Assembly: GCA_024222295.1 (NCBI GenBank)
Contig: JAAEPF010000024.1
Coordinates: 248,001-312,000, forward strand
Source of the DNA: Actinomycetes bacterium
GTDB taxonomy: Bacteria > Actinomycetota > Acidimicrobiia > Acidimicrobiales > Microtrichaceae
Length of the DNA stretch: 64,000 nucleotides
Direction of reading: 5' to 3'
Part shown: positions 1 to 64,000 of the stretch, one piece after another
Numbering within the stretch: position 1 is the stretch's first letter
How the letters are laid out: each line of letters begins with the position of its first letter
Program-made: the position numbers and the translations under genes
Notes under the pieces: model-generated
Databases searched by the model: none
What the model was told of the DNA's origin: nothing
The model's input: the letters and a program-made list of their open reading frames with translations, nothing else

Positions 1-188
1 CCGGCGCAGAACGCAGGGTCAGACCCGGTGAGCACGACTGCTGCGACGGTGGGGTCGGCCTCCAGGTCTGCCATCGCGGTGTGCAGCTCGGCGCGCAGGG
101 CTGCGTCAAGGGCATTGCGGGCACCGGGTCGGTTGAGCGTGACGGTCGCGACTCCGTCACGCGAATCGGACAGCAGGATCTCGGACAT
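1..188 (-). CDS. Enoyl-CoA hydratase/isomerase family protein, N-terminal part (runs off the window)
   Basis: The first 62 residues are visible and the rest lies left of base 1. They show the crotonase N-terminus: a short beta-strand pair, then TLNRPGARNALD (family consensus LNRPxxxNAL), and near the edge VVLTGSDPAFCAG, matching the oxyanion-hole strand (GxGxxFCAG). Members hydrate 2-enoyl-CoA or isomerise acyl-CoA esters. The ATG lies one base past the stop of the upstream unknown gene on the same strand, and an acyl-CoA dehydrogenase precedes that, so a beta-oxidation-like operon is likely. The catalytic glutamates are outside the window, so the exact reaction cannot be assigned. Confidence 0.9.
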   Translation of the reverse strand, partial: MSEILLSDSRDGVATVTLNRPGARNALDAALRAELHTAMADLEADPTVAAVVLTGSDPAFCA

Positions 189-189
189 G

Positions 190-792
190 TCAGTCGTTCA
201 CCTCGGTCGGTGGAAGGAACTCCAGGGGCAGGTCCCCGAGCTTCACGAGTGTGGACGAGATCCATCCCCCGATGGCGCTGAAGTGGTCATCGAGGATCGA
301 CCCGTCGGCGAGGGCGGCCTCGGCCAGCTCGTAGCTGCCCTCGTAGGAGACCTCGAATGCATGCTCGCTCTCGGTGAGCCCGGTGTTGTGCACGGTCTCC
401 ACGGTCGGCCCGGAGCGGTGGAGCCGCTCACCGGAGATGTCGGGGCTTTCGACGGGAATCGCCTCCAGCACGTCCTTTGGTTCGGGTGACTTCACGAGCC
501 GCTGGATGCGCAGCACCACTTCGATGTCGATGCGGGGCAGCTCCGTGAGTTCCTCGTCGATGTACCAAGACCGGTAGGCGGCTTGTGACCAGGTGGGCCA
601 GTCGAGCGTGAGGTCCGCTCGCACCCGTGGAGGCGTGCCCTCGCCCGGCAGGCCGTAGCTGGTCTCCCATGTGAGGTCACCGAGCAGCACGTCGGCCTGC
701 AGCCGCTCCTCGAAGGCCTGGCGTTCCAACAGTGCGCGCTCGAGCGCATCGCGCAGTGCGCCTATGGCGTCGGTGAAGACGTGGTCGAGCAC
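190..792 (-). CDS. Conserved-looking protein of unknown function, 200 aa
   Basis: I do not recognise a family. The protein starts with GTG, has no signal peptide or membrane segment, and is acidic. It opens with a helical stretch rich in Arg/Glu/Leu (residues 5-35), followed by beta-strand-like segments containing several Trp/Tyr residues (TWETSYGLPGEG, WPTWSQAAYRSWYIDEE). It lies 30 bases after the acyl-CoA dehydrogenase stop and ends one base before the enoyl-CoA hydratase start, so it is probably co-transcribed with both. A role linked to acyl-CoA metabolism is only an inference from position. Codon use matches its neighbours and I see no sign of transfer or decay. Confidence 0.75.
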   Translation of the reverse strand: MLDHVFTDAIGALRDALERALLERQAFEERLQADVLLGDLTWETSYGLPGEGTPPRVRADLTLDWPTWSQAAYRSWYIDEELTELPRIDIEVVLRIQRLVKSPEPKDVLEAIPVESPDISGERLHRSGPTVETVHNTGLTESEHAFEVSYEGSYELAEAALADGSILDDHFSAIGGWISSTLVKLGDLPLEFLPPTEVND

Positions 793-822
793 GCCCGCAA
801 CCTACATGCTGCGCCGGGTTGG

Positions 823-2619
823 TCAGACCGAGGGGAGGGCTTCGACGTCGATGTCGAAGAGGATCTGGTGGCCGGCTGTGACAGCTGCGGCCAGCGAATG
901 CACCTTGGGGAGCAGCTGCTCACAGAAGAACCGTGCCGTGGTGACCTTGGCCTGCAGGTAGGCGGTGTCGGCACCTTCCTCGTCGAGTTGGTCGACGGCC
1001 GCCACCGCCTGGCGGGCCATGGTCCAGCCGCCGGCTGTGAGGCCGAACATCTCCAGGTACGGCGTGGCGCCGGCAAGGGCGTCACGCGGGTCGGCCAGGC
1101 CGTTCTCCATGATCCAGTCGGTCGTGTCCTGGAGTCGATCGAGCGCGGCTTCGAGCTCCCGCTCGGTGTCCGACAGCTCCTCGACCTTGCCGAGCTCTAC
1201 CAGGACCCCGCGCATCTCGGCCATGAGGTCGGCGAAGGCGCCGCCCATCCGGAGCCCGATCTTGCGGCCCACGAGGTCCATCGCCTGAATGCCGTTGGTG
1301 CCTTCGTAGATCGCGGTGATGCGCTGGTCGCGGAAGTGCTGGGACACACCGGACTCCTCTATGTATCCCATGCCGCCGTATACCTGGACGGCCAGCGAGT
1401 TGACCCGCAACCCGGTGTCGCTGCACCACGACTTGGCTACAGGGGTCAGCAGCTCCACGGACTCGCGATGCCGGTCTGACTCTTCGCCCTCGCTCACCTT
1501 CGACAGGTCCAGGCACGAGGCCGTGTGCACCGAGAGGTTGCGCATCGCCTCGATGGACGACTTCATCTCGAGCAGCATGCGCCGCACGTCAGGGTGCACC
1601 ACGATCGGCACCGGGCCGGGGGTGTCGCCACCGATCTCGCTGCCCTGGGTGCGCTCGGATGCATAGTCGACGGCCTTCTGGTATCCGGCATCTGCGATGC
1701 CGGTGGCCTGTACCGCGACCGCGAGGCGCGCTGCGTTCATCATGGTGAACATCGCGCGCATGCCCTGGTTCTCCTCGCCGATGAGCCAACCGATGGCGCC
1801 GTCATCGTCGCCGAAGCTCATCACGCACGTGGGGGAGGAGTGGATGCCCATCTTCTCCTCGATGGACACGCAACTGACGTCGTTGGGCTCCGCGGGGTTG
1901 CCGTCGGCGTCGGGGAGGAACTTGGGTACCAGGAACAGCGAGATGCCCTTGGTTCCCGGGGGAGCGTCGGGCGTGCGGGCAAGGACGAGGTGCACGATGT
2001 TCTTCACGAGGTCGTTGTCACCGAAGGAGATGAAGATCTTCGTGCCCGTGATGCGGAAGCTGCCATCGCCGACCGGGACGGCCTTGGTGCTCGAAAGGCC
2101 CACGTCGGACCCGGCGTGCGGTTCGGTCAGGTTCATCGTGCCCGACCACTGGCCGCGGACCATCTTCGTCAGGTAGACCTCCTTCTGTTCCTCGGTTCCC
2201 CATGCCTCGAGCAGTTCGCATGCACCGGTCGTGAGGCCGGGGAGCATCGCGAACGCGGCATTGGAGCCGGAGGACACCTCGGAGCCGACGCTGAACACCG
2301 AGGCCGGGAACCCCATGCCGCCGTACTCCGGTTCGAGGTTGAAGCCCTGCCAACCACCCTCCACGAACTTGTCCCACGCAGGCTTGAACGACTCGGGCGT
2401 GGTCACGCCTTCGGGGGTCCACGTGAGCCCTTCGGTGTCGCCGTCGCGGTCGGTGGGCGCCCAGACCTCGGCCATGAAGCGGCTGTGCTCGTCGATGACG
2501 GCTTCGAGCGTCTCGGGGTCTACGTGCCCGTAGCGCTCGTGCGCAGTCAGCTCTTCGAGGCGGCCGAAGTGCTCCAGCGCGTATTTCAGGTCCTTCACGG
2601 GCGGTCGGTAGTCGCTCAT
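823..2619 (-). CDS. Acyl-CoA dehydrogenase, long form with extra N- and C-terminal domains
   Basis: This 598-residue FAD enzyme is about 200 residues longer than a standard acyl-CoA dehydrogenase. The extra length matches the subfamily with a short N-terminal domain (MSDYRPPVKDLKYAL) and a C-terminal helical extension, which includes FadE5-type and DmdC-type enzymes. The FAD/substrate core is visible: MNLTEPHAGSDVG near residue 160, GTKIFIS near 193, and the catalytic Glu region AIYEGTNGIQAMDLVGRK near 440. It oxidises acyl-CoA to 2-enoyl-CoA; chain-length preference cannot be read here. It heads an operon with an unknown protein and an enoyl-CoA hydratase. The ATG is supported by a TAACAT box seven bases upstream, with a perfect inverted repeat over it. 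Confidence 0.93.
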   Translation of the reverse strand: MSDYRPPVKDLKYALEHFGRLEELTAHERYGHVDPETLEAVIDEHSRFMAEVWAPTDRDGDTEGLTWTPEGVTTPESFKPAWDKFVEGGWQGFNLEPEYGGMGFPASVFSVGSEVSSGSNAAFAMLPGLTTGACELLEAWGTEEQKEVYLTKMVRGQWSGTMNLTEPHAGSDVGLSSTKAVPVGDGSFRITGTKIFISFGDNDLVKNIVHLVLARTPDAPPGTKGISLFLVPKFLPDADGNPAEPNDVSCVSIEEKMGIHSSPTCVMSFGDDDGAIGWLIGEENQGMRAMFTMMNAARLAVAVQATGIADAGYQKAVDYASERTQGSEIGGDTPGPVPIVVHPDVRRMLLEMKSSIEAMRNLSVHTASCLDLSKVSEGEESDRHRESVELLTPVAKSWCSDTGLRVNSLAVQVYGGMGYIEESGVSQHFRDQRITAIYEGTNGIQAMDLVGRKIGLRMGGAFADLMAEMRGVLVELGKVEELSDTERELEAALDRLQDTTDWIMENGLADPRDALAGATPYLEMFGLTAGGWTMARQAVAAVDQLDEEGADTAYLQAKVTTARFFCEQLLPKVHSLAAAVTAGHQILFDIDVEALPSV

Positions 2620-2644
2620 GACCCGTATGTTACCGGCGGGTAAC
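2620..2644 (-). promoter_or_regulatory. Leaderless promoter with overlapping palindromic operator for the acyl-CoA dehydrogenase operon
   Basis: On the minus strand TAACAT (2632-2627) is followed by seven bases and the ATG, which places the start site at or next to the A of ATG. The inverted repeat GTTACC-ggcg-GGTAAC (2629-2644) overlaps this -10 box. Perfect 6-bp arms with a 4-bp spacer resemble TetR-family operators, so repression by an acyl-CoA-sensing regulator is a plausible inference. No regulator gene is adjacent. Confidence 0.5.
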
Positions 2645-2682
2645 CGGCCAAAAGCAACCCCCTCGGGCAGATCTTCCCAACG

Positions 2683-3336
2683 TCAGGGCCGCGGTTCACC
2701 GCCGGTGGGGTGGGGGCTCATGACTGCCAGAGGCGCTGATACGCCGGTTTGCCTGCCGCGGATCCCGGCGATCCGGCGGCCCGGCTGGACTGCGTCCCTG
2801 GGTGTGCTGCACAGCTCACCCATGGTCTCGGCTGTGGCATCGAGGTCCTCGCTCACCAGTGCCAGGCCGAAGAACCGGGCCGGCCCCTGTGTGGTTGGCT
2901 CGCCCTCGTCTGGGCCCACGAGTTCCAGGATCACGTCGCCGAGCCAGAAGAACACCTGCCGCATCGGCGAGCCATAGCTGTCGGTGGACCGGCCACCGCG
3001 TCGCTCGAGTCCCAAGGCCTCGAGCACGCCCACGGTGTGCTCCACGTCACCGGTGCTGATCACGATGTGGTCGATCGATCCGATGCCGTTGGCATGCGGT
3101 GTCGGATCGGGGTCGGACGACTGTGGCGGGCCGAGCAGTGCCAGGCCGTCCACATCAGCCTCGTCGGCCAGTCCCTCGATGCTCCAGCCCTCGAAGCCCG
3201 CGCCGCTGCCTGTCAGCTCCACGAGCGTGTTGGCGAGCAGCACCGTGCCGGAGCCGCTGGCTCCGTCGACGGTGAACCCGAGCGCGGCCCAGGATTCGGG
3301 GGAATCCCCGAGACGGACGCTGAGCAGCTGGCTCAG
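2683..3336 (-). CDS. VOC (glyoxalase/dioxygenase-fold) family protein
   Basis: Two beta-alpha-beta-beta-beta modules are visible. The second is clearest: IGSIDHIVISTGDVEHTV..LEALGLERR, then a strand pair around QVFFWLGDVILELVGP, typical of VOC proteins. The His of IDHIV and the Glu of ILELV sit at usual metal-ligand positions. Function within the family is unknown. The start is uncertain. The reading frame runs open through the bL37 gene, and no ATG or GTG lies near the expected N-terminus. A CTG overlapping the bL37 stop (CTGA) would give 217 residues; an internal GTG about 30 residues later is the alternative. Translational coupling to bL37 is an inference. Confidence 0.7.
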   Translation of the reverse strand: MSQLLSVRLGDSPESWAALGFTVDGASGSGTVLLANTLVELTGSGAGFEGWSIEGLADEADVDGLALLGPPQSSDPDPTPHANGIGSIDHIVISTGDVEHTVGVLEALGLERRGGRSTDSYGSPMRQVFFWLGDVILELVGPDEGEPTTQGPARFFGLALVSEDLDATAETMGELCSTPRDAVQPGRRIAGIRGRQTGVSAPLAVMSPHPTGGEPRP

Positions 3337-3422
3337 GAGTTGCGGCCCAGGTTGGGCTTGCGGCCGTGGTTGGCCTTCTTGCGGCGCGCGTTGGCCTTCT
3401 TCTTCTGGGTGCGCTTCGACAT
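3333..3422 (-). CDS. Small ribosomal protein bL37 (50S), 29 aa
   Basis: This 29-residue, strongly basic protein starts MSKRTQKKK and ends KKANHGRKPNLGRNS. The KANHGxxPN core matches the actinobacterial large-subunit protein bL37 described in mycobacterial ribosome structures (about 24 residues, with a KANHGKRPN core, from memory). It is easily missed because of its size. A TAACGT hexamer lies nine bases before the ATG (3437-3432), consistent with near-leaderless transcription. It sits between the PHP gene (27-base gap) and the VOC gene (stop overlaps a possible CTG start). Identification rests on motif and charge, not on an alignment. Confidence 0.8.
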   Translation of the reverse strand: MSKRTQKKKANARRKKANHGRKPNLGRNS

Positions 3423-3449
3423 AGGGGTGCAACGTTAGCGCGCAGGCCC

Positions 3450-4493
3450 TCACGCGGCGAAGGCGGCGGACCACTCGAGCAGCGCGTCCGCATCCCACGT
3501 GTTCACCACGGACTCGGCGGGGATTCCCATCTCGGTTGCCTTGTCGCACCCCCAGGCCTGCCACTCGAGCTGGCCGGGCGCATGCGCATCGGTGTCGATG
3601 GAGAAAAGGCAATCCCACTCGAGGGCCAGCGCGATCAACTCGTCGGGCGGGTCGCGGCGCTCGGGTCGGCAGTTGATCTCGACCGCGGTGTCGAACCGCG
3701 AACATGCGGCGAACACGATCTCGGCATCGAACGCCGACGGCGGTCGCCCCGTGCCGAGCACCTTGCGCCCCGTGCAGTGCCCGAGGATGTCGACGTGGGG
3801 GCTGGCGATCGCCCTCACCATCCGCTGAGTCATCTCCGGTTCCGCCATGCGGAGCTTGGAATGCACCGATGCGACCACGATGTCGAGTTCGCCCAGCACC
3901 ACTTCGGGCAGGTCGAGCGTGCCGTCGACGAGGATGTCGACCTCCATGCCGGTGAGGATGCGGAATGGCGCCAGGTCGGCACGAAGCCTGTCGATCTCGC
4001 CGAGCTGGTCGCGCAGGCGTTCGACCGACAGGCCGTGCGCGACCGTGAGCCGCTGCGAGTGGTCGGTGATTGCCATGTACTCGTGTCCGAGGTCGGCGGC
4101 CGTCTCGGCCATCTCGCGCACCGACGCACCCCCGTCGGACCAGGCGGTGTGGCAATGCAGGTCGGCCTTGAGGGCGTTGCGCAGCTCGGTGCCGACCGTT
4201 GGCTCGCAGGCCGACTCCTCTTCGAGGCGGGCGAGGTACGCGGACGGCCCACCGGTGACTCCATCAGCGATCACGGAGCCGGTGGACTTCCCGATTCCGG
4301 CCAGTTCGGTGAGGGTGCCCGACTCCACACGATGCTGCAGCTCGCCCGGTGCGAGTCCCGCGACGATGTCGGCCGCATTGCGGAACGCGCGCACCTTCTG
4401 TCCGGGCGCGAGGCCGCGATCGAGGTAGTAGACGGCCTTGCGCAGCGCAGCAGCCGCGGCCTGTGTGGCTGGGTCAGTGACGCCGTCGCCCAT
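3450..4493 (-). CDS. Helix-hairpin-helix plus PHP domain phosphoesterase (PolX-like, no polymerase domain)
   Basis: The 347 residues have a short helical N-terminus with a hairpin motif LTELAGIGKSTGSVI (61-75) and then a PHP domain. PHP metal-binding motifs are visible: DLHCHTAWSDG (111-121), EYMAITDHSQ (about 138), GMEVDI (about 183), HSKLR (about 210), DILGHCTGR (about 235), EINCRPERRDPP (about 270) and SIDTDAH (about 295). The layout resembles the last two domains of family X DNA polymerases such as B. subtilis PolX, but the nucleotidyltransferase fingers/palm are absent. It is likely a metal-dependent phosphoesterase or 3'-5' exonuclease. It follows TetR by 18 bases on the same strand. 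Confidence 0.85.
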   Translation of the reverse strand: MGDGVTDPATQAAAAALRKAVYYLDRGLAPGQKVRAFRNAADIVAGLAPGELQHRVESGTLTELAGIGKSTGSVIADGVTGGPSAYLARLEEESACEPTVGTELRNALKADLHCHTAWSDGGASVREMAETAADLGHEYMAITDHSQRLTVAHGLSVERLRDQLGEIDRLRADLAPFRILTGMEVDILVDGTLDLPEVVLGELDIVVASVHSKLRMAEPEMTQRMVRAIASPHVDILGHCTGRKVLGTGRPPSAFDAEIVFAACSRFDTAVEINCRPERRDPPDELIALALEWDCLFSIDTDAHAPGQLEWQAWGCDKATEMGIPAESVVNTWDADALLEWSAAFAA

Positions 4494-4511
4494 GGCAAGA
4501 CGATATGGCGC

Positions 4512-5162
4512 TCAGCGACCGCTCGGGGCGTCGCCGAAGGTGAGCAGCCACAGCCCCCTTGTGAGGGCGTCCACGAGGGCATCGTCGTGCTCCGGGCCGC
4601 GGTGGGCGACGCTCTGGGTGACGGTGCGCTCGATCGCCCAGGCCGACATGTGTGCCAGCTCGTCGACATCGACGTCCGCTGCGATCAAACCCAGCTTCTG
4701 GGCGATCCGCATCCTGTCGGCGGCGTGGCGGGCGAACGCCTCTATCCGCTCGAACCAGAAGGACGCCACGGTCCCGTCATAGCCGGTTGCGGCCTGTACC
4801 GCGTCGAGCACGTGGCGGTGCCGGCGGTAGTCGGCCACGATCCGCGCACAGGTGTCGCGCAGCGCCAGCCGGTGGGCCCCGGTATCCGCCGGGTCGGGCA
4901 CGCGGTCGGTCCATTCATACGCCGCGGCGAAGATGTCCTCGGTCGTCTCCTCGGCCAGGCGGACCAGCAGCTCCGTCTTGTCGGCGAAGTGGACATAGAA
5001 GGTCGACCGGGCCACCCCGGCCGCCTCGGCGATGGTCCCCACGCTCAGCTCGGGATAGCCGGTGCCGGCGGCCAGCAGGACCTCGACGGCTGCGAAGACG
5101 CGCCGGTCGACTGCGGCCCGCCGGGCGGAGCCGTCGGACGGCCGGATCGTGCTCGCGGCCAC
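4512..5162 (-). CDS. TetR/AcrR family transcriptional regulator
   Basis: The 216-residue protein has an N-terminal helix-turn-helix (about residues 38-62: LSVGTIAEAAGVARSTFYVHF, then ADKTEL) with the family signature STFYVHFADK. The C-terminal part is an all-helical ligand-binding and dimer domain without recognisable ligand motifs. It begins five bases after the P450 stop, so P450 and regulator form one transcription unit. The perfect palindrome in front of the P450 start is the obvious candidate operator, giving autorepression released by a P450 substrate or related lipid. That pairing is inference from position. Confidence 0.92.
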   Translation of the reverse strand: MAASTIRPSDGSARRAAVDRRVFAAVEVLLAAGTGYPELSVGTIAEAAGVARSTFYVHFADKTELLVRLAEETTEDIFAAAYEWTDRVPDPADTGAHRLALRDTCARIVADYRRHRHVLDAVQAATGYDGTVASFWFERIEAFARHAADRMRIAQKLGLIAADVDVDELAHMSAWAIERTVTQSVAHRGPEHDDALVDALTRGLWLLTFGDAPSGR

Positions 5163-5167
5163 CGGCC

Positions 5168-6421
5168 TCAGCGCATCGTGTAGCTGATGGGCAGGTGCTT
5201 GACGCCGCCCACGAAGTTGGCCTCTGCGTAGCGCGGCTCATCCGCCAGCTCGACGGAGTCGACGGCCTCCATGACCTTGGGCAGCATCGTGCGGATCTCG
5301 CGGCGCGCGAACTGGGAGCCAAGGCAGTAGTGGGCGCCCACTCCGAACGAGATGAGCTTGTCGGCATCGTCGCGGGTGATGTCGAACTCCGCGGCGTTGT
5401 CGAAAACCGTCTCGTCGCGGTTTGCCGCCGGGTAGGACAGGAGCACCCGCTCGCCCTCGTTGATCTCCACCCCGCCGATTTCCGTGTCCTGCTGTGCGTA
5501 GCGGAGGAACTGGCGTACCGGCGAGGTCCAGCGGATCATCTCCTCGGTCGCGTTGAGTGCCAGTGACGGGTCCGCCTGCAGCTTCGCCACCTGGTCGGGG
5601 TGCTGGAGCAGTGCCGCCAGCCCGCCGGACATGCCGTAGCTGGTCGTGTCATGTCCGGCGGTGGCGACGATGATGTAGTACCAGAGTTCGGCGGTCTCAC
5701 CGAGGGGGCAGCCGTCGACCTGGCCGTTCGCGATCACGGTCGCCAGGTCTTCGGTGGGGCACTTGCGCCGCTCATCGGAGAGCTCGTTGAAGTAGGCCTG
5801 GAAGTCGTTGATCGTGCCCACGACAGCCTGGAACGGGTCGGCCAGGTCACCCATGAACTCCGGGTCTGCGGCGCCGAACATCCCCTGGGTGAGCTCGAGC
5901 ATCTTCGCCTCGTCTTCGCGAGGCACACCGAAGATCTCCATGATCACGTGAAGCGTGTACGGGACCGCGATGTCCTGGGCGAAGTCGCACTCACCACCGA
6001 AGTCGGCCAGCTTGGCCACGTACTCGTCCGCTATCGCGTCGATGGCGTCCTGTCGGCCCTTGACCGCGGCCGGCTTGAACCAGTCGTTGGTCACCTTGCG
6101 GTGCTCGGTGTGCTCGTGGCCGTCCATGTGAACGAGCGTGTGGGGCGTGAAGCCCATGCCGTCGAGCAGTTGCTGCTGGATGTCGGGCATCAGTACCGAG
6201 TGGCGGGTGTTGTTCCAGATGTCGTTGCGCCGCGACACCTCGAACACGTCCTCGTGGCGGGTCAGTGCGTAGAACGGGCTGATCAACTCATGGGACACCC
6301 GGTACACCGGCTCGTCCCGCCTGAGTTCGGCTGCGATCTCATGCCATCGCACCGGGTCGGTGGACGCCTTGGGGTCCAGGAATATGGCGTCACGCGGGTC
6401 GTTCACCTCGAAGGTCAGCAT
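5168..6421 (-). CDS. Cytochrome P450
   Basis: This is a soluble bacterial P450 of about 417 residues. The I-helix oxygen-activation motif is ATAGHDTTSYG, the K-helix ExxR is ATEEMIRW, and the haem-binding loop is FGVGAHYCLGSQ with the Cys thiolate ligand. Near the N-terminus HMDGHEHTEHRKV is the C-helix His region. No fused reductase is present, so a ferredoxin partner is needed. I chose the ATG giving MLTFEVND because the upstream ATG (position 6445) lies inside the operator palindrome. It is followed five bases later by TetR. The substrate is unknown; a lipid, sterol or terpenoid is possible. Confidence 0.93.
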   Translation of the reverse strand: MLTFEVNDPRDAIFLDPKASTDPVRWHEIAAELRRDEPVYRVSHELISPFYALTRHEDVFEVSRRNDIWNNTRHSVLMPDIQQQLLDGMGFTPHTLVHMDGHEHTEHRKVTNDWFKPAAVKGRQDAIDAIADEYVAKLADFGGECDFAQDIAVPYTLHVIMEIFGVPREDEAKMLELTQGMFGAADPEFMGDLADPFQAVVGTINDFQAYFNELSDERRKCPTEDLATVIANGQVDGCPLGETAELWYYIIVATAGHDTTSYGMSGGLAALLQHPDQVAKLQADPSLALNATEEMIRWTSPVRQFLRYAQQDTEIGGVEINEGERVLLSYPAANRDETVFDNAAEFDITRDDADKLISFGVGAHYCLGSQFARREIRTMLPKVMEAVDSVELADEPRYAEANFVGGVKHLPISYTMR

Positions 6422-6422
6422 G

Positions 6423-6452
6423 GTCGGACATTCTGTCGGACACACTGTCCGA
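6423..6452 (-). promoter_or_regulatory. Candidate TetR operator: perfect 7-bp inverted repeat plus a third half-site
   Basis: TCGGACA (6436-6442), CAC (6443-6445) and TGTCCGA (6446-6452) form a perfect 17-bp palindrome. A further GTCGGACA half-site (6423-6430) lies between it and the P450 ATG. The site covers the start region of the P450-tetR unit, so a bound dimer would block transcription or initiation. The arrangement suits autoregulation by the adjacent TetR protein (inference). Confidence 0.65.
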
Positions 6453-6572
6453 TTTCAATGGGGTCCGCTGTCGATGCGGCCCGATCCGCAGCGCTTGACC
6501 CGACAGGTCATGGCCACCATGACCCGCAGGCCGCGGAGCTGAGCCGATGAAAGCCCCTGAAGCGGCCGGCCC

Positions 6573-6586
6573 TATCCTCGGCGGCG
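6573..6586 (+). promoter_or_regulatory. Leaderless -10 promoter element of ychF
   Basis: TATCCT (6573-6578) is separated by eight bases from the ychF ATG. There is no Shine-Dalgarno sequence in between. The spacing puts the transcription start at or within one or two bases of the ATG. Confidence 0.6.
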
Positions 6587-7669
6587 ATGGAACGCTTCGG
6601 ATTCGTGGGCCTGCCCAACGCAGGCAAGTCCTCGCTGTACAACGCGCTCGCCGGCGGCGGCGCGCTGGCCGCCCCCTATGCATTCGCCACGGTGGACCCC
6701 AACGTCGGCGTCGCCAGGGTGCCCGACGAGCGCGTCGAGCGGCTGGCCGACATGAGCGACAGCGCGGAGCGCATCCACGCCGCCGTGCAGTTCGTCGACA
6801 TCGCCGGACTCGTGAAGGGAGCAGCGCAGGGGGAGGGGCTGGGCAACCGGTTCCTGTCACACATCCGCGAGGTCGACGCCATCGTGTTCGTGCTGCGTGC
6901 GTTCCAGGACGACGACGTGCCGGGAAGCCACGACCCGCTCGAGCAGCTCGAGACCCTCGAGGTGGAGCTGGTCTACGCAGACCTCGAGAGCCTGGAGAGG
7001 CAGGTCGACAAGAAGCGCAAGGCCGCCCGCGGCGACAAGTCGCTGCTGGACGAGGTCAACGCCATGGACCGCGCGGTGGCCGCACTGCAGGAGGGCACCC
7101 CCCTGTACCGCAGCGATCTCTCCGACGAGGAGCTGGAGGTGCTGTCCGGCTATTTCCTGCTCACCGCCAAGCCGGCGCTGGCCCTGGTCAACCTCGACGA
7201 GGGCCAGCTCGAGGCACCGGAACCGGTGCTCGCACCGGTTCGCGAGGCATTCGGCGAGCGGGGTGGCCATGCAGTGATGGGCCTGTGCATCCAGCTCGAG
7301 GCCGAAGCGGCGATGCTCGATGCCGAATCACGCGTCGAGATGCTCGAGGCCCTGGGCCTGGGCGAGGGCGCGCTGGAGGAGTTCCTGCACACCACCTACC
7401 GGATGCTCGGGCTGCGCACCTTCCTGACCACAGGTGAGAAGGAGAGCCGTGCGTGGACGTTCCGGGCCGGATCGAAGGCGCCCCAGGCGGCAGGCGTGAT
7501 CCACACCGATTTCGAACGCGGTTTCATCCGCGCCCAGGTGATCGGAGCGGAGGAACTGCTGTCCGCAGGTTCGTGGTCGGCTGCCCGGGACATCGGCAAG
7601 GTGCGCACCGAGGGCAAGGACTACGAGGTCGTCGACGGTGACGTGGTCGAGTTCCTGTTCAACGTGTGA
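6587..7669 (+). CDS. ychF: Redox-regulated ATPase/GTPase YchF (OLA1 family)
   Basis: The 360 residues match the full length of YchF. The P-loop is GLPNAGKSS (8-16), the switch region DIAGLVKGA follows near residue 68, and NLDE near 200 replaces the NKxD base-specificity motif, as is typical for the ATP-preferring YchF branch. A long coiled-coil insertion (LEVELVYADLESLERQVDKK) lies in the middle. The C-terminal TGS-like domain (FLTTGEKESRAWTFRAG, then VIHTDFERGFIRAQVI) is complete. The protein associates with ribosomes and is linked to stress responses. It is divergent from the P450-tetR unit, and the 141-base gap between them holds both promoters. Confidence 0.97.
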   Translation: MERFGFVGLPNAGKSSLYNALAGGGALAAPYAFATVDPNVGVARVPDERVERLADMSDSAERIHAAVQFVDIAGLVKGAAQGEGLGNRFLSHIREVDAIVFVLRAFQDDDVPGSHDPLEQLETLEVELVYADLESLERQVDKKRKAARGDKSLLDEVNAMDRAVAALQEGTPLYRSDLSDEELEVLSGYFLLTAKPALALVNLDEGQLEAPEPVLAPVREAFGERGGHAVMGLCIQLEAEAAMLDAESRVEMLEALGLGEGALEEFLHTTYRMLGLRTFLTTGEKESRAWTFRAGSKAPQAAGVIHTDFERGFIRAQVIGAEELLSAGSWSAARDIGKVRTEGKDYEVVDGDVVEFLFNV

Positions 7670-7684
7670 GGCCGTCGACGCCCG

Positions 7685-7697
7685 TAGGATTCAACCC
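7685..7697 (+). promoter_or_regulatory. Leaderless -10 promoter element before the DUF192 gene
   Basis: TAGGAT (7685-7690) lies seven bases upstream of the ATG at 7698. No ribosome-binding site is visible. This would give DUF192-rsmI its own transcript in addition to read-through from ychF. Confidence 0.5.
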
Positions 7698-8021
7698 ATG
7701 CCGTGGCTGGTCCGTGACACCGAGGTGCTGGCCAGCGTCGAGTTGGCCGACGGAAGGGCGGCGCGTAGCAAGGGCCTGCTGGGCCGCGACGACTTCGATG
7801 GCGTGCTGCGCCTCGAGGCCCGCTCGGTGCACACCTTCGGCATGCGCTTTCCGGTGGACGTGGCTTTTTGTGACACCGACGGCACCGTGCGTCGCGTGCT
7901 CACGATGGTTCCGTGGCGGGTGTCCAGGCCGCACCTCGCGCCGACCGTGGTGTATGAAGCCAGCGCCGGCACCTTCCGCGACTGCAACCTGCGCCCGGGT
8001 GACCGTCTGGAGTTGCAGTGA
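7698..8021 (+). CDS. DUF192 family protein
   Basis: This is a 107-residue single-domain DUF192 protein. Recognisable features are KGLLGRDDFDGVLRL (family: GLMxRxxLxxxxGMLF), SVHTFGMRFPVDVAFCDTDG (family: H.FgM..piDvvf.d..g), and the closing strands VVYEASAGTFRDCNLRPGDRLEL. Many family members are exported, but this one has no signal peptide. Biochemical function is not established for the family. The ATG follows a TAGGAT box by seven bases. Its TGA overlaps the GTG of rsmI (GTGA), so the two are translationally coupled. Confidence 0.88.
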   Translation: MPWLVRDTEVLASVELADGRAARSKGLLGRDDFDGVLRLEARSVHTFGMRFPVDVAFCDTDGTVRRVLTMVPWRVSRPHLAPTVVYEASAGTFRDCNLRPGDRLELQ

Positions 8022-8848
8022 CCGGCCGGATCGTGCTGGTCGGCACACCGCTCGGCAACCTCGGCGACATGGCCCCGCGCGCGGCCGAGGAGCTGGCCCG
8101 TGCAGACCTGTTGGCGTGCGAGGACACCCGTCGCACGGGACGGCTGTTGCAGCATCTCGGAATCGAGGCCCCGAAGCTGGTCCGCATGGACCTCCACACG
8201 GAGGCTGACACAGCCGAGCGACTGGTGGAGGCAGCGGCCTCCGGTGAGCGCGTCGCCGTGGTGACCGACGCGGGCATGCCGGGTCTGTCGGACCCGGGCT
8301 CGCTGCTGGTGCGTGTAGCGCAGGCTGCGGGCGTGACCGTGCAGGGGGTGCCGGGTCCGTTCGCCGGTGCGCTGGCAGCAACCGTCAGTGGAATGCTCGA
8401 CCAGGCGGGCCGCTTCGTGTTCGAGGGATTCCTGCCCCGCAAGGGCGCGCAGCGAGCTCGGGCGCTCGCCGGAATCGTCGAACAGCCCAGAGCGGTGGTG
8501 CTCTACGAGTCGCCGCACCGGGTGCTCGACACCGTCGCTGACCTCGCGGAGGCCTGCGGGTCCGAGCGCCAGGTTTCGCTCAGTCGCGAGCTCACGAAGA
8601 TGCACGAGGAAACGTGGCGTGGCTCCCTGGGGGAGGCGGTCGCCCACCTGGAAGCCAACCCGCCCAAGGGTGAGTTCGTGGTGGTCGTCGGTGGAGCGTC
8701 ACCGCCGGCCGAGCCTGACGACGACACGATTCTCGCAGCCCTGGACCGGCGACTCGAGGCGGGTGATTCGAAGCGCGATGCCGCAGCTGCGGTGGCCGAG
8801 GAGCTCGGCATTGCCCCCAACCGCGTCAAGCGTCTCGCAATTCGCTGA
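8018..8848 (+). CDS. rsmI: 16S rRNA (cytidine(1402)-2'-O)-methyltransferase RsmI
   Basis: The 276 residues match RsmI. The tetrapyrrole-methylase fold opens with IVLVGTPLGNLGDM, followed by LLACEDTRRTGRLL (about 32-45), AVVTDAGMPGLSDPG (about 80-94), the SAM-binding loop VPGPFAGALAATVSG (about 112-126), FEGFLPRKG (about 137) and VVLYESPHR (about 160). It methylates the ribose of C1402 in the decoding centre using S-adenosylmethionine. The GTG start overlaps the DUF192 stop by four bases. The C-terminal helical domain (SKRDAAAAVAEELGI..RVK) is complete. Confidence 0.96.
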   Translation: MTGRIVLVGTPLGNLGDMAPRAAEELARADLLACEDTRRTGRLLQHLGIEAPKLVRMDLHTEADTAERLVEAAASGERVAVVTDAGMPGLSDPGSLLVRVAQAAGVTVQGVPGPFAGALAATVSGMLDQAGRFVFEGFLPRKGAQRARALAGIVEQPRAVVLYESPHRVLDTVADLAEACGSERQVSLSRELTKMHEETWRGSLGEAVAHLEANPPKGEFVVVVGGASPPAEPDDDTILAALDRRLEAGDSKRDAAAAVAEELGIAPNRVKRLAIR

Positions 8849-8871
8849 CCGGGAATCACCATGCCCGGGAG

Positions 8872-9315
8872 ATGGTTGGCTCGGTCATGAGCAACGACAT
8901 GGCCGACTTCAACAACGCGATCATCGAGGAGTTCCGCTCCAGCGCGGGCAAGGTCGGTGGACCCTTCGAGGGGGCGCCGATGGTGCTTGTGCACCACAAG
9001 GGGGCGAAGTCCGGCACTGAGCGTGTCACGCCTCTGGTGAGCCTGCCCGAGGGCGATGTGGTGCACATCTTCGCCTCTGCCGGGGGAGCGCCGAAGCACC
9101 CGGCTTGGTACCACAACCTCGTCGCCAACCCCGAGATCGAGATCGAGGTGCCTGTGGCCGGCGGCACGGCGACCGTTGAGGTCACTGCCGAGTCCCTCGC
9201 CGGCGACGAGCGAAATCGCCTGTTCGATGCCCAGAAGGAAGCGATGCCACAGTTCGCGGAGTACGAGGCCGGCACGGACCGGGTCATCCCCGTGGTTGCC
9301 CTGCGCCCCCGCTGA
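8872..9315 (+). CDS. Deazaflavin (F420)-dependent nitroreductase family protein
   Basis: This is a 147-residue split-beta-barrel protein of the Ddn/Rv3547-like family. Motifs seen are PMVLVHHKGAKSGTERVTPL (the usual cofactor-phosphate loop GxxSGxxRxxPL), GGAPKHPAWYHNLVANPE (family signature: P.Wy.Nl.anP) and a C-terminal RVIPVVALRPR strand. Members bind F420 or related flavins and reduce quinones or nitro compounds; the physiological substrate here is unknown. An alternative ATG lies at 8887, five codons in. It is convergent with deoA, and the 75-base gap downstream shows no clear terminator. Confidence 0.92.
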   Translation: MVGSVMSNDMADFNNAIIEEFRSSAGKVGGPFEGAPMVLVHHKGAKSGTERVTPLVSLPEGDVVHIFASAGGAPKHPAWYHNLVANPEIEIEVPVAGGTATVEVTAESLAGDERNRLFDAQKEAMPQFAEYEAGTDRVIPVVALRPR

Positions 9316-9390
9316 ACCGCTGGTCCCAACTGCCGACCCGCTCTTCGTCGCGCGCCGGGGTCTGCTCGAGCGCCGATTGCGGTGCTCGGC

Positions 9391-10668
9391 TCAGCCGATT
9401 CGTTCGGCCACCAGCGAGGTCGGCTCGGGAGTCTCGCCGCCGACCTTCCAGGCGCCCTGGATCGCCTCGAGCCCGGCAGCCATGCACGACTCGTCCTCGG
9501 TGTGCAGTTCGAACAGCACGTCGTCCGCGCCCACCCGGTCGCCCGGACGTGCGTGCCACACGACTCCGGCCGCGGCCTGCACGGGGTGCTCCTTGCGTGC
9601 CCTGCCCGCACCCAGCCGCCATGCGGCCTCACCGATCGGCCGGGCGTGCAGGGCAGTGAGGTAGCCGTCGTCGCCGGCAGGGACGGTCTCGACGTGGGGG
9701 GCCGTGGGTAGGTCGGCATCGGGGTCGCCGCCCTGGAGCTCGACCATGTGCCGCCAGGCGTCCATGGCGCCACCGCTCGCCAACACCGAAGAAGGGTCGG
9801 CGCCGACTCCGGCGAGCTCGCACATCACCTCGGCCAGCGCGACGGTGAGCTGCACGACGTCGGGTGGCCCGCCGCCGGCGAGCACCTCGACCGACTCGCG
9901 CACTTCGAGCGCGTTGCCCGCCGTGAGGCCGAGCGGCGTGAACATGTCGGTCAGCAGCGCCGCCGTGCGCACCCCGTTGGCCTCACCGAGGCCCACCATG
10001 GTCTCGGCCAGCTCCCGTGCGCGCTCGAAGTCGGTCATGAAGGCGCCGGACCCGAACTTCACGTCGAGTACCAGAGCGTCGGTGCCTTCGGCGATCTTCT
10101 TGCTCATGATCGAGCTGGCGATCAGCGGGATCGACTCGACCGTGCCGGTGACGTCGCGCAGTGCGTACATCCGCTTGTCGGCGGGCGCCAGGTCGTCCCC
10201 CGCGGCGCAGATGACCGCACCGGGGTCGCGGAGCATCGCGAGGTAGTCCTCGCCGCGGATCTCGGCGTGCCAGCCCGGGATCGCCTCCATCTTGTCGAGC
10301 GTGCCGCCGGTGTGGCCGAGGCCCCTGCCCGAGAGCTGGGGCACAGCGGCGCCGCAAGCAGCAACCAGCGCGCAGAGCGGGAGGGAGATCTTGTCGCCGA
10401 CACCGCCGGTCGAGTGCTTGTCGACCGTCGGGCGACCGACGGCCGACAGGTCCTTGCGGACGCCCGAGCCGATCATCGCCGCAGTCCAGGTGCGCAGTTC
10501 GCGCTCCGTCATGCCCTGGAACAGGATTGCCATCAGCAGCGCGCTGGCCTGCTCGTCGGCCACGTCAGCGGCCGTGTATGCCTCGATGAACCAGTCGATC
10601 TGCTCGTCGGTCAACTCCCCGCCGTCGCGCTTGGTGCGAATGACGTCCAGGGCCGTGACGGTCGCCAT
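9391..10668 (-). CDS. deoA: Thymidine/pyrimidine-nucleoside phosphorylase
   Basis: The 425-residue length fits the family. The signature loop SGRGLGHTGGTLDKMEAIPG is present (about residues 108-127), preceded by VDKHSTGGVGDKISL, which binds phosphate. Helix KRDGGELTDEQIDWFIEAYT at the N-terminus and the C-terminal alpha/beta domain (GVVWHARPGDRVGADDVLFELH) are complete. It phosphorolyses thymidine or uridine to base plus (deoxy)ribose-1-phosphate. The ATG overlaps the cdd stop (TGATG). It is the last gene of the BMP transporter-cdd-deoA operon, linking nucleoside import to breakdown. Confidence 0.97.
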   Translation of the reverse strand: MATVTALDVIRTKRDGGELTDEQIDWFIEAYTAADVADEQASALLMAILFQGMTERELRTWTAAMIGSGVRKDLSAVGRPTVDKHSTGGVGDKISLPLCALVAACGAAVPQLSGRGLGHTGGTLDKMEAIPGWHAEIRGEDYLAMLRDPGAVICAAGDDLAPADKRMYALRDVTGTVESIPLIASSIMSKKIAEGTDALVLDVKFGSGAFMTDFERARELAETMVGLGEANGVRTAALLTDMFTPLGLTAGNALEVRESVEVLAGGGPPDVVQLTVALAEVMCELAGVGADPSSVLASGGAMDAWRHMVELQGGDPDADLPTAPHVETVPAGDDGYLTALHARPIGEAAWRLGAGRARKEHPVQAAAGVVWHARPGDRVGADDVLFELHTEDESCMAAGLEAIQGAWKVGGETPEPTSLVAERIG

Positions 10669-11081
10669 CAGCCCGAACGACCCGCCACATCGCCGGGGCC
10701 GAAGGCCCCCGGCAGGAGTTCGCCGAGGGTGACGATGCCCTCGGCGGTCTCGATGAGCATTGCATCGCCGCCGAACTCGTACAGGAACTGCCTGCACCGG
10801 CCACAGGGCGGGATCGGGTCCCCGTCGCCGGCCACGACCGCCATCGCCACGAGCTTCTGCCCGCTCCCATGCGCAACCATCGAGGTCGCCAGCGTGACTT
10901 CGGCACAGATCCCGATGCCTGTGGAGGCGTTCTCGACGTTGCAGCCGGTCACGACCTCCCCGTCGGAGGTGAGGGCGGCCGCACCGACACGAACACCCGA
11001 GTAGGGCGCGTAGGAGCGTTCGGTCATGCCCCTTGCTCTGGACCGCAACGCGTCCCAGTCCGGCGAGGCGTTCTGCGGCAT
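10668..11081 (-). CDS. cdd: Cytidine deaminase
   Basis: This is a 137-residue tetrameric-type cytidine deaminase. The zinc site is complete: TGCNVENAS precedes the catalytic GIGICAEVTL (CAE with proton-shuttling Glu), and PCGRCRQFLYEF supplies the second pair of Cys ligands. It deaminates cytidine and deoxycytidine to uridine and deoxyuridine. These feed DeoA, whose start codon overlaps this stop by one base. The ATG likewise overlaps the upstream permease stop (TGATG), which marks a tightly coupled operon. Confidence 0.97.
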   Translation of the reverse strand: MPQNASPDWDALRSRARGMTERSYAPYSGVRVGAAALTSDGEVVTGCNVENASTGIGICAEVTLATSMVAHGSGQKLVAMAVVAGDGDPIPPCGRCRQFLYEFGGDAMLIETAEGIVTLGELLPGAFGPGDVAGRSG

Positions 11082-12337
11082 CAGTTGGTCTCGTAGGGCT
11101 GGCCGTCGGCAGCCGGCGGGCGGGCCCTGCCGCCGAAGCCGGCGACGACGAACAGCGTGACTATGTATGGCGCCATGAGCAGGAACTCCGACGGAATGGG
11201 AGTGCCGAGCACGACGAGCTTCGTGTTGAGCGACTCGGCGAAGCCGAACAGCAGGGCGGCGCCGAGTGCACCCATCGGGTTCCAGCGTCCGAAGATCATG
11301 ATGGCGAGTGCGATGAAGCCGCGGCCGGCGGTCATGTCCTCCTGGAAGGAGCCAGTCGACCCCAGCGGCAGGAATGCGCCCGCCAGGCCGGCGGCCATGC
11401 CTCCCATGACCACAGAGCGGTAGCGCGTGCGCAACACGTTGATGCCGACGGTGTCGGCGGCCTTCGGATGCTCTCCGACCGACCGCACCCGCAATCCCCA
11501 ACGGCTCCGGAACAGCATCCAGGTCGTGAACGGAAGGAGGAAGTACATCAGGTACACGAAGATGTTGTTGTCGAACAGCACCTCGCCGAGGAAGGGAATG
11601 TCGCCCAGAAGCGGGATCTTCCAGCGGTCGAAGGTGCCCGCTCGGTTGAGTTCGGGATTGGTCGTGAGCACCGACGCGGCCAGGTAGGCCGTTATGCCGG
11701 TCGCGAAGAAGTTGATGGTGGTGCCGGAGATGATCTGGTCGACGCGGTAGGTGACCGACAGGCCCGCATGGCCCCAGGCCAGCATGCCGCCGCCGATGAC
11801 GCCGACGGCCATCCCGAGCCAGAGGTTGCCCGAGGCGCTCGCAGCGAAGCTCGCCACGAAGGCCGAGAACAGCATCATTCCCTCGATGGCGATGTTGACC
11901 ACACCCGAGCGCTCGCAGAGCACACCCGCGAGCGCCCCCAGTGCCAGCGGCGTGGCGCGGGTGACGGTGGACTCGAGCATGCCGACAAGGGAGAACTGCT
12001 GCCCGGCAGAGGCCCACACCAGAAAGGCGATCACGGCCATCACCAGCACGACCACTCCGATGCCCGCCGTATGCGGCAAGGGGCGTGCCAGTTGGACCAC
12101 GGCGAGTACCACGATCGCGGTGCCGATCACCATGGAAGTCCAGAAGCTGGGCAGTGACAGGAATCCGTCGGGGTCGACCGCAATCTGGAACGTGCTCTCG
12201 TCGCCCGACGGTGTGCCGAGGGCGAACAACCAGATCACCGCCGTGCCGGTGACCAGCCAGATGATCCCCGTGCGGCTGTCCCGGCGCCTCTGGGCGGCGA
12301 CGAGTGCGGCCTCGGTGTCGGTGGCGGTAGTGCTCAT
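11081..12337 (-). CDS. Nucleoside-type ABC transporter permease (second of pair)
   Basis: The 418-residue integral membrane protein has about ten hydrophobic segments and belongs to the BPD-transporter 2 permease family. Family features include LCERSGVVNIAIEGMMLFSAF and later FGRWNPMGALGAALLFG. The gene uses the ATG giving MSTTATDTEA; its open frame continues upstream through the first permease gene, where it is only a shadow. Start and stop overlap neighbours as TGATG on both sides. It forms the translocation pore with the upstream permease, the double-domain ATPase and the BMP lipoprotein. Substrates are probably nucleosides, given cdd and deoA immediately downstream. Confidence 0.93.
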   Translation of the reverse strand: MSTTATDTEAALVAAQRRRDSRTGIIWLVTGTAVIWLFALGTPSGDESTFQIAVDPDGFLSLPSFWTSMVIGTAIVVLAVVQLARPLPHTAGIGVVVLVMAVIAFLVWASAGQQFSLVGMLESTVTRATPLALGALAGVLCERSGVVNIAIEGMMLFSAFVASFAASASGNLWLGMAVGVIGGGMLAWGHAGLSVTYRVDQIISGTTINFFATGITAYLAASVLTTNPELNRAGTFDRWKIPLLGDIPFLGEVLFDNNIFVYLMYFLLPFTTWMLFRSRWGLRVRSVGEHPKAADTVGINVLRTRYRSVVMGGMAAGLAGAFLPLGSTGSFQEDMTAGRGFIALAIMIFGRWNPMGALGAALLFGFAESLNTKLVVLGTPIPSEFLLMAPYIVTLFVVAGFGGRARPPAADGQPYETN

Positions 12338-13461
12338 CAGCCGCCCCACGAGGAGGTGAACGTGGGTGTGTCCGTGGGCTCGGCCTTGATCCTGTAGATC
12401 GCCCTCACCAGTGCGGGCGCCGCCACGAACAGGATGATCAGCGCCTGGATCACGATCACGATGTCGACCGGGATCTGGGTCTCGACCTGCATGCGTACCG
12501 CGCCGGCGTTGAGGCCGCCGAAGAGGAGTCCGGCGGCGAGGATGCCGAGCGGGTTCGAGCGTCCGAGCAACGCGACCGCGATCGCATCGAAGCCGAGGGT
12601 GCCTATCGCCCCGGCTGTGAGCACGCCCGTGGGTCCGATCACGATGGTGCCGCCGCCGAGGCCCGCGAGGCCGCCGGCAATTGCCATCGTGAGCGCCGTG
12701 ATCAGAGCCACGTTCATCCCGGCATACCGCGCAGCGTCGGGGTTGAGGCCGACTGCCTTCACCTGGAATCCGAAGGTGGAGCGCTCGAGCAGCCACCAGA
12801 CGAGGAACACTGCGGCGAGGGCGATGAGGATCCCGGCGTCGACTCGTTCACCGTCGATGAAGCGTGGCAGCCGGGCCTGCTCCAGCATCTTCTTCGACAC
12901 CGGGTTTCCGGCGTCGCCCGGAAGGAACGTGCGCGTGGTGAGCACATAGGCCACGAAGAACGTCGCGATGAAGTTCAACATGATGGTCGTGATGACTTCG
13001 TGGGCACCGGTGGTGGCCTTGAGCACACCGGCGATGCCGCCCCAGATGGCCCCGCCGAGCACGCCGCACAGCATGGCGACCACCAACGCGAGCGGGCCCG
13101 GGATGTCGAGCGTGAAGCCGGCCCACGCAGCAGCGATTGCTCCCATGATCATCTGGCCGTTGGCACCGATGTTGAACAGCGCAGCCTTGAAGGCGAACCC
13201 CACGGCCAGCCCCGCGAGTATCAGTGGCGTTGCCCGCAGGAGGGTCTCGGAGATGGCCGCGGGTGATCCGAGTGCGCCCTGGAAGAGCGCGGTGTATGCC
13301 TCCACCACGATGGACAACGACGCGCCGTCCTCGTGGGTGAACATGATCACGACGCCGCCGAGCACCAGCGCGGAGAACGTCGCCAACACGGGAACCTTCA
13401 GGGTGTCGACGAGTCGTCTCCACCACGGCGGTGTGGCCGGTTCGGCCTCCGCGTCAGCCAT
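12337..13461 (-). CDS. Nucleoside-type ABC transporter permease (first of pair)
   Basis: The 374-residue membrane protein of the same permease family has about nine to ten hydrophobic helices after a cytoplasmic N-terminus (ATPPWWRRLVDTLKVP). Typical segments are FKAALFNIGANGQMIMGAI (EAA-like loop region) and GFDAIAVALLGRSNPLGILAA. It pairs with the downstream permease; heteromeric permease pairs are standard in NupOPQN/BmpDEFG-type nucleoside importers. It overlaps the ATPase gene by eight bases at its start and the second permease by one base at its end. Confidence 0.93.
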   Translation of the reverse strand: MADAEAEPATPPWWRRLVDTLKVPVLATFSALVLGGVVIMFTHEDGASLSIVVEAYTALFQGALGSPAAISETLLRATPLILAGLAVGFAFKAALFNIGANGQMIMGAIAAAWAGFTLDIPGPLALVVAMLCGVLGGAIWGGIAGVLKATTGAHEVITTIMLNFIATFFVAYVLTTRTFLPGDAGNPVSKKMLEQARLPRFIDGERVDAGILIALAAVFLVWWLLERSTFGFQVKAVGLNPDAARYAGMNVALITALTMAIAGGLAGLGGGTIVIGPTGVLTAGAIGTLGFDAIAVALLGRSNPLGILAAGLLFGGLNAGAVRMQVETQIPVDIVIVIQALIILFVAAPALVRAIYRIKAEPTDTPTFTSSWGG

Positions 13462-14962
13462 CCTTGCCCGCCATCAGCAGTCCGATGCGGTTGCGGTCGA
13501 TCTCATCTCCCTCGAGAACGCCGGCGAAACGGCCCTCGTACATGACTGCCACCCGGTCGGCCAGGGCCATCACCTCGTCGAGCTCGGTGGACACGATGAG
13601 CACCGCCGCGCCCTCATCGCGCTCGGAAACGATCCGGCCGTGGATGTACTGGATGGAACCGACATCGAGACCCCTGGTCGGCTGTGCGGCAATGAGTAGA
13701 CGCTCCGCGTGGTTGAACTCGCGCGCCACGATCACCTTTTGTTGGTTGCCGCCGGAGAGCGTGCCAGCGGGTGTCTGCACCGAGGCTGTGCGCACGTCGA
13801 AGTCGTCGGTCAGGGTTTCCGCGTTGTCGCGGACCGCTTCGCGGTCGCGCACCCAGCCGTTGGCGTACTCGGGCCAGTTCCACATGTTGAGCACCATGTT
13901 GTCGGCAACCGTGAACGGCCCCACGAGGCCGTCGGCCTGGCGGTCCTCGGGGATGTGCCCGACACCGGACTCGAACATCTCGCCTGGCGACGCACCGGTG
14001 ACGTCCTTGCCGTCCAGGGTCACGGTGCCTGTGAGCGGCGACCGTAGCCCCGTCAGCGACTCGACCAGCTCGGTCTGCCCGTTGCCCTGCACACCCGCGA
14101 TGGCGAGGATCTCGCCGCCACGGACCTCGAAGCTCAGCTCATCGACGGCGACGGCGTCGCGGTCGTCCTGCACGCTCAGATCTGTCACCGACAGGACGAC
14201 TTCGCCGGGCGCGGGCGGGTCCTTGTCGACGACCAGCTGGATCGCCCGACCAACCATCATCTCGGCCAGTTGTGCTTCGGAGGTGTCCGACGGTGTGGTC
14301 TGGCCCACAACCTTGCCCTGGCGCAGGACGGTGATCTGGTCGGCCACCCTCATGACCTCACCGAGCTTGTGGGTGATGAAGACGATCGCCTTGCCGGCAT
14401 CGCGCAGGCCATCGATGATCCCCTCGAGCTCTGCGATCTCAGCCGGCGTGAGCACGGCCGTGGGCTCGTCGAGGATCAGGCAGTCGGCGTCCTGGTAGAG
14501 CGCCTTGAGGATCTCTGCACGCTGCTGCACGCCCACTGGCAGGTCCTCCACGAGGGCGTGAGGGTCGACCTCGAGGCTGTAACGCCTCGACAGCTCGCGG
14601 ATCTTCTCCGCCGAGCTCTCGAAGTCGAGGGCACCGAGCGGGCCATGGGCGGTCTCGTGGCCCAGCATCAGGTTCTCGTTGACCGTGAACACGGGCACGA
14701 GCATGAAGTGCTGGTGCACCATCCCGATCCCGGCCGCCAGCGCATCGCCGGGCGACGCGAACTTCCTCGCCCTGCCGTCGAGCAGTATCTCGCCCTCTTC
14801 GGCGTGGTAAAGGCCGTAGAGAACGTTCATCAGCGTCGACTTGCCCGCGCCGTTCTCCCCCAGAAGTGCGAGGACCTCTCCGCCATTGACGGAGAGGTCC
14901 ACGCCTTCGTTTGCGATTACGCCGGGAAATCGTTTGGTGATCCCCCTGAGCTCGACCTTCAC
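13454..14962 (-). CDS. Nucleoside-type ABC transporter ATP-binding protein (two fused ATPase domains)
   Basis: The 502 residues contain two ABC domains in tandem. Domain 1 has Walker A GENGAGKST, a signature region VEDLPVGVQQRAEILKAL and Walker B DCLILDEPTAVL. Domain 2 has a degenerate Walker A (GVQGNGQTEL), signature LSGGNQQKVIVAREF and a changed Walker B (LLIAAQPTRGLD). This asymmetry, with one catalytic and one degenerate site, is usual in the RbsA/NupO/MglA class. It powers import with the two permeases downstream, which it overlaps by eight bases, and the BMP lipoprotein 15 bases upstream. Confidence 0.95.
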   Translation of the reverse strand: MKVELRGITKRFPGVIANEGVDLSVNGGEVLALLGENGAGKSTLMNVLYGLYHAEEGEILLDGRARKFASPGDALAAGIGMVHQHFMLVPVFTVNENLMLGHETAHGPLGALDFESSAEKIRELSRRYSLEVDPHALVEDLPVGVQQRAEILKALYQDADCLILDEPTAVLTPAEIAELEGIIDGLRDAGKAIVFITHKLGEVMRVADQITVLRQGKVVGQTTPSDTSEAQLAEMMVGRAIQLVVDKDPPAPGEVVLSVTDLSVQDDRDAVAVDELSFEVRGGEILAIAGVQGNGQTELVESLTGLRSPLTGTVTLDGKDVTGASPGEMFESGVGHIPEDRQADGLVGPFTVADNMVLNMWNWPEYANGWVRDREAVRDNAETLTDDFDVRTASVQTPAGTLSGGNQQKVIVAREFNHAERLLIAAQPTRGLDVGSIQYIHGRIVSERDEGAAVLIVSTELDEVMALADRVAVMYEGRFAGVLEGDEIDRNRIGLLMAGKDG

Positions 14963-14977
14963 GGGGCCGAGAGTAGG

Positions 14978-16051
14978 TCAGCTCGGAGAGACAGACTGGG
15001 AACCGTCGATGATCGCCTTGCGGTACTCCTCGATCTTGTCCGCAAGTTCTGACGGCACGTCGCTGCCGAGCTCGGGGATGCCGACACCCTCGTTCTCGAG
15101 GGTGCCCTTGTAGACGCCCGCCTCGAAGTTGTCGTCGACCACGGACTTGATCGAGTCGAACACTGCCACGTCCATCTTCTTCTGCACAGAGGTGAGGAAG
15201 ATGTCGCAGTCGTCCGCGACCGAGATGCAGCCGTCGGTGTCGACCCAGATTATCTTGACGCCGTCGGCTTCCTTGGCGGCAGCTACAGAGCCCAGCCCCA
15301 CCGGACCGGCGACCGGCATCACGATGTCGGCGCCTTCGTCGATGAGCGACTTGGTGAGCTGCTTGCCCTTGTCCTGGTCCTCGAAGTCGCCTGTGAACTG
15401 GCCGTCGGAGCCATCCCAGCCGAGCACCTCGACCTCGGTTTCGTTGTCGGCGTTGTACTGCTGGACGCCGGCGAGGAAGCCGTCCATGAAGATGGTCACA
15501 GTCGGAATGTTGATGCCGCCGAAGGTGCCGACCTTGCCGGACTCCGAGGTGCCCGCCGCCAGGTAGCCGGCCAGGAAGGCCGCCTCGTCGGTGGCGAAGG
15601 TGAGCTCCTCGACGTTGTCGTAGGAGATGTCCTCACCGGCGTCGGGGTCGAAGAAGTCGACGTCGACGATGGAGTACTTCTGGTCGGGGTTTTCCTGCGC
15701 AGAAGCCTGCGCTGCGCCGTCGAGCAGGAAGCCCACCGGGATGATCAGGTCACAGCCCTGGTCCACGAAGGCCTTCAGGTTGGGCTCGAAGTCGGCCTCG
15801 CTCTGGGACTCGAGCACCTTGCCCTCGACGCCGAGTTCGTCCTCGGCCTTCTTGAGGCCGTCATTCGCGGTCTGGTTGAACGAGCGGTCGTCGACGCCGC
15901 CGGTGTCGGTCACCTGGCATGCCGTGATGCCGCTCCCGCTGCCGTCGCCGCCACTGCCCTCTTCATCGTCACCGTCGTCGGAGGAGCAGGCCCCCGCCAC
16001 AAGTGCCAGTGCGAACAGTGCCGCTGCACCGCGAATCAATCGTCGACTCAC
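14978..16051 (-). CDS. BMP family nucleoside-binding lipoprotein
   Basis: The 357-residue secreted lipoprotein has a signal peptide ending in lipobox LVAGAC, with lipidated Cys22, then an acidic Ser/Gly/Asp linker (residues 23-40). The mature part is a type I periplasmic-binding fold of the PnrA/BmpA family: DTGGVDDRSFNQTANDGLKK, then DLIIPVGFLLDGAAQ, GKVGTFGGINIPTVTIFMDG and MPVAGPVGLGS. PnrA-like proteins bind purine nucleosides. Unlike many neighbours it has a strong Shine-Dalgarno (GGAGGT, 16062-16057) before its GTG, so this first gene of the operon is probably highly expressed. Confidence 0.95.
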   Translation of the reverse strand: MSRRLIRGAAALFALALVAGACSSDDGDDEEGSGGDGSGSGITACQVTDTGGVDDRSFNQTANDGLKKAEDELGVEGKVLESQSEADFEPNLKAFVDQGCDLIIPVGFLLDGAAQASAQENPDQKYSIVDVDFFDPDAGEDISYDNVEELTFATDEAAFLAGYLAAGTSESGKVGTFGGINIPTVTIFMDGFLAGVQQYNADNETEVEVLGWDGSDGQFTGDFEDQDKGKQLTKSLIDEGADIVMPVAGPVGLGSVAAAKEADGVKIIWVDTDGCISVADDCDIFLTSVQKKMDVAVFDSIKSVVDDNFEAGVYKGTLENEGVGIPELGSDVPSELADKIEEYRKAIIDGSQSVSPS

Positions 16052-16106
16052 AACAAACCTCCGTCATTGGGGATTCCGGCGCCGGGCGGCGCTGCCGCGG
16101 ACCCTA
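16052..16106 (-). promoter_or_regulatory. Leader, Shine-Dalgarno and likely promoter of the BMP transporter operon
   Basis: The minus strand shows TAGGGT (16106-16101) as a -10 candidate. A GC-rich leader of about 45 bases follows, in which GGCGCC/GGGCGGCGC segments can fold, and then GGAGGT (16062-16057) six bases before the GTG. This contrasts with the leaderless starts common elsewhere in the window. Confidence 0.45.
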
Positions 16107-16165
16107 GCCGAGCACGGGGCCCCGGGAGCGCAGGAGCCGATTGCCCGCTGCGCCGCCGCCGGCCG

Positions 16166-16179
16166 TATCCTCGACCGCC
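16166..16179 (+). promoter_or_regulatory. Leaderless -10 promoter element of the adenosine-kinase-like gene
   Basis: TATCCT (16166-16171) lies eight bases before the GTG at 16180, the same geometry as at ychF. This supports the GTG start over the TTG 39 bases upstream. Confidence 0.55.
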
Positions 16180-17193
16180 GTGCGATCACCAGTGGACCCA
16201 GCAGCGGCCGAAGTCGATGTCGTAGGCATCGGCAACGCCCTCGTCGACGTTCTCAGCCATGAGGACGACGACCTGATCGACCGCCTGGACATCCCCAAGG
16301 GCGCCATGACGCTGATCGACGGGGAGCGGGCTGAGGAGTTGTACTCACTCATGGGCCCGGCTGTGGAGATCTCCGGCGGGTCGGCCGCCAACACGATCGT
16401 GGGCGTGGCGGCGCTCGGCGGCCGCGCCGAGTACCTCGGGAAGGTCCGCAACGACCAGCTCGGCAACGTGTTCGCGCACGACATCCGCGCCACCGGCGTC
16501 ACCTACGAAATCGCGCTCGCCCTCGCAGGCCCCAGCACGGGCTGTTGCTTGATCCTGGTCACCCCCGACGCGCAGCGCACCATGAACACGTACCTCGGGG
16601 CATCGGTTCACCTGGGACCGGCAGACGTCGACCCCGAGCGGATAGCACGGGCCTCGGTGCTCTACCTCGAGGGCTACCTCTACGACCCGCCCGAGGCCCA
16701 GGAGGCGTTCCGGGTGGCTGCCGGCTACGCGCACGAAGCCGGCCGCACTGTGTCGGCGACGCTCTCTGACAGCTTCTGCGTCGAGCGCCACCACAGGGCA
16801 TTCCTCGACCTGGTCGAGCACCACGTCGACCTGCTCTTCGCCAACGAGGCCGAGATCCTCGCCCTGTACGGCACAGATGACTTCTACGCAGCCGTGTCGG
16901 CGGTGCGGGACCACGTGCCCTACTCGGCCCTGACTCGCTCCGAGAAGGGTTCGGTCGTCGTCACCCCCGACGAGGTGATCGAGATCCCGGTGGACCCCGT
17001 GGAAAGCCTGGTCGACACCACCGGTGCCGGGGACCTGTACGCCTCGGGCTTCCTGCACGGTTTCAGCATCGGGGCCGAGCTCGAGGTGTGTGGCCGGCTC
17101 GGCTCGCTGGCCGCGGCCGAGGTCATCTCGCACCTGGGCGCGCGGCCCGAGGCCGATCTCGCGCTGCTCGCCCGCCCCCTGTTGGATTCGTGA
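16180..17193 (+). CDS. PfkB family carbohydrate/adenosine kinase
   Basis: This is a 337-residue ribokinase-fold enzyme. The N-terminal sugar-binding part has VVGIGNALVDVLS and SGGSAANTIVGVAALGG (about residues 65-80). The C-terminal signature DTTGAGDLYASGFLHG (about 283) carries the catalytic Asp and anion hole. Bacterial proteins of this form are usually annotated as adenosine kinase, which fits the surrounding nucleoside genes, but ribokinase-like use cannot be excluded. It is divergent from the BMP operon across a 128-base gap and followed 13 bases later by upp. Confidence 0.85.
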   Translation: MRSPVDPAAAEVDVVGIGNALVDVLSHEDDDLIDRLDIPKGAMTLIDGERAEELYSLMGPAVEISGGSAANTIVGVAALGGRAEYLGKVRNDQLGNVFAHDIRATGVTYEIALALAGPSTGCCLILVTPDAQRTMNTYLGASVHLGPADVDPERIARASVLYLEGYLYDPPEAQEAFRVAAGYAHEAGRTVSATLSDSFCVERHHRAFLDLVEHHVDLLFANEAEILALYGTDDFYAAVSAVRDHVPYSALTRSEKGSVVVTPDEVIEIPVDPVESLVDTTGAGDLYASGFLHGFSIGAELEVCGRLGSLAAAEVISHLGARPEADLALLARPLLDS

Positions 17194-17206
17194 CAGAGTT
17201 CGGGGC

Positions 17207-17836
17207 ATGGCCCGGACCCACGTAGTCGACCATCCGCTCGTCCAGCACAAGCTCTCGATCCTTCGCGACGTCGAGACGCCCCACGGCGAGTTTCGCCGCC
17301 TCGCGCGCGAGATCACCTTGCTGGCCGCCTACGAGGCCACAGCGGACCTGCCCACCGAGCCGATCGACGTGCACACGCCCCTTGCGGTCACGGAGGCCCA
17401 GAGGCTCCGGCCGCCACAGCCCGCCGTCGTCGGAATCCTGCGTGCCGGGCTGATCATGGTGGACGCCGTGCTCGAGCTGATCCCCCATGCGGCAGTCGGG
17501 CACCTCGGTATGTACCGGGACCCAGGAACCCACGAGCCGGTCGACTACTACAACAAGCTGCCGGACCGCATCGACGAGCGACCGGTGCTGGTGGTCGATC
17601 CGATGCTCGCCACAGGTGGCTCCGCGGCGCACGCGCTCGACCAGCTGCGCGAGGCGGGAGCGACGGACATCCGCCTGCTCTGCATCGTGGGGTGCCCCGA
17701 AGGGGTTGCAGCGGTGCGCGAGGCACATCCCGACGTTCCGCTGTTCCTGGCAGCGCTCGACGACCGCCTGGATGACCACAAGTACATCGTCCCCGGGCTG
17801 GGTGACGCAGGCGACAGGATCTTCGGGACGCTCTAG
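17207..17836 (+). CDS. upp: Uracil phosphoribosyltransferase
   Basis: The 209 residues match the bacterial Upp length. Visible features are HPLVQHKLSILRD at the N-terminus, LRAGLIMVDAVLELIPHA, the PRPP-binding loop VVDPMLATGGSA (about 124-135) and the uracil-binding C-terminal segment VPGLGDAGDRIFGT. It converts uracil plus PRPP to UMP and so salvages the base released by DeoA acting on uridine. It lies 13 bases after the kinase gene. Its TAG is shared with the stop of the convergent acyltransferase gene in the tetranucleotide CTAG. Confidence 0.97.
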   Translation: MARTHVVDHPLVQHKLSILRDVETPHGEFRRLAREITLLAAYEATADLPTEPIDVHTPLAVTEAQRLRPPQPAVVGILRAGLIMVDAVLELIPHAAVGHLGMYRDPGTHEPVDYYNKLPDRIDERPVLVVDPMLATGGSAAHALDQLREAGATDIRLLCIVGCPEGVAAVREAHPDVPLFLAALDDRLDDHKYIVPGLGDAGDRIFGTL

Positions 17837-18990
17837 CCTGCGCGATGAACGTCGGAGCTGCCGAGCCGGTGGGCGCGAGGCTCGGGATTCCTCACATCGA
17901 CGGGGGTCGTCCTCGGCAGTCTCACAGCGGCGCGGGGCCACAGGGTCGGCCGGCGCCGTGCCGCAAGGTCTTCGGCCCAGCCGAACAGCACGCATGCCGG
18001 AACCAGCAGGAGCACCGTCCAGGCAAAACGCGCGGGTGCTGCCAGGTTGCCGGGGAAGGCGTATGTCATCACGGCCCAGACCGCCACCATGTGCCACAGG
18101 TAGATGGTGAGTGCCCGCGCTGAGATGAACGTCACGGTTGCGCGGACAGCGGGAACCTCAAGGCGTGGCTCGATCCGCTCGCGTAGCCCGACGGCCGACA
18201 CGAGCCAGAACGCCCCCAGCAGGAAGCTGCCCAGCCCGGCCAGTGACTCGAGGCTTCCGGTCTCGTGGAAGGCGAAGAACAGCAAGGCGCCGACGGGTCC
18301 GGTCGCCGCTGCGATGAGCGCCCAGCGCGAGATGGTCCGGTCGCCGGGCAACGCAGCGAGCTTCTTCAGCCAGCGTTCGAGGACTCCGTCATGGTGCAGG
18401 TATCCCAGTGACCAGCAGACGGCCCAGAAGGGAGTGCCACCCAAGCCGATCGGCATCAGCACGATGGTCAGTGCAACGAGGACCGTCCAGTAGCGCCTGG
18501 AATGGGTCAGTTGCATGCGGCGCATCCACCCGCCGACCAGCGACAACAGCAGGTGCATCTGCAGGTACCACAGGGCGATCCAGGTGAACACGATGTCGGA
18601 GTTGGCGTCGCCCGGGCCGATCGGGCCACCGAAGGAGAGAAGCGGCATGACGAAGGAGACCCAGGACAGCGGGTTCACCTCTCCCAGCACGCCCAGGTAG
18701 CCCCACAGCGCCACCATGGCCAGGATGTAGATCCAGTACGGGAACAGGATCCTGCGGAACCGGTCGACCACCACCTGTCTGGTTGGCCGGCGGTCGACCG
18801 ATCCGGCGTACAGCGATCCGGCGATGAAGAACATCAGCGGCATGGCCGTGAAGGCCGTGACCGTCCAGAGGTTGGTCGAGTGGTACAGGACCACCCGGGC
18901 AAGCGCGAACGCACGGAGTGCGTCTAGGTACACGCTGCGCTCGCTGTTTCGCCCCAACAGTCCTGTCCCGGTCGTGCGCCGAACCGCCAA
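17833..18990 (-). CDS. Acyltransferase 3 family membrane protein
   Basis: This 385-residue protein has about ten membrane helices and begins, after a TTG start, with YLDALRAFALARVVLYH (family: R.LrA.A...Vv..H). Family members transfer O-acetyl or other acyl groups to exported sugars or lipids. FPYWIYILAMVALWGYLG and ALTIYLWHMVAVW are typical core helices. No SGNH domain is attached, unlike the second acyltransferase in this window. Its stop is shared with upp in CTAG, and its start lies 23 bases after the HAD gene on the same strand. The TTG choice is moderately secure. Confidence 0.85.
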   Translation of the reverse strand: MAVRRTTGTGLLGRNSERSVYLDALRAFALARVVLYHSTNLWTVTAFTAMPLMFFIAGSLYAGSVDRRPTRQVVVDRFRRILFPYWIYILAMVALWGYLGVLGEVNPLSWVSFVMPLLSFGGPIGPGDANSDIVFTWIALWYLQMHLLLSLVGGWMRRMQLTHSRRYWTVLVALTIVLMPIGLGGTPFWAVCWSLGYLHHDGVLERWLKKLAALPGDRTISRWALIAAATGPVGALLFFAFHETGSLESLAGLGSFLLGAFWLVSAVGLRERIEPRLEVPAVRATVTFISARALTIYLWHMVAVWAVMTYAFPGNLAAPARFAWTVLLLVPACVLFGWAEDLAARRRPTLWPRAAVRLPRTTPVDVRNPEPRAHRLGSSDVHRAG

Positions 18991-19013
18991 CGGCGCCCGG
19001 GGACAGTGTGGAC

Positions 19014-19733
19014 CTAGGGTCCCCCCGCGCTCAAGAGCGCCGGCAGGGAAGAAATCCCATCGAGGTGCACGACCGAGTCGGGGAGGTTGTCCTCGTCGAT
19101 CGCCTCCAGGGCCCAGGTGGTGTGGTACGGCACGTGCACGCCCCGACCGCCCAGCGCCACCACCGGCAGAATGTCCGACCGCAGCGAGTTGCCGACCATG
19201 ACGAAACCCCCTGGTTCCACGGAATGGGCATCGAGGATGCGCGCGTAGGTGTCCGGGTCCTTCTCGCTGACGATGTGTATGCCCTCGAAGTGCTCAGCCA
19301 GGCCCGATCGGGCCACCTTCGACTCCTGGTGCAGCAGGTCGCCCTTGGTCACCAGCAGGAGCCTGTGGTCCCGGGCCAGCAGTTCCACTGTTTCCGCCAC
19401 CCCTGAAAGAAGCTCCACCGGGTGTTCCATCATTTCCTTTGACCACTCCACGATCCGGTGGATCTCCGAAGCGGTGACCTGCTGGGCCGACACCTCGATG
19501 GCAGTCTCGATCATCGAGATGGTGAACGCCTTCACTCCGTATCCGAACAGCGCGAGGTTGCGTTGCTCCACCTCGATCAGGCGTGCCTCGGCCTCTGCCG
19601 TGTGCGTCACGTATGGCTCCAGCAGGTCGGCCAGCCTCTCTGTGGTGGTGACGAAGTGGTTTTCGCTGTGCCAGAGCGTGTCGTCGCCGTCGAGGCCGAT
19701 CACCGGGGTGCCGGTCGGCGTGGTCGTGCCCAT
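19014..19733 (-). CDS. HAD superfamily hydrolase
   Basis: This is a 239-residue haloacid-dehalogenase fold phosphatase. Motif I is GLDGDDTLWHSE with the nucleophile and acid/base Asp pair (DGDDT), motif II/III lies in RLLLVTKGDLLHQE, and motif IV is GGFVMVGNSLRSDILP. A helical cap is inserted after motif I. The substrate is unknown. A nucleotide or sugar phosphate is plausible next to adenosine deaminase, but this is only positional. The ATG follows TACCGT by seven bases; its promoter is the mirror image of the add promoter. Confidence 0.88.
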   Translation of the reverse strand: MGTTTPTGTPVIGLDGDDTLWHSENHFVTTTERLADLLEPYVTHTAEAEARLIEVEQRNLALFGYGVKAFTISMIETAIEVSAQQVTASEIHRIVEWSKEMMEHPVELLSGVAETVELLARDHRLLLVTKGDLLHQESKVARSGLAEHFEGIHIVSEKDPDTYARILDAHSVEPGGFVMVGNSLRSDILPVVALGGRGVHVPYHTTWALEAIDEDNLPDSVVHLDGISSLPALLSAGGP

Positions 19734-19766
19734 CTCGGTGACGGTAGTGGCGAGTACCGTGAGTGC
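19734..19766. promoter_or_regulatory. Divergent leaderless promoters with mirror-image -10 boxes (HAD / add)
   Basis: ACGGTA (19741-19746) and TACCGT (19755-19760) form a perfect 6-bp inverted repeat with an 8-bp spacer. Read on the minus strand, the first is TACCGT seven bases before the HAD ATG. On the plus strand, the second is TACCGT six bases before the add GTG. The two start codons are only 33 bases apart, so the -10 of each promoter sits in the spacer/-35 region of the other. Confidence 0.6.
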
Positions 19767-20852
19767 GTGCAAATAACTCCCCAGCTCGCAGTCGATGCAC
19801 CGAAGGTGTTGTTGCACGACCACCTCGACGGCGGACTCCGGCCGACCACGATCATCGAGTTGGCTGGCGAGTACGGCTACGACGGCCTGCCGTCGACCGA
19901 CCCCGACGAGCTCGCCGCCTCGGTCCGCAGGGGGGCCAACCGCCGCGACCTCGAGTTGTACCTGCAGACGTTCGCCCACACCGTCGGCGTCATGCAGCAC
20001 GCCGGGGCCATCACAAGGGTCGCTCGGGAGTGTGCGGAGGATCTGGCGGCCGACGGGGCGGTCTACGCCGAGGTCCGCATGGCGCCCGAGCTGTGCACCG
20101 AGGGCGGACTCGACCTCGACCAGGTCGTCGAGGCAATTCTCGCCGGTTTCCAGCAGGGCGAGCGGATCGCCGCCGACGCGGGCCGCCCGGTCATCGTGCG
20201 CCTGCTGGTCACCGCCATGCGCACCGCGGCCCGGTCCAGTGAGATCGCGGAGCTGGCCCTGCGTCACCGCGATGACGGTGTGGTCGGATTCGACATCGCC
20301 GGCGCCGAAGCGGGCTACCCGCCGAGCCGGCACATGGAGGCGTTCGACCGCATCCGCCAGGCGCACTTCCACATCACGATCCATGCCGGCGAGGCGTTCG
20401 GACTACCGTCCATATCCGAAGCGCTGGGATGGTGCGGGGCCGAGCGGCTGGGCCACGGTGTGCGCATAGTCGACGACATCGAGATGACCCCCGATGGGCC
20501 CGTGCTCGGCACCCTCGCCAACTACGTACGTGACCGGCGGGTGCCACTCGAGATGTGCCCGTCGTCCAATGTGCACACGGGTGCCGCCGCGTCGATTGCG
20601 GAGCACCCGATCGGACTGCTGATGGACCTGCGTTTCAGGGTCACCATCAGCACCGACAACAGGCTGATGAGCGGGGTGAGGCTTTCCGACGAGTTCTGCC
20701 TGCTGGCGGAGCACCATGGCGTGGACCTGGCCACGATGCAGTGGCTCACCGTCAACGCCATGAAGTCGGCCTTCATCCACTTCGATGACCGCCTCCGCCT
20801 CATAGACGACGTGATCAAGCCCACCTACTCCAAGCTGGGGGTCGGCAGGTGA
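19767..20852 (+). CDS. add: Adenosine deaminase
   Basis: The 361-residue zinc hydrolase has the amidohydrolase motifs in order: LLHDHLDGGLRP (HxH; usually HxHLDG), HITIHAGEAFG (metal His and catalytic Glu nearby), CGAERLGHGVRI, EMCPSSNVHTGA and TISTDNRLMSG (metal Asp; family usually TDDP, here TDNR as in some bacterial Add proteins). It deaminates adenosine and deoxyadenosine to inosine forms, which PNP can then cleave. The GTG start is backed by TACCGT six bases upstream. The stop overlaps the GTG of deoC (GTGA). Confidence 0.95.
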   Translation: MQITPQLAVDAPKVLLHDHLDGGLRPTTIIELAGEYGYDGLPSTDPDELAASVRRGANRRDLELYLQTFAHTVGVMQHAGAITRVARECAEDLAADGAVYAEVRMAPELCTEGGLDLDQVVEAILAGFQQGERIAADAGRPVIVRLLVTAMRTAARSSEIAELALRHRDDGVVGFDIAGAEAGYPPSRHMEAFDRIRQAHFHITIHAGEAFGLPSISEALGWCGAERLGHGVRIVDDIEMTPDGPVLGTLANYVRDRRVPLEMCPSSNVHTGAAASIAEHPIGLLMDLRFRVTISTDNRLMSGVRLSDEFCLLAEHHGVDLATMQWLTVNAMKSAFIHFDDRLRLIDDVIKPTYSKLGVGR

Positions 20853-21526
20853 GCCTGGATCTGAGCCGGGAGTCCCTTGCCGCGATGGTCGACCACACGA
20901 TCCTCACCCCCGAGGCGGGCCGTCGACGGGTGGCCGAGGTGACCGCCGAAGCGGTGTCGATGGGTTGCGCCTCGGTGTGCGTCCAGCCCGAGATGGTGCA
21001 GTACGCAGCAGAGGTGTCGGGGCGGCGGACAACCGTGTGTTCGGTGGTGGGCTTCCCCCACGGCGCCAACCTCTCGGAGGTCAAGGCTGTCGAGGCCGCG
21101 TGTGCGGTGGCCGCAGGGGCGGGTGAGATCGACATGGTCGCCGACCTCTCCGCGATTGCAGATGGCGACGATACCGCTGTGGCTGCTGATGTGGCCCGGG
21201 TGCGCGCCGCCGTGCCCCACGTCGTACTGAAGGTGATCCTCGAGTCGGCCCTCTGGAGCCCTGTGCAACTCCGCGGAGCTGTCGCCGCTTCGGTCGGTGC
21301 CGGAGCGGACTTCGTAAAGACCTCCACCGGCTTCCATCCCGCCGGTGGTGCATCCACGGAAGCCATCGAAGCGATGGCCGCCACCTGCGCGGGCAGGGCG
21401 CGGGTGAAGGCGTCGGGCGGTATCCGGGACCTGGCCACCGCGAGGGCGATGATCGATGCAGGTGCCGACCGCCTCGGGCTGTCGGGCACGCAGGCGATCC
21501 TCGACGAGTTCGCCTCAGCCGATTAG
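20849..21526 (+). CDS. deoC: Deoxyribose-phosphate aldolase
   Basis: This is a 225-residue TIM-barrel class I aldolase. Motifs are DHTILTPEA at the N-terminus, SVCVQPEMV, CSVVGFPHGANL, GAGEIDMVADLSAI (IDmV), VLKVILESALW with the catalytic Lys in VLKVI, DFVKTSTGF with the Schiff-base Lys, and VKASGGIRD. It splits 2-deoxyribose-5-phosphate into acetaldehyde and glyceraldehyde-3-phosphate, completing deoxynucleoside catabolism. Its GTG overlaps the add stop by four bases. It is convergent with the mutase gene and overlaps it by 12 bases. Confidence 0.97.
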   Translation: MSLDLSRESLAAMVDHTILTPEAGRRRVAEVTAEAVSMGCASVCVQPEMVQYAAEVSGRRTTVCSVVGFPHGANLSEVKAVEAACAVAAGAGEIDMVADLSAIADGDDTAVAADVARVRAAVPHVVLKVILESALWSPVQLRGAVAASVGAGADFVKTSTGFHPAGGASTEAIEAMAATCAGRARVKASGGIRDLATARAMIDAGADRLGLSGTQAILDEFASAD

Positions 21527-23209
21527 CTCGACGAGGTCGGCGACGACGGCCTCCAGCCGGGATGCCGCCCGCCCGCGTGCGGCGTCGGGCCGTTCCGCGG
21601 CGCCGACGGGTTCCACGGCCTCGCAGTAGTACTTGAACTTCGGCTCGGTTCCCGAAGGCCGCAGCACGACACGGATGTCGTCGGCCAGTGCGATGCGCAT
21701 CACGTCGGGTGCCGGCCAGTCGACCTCGAGTACGTCCAGTCCTCCCAGCCGGGTGGGAGGACTGTCGGCCAGCAAAGAGGTGATGTCAGCCATCCGGTGC
21801 GCCGCGCCGGAGCCCTCGATGCGCAGCGACCCGTTGTGGGTCACGTGGGCACCGTGGCGCTCGGCGATCTCATCGAGCACGTCCCACACCGTGCGGTCTG
21901 CGGTGGCCAGCGAGCAGGCCGCATCGGCCGCGACCAAGGCTGCGGTGATGCCGTCCTTGTCGCGGGTGTAGGCGCCGAGCGCGTAGCCGAGCGCCTCCTC
22001 GTAGGCTATGACCTGGTGCCAGTCGGGGTTGTCGATGCCGGGGCGAGACAGCCACTTGAAGCCCGTGAGCGTCTGCTCGAAGTGGGCGCCTGCAGCGTCG
22101 GCCATCGAGCCGGTGAGCCGCGAGGAAACGACCGTGGTCACCAGCAGTCGTTCAGCCACGCCGTCGGTGTGGAGCAACTGGTGCCAGGCCAGCAGCGCCC
22201 CCGTCTCGTCGCCGCTGAGCGCCTGCCAGGTGCCGTCGGGAAGGGGGGCGGCCACCGCCAACCGGTCGGCGTCGGGATCATTGGCAAGCGCCAGAACCGA
22301 ACCGGTCGACTGTGCAAGGGAGATCACCTCGTCGAGTGCCCCCGGCTCTTCGGGGTTGGGGAAGTCAACCGTCGGGAACGTGGGATCTGGCTGCCGCTGG
22401 GAGGCGACGTGGTGAACCGGTCCGTGGCCGAACCTCTCGAGGGTGAGTTGCAGGAGCTCGGCGCCCACACCGTGCAGCGATGTCACCGCGAGGGGCATCG
22501 GGCGGGCGGGCGGTCCAGGCACCAGACCGGCAGCAGAGTCGAGGTAGGCGGAGACGAGCTCACTCGGCCCGGCGGCGGAGCCGAGGGTGGTGATCGGAGC
22601 AACCCGTCGGTCCTGTGGGAGCACCTGTTCGTGGTCGGCGACGGCGTCGATCGCCTGCGCGATGAGCGTGTCCAGGGGCGGGGCGATCTGGGCACCGTCG
22701 CCCCAGTAGACCTTGATGCCGTTGTCGGCCGCGGGGTTGTGGCTCGCGGTGACCACGACCGCCGCTGCGGCTTCGAGGTGACGTAGCGCGAATGCCGCCA
22801 GCGGGGTGGGTGCAGGTCCGTCGATGCTGTGCACCGCGATGCCGTGCGCTGCGACCACTTCACAGGTGTCGGCCGCGAAGTCCACAGACCCCGTGCGGGC
22901 GTCGTGGGCGACGACCACACCTCGTGCAGCGGCAGTGCCGCCGGTGTCGGTCTGAGCCAGCAGGGTCCGGGCGATGCCGGCCGCAGTCTGGCGTGCCACG
23001 AGCCGGTTGAGTCGCAACGGTCCGGGTCCGACCGGTGCGCGAAGCCCGGCGGTGCCGAAGCGCAGGCGCCCGCCGAAGTGCTCCAGGAGCTCATCGTGGT
23101 CGCCCCGCTCGACCATCTCGCCGACCTGTTTCGATGTGACCGGGTCGGGGTCGGCCTGCATCCATCGACGGGCCGTTGCGACAAGCGTTGCTGTCGGCGG
23201 TTCGCGCAT
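21515..23209 (-). CDS. Phospho-sugar mutase, PGM2/phosphopentomutase-like
   Basis: The 564-residue alpha-D-phosphohexomutase has all four domains. The catalytic phosphoserine loop is VVTASHNPAADNGIKVYW, the Mg site ALANDPDADRLAVA, the sugar-specificity region YEEALGYALGAYTRDKDG and the phosphate-binding loop VVLRPSGTEPKFKYYCEA. Motifs DNGIKVYW and GTEPKFKYY resemble the PGM2 branch, whose human member works mainly as a phosphopentomutase. With deoA, PNP and deoC adjacent, a ribose-1-P/deoxyribose-1-P mutase role is likely (inference); phosphoglucomutase activity is the alternative. It starts eight bases after the PNP stop. Confidence 0.88.
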   Translation of the reverse strand: MREPPTATLVATARRWMQADPDPVTSKQVGEMVERGDHDELLEHFGGRLRFGTAGLRAPVGPGPLRLNRLVARQTAAGIARTLLAQTDTGGTAAARGVVVAHDARTGSVDFAADTCEVVAAHGIAVHSIDGPAPTPLAAFALRHLEAAAAVVVTASHNPAADNGIKVYWGDGAQIAPPLDTLIAQAIDAVADHEQVLPQDRRVAPITTLGSAAGPSELVSAYLDSAAGLVPGPPARPMPLAVTSLHGVGAELLQLTLERFGHGPVHHVASQRQPDPTFPTVDFPNPEEPGALDEVISLAQSTGSVLALANDPDADRLAVAAPLPDGTWQALSGDETGALLAWHQLLHTDGVAERLLVTTVVSSRLTGSMADAAGAHFEQTLTGFKWLSRPGIDNPDWHQVIAYEEALGYALGAYTRDKDGITAALVAADAACSLATADRTVWDVLDEIAERHGAHVTHNGSLRIEGSGAAHRMADITSLLADSPPTRLGGLDVLEVDWPAPDVMRIALADDIRVVLRPSGTEPKFKYYCEAVEPVGAAERPDAARGRAASRLEAVVADLVELIG

Positions 23210-23217
23210 CGGAGCGC

Positions 23218-24024
23218 TCAGGCCCCCGCCACCACCGCGCGGAGCATCCCCGCCAGGCGGGGCGCCGCCTCGGCTCCGGCTGCGAGCACCTCCGTGTGAT
23301 CGAGTTCGGGTTGCAGGCCTGCAGCCAGATTGGTCACGAGCGACACGCCGAACACCTCGGCTCCGAGGTGGCGTGCAGCAATGGCCTCGAGCACAGTGGA
23401 CATGCCCACTACGTCCGCGCCGAGCGAGGCGAGCATCCGGATCTCCGCCGGGGTCTCGAAGCTGCCTCCCAGCAGCCCCGCGTAGACTCCTTCGACCGCC
23501 GAGTCGTCGCTGTTCAGCGCGAGCTCCCTCAGCCGGTGGCTGTAGAGGTTGGTCAGATCCGGGAAACGGGGTCCCATCGACTCGGGCGGCGGGGGCCCGA
23601 CCTGGGGGTTGACGCCGCTCATGTTGATGTGGTCGGTCAGCACGACCGGTGTGCCCACACCGACTTCGGCCCGCAGCGAACCCGCGGCATTGGTGAGCAA
23701 GACGGCCCGGCACCCAGCCAGCACAGAGCATCGCACCGCATGCACGACGGTGTGCGCGTCATGGCCCTCATAGAGGTGTGCGCGGCCGGCGAGCACCAAG
23801 ACCCTGCGACCCTCGAAATCCAAAGCGCTGATCGTGGCGCCGTGGCCCTGCACCGTGGGAGCGGGCACCCCTTCGAGTTCGTCCATCTTGATCTCGCCGC
23901 CGACTTCGCCGATGCTGCGGCCCACATCGGCCCATCCGGAGCCCAGCACGACCGCCACGTCGGCCCCTCCGAGCGCGTCCTGCAGCCGCTGCGAGTCCTG
24001 CTTGGCGAGTTCCCATGGATCCAT
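23218..24024 (-). CDS. Purine-nucleoside phosphorylase (trimeric type)
   Basis: The 268 residues match the low-molecular-weight trimeric PNP class. Motifs are VAVVLGSGWADVG (phosphate loop), VLVLAGRAHLYEGHDAHTVV, AVLLTNAAGSLRAEVGVGTPVVLTDHIN (split here at family consensus TNAAG and L.DHIN), VYAGLLGGSFETPAEIRM and GADVVGMSTVLEAIAARHLG. It phosphorolyses inosine and guanosine to base and ribose-1-phosphate, which the next gene can isomerise. The ATG is preceded by CACAAT with a six-base spacer (24036-24031), the same box and spacing as the OafA-type gene at 49196. Confidence 0.96.
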   Translation of the reverse strand: MDPWELAKQDSQRLQDALGGADVAVVLGSGWADVGRSIGEVGGEIKMDELEGVPAPTVQGHGATISALDFEGRRVLVLAGRAHLYEGHDAHTVVHAVRCSVLAGCRAVLLTNAAGSLRAEVGVGTPVVLTDHINMSGVNPQVGPPPPESMGPRFPDLTNLYSHRLRELALNSDDSAVEGVYAGLLGGSFETPAEIRMLASLGADVVGMSTVLEAIAARHLGAEVFGVSLVTNLAAGLQPELDHTEVLAAGAEAAPRLAGMLRAVVAGA

Positions 24025-24055
24025 CGCGCCATTGTGGCAGTTGGACGGCCATCTG

Positions 24056-24083
24056 TACTCTGGGTCAACTCACAAGGGGCGCA
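24056..24083 (+). promoter_or_regulatory. Promoter and ribosome-binding site of the ligase/Wzz fusion gene
   Basis: TACTCT (24056-24061) is a -10 candidate followed by a leader of about 15 bases. AAGGGG (24073-24078) acts as Shine-Dalgarno five bases before the GTG. It shares a 59-base divergent gap with PNP. Confidence 0.45.
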
Positions 24084-26816
24084 GTGCAGACACTCGAGCC
24101 ATACGTCGAGCCAGAGAGCGGCAAGCCGCCGCGGCGCGGGTCCACTGGCGCGCTCGCTGCCCTCGGCGCCCTGGTCATCGTCGCCACGTCCGTGGCGGCG
24201 GTGGTCACCCGCCTGGGTGTGCTCGTCATCATCGGCGTGGCGATCATCGCGGTCGGTGCGCTGTTCGTGCTGCGACGGGGTTTCGGGTTCGTCCAGCTCG
24301 TCGCCTTCCTCATCCACTTCGAGGGAATCGGCCGCGGTGGCATATCGGTGGGGCGCATCATCTCGGCGACCGCGATCCTGCTGATCGCGTACAAGCTGGT
24401 GGTGGACAAGTGGCGGCCCCCCGCGGTGCCGATGCGCTACTGGTTGCCCCCGGTGCTGGTGATGACGTGGGGTGTCGCCTCCGCGATCTGGGCACCCGAT
24501 GTCGGCCAGTGGTTCGTGGGCGTGGGCGTGTTCGGCCTGGCGTTCGCCTACTTCGCGACCTCTGCACTGCTGATCGATTCGGTCGACCTGATCAAGAAGT
24601 GGATGCGTGCCTACTGGTACGGAGGCATATGTGGTGCGGTTGCGGGCGTGTGGGGCCTGATCCTGGGCTTGCGCGCGTTCGGGTTCAACCGCGACGCCAA
24701 CCTCTTCGGCGTGCTGGCCGCGTCGATGATCCCGCTCACGATCTACTACCGCCGCCAGTCCAAGACCACCACGGAGAAGGTGCTGTACACGGTCGTGCTG
24801 CTGCTCGTGCTGGGTGGTGCGGCCGGCGCCGGGAGCCGATCCGGGGTGATCGGTGCCGCGGTCGCCCTTTTCGCATCGATGGTGTACCGGCCGGGCGTGA
24901 AGGTGAGTCGAAACATCGCCCGTGCGTTCCCGGCCGCGATCATCACCGCGATCATCGCCGTGGGTCTGATCGTGATCAATCCCAACACGCTGATCCGTGG
25001 CACCGACAGCTCGGGCCGGCTCGACTTCTGGAACGTCTCGGTTTCGATGATCCAGGAGAGACCCGTGCTCGGGGTGGGCCTCGGCAACCTCGACGCGCAG
25101 ATCCCGAGCCGAATGCCGATCACCCCCGGCACGACGAAACTCTCCGACGTGCGCGACGAGGTGTCCTCGCACAACACCTACCTGGACATCGCCGGTGACC
25201 TCGGGGTCATCGGACTGGTGATCTGGGCCTCGGCGATCGTGATGACGGTCATCGGCCTGTTGAGACCCCGGTGGAAACAGACCAAGGAGCTGTCTGGCTA
25301 CCTGTTCCTGATGTTCCTGCCGGTGCTCAGCGGCTCGATGTTCCTGTCGCTGATCAACAACAAGCTCGCGTGGTCGCTCATCGGAATCGCCGCCGCGCTC
25401 CAGGTGCCGTCGTGGGGCACGCGCTGGAAGGGCTACTTCGAGCCCTCGCGCGGCGACCCTGCCTCAGGTGAGGAGCAACCAGAGCGCCTCGCGCGCTGGG
25501 ACCTGCGGATCAGCCAGCGATTCCGGATCTGGGTCGTGCTCGGCGCCCTCGCCGGTGCGGTCATCTTCCCGGTGGTCGGATCCAGCGCCCCGACGAACTA
25601 CAGCGCCAGCCGTTCGATAGTGGTGCCGAAACTCGACCTGCCGCCGGGCGTGCCCTATGTGCGCCTCGACATCGACCGGCTGCAGTACGTGCACAACCTG
25701 ATCCTCTCGGATGCCTACGCGTATCAACTCGCCGAGTTGGCCGGTGTCGACATCGATCCGCGGGTGGTGTCCGATGACGTCACGGTGTTCCGCAGCGACG
25801 CCGGTCCGTACATGGACATCGTGTTCAAGAGCACCGACGAGCAGTTGGTCAACCAGGTTGCGCCCCATCTCACCGGTGCGCTCGACGCCATCATCGAGCA
25901 AGGGCGCATCGACTCCGAAGAGACACTCCGCGACGAGCTGCGCCCCCGTGACCCGGGTGAGCAGCGCTACTACACCGGGCCGATGTACCTGCCGGTGGGG
26001 CAGGATGTCGACTTCGGTGTAGAGCCACCGCGGCTAGTGTGGCTGGCGTTCGTTGGCGCGGGTACCGGTGGGCTGTTGGCCATATCGCTGGTGTTGATCA
26101 AGCAGGGCAGTCCGCGGGTCAACAACGACGACGACTTCCCGCACGCGGTCGGCATGCCGTTGTGGACCCATGTCGGGCGGAATGGACGCCGCAACGCGGC
26201 CACGCCGGCGCAGTACGCCCACGTGGCCGTCACGGCGTTCGAGGCAACCGATGGCGAGCGGCTCCCCAACCGCATGCTCCTTGCCGCGCCGCGCCACAGT
26301 CGCTCGGCCCGGGTGCTCTCGATGGGGATCGCGGCCAGCCTTGCGGCGAGCGGGGAACGCGTCCTGCTCGTCGACGGCCAGGTCGAGCGACGGGTCATGT
26401 CGTGGCGTCTCGGTGCGGGCCTCGCGCCGGGCATGAACGACATCGCCCACGGGCGCGCAGCCCTCGGTGACTCGATCCGGCGGGTCCGGCGCTGGCGACT
26501 CCCTCGCCCGGTGCGCAAGTCGTTCCGTGACAACCGCGAGAACCTCCGCTTCATCCCCGCTGGCCGTCCGCGCCGCGGTGAGGAGCCCGCGGTCGACCCC
26601 GCGCTGTTGTCGGATGTCGACGACGACGTGATCATCGTGATGCTCGCACCGCCGCTTCTCGGCACCATCCCGGTGTCGCCGTCGCTGCGTTGGGCGGATG
26701 TCGTTCTCTACAACCTCGTCGAGGGGGAGACTGTCACCTCCGATGCCGAGGATGCGGCGCTGCAAGTGGCCACGTTCGCCCAGGGGCCGAGCGGTGTTGT
26801 CCTCTCGGACGTCTGA
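24084..26816 (+). CDS. Fusion of O-antigen-ligase-like protein, Wzz chain-length domain and degenerate BY-kinase domain
   Basis: This 910-residue protein has three parts. Residues 1-450 are a polytopic O-antigen ligase/polymerase domain with about 11 helices and the typical periplasmic loop ending SSHNTYLDIAGDLG. Residues 475-690 are a Wzz-like domain: one helix (FRIWVVLGALAGAVIFPVVG), an extracytoplasmic helical region, and a second helix with PRLVWLAFVGAGTG. Residues 710-910 resemble the cytoplasmic tyrosine-kinase domain, but the P-loop is replaced by APRHSRSARV and only an A'-like VLLVDGQVE remains. No tyrosine tail is seen. It likely polymerises or ligates surface polysaccharide and sets its length. 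The GTG start follows AAGGGG. Confidence 0.85.
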   Translation: MQTLEPYVEPESGKPPRRGSTGALAALGALVIVATSVAAVVTRLGVLVIIGVAIIAVGALFVLRRGFGFVQLVAFLIHFEGIGRGGISVGRIISATAILLIAYKLVVDKWRPPAVPMRYWLPPVLVMTWGVASAIWAPDVGQWFVGVGVFGLAFAYFATSALLIDSVDLIKKWMRAYWYGGICGAVAGVWGLILGLRAFGFNRDANLFGVLAASMIPLTIYYRRQSKTTTEKVLYTVVLLLVLGGAAGAGSRSGVIGAAVALFASMVYRPGVKVSRNIARAFPAAIITAIIAVGLIVINPNTLIRGTDSSGRLDFWNVSVSMIQERPVLGVGLGNLDAQIPSRMPITPGTTKLSDVRDEVSSHNTYLDIAGDLGVIGLVIWASAIVMTVIGLLRPRWKQTKELSGYLFLMFLPVLSGSMFLSLINNKLAWSLIGIAAALQVPSWGTRWKGYFEPSRGDPASGEEQPERLARWDLRISQRFRIWVVLGALAGAVIFPVVGSSAPTNYSASRSIVVPKLDLPPGVPYVRLDIDRLQYVHNLILSDAYAYQLAELAGVDIDPRVVSDDVTVFRSDAGPYMDIVFKSTDEQLVNQVAPHLTGALDAIIEQGRIDSEETLRDELRPRDPGEQRYYTGPMYLPVGQDVDFGVEPPRLVWLAFVGAGTGGLLAISLVLIKQGSPRVNNDDDFPHAVGMPLWTHVGRNGRRNAATPAQYAHVAVTAFEATDGERLPNRMLLAAPRHSRSARVLSMGIAASLAASGERVLLVDGQVERRVMSWRLGAGLAPGMNDIAHGRAALGDSIRRVRRWRLPRPVRKSFRDNRENLRFIPAGRPRRGEEPAVDPALLSDVDDDVIIVMLAPPLLGTIPVSPSLRWADVVLYNLVEGETVTSDAEDAALQVATFAQGPSGVVLSDV

Positions 26817-26817
26817 C

Positions 26818-27576
26818 GTGGGTTGGATCGACAACCACTGCCATCTGGACGGCGAAGATGATCCGGCAGAGGTTGTGGCAGCCGCTCGCGCGGCAGGCGT
26901 GGAGGCGATGGTATGCGTCGGCGTCACCGTGGAACGCTCGGAGGCCTGCATCCGGTTGGCGCAGCAGTTCGACGACGTGTTCGCCACTGCCGGGGTGCAC
27001 CCCCACGACGCGTCAGGCGGGATCGACGGGCTGGCAGAGCTGTTCGGCCGCGCCGGTGGGGGTGGCGGGCCCGTGGCCGTGGGTGAGTGCGGGCTCGACT
27101 ACCACTACGACAACTCCCCCCGGGACGCCCAGCGCAAGGTGTTCGCACAGCAGATACAGCTGGCGCACGAGTCCGGGCTGCCGCTGGTGATCCACACCCG
27201 GGATGCCTGGGATGACACCTTCGCTACCCTCGACTCCGAGGGGCTACCCGGCCGCACCGTGTTTCACTGCTTCACCGGCGGGCCGGGTGAAGCCGATGCC
27301 GCGCTCGAACGCGGCGCGTTGCTGTCGGTCAGTGGCATTGCCACATTTCCGGGTGCCGTGGAGCTGCGCGAAGCGGTCGCCGGGGCGCCGCTGCAGTCGC
27401 TCATGGTCGAGACCGACTCGCCGTACCTCACCCCGGTTCCACACAGGGGCAGGCCCAATCGACCCGAGTTCGTGCGCCATGTCGGCGAGGAGGTGGCTGC
27501 GCTGAAGGGCGTGGACACAGCAGAAGTGGCCGAGGTGACATCGGCCAACGCCCGGGCGTTCTACGGGATCAGCTGA
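26818..27576 (+). CDS. tatD: TatD family metal-dependent deoxyribonuclease
   Basis: The 252-residue TIM-barrel hydrolase shows the TatD metal motifs: WIDNHCHLDG (HxH), ATAGVHPHDA, AVGECGLDYHYD (catalytic Glu), LVIHTRDAWDD, VFHCFTGGPGEA and VETDSPYLTPVPHRG. Members are 3'-5' exonucleases active on damaged DNA. Start GTG is one base after the previous stop, and the TGA overlaps the ATG of rsmA (TGATG). The order tatD-rsmA-ispE is common in bacteria; here it is inserted in the middle of the polysaccharide locus. Confidence 0.96.
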   Translation: MGWIDNHCHLDGEDDPAEVVAAARAAGVEAMVCVGVTVERSEACIRLAQQFDDVFATAGVHPHDASGGIDGLAELFGRAGGGGGPVAVGECGLDYHYDNSPRDAQRKVFAQQIQLAHESGLPLVIHTRDAWDDTFATLDSEGLPGRTVFHCFTGGPGEADAALERGALLSVSGIATFPGAVELREAVAGAPLQSLMVETDSPYLTPVPHRGRPNRPEFVRHVGEEVAALKGVDTAEVAEVTSANARAFYGIS

Positions 27577-28436
27577 TGCTGGGCGCCACGGAAGTGCGCC
27601 GCCTGCTCGACGAGCACGGGCTCAGTGCCCGCAAGTCGCTCGGCCAGAACTTCGTCACCGACCCCGGCACGCTGCGACGGATCGTCTCGATCGCCGGCAT
27701 CGGTCCCGGCTCTCCGGTGCTGGAGGTGGGTCCGGGCATCGGATGCCTCACCCTCGCACTGGCCGAGGCCGGCGCCTCGGTGACAGCGGTCGAGAAGGAC
27801 CCGACCCTGCTGCCCGTGCTCGACGAGGTGCTGGCGACCTTGCCCGTGTCACAGCGGCCGAACATCGTGCGCGGCGACGCCCTGGAGCTGGACTGGCAGG
27901 ACTTGTTGCAGGGTGACGGCTGGTTCGTCGTAGCCAACCTCCCCTACAACGTGGCGGTTCCGATCATCCTCGGCCTGCTCACCTCGGCGCCGATGGTCGA
28001 CGCGATGTGGGTGATGGTTCAGCTCGAGATGGCGGAGCGCATCTGCGCCCAGCCGGGCGGACGGACCATCGGGGTCCCCACGATCAAGGTCGGCTGGTAT
28101 GCCGACGCGTCGATTGCGATGACTGTGTCGCCCGAGGTGTTCACGCCCCGGCCCCGGGTGCGCTCGGCGGTGGTCGAACTCCGCCGCCGCCGGCCGCCCG
28201 ACGATTCGCTCGAGCCGGCGGTCGTGTTCGATCTCGTCGACACCGCATACCGCCAGAGGCGCAAGATGCTGCGTTCATCGCTCGCGACACTGGTCGGCGG
28301 CGATGGTGCCGGTGAGGTGTGGGCCGGAGCGGGAATCGACCCGACCAGCCGTCCTGAGCAGCTGTCGGTCACGGACTGGTCGCGACTCGCTTCTAGTCTG
28401 TTGCGGTGCCAACGCTCTTCGCCCCGGCGAAACTGA
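27576..28436 (+). CDS. rsmA: 16S rRNA (adenine(1518)-N6/adenine(1519)-N6)-dimethyltransferase
   Basis: The 286-residue KsgA/RsmA methyltransferase shows KSLGQNFVTDPGTLRRIV at the N-terminus, the SAM motif VLEVGPGIGCLTLALAE, acidic motif VTAVEKDPT, the catalytic NLPYNVAVPIIL (NLPYN) and the RNA-binding TPRPRVRSAVVEL. It dimethylates two adjacent adenines in helix 45 during 30S maturation. Its ATG overlaps the tatD stop. Its 3' end overlaps ispE by 31 bases, and the ispE promoter-like box lies inside its coding sequence. Confidence 0.97.
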   Translation: MLGATEVRRLLDEHGLSARKSLGQNFVTDPGTLRRIVSIAGIGPGSPVLEVGPGIGCLTLALAEAGASVTAVEKDPTLLPVLDEVLATLPVSQRPNIVRGDALELDWQDLLQGDGWFVVANLPYNVAVPIILGLLTSAPMVDAMWVMVQLEMAERICAQPGGRTIGVPTIKVGWYADASIAMTVSPEVFTPRPRVRSAVVELRRRRPPDDSLEPAVVFDLVDTAYRQRRKMLRSSLATLVGGDGAGEVWAGAGIDPTSRPEQLSVTDWSRLASSLLRCQRSSPRRN

Positions 28437-29116
28437 CTATCTCGCTGAGGGTCACCGGTGTGCGCCCCGACGGCTTGCACCTGATCGACGCCGAGATGGT
28501 CACACTCGACTTCGGCGACCGCCTCGAAGTGGAGCCTGGCGGGTCGGGCCTCGAGGTCGAGGTGGGCGGGCAGCGGTCAGCGGGCGACGCCAATGATCTC
28601 GTGGTGCGTGCACTGGAACTGACGGGCCGCCGGGCGGGAGTGGTGCTGCACAAGCGGATTCCTGCCGGCGCCGGCCTGGGTGGGGGCAGTTCCGACGCGG
28701 CAGCCGTGCTGCGCTGGGCCGGCTGGTCCGACGAGTCCCGAGCCGTCACCCTCGGAGCTGACGTGCCGTTCTGCCTGCTCGGTGGGCGGGCCCGCGTGAG
28801 GGGCATAGGCGAGGTGGTGGACCCGTTGCCGTTCCGCGAGCAGACAGTCACACTGTTCACGCCGCCGGTTCACTGCTCGACGCCGAGGGTCTATGCGGCG
28901 TGGGACGAGATGGGCGGGCCCAGTGGCGAATACGGCAACGACCTCGAGCCCGCAGCCTTGACCGTGGCGCCGGAGCTGGCGCGCTGGCGCGACGAGTTTG
29001 CGTCCGCGACCGGGGAGTGGCCGCAGTTGGCCGGCAGCGGGTCGACCTGGTGGGTGCGTGGCGCCCATCCGGGCCCCGGGCACGTGGTCGCTCGGGCAAC
29101 CCCGCCGATGCTCTGA
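28406..29116 (+). CDS. ispE: 4-diphosphocytidyl-2-C-methyl-D-erythritol kinase
   Basis: The 236-residue GHMP kinase is shorter than the roughly 280 residues of E. coli IspE. N-terminal FAPAKLTISLRVTGVRPDG (substrate-binding Lys and Asn-like region) and the ATP loop PAGAGLGGGSSDAAAVLR are intact, followed by LGADVPFCLLGG. The C-terminal third is shortened, with LAGSGSTWWVRG as the third GHMP motif. It phosphorylates CDP-ME in the MEP isoprenoid pathway, which also supplies the polyprenyl carrier for the neighbouring polysaccharide genes. GTG start is supported by TAGTCT six bases upstream. Confidence 0.93.
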   Translation: MPTLFAPAKLTISLRVTGVRPDGLHLIDAEMVTLDFGDRLEVEPGGSGLEVEVGGQRSAGDANDLVVRALELTGRRAGVVLHKRIPAGAGLGGGSSDAAAVLRWAGWSDESRAVTLGADVPFCLLGGRARVRGIGEVVDPLPFREQTVTLFTPPVHCSTPRVYAAWDEMGGPSGEYGNDLEPAALTVAPELARWRDEFASATGEWPQLAGSGSTWWVRGAHPGPGHVVARATPPML

Positions 29117-29126
29117 GTGAGTGGTG

Positions 29127-29228
29127 CTACTTGCCGCGTGCGCGGCGCTGATGGCGTGTGCGGCGAAGCAGCTTCTTGTGCTTCTTCTTTCGCATGCGCT
29201 TGCGGCGCTTCTTGACCAGTGATCCCAT
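29127..29228 (-). CDS. Small ribosomal protein bS22 (30S), 33 aa
   Basis: This 33-residue protein is mostly Lys and Arg. It starts MGSLVKKRRKRMRKKKHKK and ends LLRRTRHQRRARGK. From memory the actinobacterial bS22 seen in mycobacterial 30S structures reads nearly the same (MGSVIKKRRKRM…KLLRRTRxQRR), so identity is strong. The fold resembles the COX24/AURKAIP1 C-terminal motif of mitoribosomes. It lies opposite to its neighbours, in the gap between ispE and the Wzz gene. TATGGT (29243-29238) sits nine bases before the ATG, the same geometry as at bL37. Confidence 0.9.
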   Translation of the reverse strand: MGSLVKKRRKRMRKKKHKKLLRRTRHQRRARGK

Positions 29229-29386
29229 GAGGGATCGACCATACGCCCCGCACCGCCCCGGTTCCCAATCGGCGGGCGCCATGAGCGGTGGGCATTCCTA
29301 CCTGTGGGTGCGGTGTGCGGGGGCAGGCGGGCTTACACTCTCGCGTCGGGCGATCGCACGACGTCCGATGGCAATTGCGGGGAACC
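29229..29386. promoter_or_regulatory. Divergent intergenic region bS22 / Wzz gene
   Basis: This is one of the largest gaps in the window (158 bases). The bS22 -10 (TATGGT, 29243-29238 minus) lies at its left end. TACACT (29334-29339 plus) is a candidate -10 for the Wzz gene, leaving a leader of about 40 bases ending in GCGGGGA before the ATG. I see no terminator or further ORF. Confidence 0.45.
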
Positions 29387-30724
29387 ATGACGCCGATGCC
29401 CTATGAAGGTGAGCCGGAGGCGACAGCTGTCGAAGCCGCGCCCACGGAGCGCCGCTCGCTGCGCCTTTCGCGCCGCCAGGTGCTCATCGTCGCGGCCTCG
29501 GCGCTGGTGACCGGTGTCATCGCAGTCGTGTTCTCGCAGCTGAGTCCACCGATCTACGAGACGACCCGCTCGATCATCGTCTACTCGGGCGGCAACGCCA
29601 ACGAGAACGACGTGCTGTCCGCCGCGATCGAGGACATCGTGAAGTCCAAGGGCATGGCAGCCGAGGTGAAGCGCCGCGGGGGATTCGAGGAGTCGATCGA
29701 CGAGATCGACGGCCTCATCGGCACCAGCCGCTCCCCGCTGTCGCCGTACATCGACATCACGGTGTCGAGCCCGGTCAAGGAGCAGTCCGAGGCCGTCAGC
29801 GCCCAGGTGATCCCGTCGCTGCAAGCGGTGTTCGAGTCCAACCAGCGCCAGCTCCCTGTTGAGCAGCGCATCGCCGGTCCGGTCTTCCAGCAGATCTTCG
29901 AGTTCCCGCTGCAGTCCACCACGACGTTCCCGGCATGGTTCGCCGCACTGTTCGGAATGCTCATCGGCGGCCTCGTGCCGTACCTTTTCTTCCTGTTCCG
30001 CAACCTGCGCAAGCCGGTCCTGGCCTCGGCGCAGGACGTGACCCAGGCGATCGACCTGCCGGTACTGGTGAAAGTGCCGCCCATGTCGGGCCGCACCGGC
30101 AACCCGCGCGACTCCGTCGCCGGCGTGATCTCCGCAGTCGAGCGCCTCAGCCTCGACGAGCCAATCCACCGCCTGGTGCTTGTCGGCCCCGACTCCGGGC
30201 CCGACAGGGCGTTGATGGCGCTGGCGCTCGCGAACGTGATTGCCCGCAGCTTCGGCCAGCCCGTTGCCCTTGTCGACGCCGACCTCCAGGCAGGGTCGTT
30301 GACCGAGCTCGTGGGAGCAGGAGACACCGCCGGGTTGTCGGAGTGCCTCTCGGGCCAGCTTGCAGCCGACGCAGCGCTTGTGGACCTCCCCGACACCCGG
30401 ATCCCCAGAGAGCTCGACGGCATGACTGCTCCTGAGGGAATGGTGCGGTTCATCGGCGCCGGGATCGACCGCAGCCGCAACATCCTGCGGATGCGCTCGG
30501 CGCTCGACCGTGTGCTCGATGGCCTGGCGGGCCGCTACGTGGTGATCATCAACGGTCCGCAGATCCCGGGCCCGGTGCCCACCTCACAGATGCTGTCGCT
30601 CGCGGACACGACCCTCATGGTCGTGGTCGAGGGCAAGACCCGCCTCACCGACGCCCGACTCGCCGGAGACGCACTCCGGTCGTTCGCATCAGGGCCATCG
30701 GGCGTGGTCGTGCTGCGCGGGTGA
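29387..30724 (+). CDS. Wzz-type polysaccharide co-polymerase with degenerate BY-kinase-like domain
   Basis: The 445-residue protein has a first membrane helix (QVLIVAASALVTGVIAVVF, about 29-47), an extracytoplasmic Wzz region with YETTRSIIVYSGG, and a second helix (FAALFGMLIGGLVPYLFFLF, about 186-205). A cytoplasmic domain follows that looks like a BY-kinase: VLVGPDSGPDRALMALALAN stands where the P-loop should be but lacks the GxGKS lysine, while Walker A' VALVDADLQAGS is kept. The C-terminus FASGPSGVVVLRG parallels the end of the ligase fusion (FAQGPSGVVLSDV). It probably regulates chain length without kinase activity. TACACT (29334-29339) is a likely -10. Confidence 0.85.
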   Translation: MTPMPYEGEPEATAVEAAPTERRSLRLSRRQVLIVAASALVTGVIAVVFSQLSPPIYETTRSIIVYSGGNANENDVLSAAIEDIVKSKGMAAEVKRRGGFEESIDEIDGLIGTSRSPLSPYIDITVSSPVKEQSEAVSAQVIPSLQAVFESNQRQLPVEQRIAGPVFQQIFEFPLQSTTTFPAWFAALFGMLIGGLVPYLFFLFRNLRKPVLASAQDVTQAIDLPVLVKVPPMSGRTGNPRDSVAGVISAVERLSLDEPIHRLVLVGPDSGPDRALMALALANVIARSFGQPVALVDADLQAGSLTELVGAGDTAGLSECLSGQLAADAALVDLPDTRIPRELDGMTAPEGMVRFIGAGIDRSRNILRMRSALDRVLDGLAGRYVVIINGPQIPGPVPTSQMLSLADTTLMVVVEGKTRLTDARLAGDALRSFASGPSGVVVLRG

Positions 30725-30731
30725 GCCCTGC

Positions 30732-32207
30732 GTGAATGACGAGGCGCGCGTGAACGGCGATGCCCAGAGTCTGGGCACCACCGCCACCCGCGGATTCCTT
30801 TGGGCCAACGTCGGGCTGTTGAGCCGCTTCGGCGCGGCGCTTGTCCTGGCGTCTTTGCTGGTGCGCCAACTGTCCGATGGCGACTACGCGGCGATGGTCG
30901 CGCTGACTGTCGTGATGCTCTACGCCGACACGGCCCTCGACCTCGGCATGGGCGCCGCCCTCGTATACGAGCAGGAGGAAGGCCAGACGCGACGGGTCGA
31001 CGTGGCCTTCAGCGCCAACGTGGCCTTCTCGCTGGTACTCGCTGCACTGGCGGTCCTCGCCGCGCCGTTGATCGCGGTGCTGTTCAACCTCGAGGAGTAC
31101 GTGTCGGCGTTCCGGATGCTCGGACCGCTGATCATGATCTCCGGGCTCAACACAGTGCCGTGGGCGCTGTTCATGCGCGGCATGGCTTACCGGCCCCGCG
31201 CCTATACCGAGATCGCACGCGACGGCTCCCGACTCGTTGTCACACTCGTGCTCGTCTACGGCGGCATGGGCATCTGGGGCGTCGTGTGGGGCTTCATCGC
31301 CTCCAAGGTGATCTGGACCGTGGGCACGTGGGCGCTGACCCGGTTCAGGGCACGGTTCGCGTGGGACGGCGACATCGTGCGCGACCTGTTCAGCTACGCC
31401 TGGAAGATGGCGGGCAACAGGTTCCTCGGCCTGCTCGCGCTCAACGGCGACTACTTCGTGGTTGGCAACCGCACAAGCACCATGGAGCTCTCCCTGTATT
31501 ACCAGGCGTTCCGGCTGCCCGAGGTCGTGATGGGCGGCCAGCTCAACGCGATGTCCGCGGTGCTGTTCCCCATGTACTCGCGCATCCGCTCGAAGGGCAC
31601 CGATGCCCTGCGCGACGCCATGTACAAGGCACTTCGCATCGTCGGGCTGTTCTCGATCCCCGTCGGTGTGGTCATGGCCCTCGCGGCACGTGACGCGATC
31701 ACCGTGATGTTCGGCACGCAGGGAACCGACGCGGTGACCGTGATGCAGGTCATCTCGATCACCGGGTGCATCACCGGGCTGGGTTTCGCGACCGGCGACC
31801 TGCTCTACGCGACCAACCGCCCCGGGCTGCTGATGCGCCTGAACGCGGTGATGGTGCCGCTCATGCTTGCCGCCATGTGGATCGTTGCCGGGAGCCATGG
31901 AATCGTCGGGGTCGCCCTCGTACACCTGGGCACGCAGGCAGTCTTCGTGACGATTCGCCAGCTGATCGTGAACCGCATCATCGGCGCATCGCTGCTGGCG
32001 TGTGTCGCCGCGCTGTGGCCGGGAGTGGCCGTGACCGCGGGAATGTTGCTGTTCGGCCTGCCCGTGCGACTCCTCACCCCCGGGGGCTTCGTGTCCGGGC
32101 TGATGGTGGTCGGCGCGGCCGCCGTGGGCGCACTGGTGGCGCTTGCGCTGTCACCGGCTTCGAGGGCGGAGCTGCGAGATATCCTCGCAAAGATCAAGGG
32201 CGCCTGA
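30732..32207 (+). CDS. Polysaccharide flippase, Wzx/MATE-like (MVF superfamily)
   Basis: The 491-residue membrane protein has 12-14 hydrophobic helices. The opening TRGFLWANVGLLSRFGAALV is typical of Polysacc_synt_3 flippases (…G.lw..l...…), and positively charged loops such as RFRARFAWDGD separate helices. FRLPEVVMGGQLNAMSAVLFPMYSRI (split by family as a conserved central loop) supports this. It would flip undecaprenyl-linked repeat units to the outer leaflet for the ligase/polymerase fusion. It starts seven bases after the Wzz gene and converges with the acyltransferase-like gene, overlapping it by 14 bases. Confidence 0.9.
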   Translation: MNDEARVNGDAQSLGTTATRGFLWANVGLLSRFGAALVLASLLVRQLSDGDYAAMVALTVVMLYADTALDLGMGAALVYEQEEGQTRRVDVAFSANVAFSLVLAALAVLAAPLIAVLFNLEEYVSAFRMLGPLIMISGLNTVPWALFMRGMAYRPRAYTEIARDGSRLVVTLVLVYGGMGIWGVVWGFIASKVIWTVGTWALTRFRARFAWDGDIVRDLFSYAWKMAGNRFLGLLALNGDYFVVGNRTSTMELSLYYQAFRLPEVVMGGQLNAMSAVLFPMYSRIRSKGTDALRDAMYKALRIVGLFSIPVGVVMALAARDAITVMFGTQGTDAVTVMQVISITGCITGLGFATGDLLYATNRPGLLMRLNAVMVPLMLAAMWIVAGSHGIVGVALVHLGTQAVFVTIRQLIVNRIIGASLLACVAALWPGVAVTAGMLLFGLPVRLLTPGGFVSGLMVVGAAAVGALVALALSPASRAELRDILAKIKGA

Positions 32208-33297
32208 GCTTCGAGCGGAGGGCGTCCAGCTGCGGCGCCTGTCGCTTCCAGGTGTTGGCCGCGGCGGCAGCCGCGGTTCCCCTCGGCCCCACCCCGGTGC
32301 GGGCCCTCACGACGCTGCGCTGCGCAGTCGCCCAATCGTCCTTGTAGGACTCGGCGCCGCGCAGCAGGTCGAGCTCGATCATGCCGCTCGAGCGGGCCCA
32401 GCGCAGGACCTCGGCCTTCAGTACCGACCCACTGCCCCTGAAGTCGTGGTCGGTCAGACGGCCGGCCTGGTAGAACGCCGCGCGGTCGTCGGCGATCATC
32501 TCGAGCTCGGACGCGATCACCCGGTCGCCGTCGGTGAGCTCGTGCACCACCACCTCGTCGGCGAGCATGCCGGCTCGTGCCGTGGCCCGGAAACGCTCCC
32601 ACCCGGCCGAGAAGCCCGACTCATCCTCCCAGCGGCTGTCGTGCAGGTCGAACAGCGCGTCCAGTGCGCGGTCGGCCTCCCGGGATGGCACCTTGCGCAC
32701 CTCGAAGCCGGCCTTGGCGAGACGTTTGGCGCCGCGCTTGATGTTGCTGCGCATGCGTCCCGGCAACCTCGCGACGGGGTCCTCCTCCTCGAGGGCCACC
32801 CATGGTGCCGGCACGCGCTCGATCACCTCGGCATCGAGAAGGAACGGCAGCTCGCAGTGCTCGCTCAGCCCGTCGAGGTCGATCACCCGGTCGCCGTCAC
32901 GGAGCCAGCGCCCGACGGCGCCGAGCACCTCGCGGCGGTGCACCGCCAGTGCCACCACGTCCAGGTGGTCGGGGGCCAGCGGACCCTGGCCGAGGCAGCG
33001 CACTCGCTCGACCCGCAGCGGACCGCGCCCGATGGTGTCGATTTCGAAGGCAGCACCCCCGACGAGGGCGCCGTCCTCATCCAGGCAGACGAGGATGGCG
33101 GGTTCAGCACCTGCGGCGTTGTCGACCCACCAGGAGCGCAGGAATGGCGACGGAAGGGCCCCACGGGCCGCAATCCGGTCCCATTGCGCGCCGAGGTCGC
33201 CTAGTCGATCGAGCCGTTGCAGTCGCATGCGCAGCCAGTCTGGCCGCCCCCGGGATGAATAGCCCACTCCGTCGCCCTTGACGGTGGCACCCGTCAC
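32194..33297 (-). CDS. CelD/BioF2-like GNAT acetyltransferase
   Basis: The 367 residues match the Acetyltransf_6 (CelD-like, double GNAT) family. N-terminal half: WDRIAARGALPSPFLRSWW and ILVCLDEDGALVGGAAF. C-terminal half: LPGRMRSNIKRGAKRLAKAG (the typical basic helix), DLHDSRW, VIASELEMIADDRAAFYQAG and LLRGAESYKDDW (family: f..G.e.YK..f). Such proteins occur in cellulose and exopolysaccharide loci, where they probably acylate sugars or lipids. It is the only minus-strand member of this locus. GTG start; a methionine 23 codons downstream is an alternative. Confidence 0.85.
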   Translation of the reverse strand: MTGATVKGDGVGYSSRGRPDWLRMRLQRLDRLGDLGAQWDRIAARGALPSPFLRSWWVDNAAGAEPAILVCLDEDGALVGGAAFEIDTIGRGPLRVERVRCLGQGPLAPDHLDVVALAVHRREVLGAVGRWLRDGDRVIDLDGLSEHCELPFLLDAEVIERVPAPWVALEEEDPVARLPGRMRSNIKRGAKRLAKAGFEVRKVPSREADRALDALFDLHDSRWEDESGFSAGWERFRATARAGMLADEVVVHELTDGDRVIASELEMIADDRAAFYQAGRLTDHDFRGSGSVLKAEVLRWARSSGMIELDLLRGAESYKDDWATAQRSVVRARTGVGPRGTAAAAAANTWKRQAPQLDALRSKLRRP

Positions 33298-33361
33298 AGA
33301 GTTACATAGCTCATACCGAGATCGGTCCCGGCTGGACCGACGGGTGGCTGGTAGGGGCGAG

Positions 33362-34864
33362 ATGCTGAAGATTACCGAGGCGGACGGGGCGCCATTTGGC
33401 GAACCGGTAGTGGGGGATCAGCAGGTGGTGGACCTGCGCGAGGCGAATGCGAGACACAGGGGCTCGCCTCTCCTGGCTGACCCACAGAGGACGATTCCAC
33501 AGCGCGAGCGGCGCGCCGTAGGCCGACTGGTCAAGGACCTCGGCCATGTACTCGATGCGGCTGCGGTCGGAGTCCCGCTCCTGCTCTCCAGCTTCGTGCG
33601 CGACGCCGTCGTTTCGCGTGGCGTGGTGCTGCTGTTCGTCATCGTGGTCACAGCCATGCTCTGGCCAACACACCGCAGGGGCCGCCATCTGATCAGCCCG
33701 AGCGAGGGCCTCATCTCGGTGGTCGCCCGCGTGGGTCTGGCCCCCGTCATGACCTGGGCCCTGCTGGCCGTCGTTCGACTCGGCGAGGGCGCCACGGTCA
33801 ACCGGATGGTCGACATCGTGGCGATCATCCAGATCGTCGTGCTCACCATCCCCCTGATCCTGCTCGGGCGGATCATCAGCTACCGCCTTTCGACGCTGGC
33901 TCGACGCCGTGGCTACGACGTCGAGGACACGCTCGTTCTCGGCTCCGGCCCCACGGGCGTCGAGATCGCCAATGCGATCGAGGACAACCCCGACACCGGG
34001 CTGGTTCCGTGTGGCTTCGTGGACCGCTTCGAGTCCGACTCGACCCTGCCGCTGGTCGGCCGCCCCGAGGACCTGCATGCGATCCTCGCTGCAACCGGTG
34101 TTCGAAACGTGGTCATCGCCTTCGGTGGTGCCGCCGAGGAGGAGCTAGTCGCGATCGTGCGTCGCTGCCACGACGTCGACGTGCAGTTCTACGTGGTGCC
34201 CCGCCTGTTCGAGCTCGGTGTGTGCGCCGGAGAGGTCGGTCACGAGATCGATGGGCTTCCGCTGGTGAAGGTGTCCTGCCCCGGCAACAGCGCCAGGTCC
34301 TGGAGGGCCAAGCGGGCCTTCGACATCGCTGCCGCCTTGATCCTCTTCGTGCTCACCACTCCCGTGTTCGCAGCCTGTGCGCTCGGAGTGAAGCTCACCT
34401 CGCGTGGGCCGGTGTTCTTCCGCCAGGTCCGAGTCGGCATCGGTGGCCGACCGTTCGAGATCCTGAAGTTCCGCACCATGAAGGTCAACGACGACTCCGA
34501 CTCCCAGTGGTCGGTGGACGAGGACGACCGGGTCACAGCCATCGGCAAGTTCCTGCGCCCGTCGCACCTCGACGAGCTGCCACAGCTGCTCAACGTGCTC
34601 AAGGGTGACATGTCGCTGGTCGGCCCCCGGCCGGAGCGTCCGCACTTCGTGGAGCAGTTCTCCGGTGAGATCAACGGCTACGAGCACCGCCACCGCGTGC
34701 CGGTCGGCATCACCGGGTGGGCCCAGGTCAACGGGTACTGGGGTGACACGAGCATCGAGCGACGCGTGCGCCTCGACAACCGCTATATCGAGAACTGGTC
34801 GATGTGGCGTGACCTCGTGATAGCGCTGCGCACCTTCCCGACCCTGTTCGGGAAGCGTCGCTGA
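33362..34864 (+). CDS. Polyprenyl-phosphate sugar-1-phosphate transferase (WcaJ/WbaP type)
   Basis: The 500-residue initiating transferase has four N-terminal helices (about residues 70-180), a Rossmann-like CoA-binding-type middle domain (VLGSGPTGVEIANAIED) and a C-terminal catalytic domain after a fifth helix. Catalytic motifs are WRAKRAFDIAAALIL, EILKFRTMKVND, HLDELPQLLNVLKGDMSLVG, PRPERP and GITGWAQVNGYWGDT. It moves a sugar phosphate from a UDP-sugar to the undecaprenyl carrier, starting each repeat unit. I chose the ATG after GGTAGGGGCG (ribosome-binding site) rather than upstream starts that would overlap the divergent gene. Confidence 0.93.
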   Translation: MLKITEADGAPFGEPVVGDQQVVDLREANARHRGSPLLADPQRTIPQRERRAVGRLVKDLGHVLDAAAVGVPLLLSSFVRDAVVSRGVVLLFVIVVTAMLWPTHRRGRHLISPSEGLISVVARVGLAPVMTWALLAVVRLGEGATVNRMVDIVAIIQIVVLTIPLILLGRIISYRLSTLARRRGYDVEDTLVLGSGPTGVEIANAIEDNPDTGLVPCGFVDRFESDSTLPLVGRPEDLHAILAATGVRNVVIAFGGAAEEELVAIVRRCHDVDVQFYVVPRLFELGVCAGEVGHEIDGLPLVKVSCPGNSARSWRAKRAFDIAAALILFVLTTPVFAACALGVKLTSRGPVFFRQVRVGIGGRPFEILKFRTMKVNDDSDSQWSVDEDDRVTAIGKFLRPSHLDELPQLLNVLKGDMSLVGPRPERPHFVEQFSGEINGYEHRHRVPVGITGWAQVNGYWGDTSIERRVRLDNRYIENWSMWRDLVIALRTFPTLFGKRR

Positions 34865-34877
34865 CCAGCCCCGGCAG

Positions 34878-34890
34878 TAGCGTCTGCGGA
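34878..34890 (+). promoter_or_regulatory. Leaderless -10 promoter element of the glycosyltransferase gene
   Basis: TAGCGT (34878-34883) lies seven bases before the GTG at 34891, in the 26-base gap after the sugar transferase. Confidence 0.5.
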
Positions 34891-36054
34891 GTGAAGATTG
34901 TCGCCGTCACGTCCCGCTTTCCGCATCCGATGGAACGCGGCGACAAACTGCGGGCGCAGCACCAACTCCGGGAGCTGGCCAGGCACCACGACGTCGCACT
35001 GATCGCCCTGTCGGAGGGACCTGTGCCCGCCGAGCACCTCGATGTGCTCAGCGGTGCCGGAGTGCGCACGCACGTCGTGCAGCGTTCGAGGGCAACGACG
35101 GCATTCGCCGGAGCGCGCGCCGCGTTGCGGATGCCGGTGCAGGTTGCCTACTTCCGCTCCACCGGTGTGGAGACCGAGGTGCGGCGCCTCATCGAGGCGG
35201 AGTCGCCCGATCGCCTCTACTGCCAGCTGATTCGAACAGCGTGGGCCGTCGAGGGTACGGGCGTGCCGGCGGTCATCGACTACCAGGACGCGTTCGCGGC
35301 CGCCATGAAGCGCCGGGCCGCCGGACAGCCCCCGGGTGCGCGTCACGCGTTCGAGTACGAGTCGACCAGGATCGCCGCGGCGGAAGCAGCCGCGTTCGAG
35401 GCGTTCGAACGCCGCGTGGTGATCTCGGAACAGGACCGGCTCTCCCTCGAGGTGCCGGATCGCGACGCGGTCGATGTGTTGCCCAACGGCGTCGACACGT
35501 CCTTCTTCGCACCAGGTGGCGAACCGCCGGCCGATCCGGTCGACATCGCCTTCGTGGGCAACATGGGATACCCCCCGAACGTCCGGGCGGCCCGGATGCT
35601 GGCCGAGGAGATCATGCCTCTGGTGCGCCGCCAGCGGCCGGGCTCGCGCCTGCTGCTGGCTGGGGCCCGGCCATCGCGCAGTGTGCGTGGGCTCGCCGGC
35701 CCACACGTCGAGGTGAGTGGATGGATGCAGGACATCCGCGAGGGATACCGGCGCGCCTCGGTGATGGTGGCGCCGTTGTTCATCGGGTCGGGCCAGCAGA
35801 ACAAGGTCCTCGAGGCAATGGCCATGGGTGTGCCCGTGGTTACCACCGACCTGGTCAACAATGCGATCGGCGCAGAGCCGGGCCATGAGCTGGTCACTGC
35901 CTCGACCGCGCAGGAATTCGCCGACTCGGCGCTGGAGCTGCTGGAGTCGGCCGATCGCCGCGATGCCGTCGCCGAGGCAGGCCTGAAGATGGTGCAGGCC
36001 AGATTCGCCTGGAATGCGGTCGGCGAGCGTCTATCGGGCATCATCGCGTCATGA
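34891..36054 (+). CDS. Family 1/4-type glycosyltransferase (GT-B)
   Basis: The 387-residue GT-B enzyme opens VKIVAVTSRFPHPMERGDKL (nucleotide-fold strand and early loop). Acceptor-side motifs include CQLIRTAWAVEG and VIDYQDAF. The donor domain has VLPNGVDTSFF, IAFVGNMGYPPNVRAA, VEVSGWMQDIREGYRRASVMVAP and GSGQQNKVLEAMAMGVPVVTT with the conserved Glu. It resembles the exosortase-associated sugar transferase family (TIGR03087-like), though no exosortase is in this window. It likely adds a sugar to the lipid-linked unit. The stop overlaps the FkbM start (ATGA). Confidence 0.88.
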   Translation: MKIVAVTSRFPHPMERGDKLRAQHQLRELARHHDVALIALSEGPVPAEHLDVLSGAGVRTHVVQRSRATTAFAGARAALRMPVQVAYFRSTGVETEVRRLIEAESPDRLYCQLIRTAWAVEGTGVPAVIDYQDAFAAAMKRRAAGQPPGARHAFEYESTRIAAAEAAAFEAFERRVVISEQDRLSLEVPDRDAVDVLPNGVDTSFFAPGGEPPADPVDIAFVGNMGYPPNVRAARMLAEEIMPLVRRQRPGSRLLLAGARPSRSVRGLAGPHVEVSGWMQDIREGYRRASVMVAPLFIGSGQQNKVLEAMAMGVPVVTTDLVNNAIGAEPGHELVTASTAQEFADSALELLESADRRDAVAEAGLKMVQARFAWNAVGERLSGIIAS

Positions 36055-36818
36055 GCGGCGGGGACCCACAGCCTGTGAAGCGCAAGCTTCAGCACATGCT
36101 GCAGCGCGCCCTCGGCTTTGACCGGTACCTGTACCTGTTTGCCCGCTACAAGGTTCGCACACTTCACCGCGACATCTTCGAAGCCGACGTGCTGCACTTC
36201 GCACGCATGCTGCCCCGTGACGCGATGGTGCTCGACATCGGCGCCAACATCGGCGTGATGACCGTGCACCTCGCACGCCAGGTGTCGAGTGGCCACGTGC
36301 ATTCCTTCGAACCGATGCCGGAGAACTACGCCGCGCTCGAGCGTGTGGTCAGACACTACGGGCTGAGCAACGTGACGTTGCACCAGATGGCGCTGGGTGA
36401 CGCCGACGGCGACCTCGAGATGGTCATGCCGGTGATGGGGTCGGTTCGGATGCAGGGGCTCTCCCGGGTGGTGCCCGCCGGCGGCGATGCGCCGGACGGT
36501 CAGCACCGCAAGGTCCCCGAGCGCCGCCTGGACGACCTCGACTTCCTCTCCGGGGTGCCGGTGGCGGGCATCAAGATCGACGTCGAGGACTTCGAGCAGT
36601 ACGTGTTCCTGGGCGGTCGCAAGCTGATCGAGCGGTGGCGCCCGCTCGTCTACACCGAGCTGGGCCAGGGCGACAATCGCCCGGCGTGCCTCGAGTTCTT
36701 CGAGGACCTCGACTACTCGGTCTGCGTGCTGGAGGGCGACCGCCTGGTGTCCCATGTGGAGGGCGCACACCAGAAGCACAACTTCTTTATGCTGCCTCCG
36801 GGACACGATCTCGGGTAG
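36051..36818 (+). CDS. FkbM family SAM-dependent methyltransferase
   Basis: The 255 residues fit FkbM. The SAM site is MVLDIGANIGVMTVHLAR, followed by VHSFEPMPENYAALE (acidic ribose-binding residue), LHQMALGDADGDLEM, and the C-terminal VAGIKIDVEDFEQYVFLGG plus RPLVYTELG. Members O-methylate sugars or polyketides; in this setting a sugar of the surface polysaccharide is likely. It overlaps the glycosyltransferase by four bases. Its last three codons and stop lie inside the tRNA-Gln gene, so transcript cleavage by tRNA processing would trim this mRNA at its stop. Confidence 0.92.
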   Translation: MSGGDPQPVKRKLQHMLQRALGFDRYLYLFARYKVRTLHRDIFEADVLHFARMLPRDAMVLDIGANIGVMTVHLARQVSSGHVHSFEPMPENYAALERVVRHYGLSNVTLHQMALGDADGDLEMVMPVMGSVRMQGLSRVVPAGGDAPDGQHRKVPERRLDDLDFLSGVPVAGIKIDVEDFEQYVFLGGRKLIERWRPLVYTELGQGDNRPACLEFFEDLDYSVCVLEGDRLVSHVEGAHQKHNFFMLPPGHDLG

Positions 36819-36881
36819 TTCAACTGGCAGAACGCCTGACTTTGGATCAGGAGGTTGCAGGTTCGAGCCCTGCCCCGAGAG
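36809..36881 (+). tRNA. tRNA-Gln (anticodon UUG)
   Basis: All four stems pair. The acceptor is TCTCGGG/CCCGAGA (36809-36815 with 36874-36880). The D arm is GTTC/GAAC (36818-36821 with 36830-36833). The anticodon stem is CCTGA/TCAGG with loop CTTTGGA and anticodon TTG at 36842-36844. The T stem is GCAGG/CCTGC with loop TTCGAGC. The discriminator is G36881. CCA is not encoded; the bases after G are CATG. The gene overlaps the FkbM stop by 10 bases and ends one base before the glmU ATG. Its promoter must lie inside fkbM unless it is released from a polycistronic transcript. Confidence 0.97.
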
Positions 36882-36882
36882 C

Positions 36883-37977
36883 ATGACCGACCATTCCCAG
36901 GGATCACAGCAGTCTGCGATCGTGCTTGCCGCGGGGCAGGGCAGTCGCATGCGTTCGGAGCGGCCCAAGCCCCTGCACCGGCTGTGTGGAAGCCCCATGC
37001 TGAGCTACGTACTCGGTTCGCTCGGAGGCATCGACGTGTCGCACGCGGTGATCGTCGTCGGGCACAAGGGCGAATGGGTTACCAAGAAGATGCAGGAAGG
37101 GCTGCACAGCCTCCGCCTCGAGTTCGTCGAGCAACGAGTGCAGCGCGGCACTGGCGACGCCACGATGGTCGGCCTCGTGGGCCTCGAGGAAGACGACGAC
37201 GAGGGCGACGTGCTCGTTCTGCCCGGCGACACGCCCCTGCTACGCCGCGAGACGATGGCCTCGCTCGTGCAGCACCACCGCGAGACCGGCGCCGCTGCCA
37301 CCATGCTGACCGCGATCGTGGACGACCCGACCGGCTACGGCCGTGTGGTGCGTGTCGACGACGGCCGCGTGGAGAGGGTGGTGGAGCACCGTGACGCCAC
37401 CGAGGTGGAGCGAGCCATCGACGAGGTCAACACCAGCATCTACTGCTTCCGCCGCAGCCTGCTGGCGCCGGCGCTGCGCCGCATCGAACCCGACAACTCC
37501 CAGGGGGAGTACTACCTGACCGACGTGGTGTCGGTGCTCGTGGGCGCAGGCCACCGCGTGGAGGCACTCGTCTCGGGCGACCCGAGCGAGACGCAGGGTG
37601 TCAACGACCGCCTCCAGCTGGCCCAGGCCGAGGGTGAGCTGCGCAGGCGCACCAACGAGGCACTGCTTGCCGAAGGCGTCACCATGGTCGACCCGGGCGC
37701 CACCTACGTCGACACGACGGTCGAGCTGGGCCGCGACGTGACGCTGTTTCCGGGCGTCATCCTGCAGGGCGACACGAAGGTCGGTGACGGAACCGAGGTG
37801 GGTCCGGGCTGTCGGCTGGTCGACACCGAGGTGGGCGACGACTGCGTGCTGTCCCAGGTGGTCACCGACGGTGCCCGTATCGGCGACCGCTGCCAGGTGG
37901 GTCCGTTCGCGCACCTCGGCCCGGGAACCGATATGCCATCTGACACAACCACGGGAGCCTTCTACACTCCGGGCTGA
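36883..37977 (+). CDS. glmU: Truncated GlmU: UDP-GlcNAc pyrophosphorylase without the acetyltransferase active site
   Basis: The 364-residue protein compares with about 456-495 for full GlmU. The N-terminal uridyltransferase is complete: IVLAAGQGSRMRSERPKPLH, QRGTGDATM, VLPGDTPLL, GYGRVVR, EVNTSIYCF and GVNDRLQLAQAE. The left-handed beta-helix starts (DPGATYVDTTVELGRDV) but stops after PFAHLGPGTDM. That is about E. coli residue 336, before the region holding Lys351, His363, Tyr366 and Asn377, so glucosamine-1-phosphate acetylation should be lost. The last codons (FYTPG) coincide with the prs promoter box. It starts two bases after the tRNA-Gln 3' end and its stop overlaps prs (TGATG). Confidence 0.9.
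   Translation: MTDHSQGSQQSAIVLAAGQGSRMRSERPKPLHRLCGSPMLSYVLGSLGGIDVSHAVIVVGHKGEWVTKKMQEGLHSLRLEFVEQRVQRGTGDATMVGLVGLEEDDDEGDVLVLPGDTPLLRRETMASLVQHHRETGAAATMLTAIVDDPTGYGRVVRVDDGRVERVVEHRDATEVERAIDEVNTSIYCFRRSLLAPALRRIEPDNSQGEYYLTDVVSVLVGAGHRVEALVSGDPSETQGVNDRLQLAQAEGELRRRTNEALLAEGVTMVDPGATYVDTTVELGRDVTLFPGVILQGDTKVGDGTEVGPGCRLVDTEVGDDCVLSQVVTDGARIGDRCQVGPFAHLGPGTDMPSDTTTGAFYTPG
37963..37976 (+). promoter_or_regulatory. Leaderless -10 promoter element of prs
   Basis: TACACT (37963-37968) lies eight bases before the prs ATG and simultaneously encodes the Tyr-Thr of the GlmU C-terminus. Confidence 0.55.
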
Positions 37978-38960
37978 TGGAGCTCGTGACCAAGAAGCGT
38001 CTCGTACTGGTGGCCGGACGGGCCAACCATGGCCTCGCCGAGGAGGTGGCCGCGGCGCTGGGCACCGAGCTCGACCCGGTCGAGATCGCGGAGTTCGCCA
38101 ACGGCGAGCTGCACTGCCGCTACGGCAACTCGATCCGTGGCTGCGATGTGTTCATCTTCCAGAGCCACTGCTCCTCGGGTGACCTGTCGGTCAACGACGC
38201 GATCATGGAGCAGCTGATCATGGTCGATGCCGCCAAGCGAGCGAGCGCCAAGCGGATCAGTGTTGTGGCGCCCCACTACGGCTACGCCCGACAGGACCGC
38301 AAGGCCGAGGGCCGCGAGTCCATAACGGCCAAACTCACCGCCGACCTGTTCGAGGCGGCCGGCGCCAAGCGGATCATCTCGGTCGACCTGCATTCCGGGC
38401 AGATCCAGGGCTTCTTCGACGGCCCGGTGGACCACCTGACCGCGATGCCGATCCTGATCGACTGGATGGCAGAGAACCTGGGCGACGACCTCGTGGTCGT
38501 GTCACCCGATGCCGGGCGTGTGAAGGTCGCCGAGCGCTACGCCAACCAGCTGGGTGCAGACCTCGCGATCGTGCACAAGCGCCGCGTGCGCGGTGCGAAG
38601 AACAGCGTCGAGGCAAAGGAAGTGGTCGGTGAGGTCGAAGGCCGCCCATGCGTGCTGATCGACGACATGATCGACACTGCGGGCACGATCGTTGCCGCCG
38701 CCGAACAGCTCACAGACCGTGGTGCCGCCTCGGTGTGCTGTGCTGCCACCCATGGAGTCTTCTCCGGCCCGGCGATCGACCGGCTGAAGAACGCCAAACT
38801 CGACAAGGTCGTGATCACGAATACCTTGCCCCTGCCCCCGGAGAAGCGCATCGACAAGATCGAGGTGCTCTCGGCGGCGGGCATCATCGCCGATGCGATC
38901 GACGCGGTGTTCGAGGACACATCTGTGTCGAGCATCTTCGGCGGCCACAACCAGAGCTGA
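37977..38960 (+). CDS. prs: Ribose-phosphate pyrophosphokinase (PRPP synthetase)
   Basis: The 327-residue class I PRPP synthetase has the ATP/Mg site SVVAPHYGYARQDRKAEGRE (RQDRK), the catalytic flexible loop AIVHKRRVRGAKNSVEA with the KRR motif, and the PRPP-binding loop VLIDDMIDTAGTIVAAAE (DDxxxTaGT). VDLHSGQIQGFF carries the metal-binding His. It makes PRPP from ribose-5-phosphate and ATP for Upp and nucleotide synthesis. The glmU-prs-rplY-pth order is common in actinobacteria. It is the first intact gene after the shortened glmU. Confidence 0.97.
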   Translation: MELVTKKRLVLVAGRANHGLAEEVAAALGTELDPVEIAEFANGELHCRYGNSIRGCDVFIFQSHCSSGDLSVNDAIMEQLIMVDAAKRASAKRISVVAPHYGYARQDRKAEGRESITAKLTADLFEAAGAKRIISVDLHSGQIQGFFDGPVDHLTAMPILIDWMAENLGDDLVVVSPDAGRVKVAERYANQLGADLAIVHKRRVRGAKNSVEAKEVVGEVEGRPCVLIDDMIDTAGTIVAAAEQLTDRGAASVCCAATHGVFSGPAIDRLKNAKLDKVVITNTLPLPPEKRIDKIEVLSAAGIIADAIDAVFEDTSVSSIFGGHNQS

Positions 38961-38970
38961 CTTTCTCGTC

Positions 38971-39019
38971 GGGGCGCCTGCCCCGTACACTCGCTCAGTT
39001 CGATACTTGGAGTTCCCCC
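38971..39019 (+). promoter_or_regulatory. rplY promoter and Shine-Dalgarno, with a small GC hairpin
   Basis: GGGGC-gcct-GCCCC (38971-38984) can form a five-pair hairpin just upstream of TACACT (38986-38991), a -10 candidate. TTGGAG (39007-39012) is a Shine-Dalgarno seven bases before the ATG. This gene therefore has a leader of about 23 bases rather than a leaderless start. No T-run follows the hairpin, so it is not a convincing terminator. Confidence 0.5.
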
Positions 39020-39706
39020 ATGGCTGACGTGAAGCTCACAGTCCAAACCGGCCGTCCCCACGGTTCGCGTTCCGCGCGCCGCCTTCGTGCCGACGAGAAG
39101 GTCCCCGGAGTCGTCTACGGCCTGGGCAGCGAACCGCTGCCCGTTGCCGTCGACCGTCGCGACCTGCGCCTGGCGCTGACCACCGATGCAGGGCTCAACG
39201 CCCTGCTCGACCTGGATCTGGACGGAAGCGTCGAGATGGCGGTCGTCAAGGACGTCCAGCGCCACCCCGTGCGTCGTGAGGTGACCCACGTGGACTTCCT
39301 GCGTGTGGATCCCGACGCCCGCATCGAGGTCGACGTGCCCATCCACACCACCGGCGAGGCCAGCCTGGTCACTGCCGAGGAGGGCATCGCCGAGCTGCGT
39401 CTCACCTCCCTGTTGGTGAGCGTGAAGCCCACCGACATCCCGGAGGACATCGTCGTCGACATCTCGGACATGACGATGGACAAGACCATCACGGTGGCGG
39501 ACCTCGACCTGCCCGCCGAGGTCGACATCGTCACCCCCGAGGACCAGGTCATCGTTTCCGCCGAGATCACACGTGCGGCCCTCGTCGAAGAGGAGCCTGC
39601 CGAAGGTGAGGAAGGCGAAGAGGGTGAAGAGGGCGCTGAAGGTGCTGAAGGCGCAGAGGCCTCCGAAGGCGGCGATGACTCCGCGTCGGGCGGCGGCGAC
39701 GAGTGA
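39020..39706 (+). CDS. rplY: 50S ribosomal protein L25 (general stress protein Ctc type)
   Basis: The 228-residue L25/TL5/Ctc protein has the N-terminal 5S rRNA-binding domain (GRPHGSRSARRLRADEKVPGVVYG, continuing to DVQRHPVRREVTHVDFLRV). A Ctc-type beta domain follows (VDVPIHTTGEASLV through VTPEDQVIVSAEI). The last 30 residues are an acidic Glu/Gly/Ala tail built on near-repeats of EGEEG and EGAEGA; such tails are common in actinobacterial L25. It binds 5S rRNA in the central protuberance. The stop overlaps the GTG start of pth (GTGA). Confidence 0.96.
   Translation: MADVKLTVQTGRPHGSRSARRLRADEKVPGVVYGLGSEPLPVAVDRRDLRLALTTDAGLNALLDLDLDGSVEMAVVKDVQRHPVRREVTHVDFLRVDPDARIEVDVPIHTTGEASLVTAEEGIAELRLTSLLVSVKPTDIPEDIVVDISDMTMDKTITVADLDLPAEVDIVTPEDQVIVSAEITRAALVEEEPAEGEEGEEGEEGAEGAEGAEASEGGDDSASGGGDE
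39600..39672 (+). repeat. Short purine-rich coding repeat in the rplY tail
   Basis: Tandem near-copies of GAAGGTGAA/GAGGGCGCT-like nonamers encode the Glu-Gly-rich tail of L25. The units differ mainly at third positions, which suggests old or selected rather than recent expansion. Confidence 0.5.
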
Positions 39707-40293
39707 GTGGGCTCGGCGACCTGATGGTCGTCGGCCTCGGCAACCCGGGCAGTCGTTACGCCGGGACCCGCCACAACGTCGGCTCCGACACGGTCGCGCT
39801 GATTGCAGCGCGGGGCGGCGAGCGCTTGCGCGACGACACCAAGGTTTCTGCGTCGGTCGGCGACGTGCGTATCGGCGATGTCAGGGTCCGCCTCGCAGTT
39901 CCCATGACGTGGATGAACGAGTCGGGTCTCGCCGTGTCGTCACTGGTGCGGCGCCACGAGCCTGATGACTGGAACCGTCTTGTGATCGTGCATGACGAGC
40001 TGGACCTCGAACCGGGCGTCGTCAGATGCAAGGTCGGTGGCGGCCTGGCCGGCCACAACGGCCTTCGCGACATCGACAGGCACCTCTCGACCCGCGACTT
40101 CGCGCGCGTGCGCATCGGCGTCGGCAAGCCCCCGGGCGGGGCGGAGCACGGCGCGAACTGGGTGCTGTCGCGGGTGTCCGGATCCGAGCGCGAAGTGCTG
40201 GTCGGGTCCGTGGAACGTGCCGCTGATGCCGTCGAAACGATTGCCACTGACGGAATCGACGCCGCCATGGCGCAGTTCAACGCTCGCAGCTAG
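39703..40293 (+). CDS. pth: Peptidyl-tRNA hydrolase
   Basis: The 196-residue Pth has all catalytic residues: VVGLGNPGSRYAGTRHNVGSD (Asn and the general-base His in TRHNVG), PMTWMNESGLAV (Asn of the substrate site), VIVHDELDLEPG (Asp) and GGLAGHNGLRDIDRHL (Asn). It recycles peptidyl-tRNAs dropped from the ribosome. GTG start overlaps the L25 stop. Its TAG is shared in CTAG with the stop of the convergent EamA gene, the second such arrangement in this window. Confidence 0.97.
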   Translation: MSGLGDLMVVGLGNPGSRYAGTRHNVGSDTVALIAARGGERLRDDTKVSASVGDVRIGDVRVRLAVPMTWMNESGLAVSSLVRRHEPDDWNRLVIVHDELDLEPGVVRCKVGGGLAGHNGLRDIDRHLSTRDFARVRIGVGKPPGGAEHGANWVLSRVSGSEREVLVGSVERAADAVETIATDGIDAAMAQFNARS

Positions 40294-41177
40294 ACGGCGA
40301 TCAGCACGACCGCGAGCACTGCCATGGCGAGGCCCCCCACTTGGTGACGCTGCAGGCGTTCGCCCAGCACGCCGCGTGCCAACAGGATGGTCGACGCCGG
40401 GTAGAGCGCGAGGATCACGCCGACCACCACGATCAGGCCACGCCTGCCGGCCTCGAGCACCAGGATGTTTGAGCCGCCGTCGAGCACTCCGGCGGCCATG
40501 GCGAGCAGCAGCCCGGTTCGCAGCGTCGGGGAAGCCCGGACCTCGGCGGTCCACACGGCGGTCAGGGCGGCGACAACCCCGACGAGCAACACCGAAGCTG
40601 CACGCGAGGCGACGAGTGGCCAGAGCCCCGAGTCCTCCGATGTGCGCGTGACGATCACGACGAAGAGTCCGAAGCCGGCTCCCGCGGCCAGCCCGGCCAT
40701 CAGGCCGAGCCGCGCTCCATCGGGTGTGGTGCGTTCCTCGAGGGGCTCGGATGCCTGGACGTCGGGATCAGCGGTGCCCTCTCGGGCGATCAACGCGATG
40801 GCGGGAAACGCCACGGCGACACCCAGCCACGCCACGACACCGGGCCGTTCGCCCATCGCGAGGCCCGCCACCACCGGCACTATGGCAGAGGTGACCGCCG
40901 AGGTCGGTGCCACGACGCTCATGGACCCGACACTGAGCCCGAAGTAGAACGCCGTGATGGCGGCTCCACCGACGAGGCCTGCGGCGGCGCCGAGCATGAG
41001 GTCGTCCTGGCCCGGGGACCCACCCACCACGAGCGCTGCGCCGCCCAGCAGCACCAGCCCGCAGCCGAGTGCGGCGAGCGACGAGATGGCCGCGGGAATC
41101 CTGCGTGCCGACATGCCGCCGAGGAAGTCGGCAACGCCGAATACGGCCGAAGCGAGGATCGCCAGTGCGGCTGCCAT
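40290..41177 (-). CDS. EamA/DMT family membrane transporter
   Basis: The 295-residue protein has ten hydrophobic helices arranged as two five-helix EamA repeats. The first starts AALAILASAVFGVADFLGG and contains VVAPTSAVTSAIVPVVAGLAMGERPG; the second ends VVGVILALYPASTILLARGVLGERLQRHQ. Both halves carry the family's P….…..lGE.ls motif at the repeat end. Substrates of such drug/metabolite transporters vary and cannot be read here. It shares its stop CTAG with pth and is divergent from mfd across 56 bases. Confidence 0.9.
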   Translation of the reverse strand: MAAALAILASAVFGVADFLGGMSARRIPAAISSLAALGCGLVLLGGAALVVGGSPGQDDLMLGAAAGLVGGAAITAFYFGLSVGSMSVVAPTSAVTSAIVPVVAGLAMGERPGVVAWLGVAVAFPAIALIAREGTADPDVQASEPLEERTTPDGARLGLMAGLAAGAGFGLFVVIVTRTSEDSGLWPLVASRAASVLLVGVVAALTAVWTAEVRASPTLRTGLLLAMAAGVLDGGSNILVLEAGRRGLIVVVGVILALYPASTILLARGVLGERLQRHQVGGLAMAVLAVVLIAV

Positions 41178-41221
41178 CGGGTCAGCATTGCAGCCAAGTT
41201 CCCTGCGGACGGCACCGGCGC

Positions 41222-41233
41222 TACCTTCGGGCG
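41222..41233 (+). promoter_or_regulatory. Leaderless -10 promoter element of mfd
   Basis: TACCTT (41222-41227) lies six bases before the GTG at 41234. This selects the GTG (VRDEDG) over the earlier in-frame ATG at 41069. Confidence 0.5.
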
Positions 41234-44200
41234 GTGCGCGACGAGGACGGTCCCCCCAACACAGCTCCGCTGTCGTCGCTGCTCGCGGCGCTGGCCGGCG
41301 AGCCGGCGCTGCGCGATGCCCTGGGCCGCAGTGGCGCTTCCTTGGTGATGCCAGAGGCCGCTCACGGCGCTGTGCTGGCCGGCCTGGTCGAACTCGTGCA
41401 GCGCCGCCCGGTTGTGGTCGCGGTGCCACTGGCCACCGATGCGGAGCGCCTCGCCGCCGCCCTGGGCGAGTTCCTGCCTGCTCACGCGGTGGAGCTGTTC
41501 CCCGCGTGGGAGACCTTGCCCTTCGAGCGCGTCTCGCCCGGTGTGGAGACCATGGGGCGCCGCGTGGAGGTCCTGTGGCGGCTGCGTACCCGTGACGAGT
41601 CACTGCGGGTGGTTGTGGTGCCTGCGCGTGCACTGGTGCAGCGGCTCGGACCACATGTGGAGGACACCGAGCCGGTCCCCCTGGCGCCGGGCGACACGCT
41701 CGACTCGGACGCGCTCGTGGCCGACCTGGTCAACGCGGGCTACCGCCGTGAGTACCAGGTGGAACACCGTGGCGAGGTGGCGGTGCGCGGCTCGATCGTG
41801 GATGTGTTTCCCGCTACCGCCGACCACCCGGTGCGCATCGACCTGTGGGGCGACGAGGTGGAGCGCCTGACCCGGTTCTCCGTTGCCGACCAGCTGGCCA
41901 CGGACGCGGTCGAGGAGGTGCGCGTCTTCCCGGCACGGGAGCTGTTGCCCGCCCCGGAGATCCGCGAACGCGCCGAGCACCTCCTGTCCACCGACCCGTG
42001 GGGACGCGAACAGTGGCAGCGCCTGGCCGACGGCGAGGTGTTCGATGGCATGGAGGCGTGGCTGCCGTGGCTCGCCGATGCCGAGCACGTGCTGTACGAC
42101 CTGGTGGGCGATGACGCCCTGATCATCGCGGTCGATCCCCGGCGTTTGGCGGATCGTGCCGCCGAGATCGCCGAGGAGGAGTCGAGCCTCGCCGACTCGT
42201 TGTCGCGCACCTGGGGTATCGACGACTCCCTCGGGCGTCCCCGCCTTCACCTCGAAGCAGGAAGGCTCCTGGAGCACACAGAGGCAGCGGCGTGGACCAT
42301 CAGCTCCGTGGCCGACTCGCCATCGACGCCCACCGTGGATGCGCGCGGGTGGCCCACGGCGGTCGGCGATGCGGAGGCGGTGCTGGCGGATCTGCGCCGC
42401 CTGGTCAACGACGGCTTCCGCGTCGTGGTCTGTGCCCACGGTGAGGGAGCCACAGCGCGCATGTCACGGGCGCTCGGCGCAGAGGGCTTCCATCTCGAGG
42501 TCGTGGATTCGACGCTTGACCGCGGATGCGTGCTTCCCGGCGTGAAGCTGGCGCTGCTCTGCGAGGCCGACCTGACCGGCCGCCGGCGCACGCACCGCGC
42601 GGCGCGTGCGCCCCGGCGCGACGCACAGCACTTCTTCGAGGACCTCACCGTGGGCGACCACGTCGTGCATGACCACCACGGCGTCGCCCGCTTCGCAGGC
42701 ATGGTGAAGCGCTCCATGCAGGGAGCCGAGCGGGACTACCTGCTGCTCGAGTACAAGGGCGACGACCGCCTCTACGTGCCGTCGGACCAGATCGACAGCG
42801 TCCGGCTGTACTCGGGTGGCGAGACACCGGCGCTGAACCGCATGGGCGGTGCGGACTTCGCGCGCACCAAGGCCAAGGTGCGCTCGGCGGTGGCCGAGAT
42901 CGCACAGGAACTCGTGGTCCTGTACCAGCAGCGTGTGAGCGCTGCGGGGCACGCCTATGGCGAGGACACGCCGTGGCAGCACGAGATGGAGGCGGCCTTT
43001 CCTTTCCAGGAGACGCCGGACCAGCTGAAGGCCATTGCCGATGTGAAGGCGGACATGGAGTCCGAGGCGCCGATGGACCGTCTCGTGTGTGGCGACGTGG
43101 GCTTCGGCAAGACCGAAGTGGCGGTCCGTGCGGCCTTCAAGGCCGTACAGGCAGGCAAACAGGTGGCGATCCTGGTTCCCACGACCCTGCTCGCCCAACA
43201 GCACCACCAGACCTTCTCGGAGAGGTTCGCCGGCTTCCCGCTTCGGGTCGAGGTGTTGTCGCGGTTCCTCACCCCGGCGCAGGCGAGGAAGGTCACCGGA
43301 GGCATCGCGGACGGTGACGTGGACGTGGTCATCGGCACCCACCGGCTGCTCTCGGAGGACATCAAGTTCCCCAAGCTGGGCCTGCTGATCGTCGACGAGG
43401 AACAGCGCTTCGGCGTTTCGCACAAGGAGGCCATCAAGGCCCTCCGCACGGATGTCGACGTGCTCACGCTCACGGCCACTCCGATCCCGCGCACGCTCGA
43501 GATGAGCCTCACCGGAATCCGTGACCTCTCGCTGCTCAACACGCCACCGGCGGCACGCCAGCCAATCCTCACCTACGTGGGTGAGTACGACGACCTGGCG
43601 GTCTCGGAGGCCATACGCCGCGAGCTCCTGCGTGAGGGCCAGGTGTTCTACGTGCACAACCGCGTGCGCGACATAGAGAGCCGGGCCGCGCGGATCCGCG
43701 AGCTGGTGCCCGAAGCCCGCGTCGCCGTCGCCCACGGCCAGATGGACGAGGGCACCCTCGAGCGCGTCGTGGTCGACTTCTGGGAGGGCGAGTACGACGT
43801 GCTCGTGTGCACCACGATCATCGAGTCCGGGATCGACATGCCCTCGGTCAACACCCTCGTGGTGGAACGAGCGGACCTCCTCGGGCTCGGCCAGCTGCAC
43901 CAGCTGCGCGGCAGGGTCGGCCGTGCCGGACAGCGTGCCTACGCCTACCTGTTCTTTCCCCAGGACCGACAACTGAGCGAGGAGGCATACGAGCGGCTCA
44001 AGACGATCGGGGAGACCACAGAGCTGGGATCCGGGTTCCGCATCGCCATGCGTGACCTCGAGATCCGCGGGGCGGGCAACCTGCTGGGCACCGGCCAGTC
44101 CGGCCATGTCGCGGCGGTGGGCTATGACCTCTACGTGCAGATGGTCAACGAGGCGATTTCCGACCTCAACGGCGAGCAGGCCCCGCCCGAACCCGACGAG

Positions 44201-44659
44201 ATCACCGTGGAGCTGCCGGTGGATGCGAACCTGCCGGCTGACTACATCGAGCGTGACGACCTGCGCATGGAGGCATACCGCCGGCTGGCCGCCGTCTCCA
44301 CGCCGCTCGAGGTCGACGAGATCGCCCAGGGCTGGGTGGACCGCTTCGGCCCCATGCCGGAGCCCGCAGCCGCCCTGCTCACCGTCGCCCGGGTCCGCGC
44401 GGAGTGCGCCCGTACGGGCATCACCGACATCTCGGTCACCAAGGCGCCGGCCCTGTCGGGCGGCGGACTCGTGGCACGCCTGTCGCCGGTGCAGCTTGCG
44501 CAGTCCAAGCAGATGCGCCTCGAGCGGCTCTATCCGGCGGCGGTCTACAAGGAGCCGATCGGCGAGCTCCAGTTGCCAATCCCCCGCGGCGAGGACCCGG
44601 CCGCCTTCCTCACCGAGGCCATCACGCAGCTTGTGCCCGAACCTGCGGCCGCGACGTAG
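41234..44659 (+). CDS. mfd: Transcription-repair coupling factor
   Basis: The 1141-residue Mfd has a full domain order. The UvrB-like N-terminal region (to about 340) includes PAWETLPFERVSPG. The RNA-polymerase interacting domain follows (about 470-550; DHVVHDHHGVARFAGM). Next is the helicase core with P-loop CGDVGFGKTEVAVR (about 618-631), DEEQRFG (about 720), TATPIPRTLEMSL and HQLRGRVGRAGQRAYAYL. The C-terminal TRCF domain covers ITVELPVDANLP onward. It displaces stalled RNA polymerase and recruits UvrA. Divergent from EamA; the stop overlaps a promoter-like box for the next gene. Confidence 0.98.
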   Translation: MRDEDGPPNTAPLSSLLAALAGEPALRDALGRSGASLVMPEAAHGAVLAGLVELVQRRPVVVAVPLATDAERLAAALGEFLPAHAVELFPAWETLPFERVSPGVETMGRRVEVLWRLRTRDESLRVVVVPARALVQRLGPHVEDTEPVPLAPGDTLDSDALVADLVNAGYRREYQVEHRGEVAVRGSIVDVFPATADHPVRIDLWGDEVERLTRFSVADQLATDAVEEVRVFPARELLPAPEIRERAEHLLSTDPWGREQWQRLADGEVFDGMEAWLPWLADAEHVLYDLVGDDALIIAVDPRRLADRAAEIAEEESSLADSLSRTWGIDDSLGRPRLHLEAGRLLEHTEAAAWTISSVADSPSTPTVDARGWPTAVGDAEAVLADLRRLVNDGFRVVVCAHGEGATARMSRALGAEGFHLEVVDSTLDRGCVLPGVKLALLCEADLTGRRRTHRAARAPRRDAQHFFEDLTVGDHVVHDHHGVARFAGMVKRSMQGAERDYLLLEYKGDDRLYVPSDQIDSVRLYSGGETPALNRMGGADFARTKAKVRSAVAEIAQELVVLYQQRVSAAGHAYGEDTPWQHEMEAAFPFQETPDQLKAIADVKADMESEAPMDRLVCGDVGFGKTEVAVRAAFKAVQAGKQVAILVPTTLLAQQHHQTFSERFAGFPLRVEVLSRFLTPAQARKVTGGIADGDVDVVIGTHRLLSEDIKFPKLGLLIVDEEQRFGVSHKEAIKALRTDVDVLTLTATPIPRTLEMSLTGIRDLSLLNTPPAARQPILTYVGEYDDLAVSEAIRRELLREGQVFYVHNRVRDIESRAARIRELVPEARVAVAHGQMDEGTLERVVVDFWEGEYDVLVCTTIIESGIDMPSVNTLVVERADLLGLGQLHQLRGRVGRAGQRAYAYLFFPQDRQLSEEAYERLKTIGETTELGSGFRIAMRDLEIRGAGNLLGTGQSGHVAAVGYDLYVQMVNEAISDLNGEQAPPEPDEITVELPVDANLPADYIERDDLRMEAYRRLAAVSTPLEVDEIAQGWVDRFGPMPEPAAALLTVARVRAECARTGITDISVTKAPALSGGGLVARLSPVQLAQSKQMRLERLYPAAVYKEPIGELQLPIPRGEDPAAFLTEAITQLVPEPAAAT

Positions 44660-44669
44660 CATCGGCGCC
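44657..44669 (+). promoter_or_regulatory. Leaderless -10 promoter element of the SurA-like lipoprotein gene
   Basis: TAGCAT (44657-44662) begins with the mfd stop codon and lies seven bases before the ATG at 44670. Confidence 0.5.
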
Positions 44670-45653
44670 ATGACCAACCCCTCGTGGCGCCGTGGCACAG
44701 CGCTGTTCGTTGCAGCAATGGCCCTTGTGGCGTCGTCGTGCGGCGTCGCCGCCAACGACGTGGCCGCCAGCCTCAACGGTTCTGACATCAGTACCGACTC
44801 CGTGGACGCCCTCGCCGCGGACGAGGCGTTCTCGCAGCTGTTCGGCTTCCAGGTCGGAACCGCGGACAGCAGTGTCGTGAGCGCTTCCACGGCGCGCACG
44901 GTGCTCGACTTCCTGCTGGAGGGCGAGGCCCTCATCCAGGCCGCGGAGGAATCCGGGCTGACGGTCGAGGCCGACGACACGATGCTCACCGAGACCATCA
45001 CCGGCCTCCAGCAGCAGGGCTATGCCTTCGGGGTCGCCGACCTGAGCGACGAGGCCAGGGACTTCCTGTCCCGTTTCGTGGTGGCCGACCGGATCGTCGC
45101 CACGACCGGCGGCAATCTGGGTGAGCCCACCGAGGCCGACCTTCGCTTCGTGTACGGCGAGACCGCCGACAGCGGCCGTTGGGAGCGCACCTGCCTGACC
45201 CTTGTCGCAGCACTCGCAGATGATGCCGAGGCGGTGGCGGATGTACTCGAGGACGGGGCCGAACTCATCGAGGTGCCGGATTCCGTCACGGACGCCCAGG
45301 TGGCGATCGACCCGTCGCAGGCCTGTGCGACCGCCGTCGACCTTGCGCAGCTGCCACCGGTGCTCGTGGACTCGATCGGTGGTGCCGAGGCCGGTGTGGT
45401 CGTGGGGCCGATAGAGGTCGAGCAGGGTGGCGGCCCGGCCTTGGTGGCCTACTACGAGGTCGAGTCGGTTGAGAGGGTCGACTTCGAGTCGGCCCGCTCC
45501 GAGCTCGAGGCGGAAGTCGCCCAGTCGTACCTTGCGGTGCAGATCGCGCGTGGCACCGAGGTCAACCCCCGCTACGGCGATGGTGTTGCGCTCGAAGCGG
45601 CACAGTCCCAGACCGGTGCACCGGCGCTCGTGGCACGCGTCCAGCGGCCCTGA
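44670..45653 (+). CDS. SurA/PrsA-like secreted lipoprotein (putative foldase)
   Basis: The 327-residue lipoprotein has lipobox LVASSC with lipidated Cys24. The N-terminal helical part resembles SurA N-domains: VAASLNGSDISTDSVDALAAD, then FLLEGEALIQAAEESGLTVEADD. A weak parvulin-like middle (about 150-270) follows and a helical C-terminus (FESARSELEAEVAQSYLAVQIA). Clear catalytic parvulin motifs are not visible, so it may be chaperone-only. Placement between mfd and mazG matches many actinobacterial genomes, where a SurA-like gene lies there. Probably extracytoplasmic and anchored. Confidence 0.75.
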   Translation: MTNPSWRRGTALFVAAMALVASSCGVAANDVAASLNGSDISTDSVDALAADEAFSQLFGFQVGTADSSVVSASTARTVLDFLLEGEALIQAAEESGLTVEADDTMLTETITGLQQQGYAFGVADLSDEARDFLSRFVVADRIVATTGGNLGEPTEADLRFVYGETADSGRWERTCLTLVAALADDAEAVADVLEDGAELIEVPDSVTDAQVAIDPSQACATAVDLAQLPPVLVDSIGGAEAGVVVGPIEVEQGGGPALVAYYEVESVERVDFESARSELEAEVAQSYLAVQIARGTEVNPRYGDGVALEAAQSQTGAPALVARVQRP

Positions 45654-45665
45654 GCGACACACAAC

Positions 45666-46679
45666 ATGGCCCGCATCGATGTGATAGGGCTCGGCCCGGC
45701 AGGTGCTGACCTGCTCACGTCGAATGCCCGCGCGCTCTGGGCTGAAGCAGACCAGCGCTTCCTGCGAACCGCTCGCCACCCCGCGGTGCACGACATCGAG
45801 CCGGCGGCGTCCTTCGACCACCACTACGAGCAGGCCGACACCTTCACACAGGTCTACTCCGGCATCGTGCAGGACCTGCTGGCCGCGGCTGCACTCCATG
45901 GGCGGGTGACCTACGCGGTACCGGGGTCGCCGGTTGTCGCCGAGTCGACCGTCGAGCAGCTGCTCGCTGCTGCCGGCGACGAGCTCGAAGTGGTGGTTCA
46001 TCCCGCGATGTCGTTCCTCGACCTGGCGTGGGCACGGCTCGGGGTCGATCCGGTGGCAGCATCTGTGGCGATCGTCGACGGACATCGTTTCGACGCGACC
46101 CGGCCCAGCGGCGGGGGAGCGGCGCTGGTCGCCCAGTGCGAGTCGCGCCGGACACTTTCGGACATCAAGCTCGCGCTCGCCGAGCCGCCCGTGGGAACGG
46201 TCACGCTGCTGCAGGGTCTCGGGCTGCCCGACGAGCGCATCGAGCGGGTGGACTGGGCCGAGATCGACCGCACGCTGGAGCCCGACCACCTGACGTCGCT
46301 GTGGATTCCCGATCTGCCGCCCACCGCCGGCGGCCGGCTCGACCGCTTCGCAGCGTTGGTGCAACAGCTCCGCCGAGACGACCCATGGAAGGCCCGCCAG
46401 GACCACGAGAGCCTGCGCCCGTACCTGTTGGAAGAGGCGCATGAGGTGCTCGAGGCCATCGGTGCGTATGACACCGAGACCGGCGAAGGGGCAGATGAGC
46501 TGGCCTCCGAGCTGGGAGACCTGCTGTACCAGCCGGTGTTCCACGCGGCGATCGCATCAGAGACCGGCTGGTTCGACCTGGCCGACGTGGTCAGTTCGAT
46601 ACACGACAAGCTGGTGGCCCGTAGCTCTTATCCGGACTGGGAGACTGCCAAGGCGGCAGAACGCAACGCCGAGCAATAG
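45666..46679 (+). CDS. mazG: Nucleoside triphosphate pyrophosphohydrolase MazG with tetrapyrrole-methylase-like N-domain
   Basis: The 337 residues combine a YabN-type tetrapyrrole (corrin) methylase fold (1-215: IDVIGLGPAGADLLT, VTYAVPGSPVVAE, VVVHPAMSFLD) with one MazG domain (225-337: DDPWKARQDHESLRPYLLEEAHEVLEAI, written here as three adjoining motifs of the family; and ELASELGDLLYQPVFHA). The metal-binding EExxE and ExxD motifs are present (LLEEAHE, SELGD). The family's CPWD becomes DPWK. It hydrolyses NTPs to NMP and PPi, clearing aberrant nucleotides. Twelve bases follow the SurA-like gene. Confidence 0.9.
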   Translation: MARIDVIGLGPAGADLLTSNARALWAEADQRFLRTARHPAVHDIEPAASFDHHYEQADTFTQVYSGIVQDLLAAAALHGRVTYAVPGSPVVAESTVEQLLAAAGDELEVVVHPAMSFLDLAWARLGVDPVAASVAIVDGHRFDATRPSGGGAALVAQCESRRTLSDIKLALAEPPVGTVTLLQGLGLPDERIERVDWAEIDRTLEPDHLTSLWIPDLPPTAGGRLDRFAALVQQLRRDDPWKARQDHESLRPYLLEEAHEVLEAIGAYDTETGEGADELASELGDLLYQPVFHAAIASETGWFDLADVVSSIHDKLVARSSYPDWETAKAAERNAEQ

Positions 46680-46688
46680 TCTGCTGCG
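46677..46688 (+). promoter_or_regulatory. Leaderless -10 promoter element of ino1
   Basis: TAGTCT (46677-46682) starts with the mazG stop codon and lies six bases before the ino1 ATG. The identical hexamer and spacing occur before ispE. Confidence 0.5.
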
Positions 46689-47990
<1,302 letters not shown>

Positions 47991-47992
47991 CG

Positions 47993-49180
47993 ATGCAGGT
48001 GGACCTGCTCGATCCCGGTTTCTGGCAAGGCGACCCACACCCCGCCCTCACGTGGATGCGGGCCAACGAGCCGGTGTGGCGTGACGAGGCCAACGGACTG
48101 TGGGGAGTCACCCGCCACGCCGACGTCCATGACGTCGAGCGGCGCAGCGACGTGTTCATCTCCCGCGCGGGCTACCGCTCCTGGGGCTCGCCGGAAGAGA
48201 ACAACATGATCGCCCAGGACGATCCCCAACATCTCGTCCAGCGCCGCCTGGTGTCGGACCGCTTCACCCCGCGCAGCGTGCGTGACCACAGCGAGTGGCT
48301 CGCATCCACCATCGGTGAGCTGCTGGACGGCGTGCCGGGTGATGCGCCCTTCGATGTGATCGGTGGCCTTGCGGCGCAGTTGCCCTGCCGACTGACAGCG
48401 ATGCTGCTCGGGTTCCCCGAGGACCGCTGGGCCGACATCAAGGGCTGGTCGGAGCGTCTCATGCGCATCGACACCGCTCCGACGGATCCCGACGTGGCGA
48501 TGGGCATGTTCACCGCCATCGGCGAGTTCGGGGCGCTGCTCAACGAAGAGGCTCCCAGGCGCGAGGGTTGCCCGGTGCACGAGGCCGCTGACCTGTTGTC
48601 GGTATGGGTCAACGCCGAACAGGACGGCCAACCGCTCTACGGCGCCGACCGCCTGGTGCACGAGACCGGGCTGTTCATCTCCGGGGGTGCGGAGACCACC
48701 CGCACGGTGATCGCGCACGGTCTCGCCGTACTGGCCCAGCACCCGGACCAGTGGGAACTGATGGCGTCTGACCCCACCGTGGTGACCACCGCGGTCGAGG
48801 AGCTGATCCGCTGGGTCACCCCGCTAAACAACTTCTTCCGAACGGCCGTCGCAGATGACCACATCGGCGAGCAGCCCGTGGCGGCGGGGGACCGGGTGGT
48901 GTTGCTGTACCCATCGGCCAACCGCGACGAGGCCGTGTTCGACGACCCGTTCACCTTCGATGTGACCCGAAGCCCCAACCCACACGTGGCCTTCGGCTTC
49001 GGCACCCACTTCTGCATCGGGGCCAATCTGGCCCGCCTCGAACTCAACATGTTGTTCGCGGAAATGACGAGGCGGTTCGAGCCGCCGGTGGTGGTTTCCG
49101 CCCCCGAGGTGGAGCGCAACATCTTCGCTCGCTCTGTGAAGTCCTTCAGTGTCGATATGCGGCCGCGCGGCTCTGGCTGA
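47993..49180 (+). CDS. Cytochrome P450
   Basis: The 395-residue soluble P450 has I-helix FISGGAETTRTVI (Glu replaces the usual Asp after Ala), K-helix VEELIRWVTP, the NRDEAVFDDPF meander, and haem loop FGFGTHFCIGANLARLE with the Cys ligand. C-helix region: MIAQDDPQHLVQRRLV. It needs separate ferredoxin partners. It belongs to a different subgroup from the P450 at 5168, judged by the haem loop and I-helix. It starts three bases after ino1, so the two are co-transcribed. The substrate is unknown. Confidence 0.94.
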   Translation: MQVDLLDPGFWQGDPHPALTWMRANEPVWRDEANGLWGVTRHADVHDVERRSDVFISRAGYRSWGSPEENNMIAQDDPQHLVQRRLVSDRFTPRSVRDHSEWLASTIGELLDGVPGDAPFDVIGGLAAQLPCRLTAMLLGFPEDRWADIKGWSERLMRIDTAPTDPDVAMGMFTAIGEFGALLNEEAPRREGCPVHEAADLLSVWVNAEQDGQPLYGADRLVHETGLFISGGAETTRTVIAHGLAVLAQHPDQWELMASDPTVVTTAVEELIRWVTPLNNFFRTAVADDHIGEQPVAAGDRVVLLYPSANRDEAVFDDPFTFDVTRSPNPHVAFGFGTHFCIGANLARLELNMLFAEMTRRFEPPVVVSAPEVERNIFARSVKSFSVDMRPRGSG

Positions 49181-49183
49181 GGT

Positions 49184-49195
49184 CACAATGTTCAC
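49184..49195 (+). promoter_or_regulatory. Leaderless -10-like element of the OafA-type gene
   Basis: CACAAT (49184-49189) lies six bases before the GTG at 49196. The same hexamer and spacing precede PNP. Confidence 0.4.
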
Positions 49196-51079
49196 GTGAC
49201 CAAGACCGTCCCTTCGCGCGCCCACGGGAAGCTGGGCTACCAGCCGTCTCTCGATGGCCTGCGCGCGATCTCGGTGGCGGCGGTGCTGCTCTACCACATG
49301 GATCTGGCGTGGATTCCCGGCGGGTTCCTCGGTGTCGAGGTGTTCTTTGTGGTGTCCGGATTCCTGATCACCGCACTGTTGATCGAGGAGCGCCACCACG
49401 AGGGATCGGTGTCGCTGCGCGGGTTCTGGACACGGCGGGCCAGGCGGCTGCTGCCGGCACTGTACGCGCTGCTGCTGGTCGTACCGGCGGTGACGCTGTT
49501 GTTCTACCGCGACGCCGCGGGGCGCCTCGGCGGCGACGTACTCGCAGCGCTGTTCTACGTGAGCAACTGGTGGCAGATCTTCCTCGACGAGTCCTACTTC
49601 GCGCAGGCGGGCCGCCCACCGGTGCTGCGCCACCTGTGGTCCCTGGCGGTGGAGGAGCAGTTCTACATCCTGTTCCCGGCGTTCTTCGTGTGGCTCCTGT
49701 CGCGTCACGGCCGCAACGCGACCCGAAACGTGCTGATCGTGATCGCCCTTGGCTCAGCCGTCTGGATGGCCGTGCTGTATGTGCCCTTCGAGGACCCGTC
49801 GAGGGTCTACTACGGCACCGACACCCGCTTGTCGGGCCTGTTGCTCGGCGCCGTGCTGGCAGTGGTGTGGACACCGTGGCGCAGTCGGGCGAAGCCGTCG
49901 CGGGCCGCGGGTCCGGCACTGGAGGTGGCCGGCGTGCTGGCGCTGGTGCTGCTGGCCTGGTTCTTCACCCGGGTCAACGAGTTCGACCCGTTCGTGTACC
50001 GCGGCGGCTTCCTGCTTCTCGACCTCGTGTGCATCGTGCTCATCGCGGTGCTGGTGCATCCTGCGGCCCGGCTCTCGAAGTTGCTGGCCATAGCGCCGCT
50101 GGTGTGGCTCGGCGTGCGCTCGTACTCGATCTACCTGTGGCACTGGCCGATCTTCGTGTTCACCCGTCCCGAGCTGGACGTGCCGCTGACCGGGTGGCCG
50201 CTGTTCTTCCTGCGGGTCGGGTTGACGCTCATCGCTGCGGAGCTGTCGTTCCGCCTGGTGGAGCAGCCGATCCGCAATGGGTCGATCAGCAAGGGCGTCG
50301 AGCGTTGGCGGGCGGCCGATGCCGAGCAGCGGGCGCGCATCCAGCAGAAGTGGTTCATCCGGGGCGGTACGCTCGCCGCCGTGGTGCTGCTCGTGGGCAT
50401 CGGCCTGATCGCTGCGGCCACCAGCTCCGACCGTGAACGCCTCGAGCTGGAAGCCGCCGGGGCGATCGGACTCGACGGGCTCACCGAGGAAGAGCTCGCT
50501 GCAGTCGAGGGAGCCACGATCGACACCACGACCACGACCGTGCCGCCGCCCACCGCTGCACCGGCTCCGGGGGAGACCCTGCCGAGCACCACCACGACCC
50601 TGCCGGTCGATGGCAACACTACGGCCACCGACGCCGTGGCCGTCGGGGACTCGGTCATGCTGGGCGCATCCGGGGCGCTGAGCAGCGTGATGCCAGGCAT
50701 CAGGGTCGATGCAAAGGTGTCACGGCAGTTCGACGACCTCGCCAACGCCGCCGCCTGGTACTCGACCTCGGGCAACATGCCCGGCACCGCGGTGGTGCAG
50801 ATCGGCAACAACGGCGTGCCCCAGGAAGACAAGATCGAGTGGATGATCGGCCAGCTCGGTGACCGCAAGGTCATCCTGGTGAACGCCAAGGTTGAGCGGC
50901 CGTGGGAGGCCATCTCCAACGAGCGCACGGCTGCCGCTGCCGCACGTCATGACAACGTGGAACTGGTCGACTGGTACACGCTGGCCAGCGAGCATCCCGA
51001 CTGGTTCGCAGCCGACGGAACCCACCTGCGACCGGCGGGCCAACTCGCGTACGCGCAGGCGATCCGCGAGCATCTCTGA
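49196..51079 (+). CDS. OafA/YrhL-type acyltransferase with C-terminal SGNH domain
   Basis: The 627-residue protein has an acyltransferase-3 membrane domain (YQPSLDGLRAISVAAVLLYH at the start, VEVFFVVSGFLITALLIEE, RHLWSLAVEEQFYILFP) with about 11 helices. A Thr/Pro-rich linker follows (about residues 440-475, with runs of Thr). An extracytoplasmic SGNH hydrolase-like domain begins at about 482 with VAVGDSVMLGASGAL (catalytic Ser in GDSV) and ends with DGTHLRPAGQLAYA (catalytic Asp/His). It O-acetylates or acylates envelope sugars. Start GTG with CACAAT six bases upstream. Confidence 0.92.
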   Translation: MTKTVPSRAHGKLGYQPSLDGLRAISVAAVLLYHMDLAWIPGGFLGVEVFFVVSGFLITALLIEERHHEGSVSLRGFWTRRARRLLPALYALLLVVPAVTLLFYRDAAGRLGGDVLAALFYVSNWWQIFLDESYFAQAGRPPVLRHLWSLAVEEQFYILFPAFFVWLLSRHGRNATRNVLIVIALGSAVWMAVLYVPFEDPSRVYYGTDTRLSGLLLGAVLAVVWTPWRSRAKPSRAAGPALEVAGVLALVLLAWFFTRVNEFDPFVYRGGFLLLDLVCIVLIAVLVHPAARLSKLLAIAPLVWLGVRSYSIYLWHWPIFVFTRPELDVPLTGWPLFFLRVGLTLIAAELSFRLVEQPIRNGSISKGVERWRAADAEQRARIQQKWFIRGGTLAAVVLLVGIGLIAAATSSDRERLELEAAGAIGLDGLTEEELAAVEGATIDTTTTTVPPPTAAPAPGETLPSTTTTLPVDGNTTATDAVAVGDSVMLGASGALSSVMPGIRVDAKVSRQFDDLANAAAWYSTSGNMPGTAVVQIGNNGVPQEDKIEWMIGQLGDRKVILVNAKVERPWEAISNERTAAAAARHDNVELVDWYTLASEHPDWFAADGTHLRPAGQLAYAQAIREHL

Positions 51080-52402
<1,323 letters not shown>

Positions 52403-52403
52403 G

Positions 52404-52736
52404 GTGAAGCGCCTGCTGGTCGTGCTGGCGCTCGCTGCGGTCGCCGTGGTGATCCTCGCCACGCCCGTTCGCGGATGGTGGTCCCAGCGTGCCGAAATCG
52501 AGGGCGCCCGCGACGAGCTCGCGGCGCTGCAGGTCGACAACGACCAGCTCGAGGAGCGCCTCGATCGGATCGTTGACCCCGCGGAACTGGAACTGATTGC
52601 GCGCGGCCAGCTCGGGCTCGTGCGCGAGGGCGAGGAGTCCTACGTGGTCCTGCCGCCTCCCACCGCGGGGCTCGTGTTGCCCAACTCGTGGCCGTTCAAC
52701 CGGCTGGCGGCCGCGATGCAGGAGGGCCAACCGTGA
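52404..52736 (+). CDS. FtsB/DivIC-type septum formation initiator
   Basis: The 110-residue protein has a single N-terminal membrane helix (LLVVLALAAVAVVILATPV, about 4-22) followed by a coiled coil (EIEGARDELAALQVDNDQLE, about 30-50) and the family end RLDRIVDPAELELIARGQLG, with the ELIAR..lGlv pattern. It bridges FtsL and FtsQ in the divisome. A GTG start lies two bases after the eno stop. The C-terminal 35 residues extend past the usual coil. The stop overlaps the GTG of the CoxL-like gene (GTGA). Confidence 0.9.
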   Translation: MKRLLVVLALAAVAVVILATPVRGWWSQRAEIEGARDELAALQVDNDQLEERLDRIVDPAELELIARGQLGLVREGEESYVVLPPPTAGLVLPNSWPFNRLAAAMQEGQP

Positions 52737-55054
52737 GCATCCTCGGCAACCGAGTGAAGCGGATCGAGGATCCCGACCTGCTGCTCGGTCGCGGCACCTT
52801 CCTCGATGACCTCGACGATCCGATGCTGCAGGGCGCCCTGCGGATCGTGTTCGTGCGCTCGTACTTCGCGCATGGCGAGTTGCTCGAGGTTGACACTGCA
52901 GAGGCCGAAACGATGCCGGGCGTCGTGGCGGTGTTCACGGCGGATGACATCGACCTCAACCTGCCGCGGCCCGGTGGCGCCGGTTCGCCCAAAGCGATGG
53001 CGCGGCCATGGCTGCCCAGCGACCGCGTTCGGTTCGTCGGCGAGCCCGTGGCGATGATCGTGGCCGAGACCACGTCGCAAGGAGTCGATGCTGCCGAGAT
53101 GGTGATGGTCGACGTCGACCCGTTGCCGGCCGTGGTCGGGATCGATGCCGGCTTCGCGGACGACACGTTGCTGTTTCCCGAGACGGGCACCAACCGCAAC
53201 AGCCTGATGGACGACGGATGGGGGGACGGCGGCCAGGCACCCGATGACGACGAGTTCTGGCAGGGCTGCGACGTGGTTGTCCGTGAGCGGATCGAGAACC
53301 AGCGCATCGCGGGTGTGTCGCTGGAGGGGCGGGCCAGCGCCGCCGCGTTCGTGGATGGCCGCCTGTACCAGTGGATCTCGTCGCAGAATGTGCACGGCGC
53401 GAGGGCGGAGATCACTGCGGCGCACGGGCTCGACAAGGAGTCTGTGAGGGTGACGGCCCCGGACGTCGGCGGTGGCTTCGGACCCAAGATCAACCCGAGT
53501 CCGGAGGACGTGCTCGTCGGATGGGCGGCCCGCCGGCTGGCCCGGCCCGCCATCTGGGTCGAGACCCGCTCGGAGAACCTCACCGCACAGTCCCAGGGCC
53601 GCGGGCACTCGCACCAGATCGCGATCGGGGGAACCCGCGACGGCCGCATCCTCGCCTACGAGCTCGACATCCGAGCTGATTCGGGTGCCTACCCCCGGCT
53701 CGGCTCGTTCCTCCCCCATTTCACCCGGATCATGGCCTCCGGCGTCTACGACATCGCACGGGTCCGCAGCAGGGCGGAGTCGGTTGTCACCAATTCCGTA
53801 CCCACCGAGGCCTACCGCGGGGCGGGGCGGCCGGAGGCGACGGCCACCATCGAACGAGCGGTCGACCTGTTCGCCGCGGAGTGTGGCCTCGACCCCGTGG
53901 AGGTCCGGCGACGGAATCTCCTGGCACCGTTCGACGAGCCGCACCGAACGCCGGCGGGAGCCACCTACGACTGCGGCGACTACGCGCTGTCGCTCGACCT
54001 TGCACTCGAGGCAGCCGACTACGAGGCCCTTAGGGACGAACAGGCGGCGTTGCGTGCATCGGGCTCGCGCACAGCGCTGGGCATCGGTGTGTCCACATAC
54101 GTGGAGATCACCGGCGCGGGAGTGACCGATGAGTACGCCAAGGTGGAGATCAAGGCCGACTCCGGCGTCGCGGGTGGTGTTCGCGCAATGGTGCTCACCG
54201 GATCGTCTCCACACGGCCAGGGTCTGCACACGGCGCTCGCAATGATCGTTTCGGACCGCCTGGGCATACCCATCGATGCGGTCACCGTGCGTCATGGCGA
54301 CACCGACCTCGTACCCAGGGGAATGGGCACGATGGGGAGCCGTTCGCTGCAGATGGGTGGCTCGGCCGTCGCGATGGCCTCGGACCGGGTGCTCGAGGCA
54401 GCACGCGCGCTTGCGGCCGACGAACTGGAGGCCGCTGTCGGCGATGTGCTGCTCGATGGCGGGGCCGGGGTGTTCCACGTAGCCGGCACACCGGCGCGGT
54501 CGGTGTCGTGGGCTCGGGTTGGCGAGCTTGCGGAGCAGTCGGGCTCGGCACTGTCGGTCGGCGACTCGTTCGATACCGAGGGTCTGACGTTTCCCAACGG
54601 CTGTCATGTGGCGGTCGTGGAGGTCGACCTCGACACCGGCCTGGTCGGCCTGCGCCGTCTGGTGGCGGCCGATGATGCGGGCCGGATCCTCAATCCGATG
54701 CTCGCCGAGGGCCAGCGCCACGGCGGGATAGCTCAGGGAGTGGCACAGGCCCTGTTCGAGGCTGTGCGGTTCGATGTGGACGGGAACCCGCTCACCGCTA
54801 CCCTTGCCGACTACGGAGTGCCCTCTGCGGCGGACGTCCCCGGCTGGGACCTCGTCGACGTGGCCACTCCGACCCCTATGAACCCACTCGGTGCCAAGGG
54901 CATTGGTGAGTCAGGCACGATCGGTGCGACACCAGCCGTGCAGTCCGCGGTGATCGACGCGGTCTCGCACCTCGGCATCCGCCACATCGACATGCCGCTC
55001 ACTCCGGAGACCGTCTGGAATGCACTCCAGGGGGCGACGAACGGAGACGAGTAG
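52733..55054 (+). CDS. Xanthine-dehydrogenase/CoxL family molybdopterin-binding subunit (orphan)
   Basis: The 773-residue protein is the large molybdenum subunit of the xanthine oxidase family. N-terminal a/b hammerhead: LLGRGTFLDDLDDP and VRFVGEPVAMIVAE. Mo-cofactor motifs: APDVGGGFGPK (about 243), EAYRGAGRPEAT (about 357), GMGTMGSRSLQMGG and the catalytic GAKGIGESGTIGATPAV (about 719, Glu). The active-site AYRGAGR loop is not the AYxCSFR of true CO dehydrogenase, so a purine, aldehyde or aromatic substrate is likely. No FAD or 2Fe-2S subunit is in the window. It sits unusually between ftsB and an ABC exporter with overlapping stops. Confidence 0.93.
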   Translation: MSILGNRVKRIEDPDLLLGRGTFLDDLDDPMLQGALRIVFVRSYFAHGELLEVDTAEAETMPGVVAVFTADDIDLNLPRPGGAGSPKAMARPWLPSDRVRFVGEPVAMIVAETTSQGVDAAEMVMVDVDPLPAVVGIDAGFADDTLLFPETGTNRNSLMDDGWGDGGQAPDDDEFWQGCDVVVRERIENQRIAGVSLEGRASAAAFVDGRLYQWISSQNVHGARAEITAAHGLDKESVRVTAPDVGGGFGPKINPSPEDVLVGWAARRLARPAIWVETRSENLTAQSQGRGHSHQIAIGGTRDGRILAYELDIRADSGAYPRLGSFLPHFTRIMASGVYDIARVRSRAESVVTNSVPTEAYRGAGRPEATATIERAVDLFAAECGLDPVEVRRRNLLAPFDEPHRTPAGATYDCGDYALSLDLALEAADYEALRDEQAALRASGSRTALGIGVSTYVEITGAGVTDEYAKVEIKADSGVAGGVRAMVLTGSSPHGQGLHTALAMIVSDRLGIPIDAVTVRHGDTDLVPRGMGTMGSRSLQMGGSAVAMASDRVLEAARALAADELEAAVGDVLLDGGAGVFHVAGTPARSVSWARVGELAEQSGSALSVGDSFDTEGLTFPNGCHVAVVEVDLDTGLVGLRRLVAADDAGRILNPMLAEGQRHGGIAQGVAQALFEAVRFDVDGNPLTATLADYGVPSAADVPGWDLVDVATPTPMNPLGAKGIGESGTIGATPAVQSAVIDAVSHLGIRHIDMPLTPETVWNALQGATNGDE

Positions 55055-56025
55055 TGACAGATCCCATCATCGCGGAGAACCTCCGACGTACCTTCGACGA
55101 CGTCGTCGCGGTGGACGGAGTCGACATGTCCGTGGCCGAGGGCGAGGTGTTCGGCTTCCTGGGCCCGAACGGGGCCGGCAAGTCGACCTGCGTGAGGATG
55201 CTGGTGACGCTGCTCAGCCCCAGCGCCGGAACCGCCAGGGTCGCCGGCTACGACGTGGTCGCCGAGTCGGCACAGGTCCGGGCCAACATCGGAGTGGCCC
55301 TCCAGGACGCCGCTATCGACCCGCTGATGACCGGTCGTGAACTCCTGAAGCTGCAGGCCGTCATGCACGGCATCGGCCGCAAGGAGGGAGCGGAGCGCTC
55401 CGACGTTCTGCTCGAGCGCGTGGGTCTCACCGACGCCGCCGACAGGCTGGTCGGCGGCTACTCCGGCGGCATGCGGCGCCGCCTCGACCTGGCACTCGCC
55501 CTGATGCACGAGCCCAAGGTGCTCTTCCTGGACGAGCCCACCACGGGCCTCGACCCGATGAGCCGCCTGAACCTATGGGAGGAGGTGCGCCGCCTCAACA
55601 CCGAGCTCGGCACCACCGTGTTCCTCACGACTCAGTACCTCGAGGAGGCGGACGAGCTGGCCCACCGGGTAGCTATCATCGACCAGGGCAGGATCGTGCG
55701 CGAAGGCACGCCCGGTGCCCTCAAGGACGCAGTCGGATGCCCGACCCTGCGTGTGGACGTGGCTCCGGAGAGCTTCGAACGCACGAGGGAGCTGATGCTG
55801 GGCTTCGGTGAGGAGCGCGCGGCCCGCAAGGGCAGGGTGGCGGTCGGCCTCGAGGCCGGTGCCGCAGCCATGACAGAGGTTGTCCGTACGCTCGACGACG
55901 CCGGTGTCGAGGTGATCCACATGGAGCTCGACGCCCCGAGCCTCGACGACGTGTTCGCAGATGCCACCGGCAGGCGTCTCGAGGGAGCCGCCGCGGAGGC
56001 GGAGGTCACGGAGCCCGCTCCGTGA
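55054..56025 (+). CDS. ABC exporter ATP-binding protein (DrrA type)
   Basis: The 323-residue single-ABC protein has Walker A GPNGAGKSTC, Q-loop GVALQDAAID, signature YSGGMRRRLDLALAL, Walker B VLFLDEPTTGLDP and switch His in the FLTTQYLEEADEL segment (TTQ instead of TTH). A C-terminal DrrA-type extension (about 225-323: PTLRVDVAPESFERT) is present. It pairs with the two ABC-2 permeases that follow. GTG start overlaps the CoxL-like stop by one base. Typical exports are drugs, lipids or polysaccharide precursors; the substrate is unknown. Confidence 0.93.
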   Translation: MTDPIIAENLRRTFDDVVAVDGVDMSVAEGEVFGFLGPNGAGKSTCVRMLVTLLSPSAGTARVAGYDVVAESAQVRANIGVALQDAAIDPLMTGRELLKLQAVMHGIGRKEGAERSDVLLERVGLTDAADRLVGGYSGGMRRRLDLALALMHEPKVLFLDEPTTGLDPMSRLNLWEEVRRLNTELGTTVFLTTQYLEEADELAHRVAIIDQGRIVREGTPGALKDAVGCPTLRVDVAPESFERTRELMLGFGEERAARKGRVAVGLEAGAAAMTEVVRTLDDAGVEVIHMELDAPSLDDVFADATGRRLEGAAAEAEVTEPAP

Positions 56026-56840
56026 CGACCGCCAGCCCCGCTCAGGCCGCGAAGACGAACGCGATCACCCAGTCGTGGGCGCTGTCGGTGCGCGCCATCG
56101 TCCGATTCGCGCGACAGCCCACGAGCTGGATCCCCGGCACGATCTTCCCGTTGTTGCTCGTGGCCGTGAACTCCTCGGCCATGTCCCGCGTGACCATGAT
56201 CGACTCAGCAGGCTTCCCGCCGGGCACCAACTTCCTCATGTTCCTGCTGCCGGCCGCGATCATCCAGGGCGTGATGTTCGGTGGGATCAACGGCGGCGCC
56301 GAGCTGGCCACCGACATCCAGACGGGCTTCTTCGACCGGATGGTCTCCTCCCCGGTGAGCCGGTCCTCGATCCTGATCGGCCGCCTCGGTGGTGCGATGG
56401 CCTTCGCCGGCGCCCAGGCGGTCCTCTTCCAGCTGATCCTCTGGCCCTTTGGCGCGGATGTGGTCGCAGGCATTCCGGGCAGGCTGATCCTTGTGGCGGT
56501 CGCCGTGGTGCTCGCACTCGGATTCGGTGCCCTGGCCGCCGGGGTCGCTGCCCGCTCGGGTCAGGCAGAGGCCGTGCAGGGATTCTTCCCCCTCGTGTTC
56601 ATCACGCTGTTCCTGTCGAGTTGCTTCTTCCCCACGTCTCTCATGACCGGCTGGTACCGGGCAATAGCGGAGTGGAACCCGATCACGTTCATGGTCGACG
56701 GGATGCGCCACCAGGTGATGTATGGCCTGAGCTGGAGCGAGGCCGCCATAGCTCTGGGCACCGCCGCCGCCATCTGCGTGCTCGGACTGTGGTTCGCAGT
56801 GACGGGGGTCCGCCGCCGGATCGAGAGCGGTGGCGTATGA
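56022..56840 (+). CDS. ABC-2 type transporter permease (first)
   Basis: The 272-residue DrrB-like protein has six hydrophobic helices. The N-terminal amphipathic segment IVRFARQPTSWIPGTIFPLL leads into the first helix; a family-typical loop is QTGFFDRMVSSPVSRSSILIG, followed by QGFFPLVFITLFLSS and AEWNPITFMVDGMRHQV (family: NP.ty.vda.R). It overlaps the ATPase gene by four bases (GTGA) and the second permease by four bases (ATGA). The two permeases likely form a heterodimer. Confidence 0.92.
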   Translation: MTTASPAQAAKTNAITQSWALSVRAIVRFARQPTSWIPGTIFPLLLVAVNSSAMSRVTMIDSAGFPPGTNFLMFLLPAAIIQGVMFGGINGGAELATDIQTGFFDRMVSSPVSRSSILIGRLGGAMAFAGAQAVLFQLILWPFGADVVAGIPGRLILVAVAVVLALGFGALAAGVAARSGQAEAVQGFFPLVFITLFLSSCFFPTSLMTGWYRAIAEWNPITFMVDGMRHQVMYGLSWSEAAIALGTAAAICVLGLWFAVTGVRRRIESGGV

Positions 56841-57607
56841 GCGTGCCCGCACTCCCCATGATGAACGCTCTGGTGGGGCGCAGCGCGGTCAACCTCCGGC
56901 GCATTCCCGTGGCGCTTGTCCCGCTCGTGGTGATGCCCATCTTCTTCACCGTGGCGTTCTCGGGCACGTTCAGCGGGCTCACGCAGCTTCCCGGATACCC
57001 CACGGACAACATCTACAACTGGATGGTTCCCTACGCCTGCGTGCAGACAGCCGCCTTCGGAGCGCTCGGGGCCGCTTTCGCCCTGGGTCGCGACCTCGAG
57101 GAGGGCTTCTACGACAGGTTGCTGCTCTCACCGGCCTCCCGCTGGGTGGTGCCCACAGCCGGGATGTCGTGGTCGGTGATCCGTACTGCGATTCCGCTCG
57201 TCATCACCCTCACCATCGGCACGATCGCCGGCATGACCTACCCGGGTGGCTTCATGGCGGTGTTCTGGCTGGCCGTGGCCTCGGCGGGGGTCGCCGTCAT
57301 GGGCGGCCTCTGGGGCATGGGCGTGATGTACCGGGCCAAACGCCAGTCGGCCGGCGGCCTCGTGCAGGTCGGCCTGTTCGTGGCGCTGTTCCTGTCGATC
57401 GGCACCGTGCCGCTGGAGCTGATGGAGGGCTGGCTTCCCGAGGTGGCGCAGTACAACCCGATCACGCCCATCCTCACCCTGGCGAGGGCGGGCTTCGTGG
57501 GCACCGGCGAATGGGACGACATATGGCCCGGGCTCGTGTCGATCGCCGGCTCGTGTGTGTTGCTCGCCTGGTTCGCCCAGCGGGGGATGAAGAAGCTCAC
57601 GCCCTGA
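56837..57607 (+). CDS. ABC-2 type transporter permease (second)
   Basis: The 256-residue protein has six helices and the same ABC-2 architecture: NLRRIPVALVPLVVMPIFF at the start, LEEGFYDRLLLSPASRWVV in the coupling region and AQYNPITPILTLARAGF near the end. Its start ATG overlaps the stop of the first permease. The coding frame also runs open upstream through the first permease gene, but that part is a shadow. It closes the eno-to-exporter run and converges with the SDR gene across 16 bases. Confidence 0.92.
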   Translation: MSVPALPMMNALVGRSAVNLRRIPVALVPLVVMPIFFTVAFSGTFSGLTQLPGYPTDNIYNWMVPYACVQTAAFGALGAAFALGRDLEEGFYDRLLLSPASRWVVPTAGMSWSVIRTAIPLVITLTIGTIAGMTYPGGFMAVFWLAVASAGVAVMGGLWGMGVMYRAKRQSAGGLVQVGLFVALFLSIGTVPLELMEGWLPEVAQYNPITPILTLARAGFVGTGEWDDIWPGLVSIAGSCVLLAWFAQRGMKKLTP

Positions 57608-57623
57608 GGGATCCCGGCAACGT

Positions 57624-58388
57624 CTACTGCAGTCCGCGGAAGGCCCCGCCGTCGATGTGCAGGCCCACGCCGGTCACGAAGCGTGCCTGCTGGGAGCACA
57701 TCATCGCCGCCACCGATCCGAAATCGGCCGCGTCGCCGAGGTCGCCTGCGGGGATGTCGGCGCGCAACTGTTCCGCCTGGTCGCCACCCAGCTTCGCCAC
57801 CCGGTCGGTTCGGTGGGTGCCCGGCTGGAGGTTGTTGACGGTCACGCCATCCGGTGCGACCTCCGTCGACAGCAGCTTGAGGAACGCCGCCACGCCCGCT
57901 CGTGCCACGTTGGATGCCGCGAGGAAGTCGATGGGCTGGCGTGAGCCGATCGAGGTGATGCCGAGGATCCGGCCCCAACCGCGTTCGCGCATGGGTCCGA
58001 CGGCTGCCTGGGCCAACGCGATCGTCGCAAGGCAGTTCATCTCGACTGCGGCCCTGTACTGGTCGATGTCGGTTTGCGAGGCGAAACCCGGCGGTGGGCC
58101 GCCGGCGTTGCACACGAGGATGTCGAGCTGTCCGCCGAGGTTGTCCGCCGCCTGCTCCACGAAGTCGGTCGCACCATCGGCGTTGGAGACGTCGGCGACG
58201 AGTCCGATCGGCCAGGCCCCTGTCGCCGCTTCACCGAGTGACGCCACCGCCTGGGTGAGCCGCCCCTCGTCGCGGCCACATATCGCCACGTCAACGCCCT
58301 CGGCAGCCAGCGCTGCTGCAACCGCGTATCCCAGTCCGCCGCTGCCGGCGGCAACCGCTGCCTTCTTGCCTTCGATGCCCAGGTCCAT
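57624..58388 (-). CDS. Atypical short-chain dehydrogenase/reductase lacking the Tyr-Lys catalytic pair
   Basis: The 254 residues have the Rossmann motif AVAAGSGGLGYAVAAALA (GxxxGxG modified), the acidic/basic cofactor loop ICGRDEGRL, VADVSNADG and LVCNAGGPP (NAG). Where YxxxK should follow the catalytic Ser strand, the sequence is SIGSRQPIDFLAASNVARAG, so Tyr becomes Leu or Phe and Lys becomes Asn. This L…SN..R pattern marks a known divergent SDR group of unclear activity. C-terminal VTGVGLHIDGGAF is normal. It precedes the potassium genes in position but has its own start. Confidence 0.88.
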   Translation of the reverse strand: MDLGIEGKKAAVAAGSGGLGYAVAAALAAEGVDVAICGRDEGRLTQAVASLGEAATGAWPIGLVADVSNADGATDFVEQAADNLGGQLDILVCNAGGPPPGFASQTDIDQYRAAVEMNCLATIALAQAAVGPMRERGWGRILGITSIGSRQPIDFLAASNVARAGVAAFLKLLSTEVAPDGVTVNNLQPGTHRTDRVAKLGGDQAEQLRADIPAGDLGDAADFGSVAAMMCSQQARFVTGVGLHIDGGAFRGLQ

Positions 58389-58399
58389 GGGTGTCGATC

Positions 58400-59074
58400 C
58401 TACGGGCGCTGCTGCGCGAGCTTCGCGAAGCGGCCCACCGAGTCGACCGAGCCGGCCACGAGCAGCAGGTCTCCCTCCACGAACTCCGTGTCGTTGGTGG
58501 TGAGGGCGAAGCTGCCGCCCGGTGGCTTGTGGCAGATGGCGGTTACCGAATGCGAGTGCGGGATGTCGGCCGCTTCGGCAGTCATCCCAACGAACCTCGC
58601 GGGCACCACCACCTCGGCCATCACGAACCCCGGATCGAGCTCGATGTAGTCATCGACGGAGCTCGAGATGCGGTGCGCCACGCGCCGTCCGGCGTCGGTC
58701 TCCGGGAAGATGATGTGGTTGGCGCCGACGCGTTCGAGGATCCGGCGGTGCTGCTGGGTCATCGCCTTGGCCCAGATGTCGGGCACGCCGATGTCGGACA
58801 ACGTGGCAGTTGCCAGGATGCTGGCCTGGATGGAGTCGCCGATGCCGACCACCCCGTGGCCCGAGTCGGCGACTCCCAGTTGGGTCATGGTCTGTTCATC
58901 GGTGGCGTCGCCCACCTCCGCGAACGTGAGTATCTCGGTGCAGGCCTTGATCACGGCCTCGTCGATGTCGATACCCATCACATCGTGGCCCTCGTCGTAG
59001 AGCTGTTCCGCGAGGGCGCGACCGAACCGTCCGAGTCCGACCACCACGATGGTGCCGTTGTGGTTCCTAGCCAA
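58400..59074 (-). CDS. TrkA/KtrA-type potassium uptake regulatory protein
   Basis: The 224-residue RCK protein has an N-terminal Rossmann domain (IVVVGLGRFGRALAEQLYDE, with GIDIDEAV as the acidic ribose-binding end) and a C-terminal TrkA-C domain (VVPARFVGMTAEAADI through VEGDLLLVAGSVDSVGRF). It binds nucleotide and gates the channel-like KtrB partner. The TTG start overlaps the 3' end of the partner gene by eight bases. KtrA length (about 220) with one RCK unit fits the Ktr rather than the E. coli TrkA (two units) type. Confidence 0.92.
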   Translation of the reverse strand: MARNHNGTIVVVGLGRFGRALAEQLYDEGHDVMGIDIDEAVIKACTEILTFAEVGDATDEQTMTQLGVADSGHGVVGIGDSIQASILATATLSDIGVPDIWAKAMTQQHRRILERVGANHIIFPETDAGRRVAHRISSSVDDYIELDPGFVMAEVVVPARFVGMTAEAADIPHSHSVTAICHKPPGGSFALTTNDTEFVEGDLLLVAGSVDSVGRFAKLAQQRP

Positions 59075-60452
59075 TGAGGGGAGCCTCCTCGGGAGCCTTC
59101 GTTGTGGTCGGGCGCTGGCGAAGCACCAGTGCTGCGCCCAGTGTTATGGGGCCGATCCTGCCGACGAGCATCAACGCCATCAACACCAGATCCTCCGCCG
59201 CTGTCAGCTGCGGTGTGACACCCATCGACATGCCGACGGTACCGAACGCGGAGATGGTTTCGAACAGGGCGTCGCCAAGTTCCTGTTGGGCCGTGACCAG
59301 CAGGGCGACGGCACCGACGACGACGAATCCGAGCGACAGCAGTGCCACGGTGATCGCCTGGCGCTGGGAGTTGCTGGGGATGGTCCGCCGGAAGGCACGC
59401 GTATCGGGGTCCCCGCGCAGCTGGGACCAGATGACCATGGCGAGGATCGCGAACGTGCCGACCTTGATGCCGCCGCTGGTGCCAGCGGATCCGGCACCGA
59501 TGAACATGAGCGCCGAGGTGATCAGCAACGACGCCGGGTGCATGTCGGCCACCTCGACGGTGGCGAAGCCTGCGGTGCGCGGCGACACCGACGCCAGGCC
59601 GGCGTTGAGCGCCTTCTCCTCCACGCCCATCGGGCCGAACGTGTCCGCGTTGGTCCATTCCAGCGCGCCGATCAGTATGAATCCCGCGACCAGCAGGGCG
59701 GCGCTGGTCGTGAGCGTGACCTTCGAGTGAAGCGTGAGCGACAACCAGCGCTGACGAATCGAGCGCTTGCTGTGGCGCCACGAGGCCACGAAGCGTGTGT
59801 GGATGTCCGACAGGACGGGGAAGCCGAGCCCGCCGAGCACGATCGAGGCCATGAGCGGCACCATGACGAGCCAGTCGGTGCGCACCGGGGCGAGTGAATT
59901 GCCGAGCAGCGAGAAGCCAGCGTTGTTGAATGCGGAGATGGAGTGGAACACGCCCCACCACGCAGAGCGTCCCCACCCCTCGCCGTAGGAAGTGGCGAAG
60001 CGGATCGTGAGCCAGATCGCCAGGCCCACCTGCACGGTCAGGGTGATGACGGCGAGCCGCACCAGCATCTGGCGCAGGTCGCCGAAGCGCAGTGAGTTGC
60101 GCTCGGTGTTGGCCACCATGGCCTGGCGCAGCCCGAGGTGGCGCGAAACCACCAGAACGATCAGTGAGGCGATCGTCATGAACCCGAGGCCGCCCAGCTC
60201 CACCAGGGCGATGATCACGAACTGGCCGAACCCGCTCCAGTGGGTGCTCGTGTCGACCACGGTGAGGCCGGTCACGCACACCGCCGAGGTTGCCGTGAAC
60301 GCGGCGTCGATGAAGCCCGTCCAGGTCCGGTCCGAGGACGACACGGGCAGGGCGAGCAGCAGAGTGCCGACGGCGATGGCGGCAAGGAAGGCCTGGACCA
60401 CGAAGCGGGCCGGAGTGCGCGCGATCGAGGCCCTGCGGGGTTTGCGCACCAT
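59067..60452 (-). CDS. TrkH/KtrB family potassium transporter
   Basis: The 461-residue membrane protein has four M1-P-M2 repeats. The filter-like loops are visible: TSAVCVTGLTVVDT, SISAFNNAGFSLLG, SVSPRTAGFATV and SAFGTVGMSMGV, each with the central Gly. It imports K+ with the KtrA-like protein encoded next. I set the start at the ATG giving MVRKPRRAS because TAGCCT lies exactly seven bases upstream (60465-60460). A longer version starting 18 bases earlier (60470) is possible. Confidence 0.93.
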   Translation of the reverse strand: MVRKPRRASIARTPARFVVQAFLAAIAVGTLLLALPVSSSDRTWTGFIDAAFTATSAVCVTGLTVVDTSTHWSGFGQFVIIALVELGGLGFMTIASLIVLVVSRHLGLRQAMVANTERNSLRFGDLRQMLVRLAVITLTVQVGLAIWLTIRFATSYGEGWGRSAWWGVFHSISAFNNAGFSLLGNSLAPVRTDWLVMVPLMASIVLGGLGFPVLSDIHTRFVASWRHSKRSIRQRWLSLTLHSKVTLTTSAALLVAGFILIGALEWTNADTFGPMGVEEKALNAGLASVSPRTAGFATVEVADMHPASLLITSALMFIGAGSAGTSGGIKVGTFAILAMVIWSQLRGDPDTRAFRRTIPSNSQRQAITVALLSLGFVVVGAVALLVTAQQELGDALFETISAFGTVGMSMGVTPQLTAAEDLVLMALMLVGRIGPITLGAALVLRQRPTTTKAPEEAPLIG

Positions 60453-60465
60453 TGGCCCGAGGCTA
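60453..60465 (-). promoter_or_regulatory. Leaderless -10 promoter element of the ktrB-like gene
   Basis: TAGCCT (60465-60460, minus) is separated by seven bases from the ATG at 60452. Confidence 0.45.
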
Positions 60466-60493
60466 GGCATTGGAGGCGCGAATTGCGGGCACC

Positions 60494-60546
60494 TAGTATC
60501 TGACGACCCGTCAGAAGTTGGCGGAAACGATTCTCAGGAGACAGCC
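60494..60546 (+). promoter_or_regulatory. Promoter, palindromic operator candidate and ribosome-binding site of the SDR gene
   Basis: TAGTAT (60494-60499) is a -10 candidate. It runs straight into the perfect inverted repeat TCTGACG-acc-CGTCAGA (60499-60515), which would cover the transcription start. CAGGAG (60535-60540) is a Shine-Dalgarno six bases before the ATG. The operator suggests control by a dimeric repressor; none is encoded nearby. Confidence 0.6.
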
Positions 60547-61461
60547 ATGGGCATGCTCGACGGCAAGGTAGCGATCGTCACCGGAGCGGGACACGGCATC
60601 GGCCGCGGTCACGCCATGGAGCTCGCGAAGCACGGAGCGAAGGTCGTCGTCAACGACCTCGGTGGCTCGGTCACCGGCGAGGGAGCGGGCCGCGACGCGG
60701 ACCTCACGGTCGAGATCATCAAGGGGCGCGGCGGCGAGGCGATCGCCAACTACGGCGATGTGTCCGACGAGGCCCAGTCCGCGGAGATGGTCGGGCAGGC
60801 CGTCTCCGAGTTGGGTCGCCTCGACATCCTGGTCAACAACGCCGGCATCGTGCGCGACGGCTCGATCTTCAATATGTCGGCCGACGACTTCGACGCCGTC
60901 ATCAAGGTGCACCTGCGGGGCTCATGGCTGCCGTGCAAGGCGGCCGGGCTGCATTGGCGCAAGCTCAACAAGGAGACCGGCGAGAAGGTCAACGGCCGCA
61001 TCATCAACACGGTCTCCGGGGCCGGGCTCACCGGAAACTTCGGCCAGTCCAACTACGCGCCGGCCAAGGCTGCCATCGCCAGCCTCACCCAGACCCTCAG
61101 CCTCGAGATGTACAAGATGGGCGTGACGGTCAACGCGGTCGGCCCGGCAGCCGCCACCCGGATCACCGGCACGATGCCCGGCGCCCCCGAGGTGATCGAG
61201 GCCGACGACGTCGCCGATGACGAATGGAACCGGATGGATCCGGCCGTGTCGTCACCGCTCGTCGCCTGGCTGGCATCCGACGAGGCCGACCACGTGACAG
61301 GTCAGGTCATCCGTGCCGTGGCCGAGAACATCATCCTGATGAAGGGATGGGAGGACGGTGCCACCATCAACAACGGCGGCAAGCGCTGGGACGCCTCCAA
61401 GCTCGGCCAGCAGCTCGCCACCGACGTGTTCGGAACCCGGGCGCCCGGGTTGCGCTACTGA
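60547..61461 (+). CDS. Short-chain dehydrogenase, 3-hydroxyacyl-CoA dehydrogenase-like
   Basis: The 304-residue classical SDR has cofactor loop IVTGAGHGIGRGHAMELA, VVVNDLGGS (the NDLGG motif seen in peroxisomal MFE2-type hydroxyacyl-CoA dehydrogenases), ILVNNAGIVRDGS, catalytic Ser in NTVSGAGLTGN and YAPAK as YxxxK. A C-terminal extension beyond residue 250 (ILMKGWEDGATINNGGKRWD) is usual for this subgroup. It likely oxidises 3-hydroxyacyl-CoA or a sterol or terpenoid alcohol. It stands alone behind a promoter with a perfect palindrome and converges with the PQQ dehydrogenase across seven bases. Confidence 0.9.
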   Translation: MGMLDGKVAIVTGAGHGIGRGHAMELAKHGAKVVVNDLGGSVTGEGAGRDADLTVEIIKGRGGEAIANYGDVSDEAQSAEMVGQAVSELGRLDILVNNAGIVRDGSIFNMSADDFDAVIKVHLRGSWLPCKAAGLHWRKLNKETGEKVNGRIINTVSGAGLTGNFGQSNYAPAKAAIASLTQTLSLEMYKMGVTVNAVGPAAATRITGTMPGAPEVIEADDVADDEWNRMDPAVSSPLVAWLASDEADHVTGQVIRAVAENIILMKGWEDGATINNGGKRWDASKLGQQLATDVFGTRAPGLRY

Positions 61462-61468
61462 GCGGGGC

Positions 61469-63829
61469 TCACTGGGGCACGAGCGTCAGGTGCAGTGACA
61501 TGTCCCCGGTCACGTTGATCCCGTGTGCGGCGTCGCCGCCGTCGCTCCAGCTGTCGAACAGGTAGAGGACGCCGTCGACGAGTGGCTTGGGCGACACCCC
61601 GATCTCGAGTTGGTCGCCGAGTATCGCCGTGTAGGTGAAGGGTGTCTCGAAGGTTGATTCGCCCACCAGCACGGTCACTCCCGGCACCGATGACGTGACC
61701 GAGATCTCGGTCGTCGCCGGCAACAGGTCCATCCTTGACTCGGTCGTCTGGCCCCGGCTGTCAGTGGCGCGGACCGCCAATTCCAGGAACGAGGGATACC
61801 CATGGCTCGGACCTTCCGTGGCTCCGGACGTCCCGGTTCCGATCGCGTGCGGATGGCTGTGGCAGTCGGTCGGCTCGTAGCAGTGGCGCAGCAGCGTCTC
61901 CCACTGCACGGACGGGCCTGAGAGCGGTCCGTCCTCGGCATCGGTGGCGACGATGTCGAACTCGATGGGCGCCCCGGCTTCCCACGGCATTGGTGTCGTG
62001 AACGTGACGTCGATCACCGGAGCTGTGTTGCCGGGGAAGAGCGTCTCGGTGGCCACGCTCGAGGCCCCGGACTCGTTGGTCACCCGCACCGACACGTCAT
62101 GGTTGTCGTTCGTGTTCAGGTTCACCGAGGCAGTCGGGCCGGTGGCGTCGTCGAAGACTCCGTCGTCGTCCAGGTCCCAGGCGAAGGTCAGGATTCCGCC
62201 ACCGGGTTGCGCCGAGCCTGACGCGTCGAGGTTCGAGGTGAACGGCAGCGGACCCTGCTGGGGTGACGCCACCAGATCGGCCACCGGTGGGGAGTCCGCA
62301 CCGACGAGCCGTTCGATGGTGCCGGTTGCGATGTCGACTCCGTAGATGTAGCCGTCGGGGGAGTCGACCAGTGCCACGATGTTGGTTCGGTACGCGACTG
62401 CCCTGGGTGGCACGTTGCGGCGCGATCCGTCCGGCTTGACCTCCACGGACCAGACATTCCCCTGCACGTAGTCCACGAAGAACAGGTCGCCGACGTACTC
62501 CGCCGGGTACTGGCCATCGGGAACGAACCGGAGCCCCGTGATCGCAGCACCGACGTGGGGCCGCGTGTAGAACAGCCACGGGTTGCTCAGGATGCTGGGT
62601 GATGCGGGATCCGAGATGAGGGTCTCGCACATGTGGTTCTCGAGTGTCTCGTAGCCGAGGTTGGTTCGGTCTCCCTCACGGCAGGGCCAGCCGAAGTTCT
62701 TGACCGGACCGTCCACGGACACGACATCGATCTCCTCGGCATAGGCCTGCCCCACGTTGCCGATGTAGATGTCCTTGCTGCCGGGGCGCTGGGTGAACCG
62801 GGTCGGGTTCCGCAGGCCGTGGGCGAGCATCTCGTCGTCATGGGCATACGGGCCGCCGTGGAGCGGGTTGTCGGCCAGCGACTCGCCTGTATCGGGATCG
62901 ATCCGCACGATCGCGCCGTTCCAGCCCAGCGGGTCCCCGGGGGTGAGCAGGTCCTGGGACCGAAGGGAGCCGCCTTCGGCGACCGAGGGATGGCCGGCGA
63001 AGCCAACGCCGTCGGGTGGATCACCACAGGCGTTCTTGGGGGTCAGGTTCGGCACGGCGGGGAACAGCTGCGTGCCGCCGTACTGTCCGTAGTCGGTTCC
63101 GGTCCAGCTGGCACCCTCACCGGAGGTCACCAGCAGCGAGCCGTCCTCCATCATCTCAACGCTGCCGATGGCGTGCGCCCCGAACTGGTAGCACCAGCGG
63201 TCGTCCACCAGCGACTCCGGTGAGCCGACCATCAACCCGTTGCTGTCAAGGGTGATCCTTGAGACCCGCGATCCGGTGACGCAGCCGTTCACCTGGTAGC
63301 TGGCGTCGCAAGCATCGCCCCAGAGGCCGGTGATGTCCCAGCTGTAGCTGGCGTAGATGTATGGCCTGGCGGGGTACTCGTTGTCGACCGTCAGGCCGAT
63401 GAGGCCGTGTTCGCCGACGCTGCGCACCTCGTCCTCCATGTCAGCGGCGATCTCGGGCGTCGGGTCGTCGATCGAATCGAAGGTTTTGATGATCCCCTTC
63501 TTCTCAGCCACGAACACCCTGCCGTCCGGGGCGAATGCAACGTTCGTCGGTGTGTCGAATCCCTCGAGCACGGTGGAGAAGATGAAGTGGTCGGCGGCGG
63601 GGTCGACCTCGAGCGTCGTCGGCAGAGTCGGCTGGGCGTTCTTGATCGGCAGCTGCGGAGAACAGGATGCTCCGAGCATGCTGACGGCGAGCACGGCTGC
63701 AAGTGCGATCCACCTGTACAGCCTTCGTGGATGTCCCGTGGTCGATGTCTCCCAGCCCTTGACAACACCGGTGGTGCGAGCACCACGGCTGTGAAACCTA
63801 TGGCTGCGCACGCGGGGGCTGCAACCCAT
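61469..63829 (-). CDS. Secreted PQQ-type (soluble glucose dehydrogenase-like) lipoprotein with PKD-like domains
   Basis: The 786-residue lipoprotein has a long basic N-region, a hydrophobic stretch and lipobox MLGASC. Residues about 80-480 form a GSDH/Yli1-like six-bladed propeller: GFDTPTNVAFAPDGRVFVAE, GEHGLIGLTVD, DGSLLVTSGEG, GLRNPTRFTQRPG and KNFGWPCREGD. Two beta-sandwich units follow: a PKD-like one (about 490-570; FAWDLDDDGVFDD, DVSVRVTNESG) and a second with LELAVRATDSRGQ. It probably oxidises sugars outside the cell or binds glycans. Start chosen at the ATG five bases after the upstream stop; the N-terminus is uncertain. Confidence 0.85.
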   Translation of the reverse strand: MGCSPRVRSHRFHSRGARTTGVVKGWETSTTGHPRRLYRWIALAAVLAVSMLGASCSPQLPIKNAQPTLPTTLEVDPAADHFIFSTVLEGFDTPTNVAFAPDGRVFVAEKKGIIKTFDSIDDPTPEIAADMEDEVRSVGEHGLIGLTVDNEYPARPYIYASYSWDITGLWGDACDASYQVNGCVTGSRVSRITLDSNGLMVGSPESLVDDRWCYQFGAHAIGSVEMMEDGSLLVTSGEGASWTGTDYGQYGGTQLFPAVPNLTPKNACGDPPDGVGFAGHPSVAEGGSLRSQDLLTPGDPLGWNGAIVRIDPDTGESLADNPLHGGPYAHDDEMLAHGLRNPTRFTQRPGSKDIYIGNVGQAYAEEIDVVSVDGPVKNFGWPCREGDRTNLGYETLENHMCETLISDPASPSILSNPWLFYTRPHVGAAITGLRFVPDGQYPAEYVGDLFFVDYVQGNVWSVEVKPDGSRRNVPPRAVAYRTNIVALVDSPDGYIYGVDIATGTIERLVGADSPPVADLVASPQQGPLPFTSNLDASGSAQPGGGILTFAWDLDDDGVFDDATGPTASVNLNTNDNHDVSVRVTNESGASSVATETLFPGNTAPVIDVTFTTPMPWEAGAPIEFDIVATDAEDGPLSGPSVQWETLLRHCYEPTDCHSHPHAIGTGTSGATEGPSHGYPSFLELAVRATDSRGQTTESRMDLLPATTEISVTSSVPGVTVLVGESTFETPFTYTAILGDQLEIGVSPKPLVDGVLYLFDSWSDGGDAAHGINVTGDMSLHLTLVPQ

Positions 63830-63834
63830 CTTGC

Positions 63835-64000
63835 CTACCGGGTCAACTCCTGGCGCGGCCTCGACCATGTGAGCACCTCTCCATCGCCACCGAGCAGCAC
63901 GGCTCCGGGGAACACCCGCAGCCGCCACGGGTCGAGCCTGAGCACGGAGAAGCCCGGCGATTCCGGTGAATCCCACCCGGGGATGATCGATGGGTCGTAT
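63835..64000 (-). CDS. C-terminal fragment of an unidentified protein, possibly pyridoxamine-phosphate-oxidase-like
   Basis: Only the last 54 residues are inside the window; the start lies to the right. The visible part has WDSPESPGFSVLRLDPWRLR, VFPGAVLLGGDGEVLTW and ends RPRQELTR. The pattern of two strands around LRLDPWRLRVFPG and GEVLTW resembles the end of some actinobacterial FMN-binding PPOX-family proteins, but this is weak. Its TAG lies five bases before the ATG chosen for the PQQ-type lipoprotein, suggesting co-transcription. Confidence 0.55.
   Translation of the reverse strand, partial: YDPSIIPGWDSPESPGFSVLRLDPWRLRVFPGAVLLGGDGEVLTWSRPRQELTR

Follow-up and report, generated by a model that had tools for sequence, protein, structure and literature searches.

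Can a polysaccharide polymerase, its chain-length co-polymerase and a BY-kinase-like domain be joined in a single protein, and what would such a protein do if its kinase part had lost the residues of a kinase? The question is raised by a gene on the forward strand (24084..26816) of a 64,000-nucleotide stretch of an actinobacterial genome of the family Microtrichaceae, the whole of which is referred to here as the window. The original prediction read this gene as a ligase or polymerase, a Wzz length regulator and a defunct BY-kinase held in one chain. We consider it likely that the gene encodes a Wzy polymerase naturally fused to a PCP-2a-like co-polymerase (PCP), the cytoplasmic BY-kinase domain of which is a pseudokinase, such that the regulator would be tethered to its polymerase and would work without tyrosine phosphorylation.

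The gene is a single open frame of 910 codons with zero internal stops, set in a reading frame that is open over 24015-26816. GTG at 24084 is the likely start, a VQT(I/L)(E/D)-like motif being found at the same place in 17 of 18 aligned members and missing from L051 of G022, the most distant of them. A sequencing error joining two genes, marked by a stop codon near residues 450-480, had been named at the outset as one outcome that would overturn the prediction. No stop codon is present there in the window frame, the gene occupies one frame in 22 genomes, including the single-contig genome G005, and a homologue is 56% identical over 910 residues. Although the existence of separate, overlapping genes in the family genomes G001 and G013 would suit an erroneous join, the 22 single-frame copies led us to reject an assembly or sequencing artefact, which is barely conceivable as an explanation.

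The N-terminal half (residues 1-450) matches Pfam Wzy_C (PF04932) at residues 238-382 (24795..25229, forward strand) with 63 bits against a cut-off of 31.7 (E 3.6e-17), and the same domain is matched by all 18 members of the family alignment A1 (E <= 0.01). R252, R312 and H363 of this half are invariant in all 18, and a histidine likewise matters in WaaL. Arginine residues matter in Wzy proteins, according to the accessible text of PMC12004945. Behind this half lie a linker (residues ~446-482), a Wzz-type co-polymerase part (~483-675; 25530..26108, forward) and a BY-kinase-like domain (~700-910; 26181..26813, forward). On the predicted topology the linker is probably cytoplasmic, since residues 425-483 are basic (mean 9.6 K+R), and it reaches approximately 100 residues in other genomes. 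Hydropathy averaged over the 18-member alignment places membrane segments at about residues 493 and 663, with approximately 150 extracytoplasmic residues between them; the scan resolved this pair of segments but not the number of segments in the Wzy half.

Homology of the middle part to Wzz is weak by sequence, and in single-sequence scans the kinase-like part is weak too. Pfam Wzz (PF02706) matched neither the window protein nor any of the 18 members, and TIGR01007 matched the window fusion at only E 0.0041. TIGR01005, a family of Wzz-plus-kinase proteins, matches nine of the 18 members (best E 9.3e-12). Two membrane segments around an extracytoplasmic domain, together with the similarity to Wzz-kinase proteins, point to a co-polymerase of the Wzz/PCP kind. 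For the kinase-like part the 18-member family profile indicates a clear relationship when compared with the PDB, matching BceF (6z0p, E 1.5e-13, model positions 743-933), Wzc (7nhr, E 1.1e-9, positions 674-829) and CapAB (3bfv, E 5.1e-8). CapB is an active kinase. The claim that three modules share one 910-residue chain is therefore borne out by the Wzy_C match and by the profile matches to BY-kinases and Wzc. Two of the checks proposed with it gave mixed answers: in the HMM searches Wzy_C stood above its cut-off and the kinase part emerged with the family profile, but Pfam Wzz did not; and in structure prediction Foldseek returned Wzc first for the model of the fusion, as it did for that of the paralogue PCP2 described below, but the AlphaFold model of the fusion (built on a 4-row alignment) has a pLDDT of 46.1 and cannot support a Wzy fold, and every Wzc row has an rmsd above 13. 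Fits this loose do no more than agree with the sequence profiles.

The fusion gene is followed on the forward strand by a tatD-type DNase gene (26818..27576; PF01026, scanned from 26698, with a GTG start inferred from the sequence), an rsmA/ksgA-type rRNA dimethylase gene (27576..28436; PF00398) and a GHMP kinase gene (28406..29116; PF00288), which we take to be ispE. Next, 2.6 kb downstream of the fusion, comes PCP2 (29387..30724, forward; ATG start inferred from a conserved MTPM, 29396 having been used in searches), a free Wzz-BY-pseudokinase paralogue with 26% identity to the fusion's C-terminal half. Its Pfam Wzz score is 19.4 against a cut-off of 25.5 bits; its model has a pLDDT of 63.2, mostly 70-90 in the extracytoplasmic part, and Foldseek relates it to Wzc and KpsE. 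The locus continues with a Wzx-type flippase gene (30732..32207, forward; PF13440 and PF01943) of conserved position, a GNAT/FemAB-like acyltransferase gene on the reverse strand (32194..33297; PF13480), a priming phosphoglycosyl transferase (frame 33278..34864, forward; PF02397 Bac_transf) and a glycosyltransferase gene (34891..36054, forward; PF13692).

This arrangement is conserved. PCP2 is present in 26 of the 27 fusion-bearing genomes, that is, the window genome and 22 others by direct comparison, G029 by profile, and G008 and G012, where the sole evidence is weak matches of the expected kind; the exception, G010, is 81% complete. The order fusion-tatD-rsmA-ispE-PCP2-wzx is found on one contig in 16 genomes as well as the window, and is followed in 13 of these 16 by the reversed GNAT gene and the priming transferase, the other three stopping at a contig end. 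In G022, PCP2 and the fusion are on different contigs. When 148 genomes of the order were searched with the PCP2 profile at E <= 1e-20, five matched, and each belongs to this family. PCP2-like proteins are not confined to the family, however: the same profile matches the separate PCP of G311, a genome of another family, at 2.1e-48.

Catalytic residues of a BY-kinase have been lost from both proteins, to different degrees. The Walker A motif GK[ST], with its P-loop lysine, is absent from all 18 aligned fusions and all 23 aligned PCP2 members. In Walker A' (DxD) the first aspartate (D764) is kept by every fusion and the second by three of the 18, and PCP2 has DAD in 23 of 23. The Walker B aspartate is present in none of the 18 fusions and in four PCP2 members (G013, G022, G025 and G032), the other 19 having asparagine. 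No fusion among the 18 has a tyrosine cluster at its C-terminus. The original prediction of a dead kinase, stripped of P-loop and tyrosine tail, thus holds in the aligned members. It had also suggested looking for a genuine BY-kinase elsewhere, and none was found in the window's own genome (97% complete), where TIGR01007 gave five matches, all below cut-off, which we read as proteins of the ParA, Mrp or CpaE/TadZ types.

Loss of catalytic residues has not released the domain from selection. Nine close pairs, in which genomes recur and dS is often high, gave dN/dS values of 0.017-0.342 for the Wzy part and 0.061-0.464 for the Wzz part; for the pseudokinase the range was 0.115-0.451 in eight pairs, the ninth (G015/G016) being saturated. 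In five of these eight pairs the pseudokinase is under the least constraint of the three modules, and its dN/dS exceeds that of Wzy in seven, but values for all modules are well below 1 and each, the fused pseudokinase included, is under purifying selection. Similarity to BY-kinases without the catalytic motifs, within or beside a PCP of the Wzx/Wzy pathway, is how the accessible text of PMC12004946 characterizes PCP-2 BY pseudokinases, and the domain conforms to that description.

Among the 33 genomes of the family, the window's own included, 22 have an intact single-frame fusion (G000, G002, G004, G005, G007-G012, G015, G016, G018-G020, G022, G024 and G026-G030). Contig ends cut the gene in four more (G003, G017, G025 and G031, the last with only residues 9-589 recovered), and it is frameshifted in G021, whose ispE, PCP2, wzx, priming transferase and glycosyltransferase genes are likewise in pieces; with these broken copies counted, 27 of 33 genomes bear the fusion. 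Two genomes (G001 and G013) have separate genes, G032 has a C-terminal fragment only, and G006, G014 and G023 (95% complete) have no fusion match. Beyond this narrow set, overlapping samples of the order (n=298), class (n=345) and phylum (n=396), all within Actinomycetota, gave 10, 8 and 3 full-length fusions respectively among the matches listed, and all belong to this same family. When 20 regions from outside the family, chosen among the matches listed for their long frames or strong matches, were scanned with the family profiles, none had both modules in one frame, and tblastn against a plasmid collection gave zero matches. The fusion is hence a trait of one family: in the samples of order, class and phylum, where profile searches scored the top two candidates per genome, it was seen in no other.

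Separate-gene genomes offer some view of how the fusion arose. The nearest outsider among the matches listed, G311, belongs to another family of the same order and has wzy and PCP as separate genes. Gene order is wzy then PCP in G001, G013 and G311 alike, and on the inferred starts the overlap of the two genes is 14 bases in G013 and 4 in each of the other two. Trees of the Wzy and PCP parts, in which several branches are long, agree in placing the separate-gene G013 beside the fused G022 and G025, with the remaining fused genomes in one group apart from these three (support 100/100 in the Wzy tree and 100/99 in the PCP tree). Either a single fusion was followed by a split in G013 or there were two fusions. 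Fused PCP and PCP2 fall into separate clades. In the Wzy tree neither G001 nor G311 falls within the fused groups, and in the midpoint-rooted PCP tree both are on the PCP2 side; given this placement, the PCP beside their wzy may resemble PCP2 rather than being the direct ancestor of the fused half, which slightly lowers our confidence in the main reading.

Whether the N-terminal half is a polymerase or a ligase was left undivided by the original prediction, and here the polymerase is favoured. A ligase, WaaL-like or acting in protein O-glycosylation, would leave polymerization to a different Wzy, and there are reasons to entertain it: Pfam describes Wzy_C as 'O-Antigen ligase', the closest NCBIfam name in all 18 members is an O-glycosylation ligase (TIGR03097, the putative PEP-CTERM/exosortase O-glycosylation ligase), and the window's own genome has a second Wzy_C protein, encoded by a separate gene on contig 25. 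Yet the TIGR03097 score of the polymerase half is 37.4 bits, far below the cut-off of 188.1, and its exosortase (PF09721) was not found in this 97% complete genome, a search for which the control was positive in only one of 14 genomes. Nor was LpxC found there (control positive in four of 14), so that the lipid A pathway which would supply the acceptor of a WaaL O-antigen ligase was not recovered. Furthermore, the second Wzy_C gene adjoins a weakly Wzz-like gene lacking a kinase part (E 1.9e-4, PCP2 profile), and the fusion sits in a locus with Wzx and the Bac_transf priming enzyme. These neighbours, and the absence of LpxC and exosortase, favour a polymerase, and the ligase is the less likely reading, one to which we give little credence.

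If the N-terminal half is a polymerase, the locus can be read as a pathway. Its priming transferase and glycosyltransferases would make lipid-linked repeat units, Wzx would flip them, the Wzy half would join them outside the membrane, and the fused Wzz half and free PCP2 would act as the co-polymerase that sets chain length. The pseudokinase would be an assembly scaffold rather than a phosphorylation switch, since neither PCP keeps the residues needed by a BY-kinase; this follows the proposal of a scaffold role for EcpK, a BY pseudokinase important for exopolysaccharide (PMC12004946, in its accessible text). Tentatively, one Wzy-PCP chain and several copies of PCP2 may form a mixed ring by way of the Wzz and pseudokinase parts that they have in common, with the tethered polymerase in its lumen, while the relative amounts of the two products would set both stoichiometry and length. 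The arrangement is attractive because eight polymerases would come with a homo-octamer of the fusion, more than such a lumen could easily accommodate, and because a free PCP is encoded alongside. In the available text of PMC10030265, a WzzE octamer has one WzyE in its lumen (dot-blot ratio 9.6 to 1, with low-resolution reconstructions), and the same place has been suggested for Wzy inside Wzc (PMC8285477, also seen in part). A 1:1 ratio of polymerase and length control, which the original prediction drew from the fusion, does not follow, given the free paralogue, encoded in the same locus and found in nearly all fusion-bearing genomes, and the published Wzy:Wzz ratio of ~1:8.

Two other readings would divide the work differently. 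The fused Wzz half might merely anchor or stabilize Wzy in the membrane, leaving PCP2 alone to regulate length and the fused pseudokinase to drift. The lesser constraint on that domain than on Wzy would agree with this, as would the better conservation of PCP2, the members of which are 42-82% identical to the window copy as against 23-56% for the fusion, on partly different genome sets; but a domain still under purifying selection is not simply drifting, fused PCP and PCP2 almost always occur together, and we think this account unlikely. The two PCPs might also compete for the polymerase and so produce two chain-length modes, as the accessible text of PMC12004945 describes for WzzB and WzzpHS-2 in Shigella. 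Such competition would explain two paralogous PCPs of separate clades beside one Wzy in one locus, although a PCP covalently tied to Wzy leaves no free exchange between them, and it too strikes us as improbable. Our preferred reading remains the tethered polymerase and co-polymerase with a pseudokinase as scaffold.

The nearest known relative in architecture is Wzc, a PCP-2a with BY-kinase (PDB 7nhr, 3la6), with which the fusion shares two membrane segments, an extracytoplasmic Wzz domain and a cytoplasmic BY-kinase-like domain in one chain; it differs in having Wzy in front, in its small extracytoplasmic part and in lacking the P-loop lysine, Walker B aspartate and tyrosine tail. The kinase-like part also aligns with that of CapA/CapB of Staphylococcus (PCP-2b), but CapA and CapB are separate proteins (PMC12004946, accessible text). 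That same text offers EcpK/EpsV of Myxococcus and HfsB/HfsA of Caulobacter as Wzx/Wzy pathways with a kinase-dead BYK-like domain, as in the fusion, and cites Cuthbertson et al. for single-chain PCP-pseudokinase variants; in the part available it mentions none that is fused to Wzy, whereas here there are two pseudokinase PCPs per locus, one of them so fused. Wzy and Wzz form one complex in the WzyE-WzzE system of enterobacterial common antigen, but as separate proteins at ~1:8 (PMC10030265, available text), in contrast to one chain and a free PCP here. Among the matches listed in a literature search of mostly openly readable papers, no description of a natural Wzy-Wzz fusion was found, and 'fused', 'fusion' or 'single polypeptide' in the accessible text of PMC7310880, PMC12004945, PMC4758666 and PMC12220298 do not refer to a Wzy-Wzz protein. 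The PCP-pseudokinase half of the architecture is thus not new; known parts are joined in a new way.

The number of co-polymerase subunits around Wzy, and the position of Wzy among them, rest on few data, principally one complex of ~1:8 as reported in the available text of PMC10030265. A conserved natural tether provides a chain whose halves stay together, in which the linker and the free paralogue can be altered separately. Since both PCPs of the locus are without kinase residues, the finding would add an actinobacterial lineage to those with co-polymerases that work independently of phosphorylation and, if the mixed ring is true, it would represent a phosphorylation-free way of keeping Wzy and its regulator together.

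Three housekeeping genes of the tatD, rsmA and ispE types (26818-29116) separate the gene encoding the fusion of polymerase, Wzz-type co-polymerase and BY-pseudokinase from that of PCP2, the free Wzz-BY-pseudokinase paralogue of its C-terminal half, and this order is common to the window and 16 other genomes of the family. The position of a reversed GNAT/FemAB-like gene (32194-33297), which overlaps the ends of both the Wzx-type flippase and the priming transferase frames, is likewise maintained in other family genomes.

In one family genome, G021, the fusion, ispE, PCP2, flippase and transferase frames are every one fragmented, which points more towards assembly error than towards decay of these genes. 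No match to the fusion protein was found in G023, a family genome that is 95% complete, which may reflect either loss of the gene or the use of a different pathway. The genome from which the window derives also carries, on another contig (G000:C25, region L072, 8015-10515), a weakly Wzz-like protein that has no kinase part and adjoins a Wzy_C protein encoded by a separate gene; this is probably a conventional pair, residing in the same genome as the fusion.

Two acyltransferase-3-type membrane proteins, one assigned through Pfam (17833-18990, minus strand) and one judged from its own sequence only (49196-51079, plus strand), could modify the polysaccharide.

In the Microthrixaceae MAG G019, the PCP2 frame (region L003, 11289-12587) shifts close to its 3' end, and the remainder is matched in a separate frame immediately downstream. 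Among PCP2 orthologues, the Walker B aspartate is retained in G013, G022, G025 and G032 and is an asparagine in 19 others, a split that looks as if the kinase had decayed in a stepwise manner.
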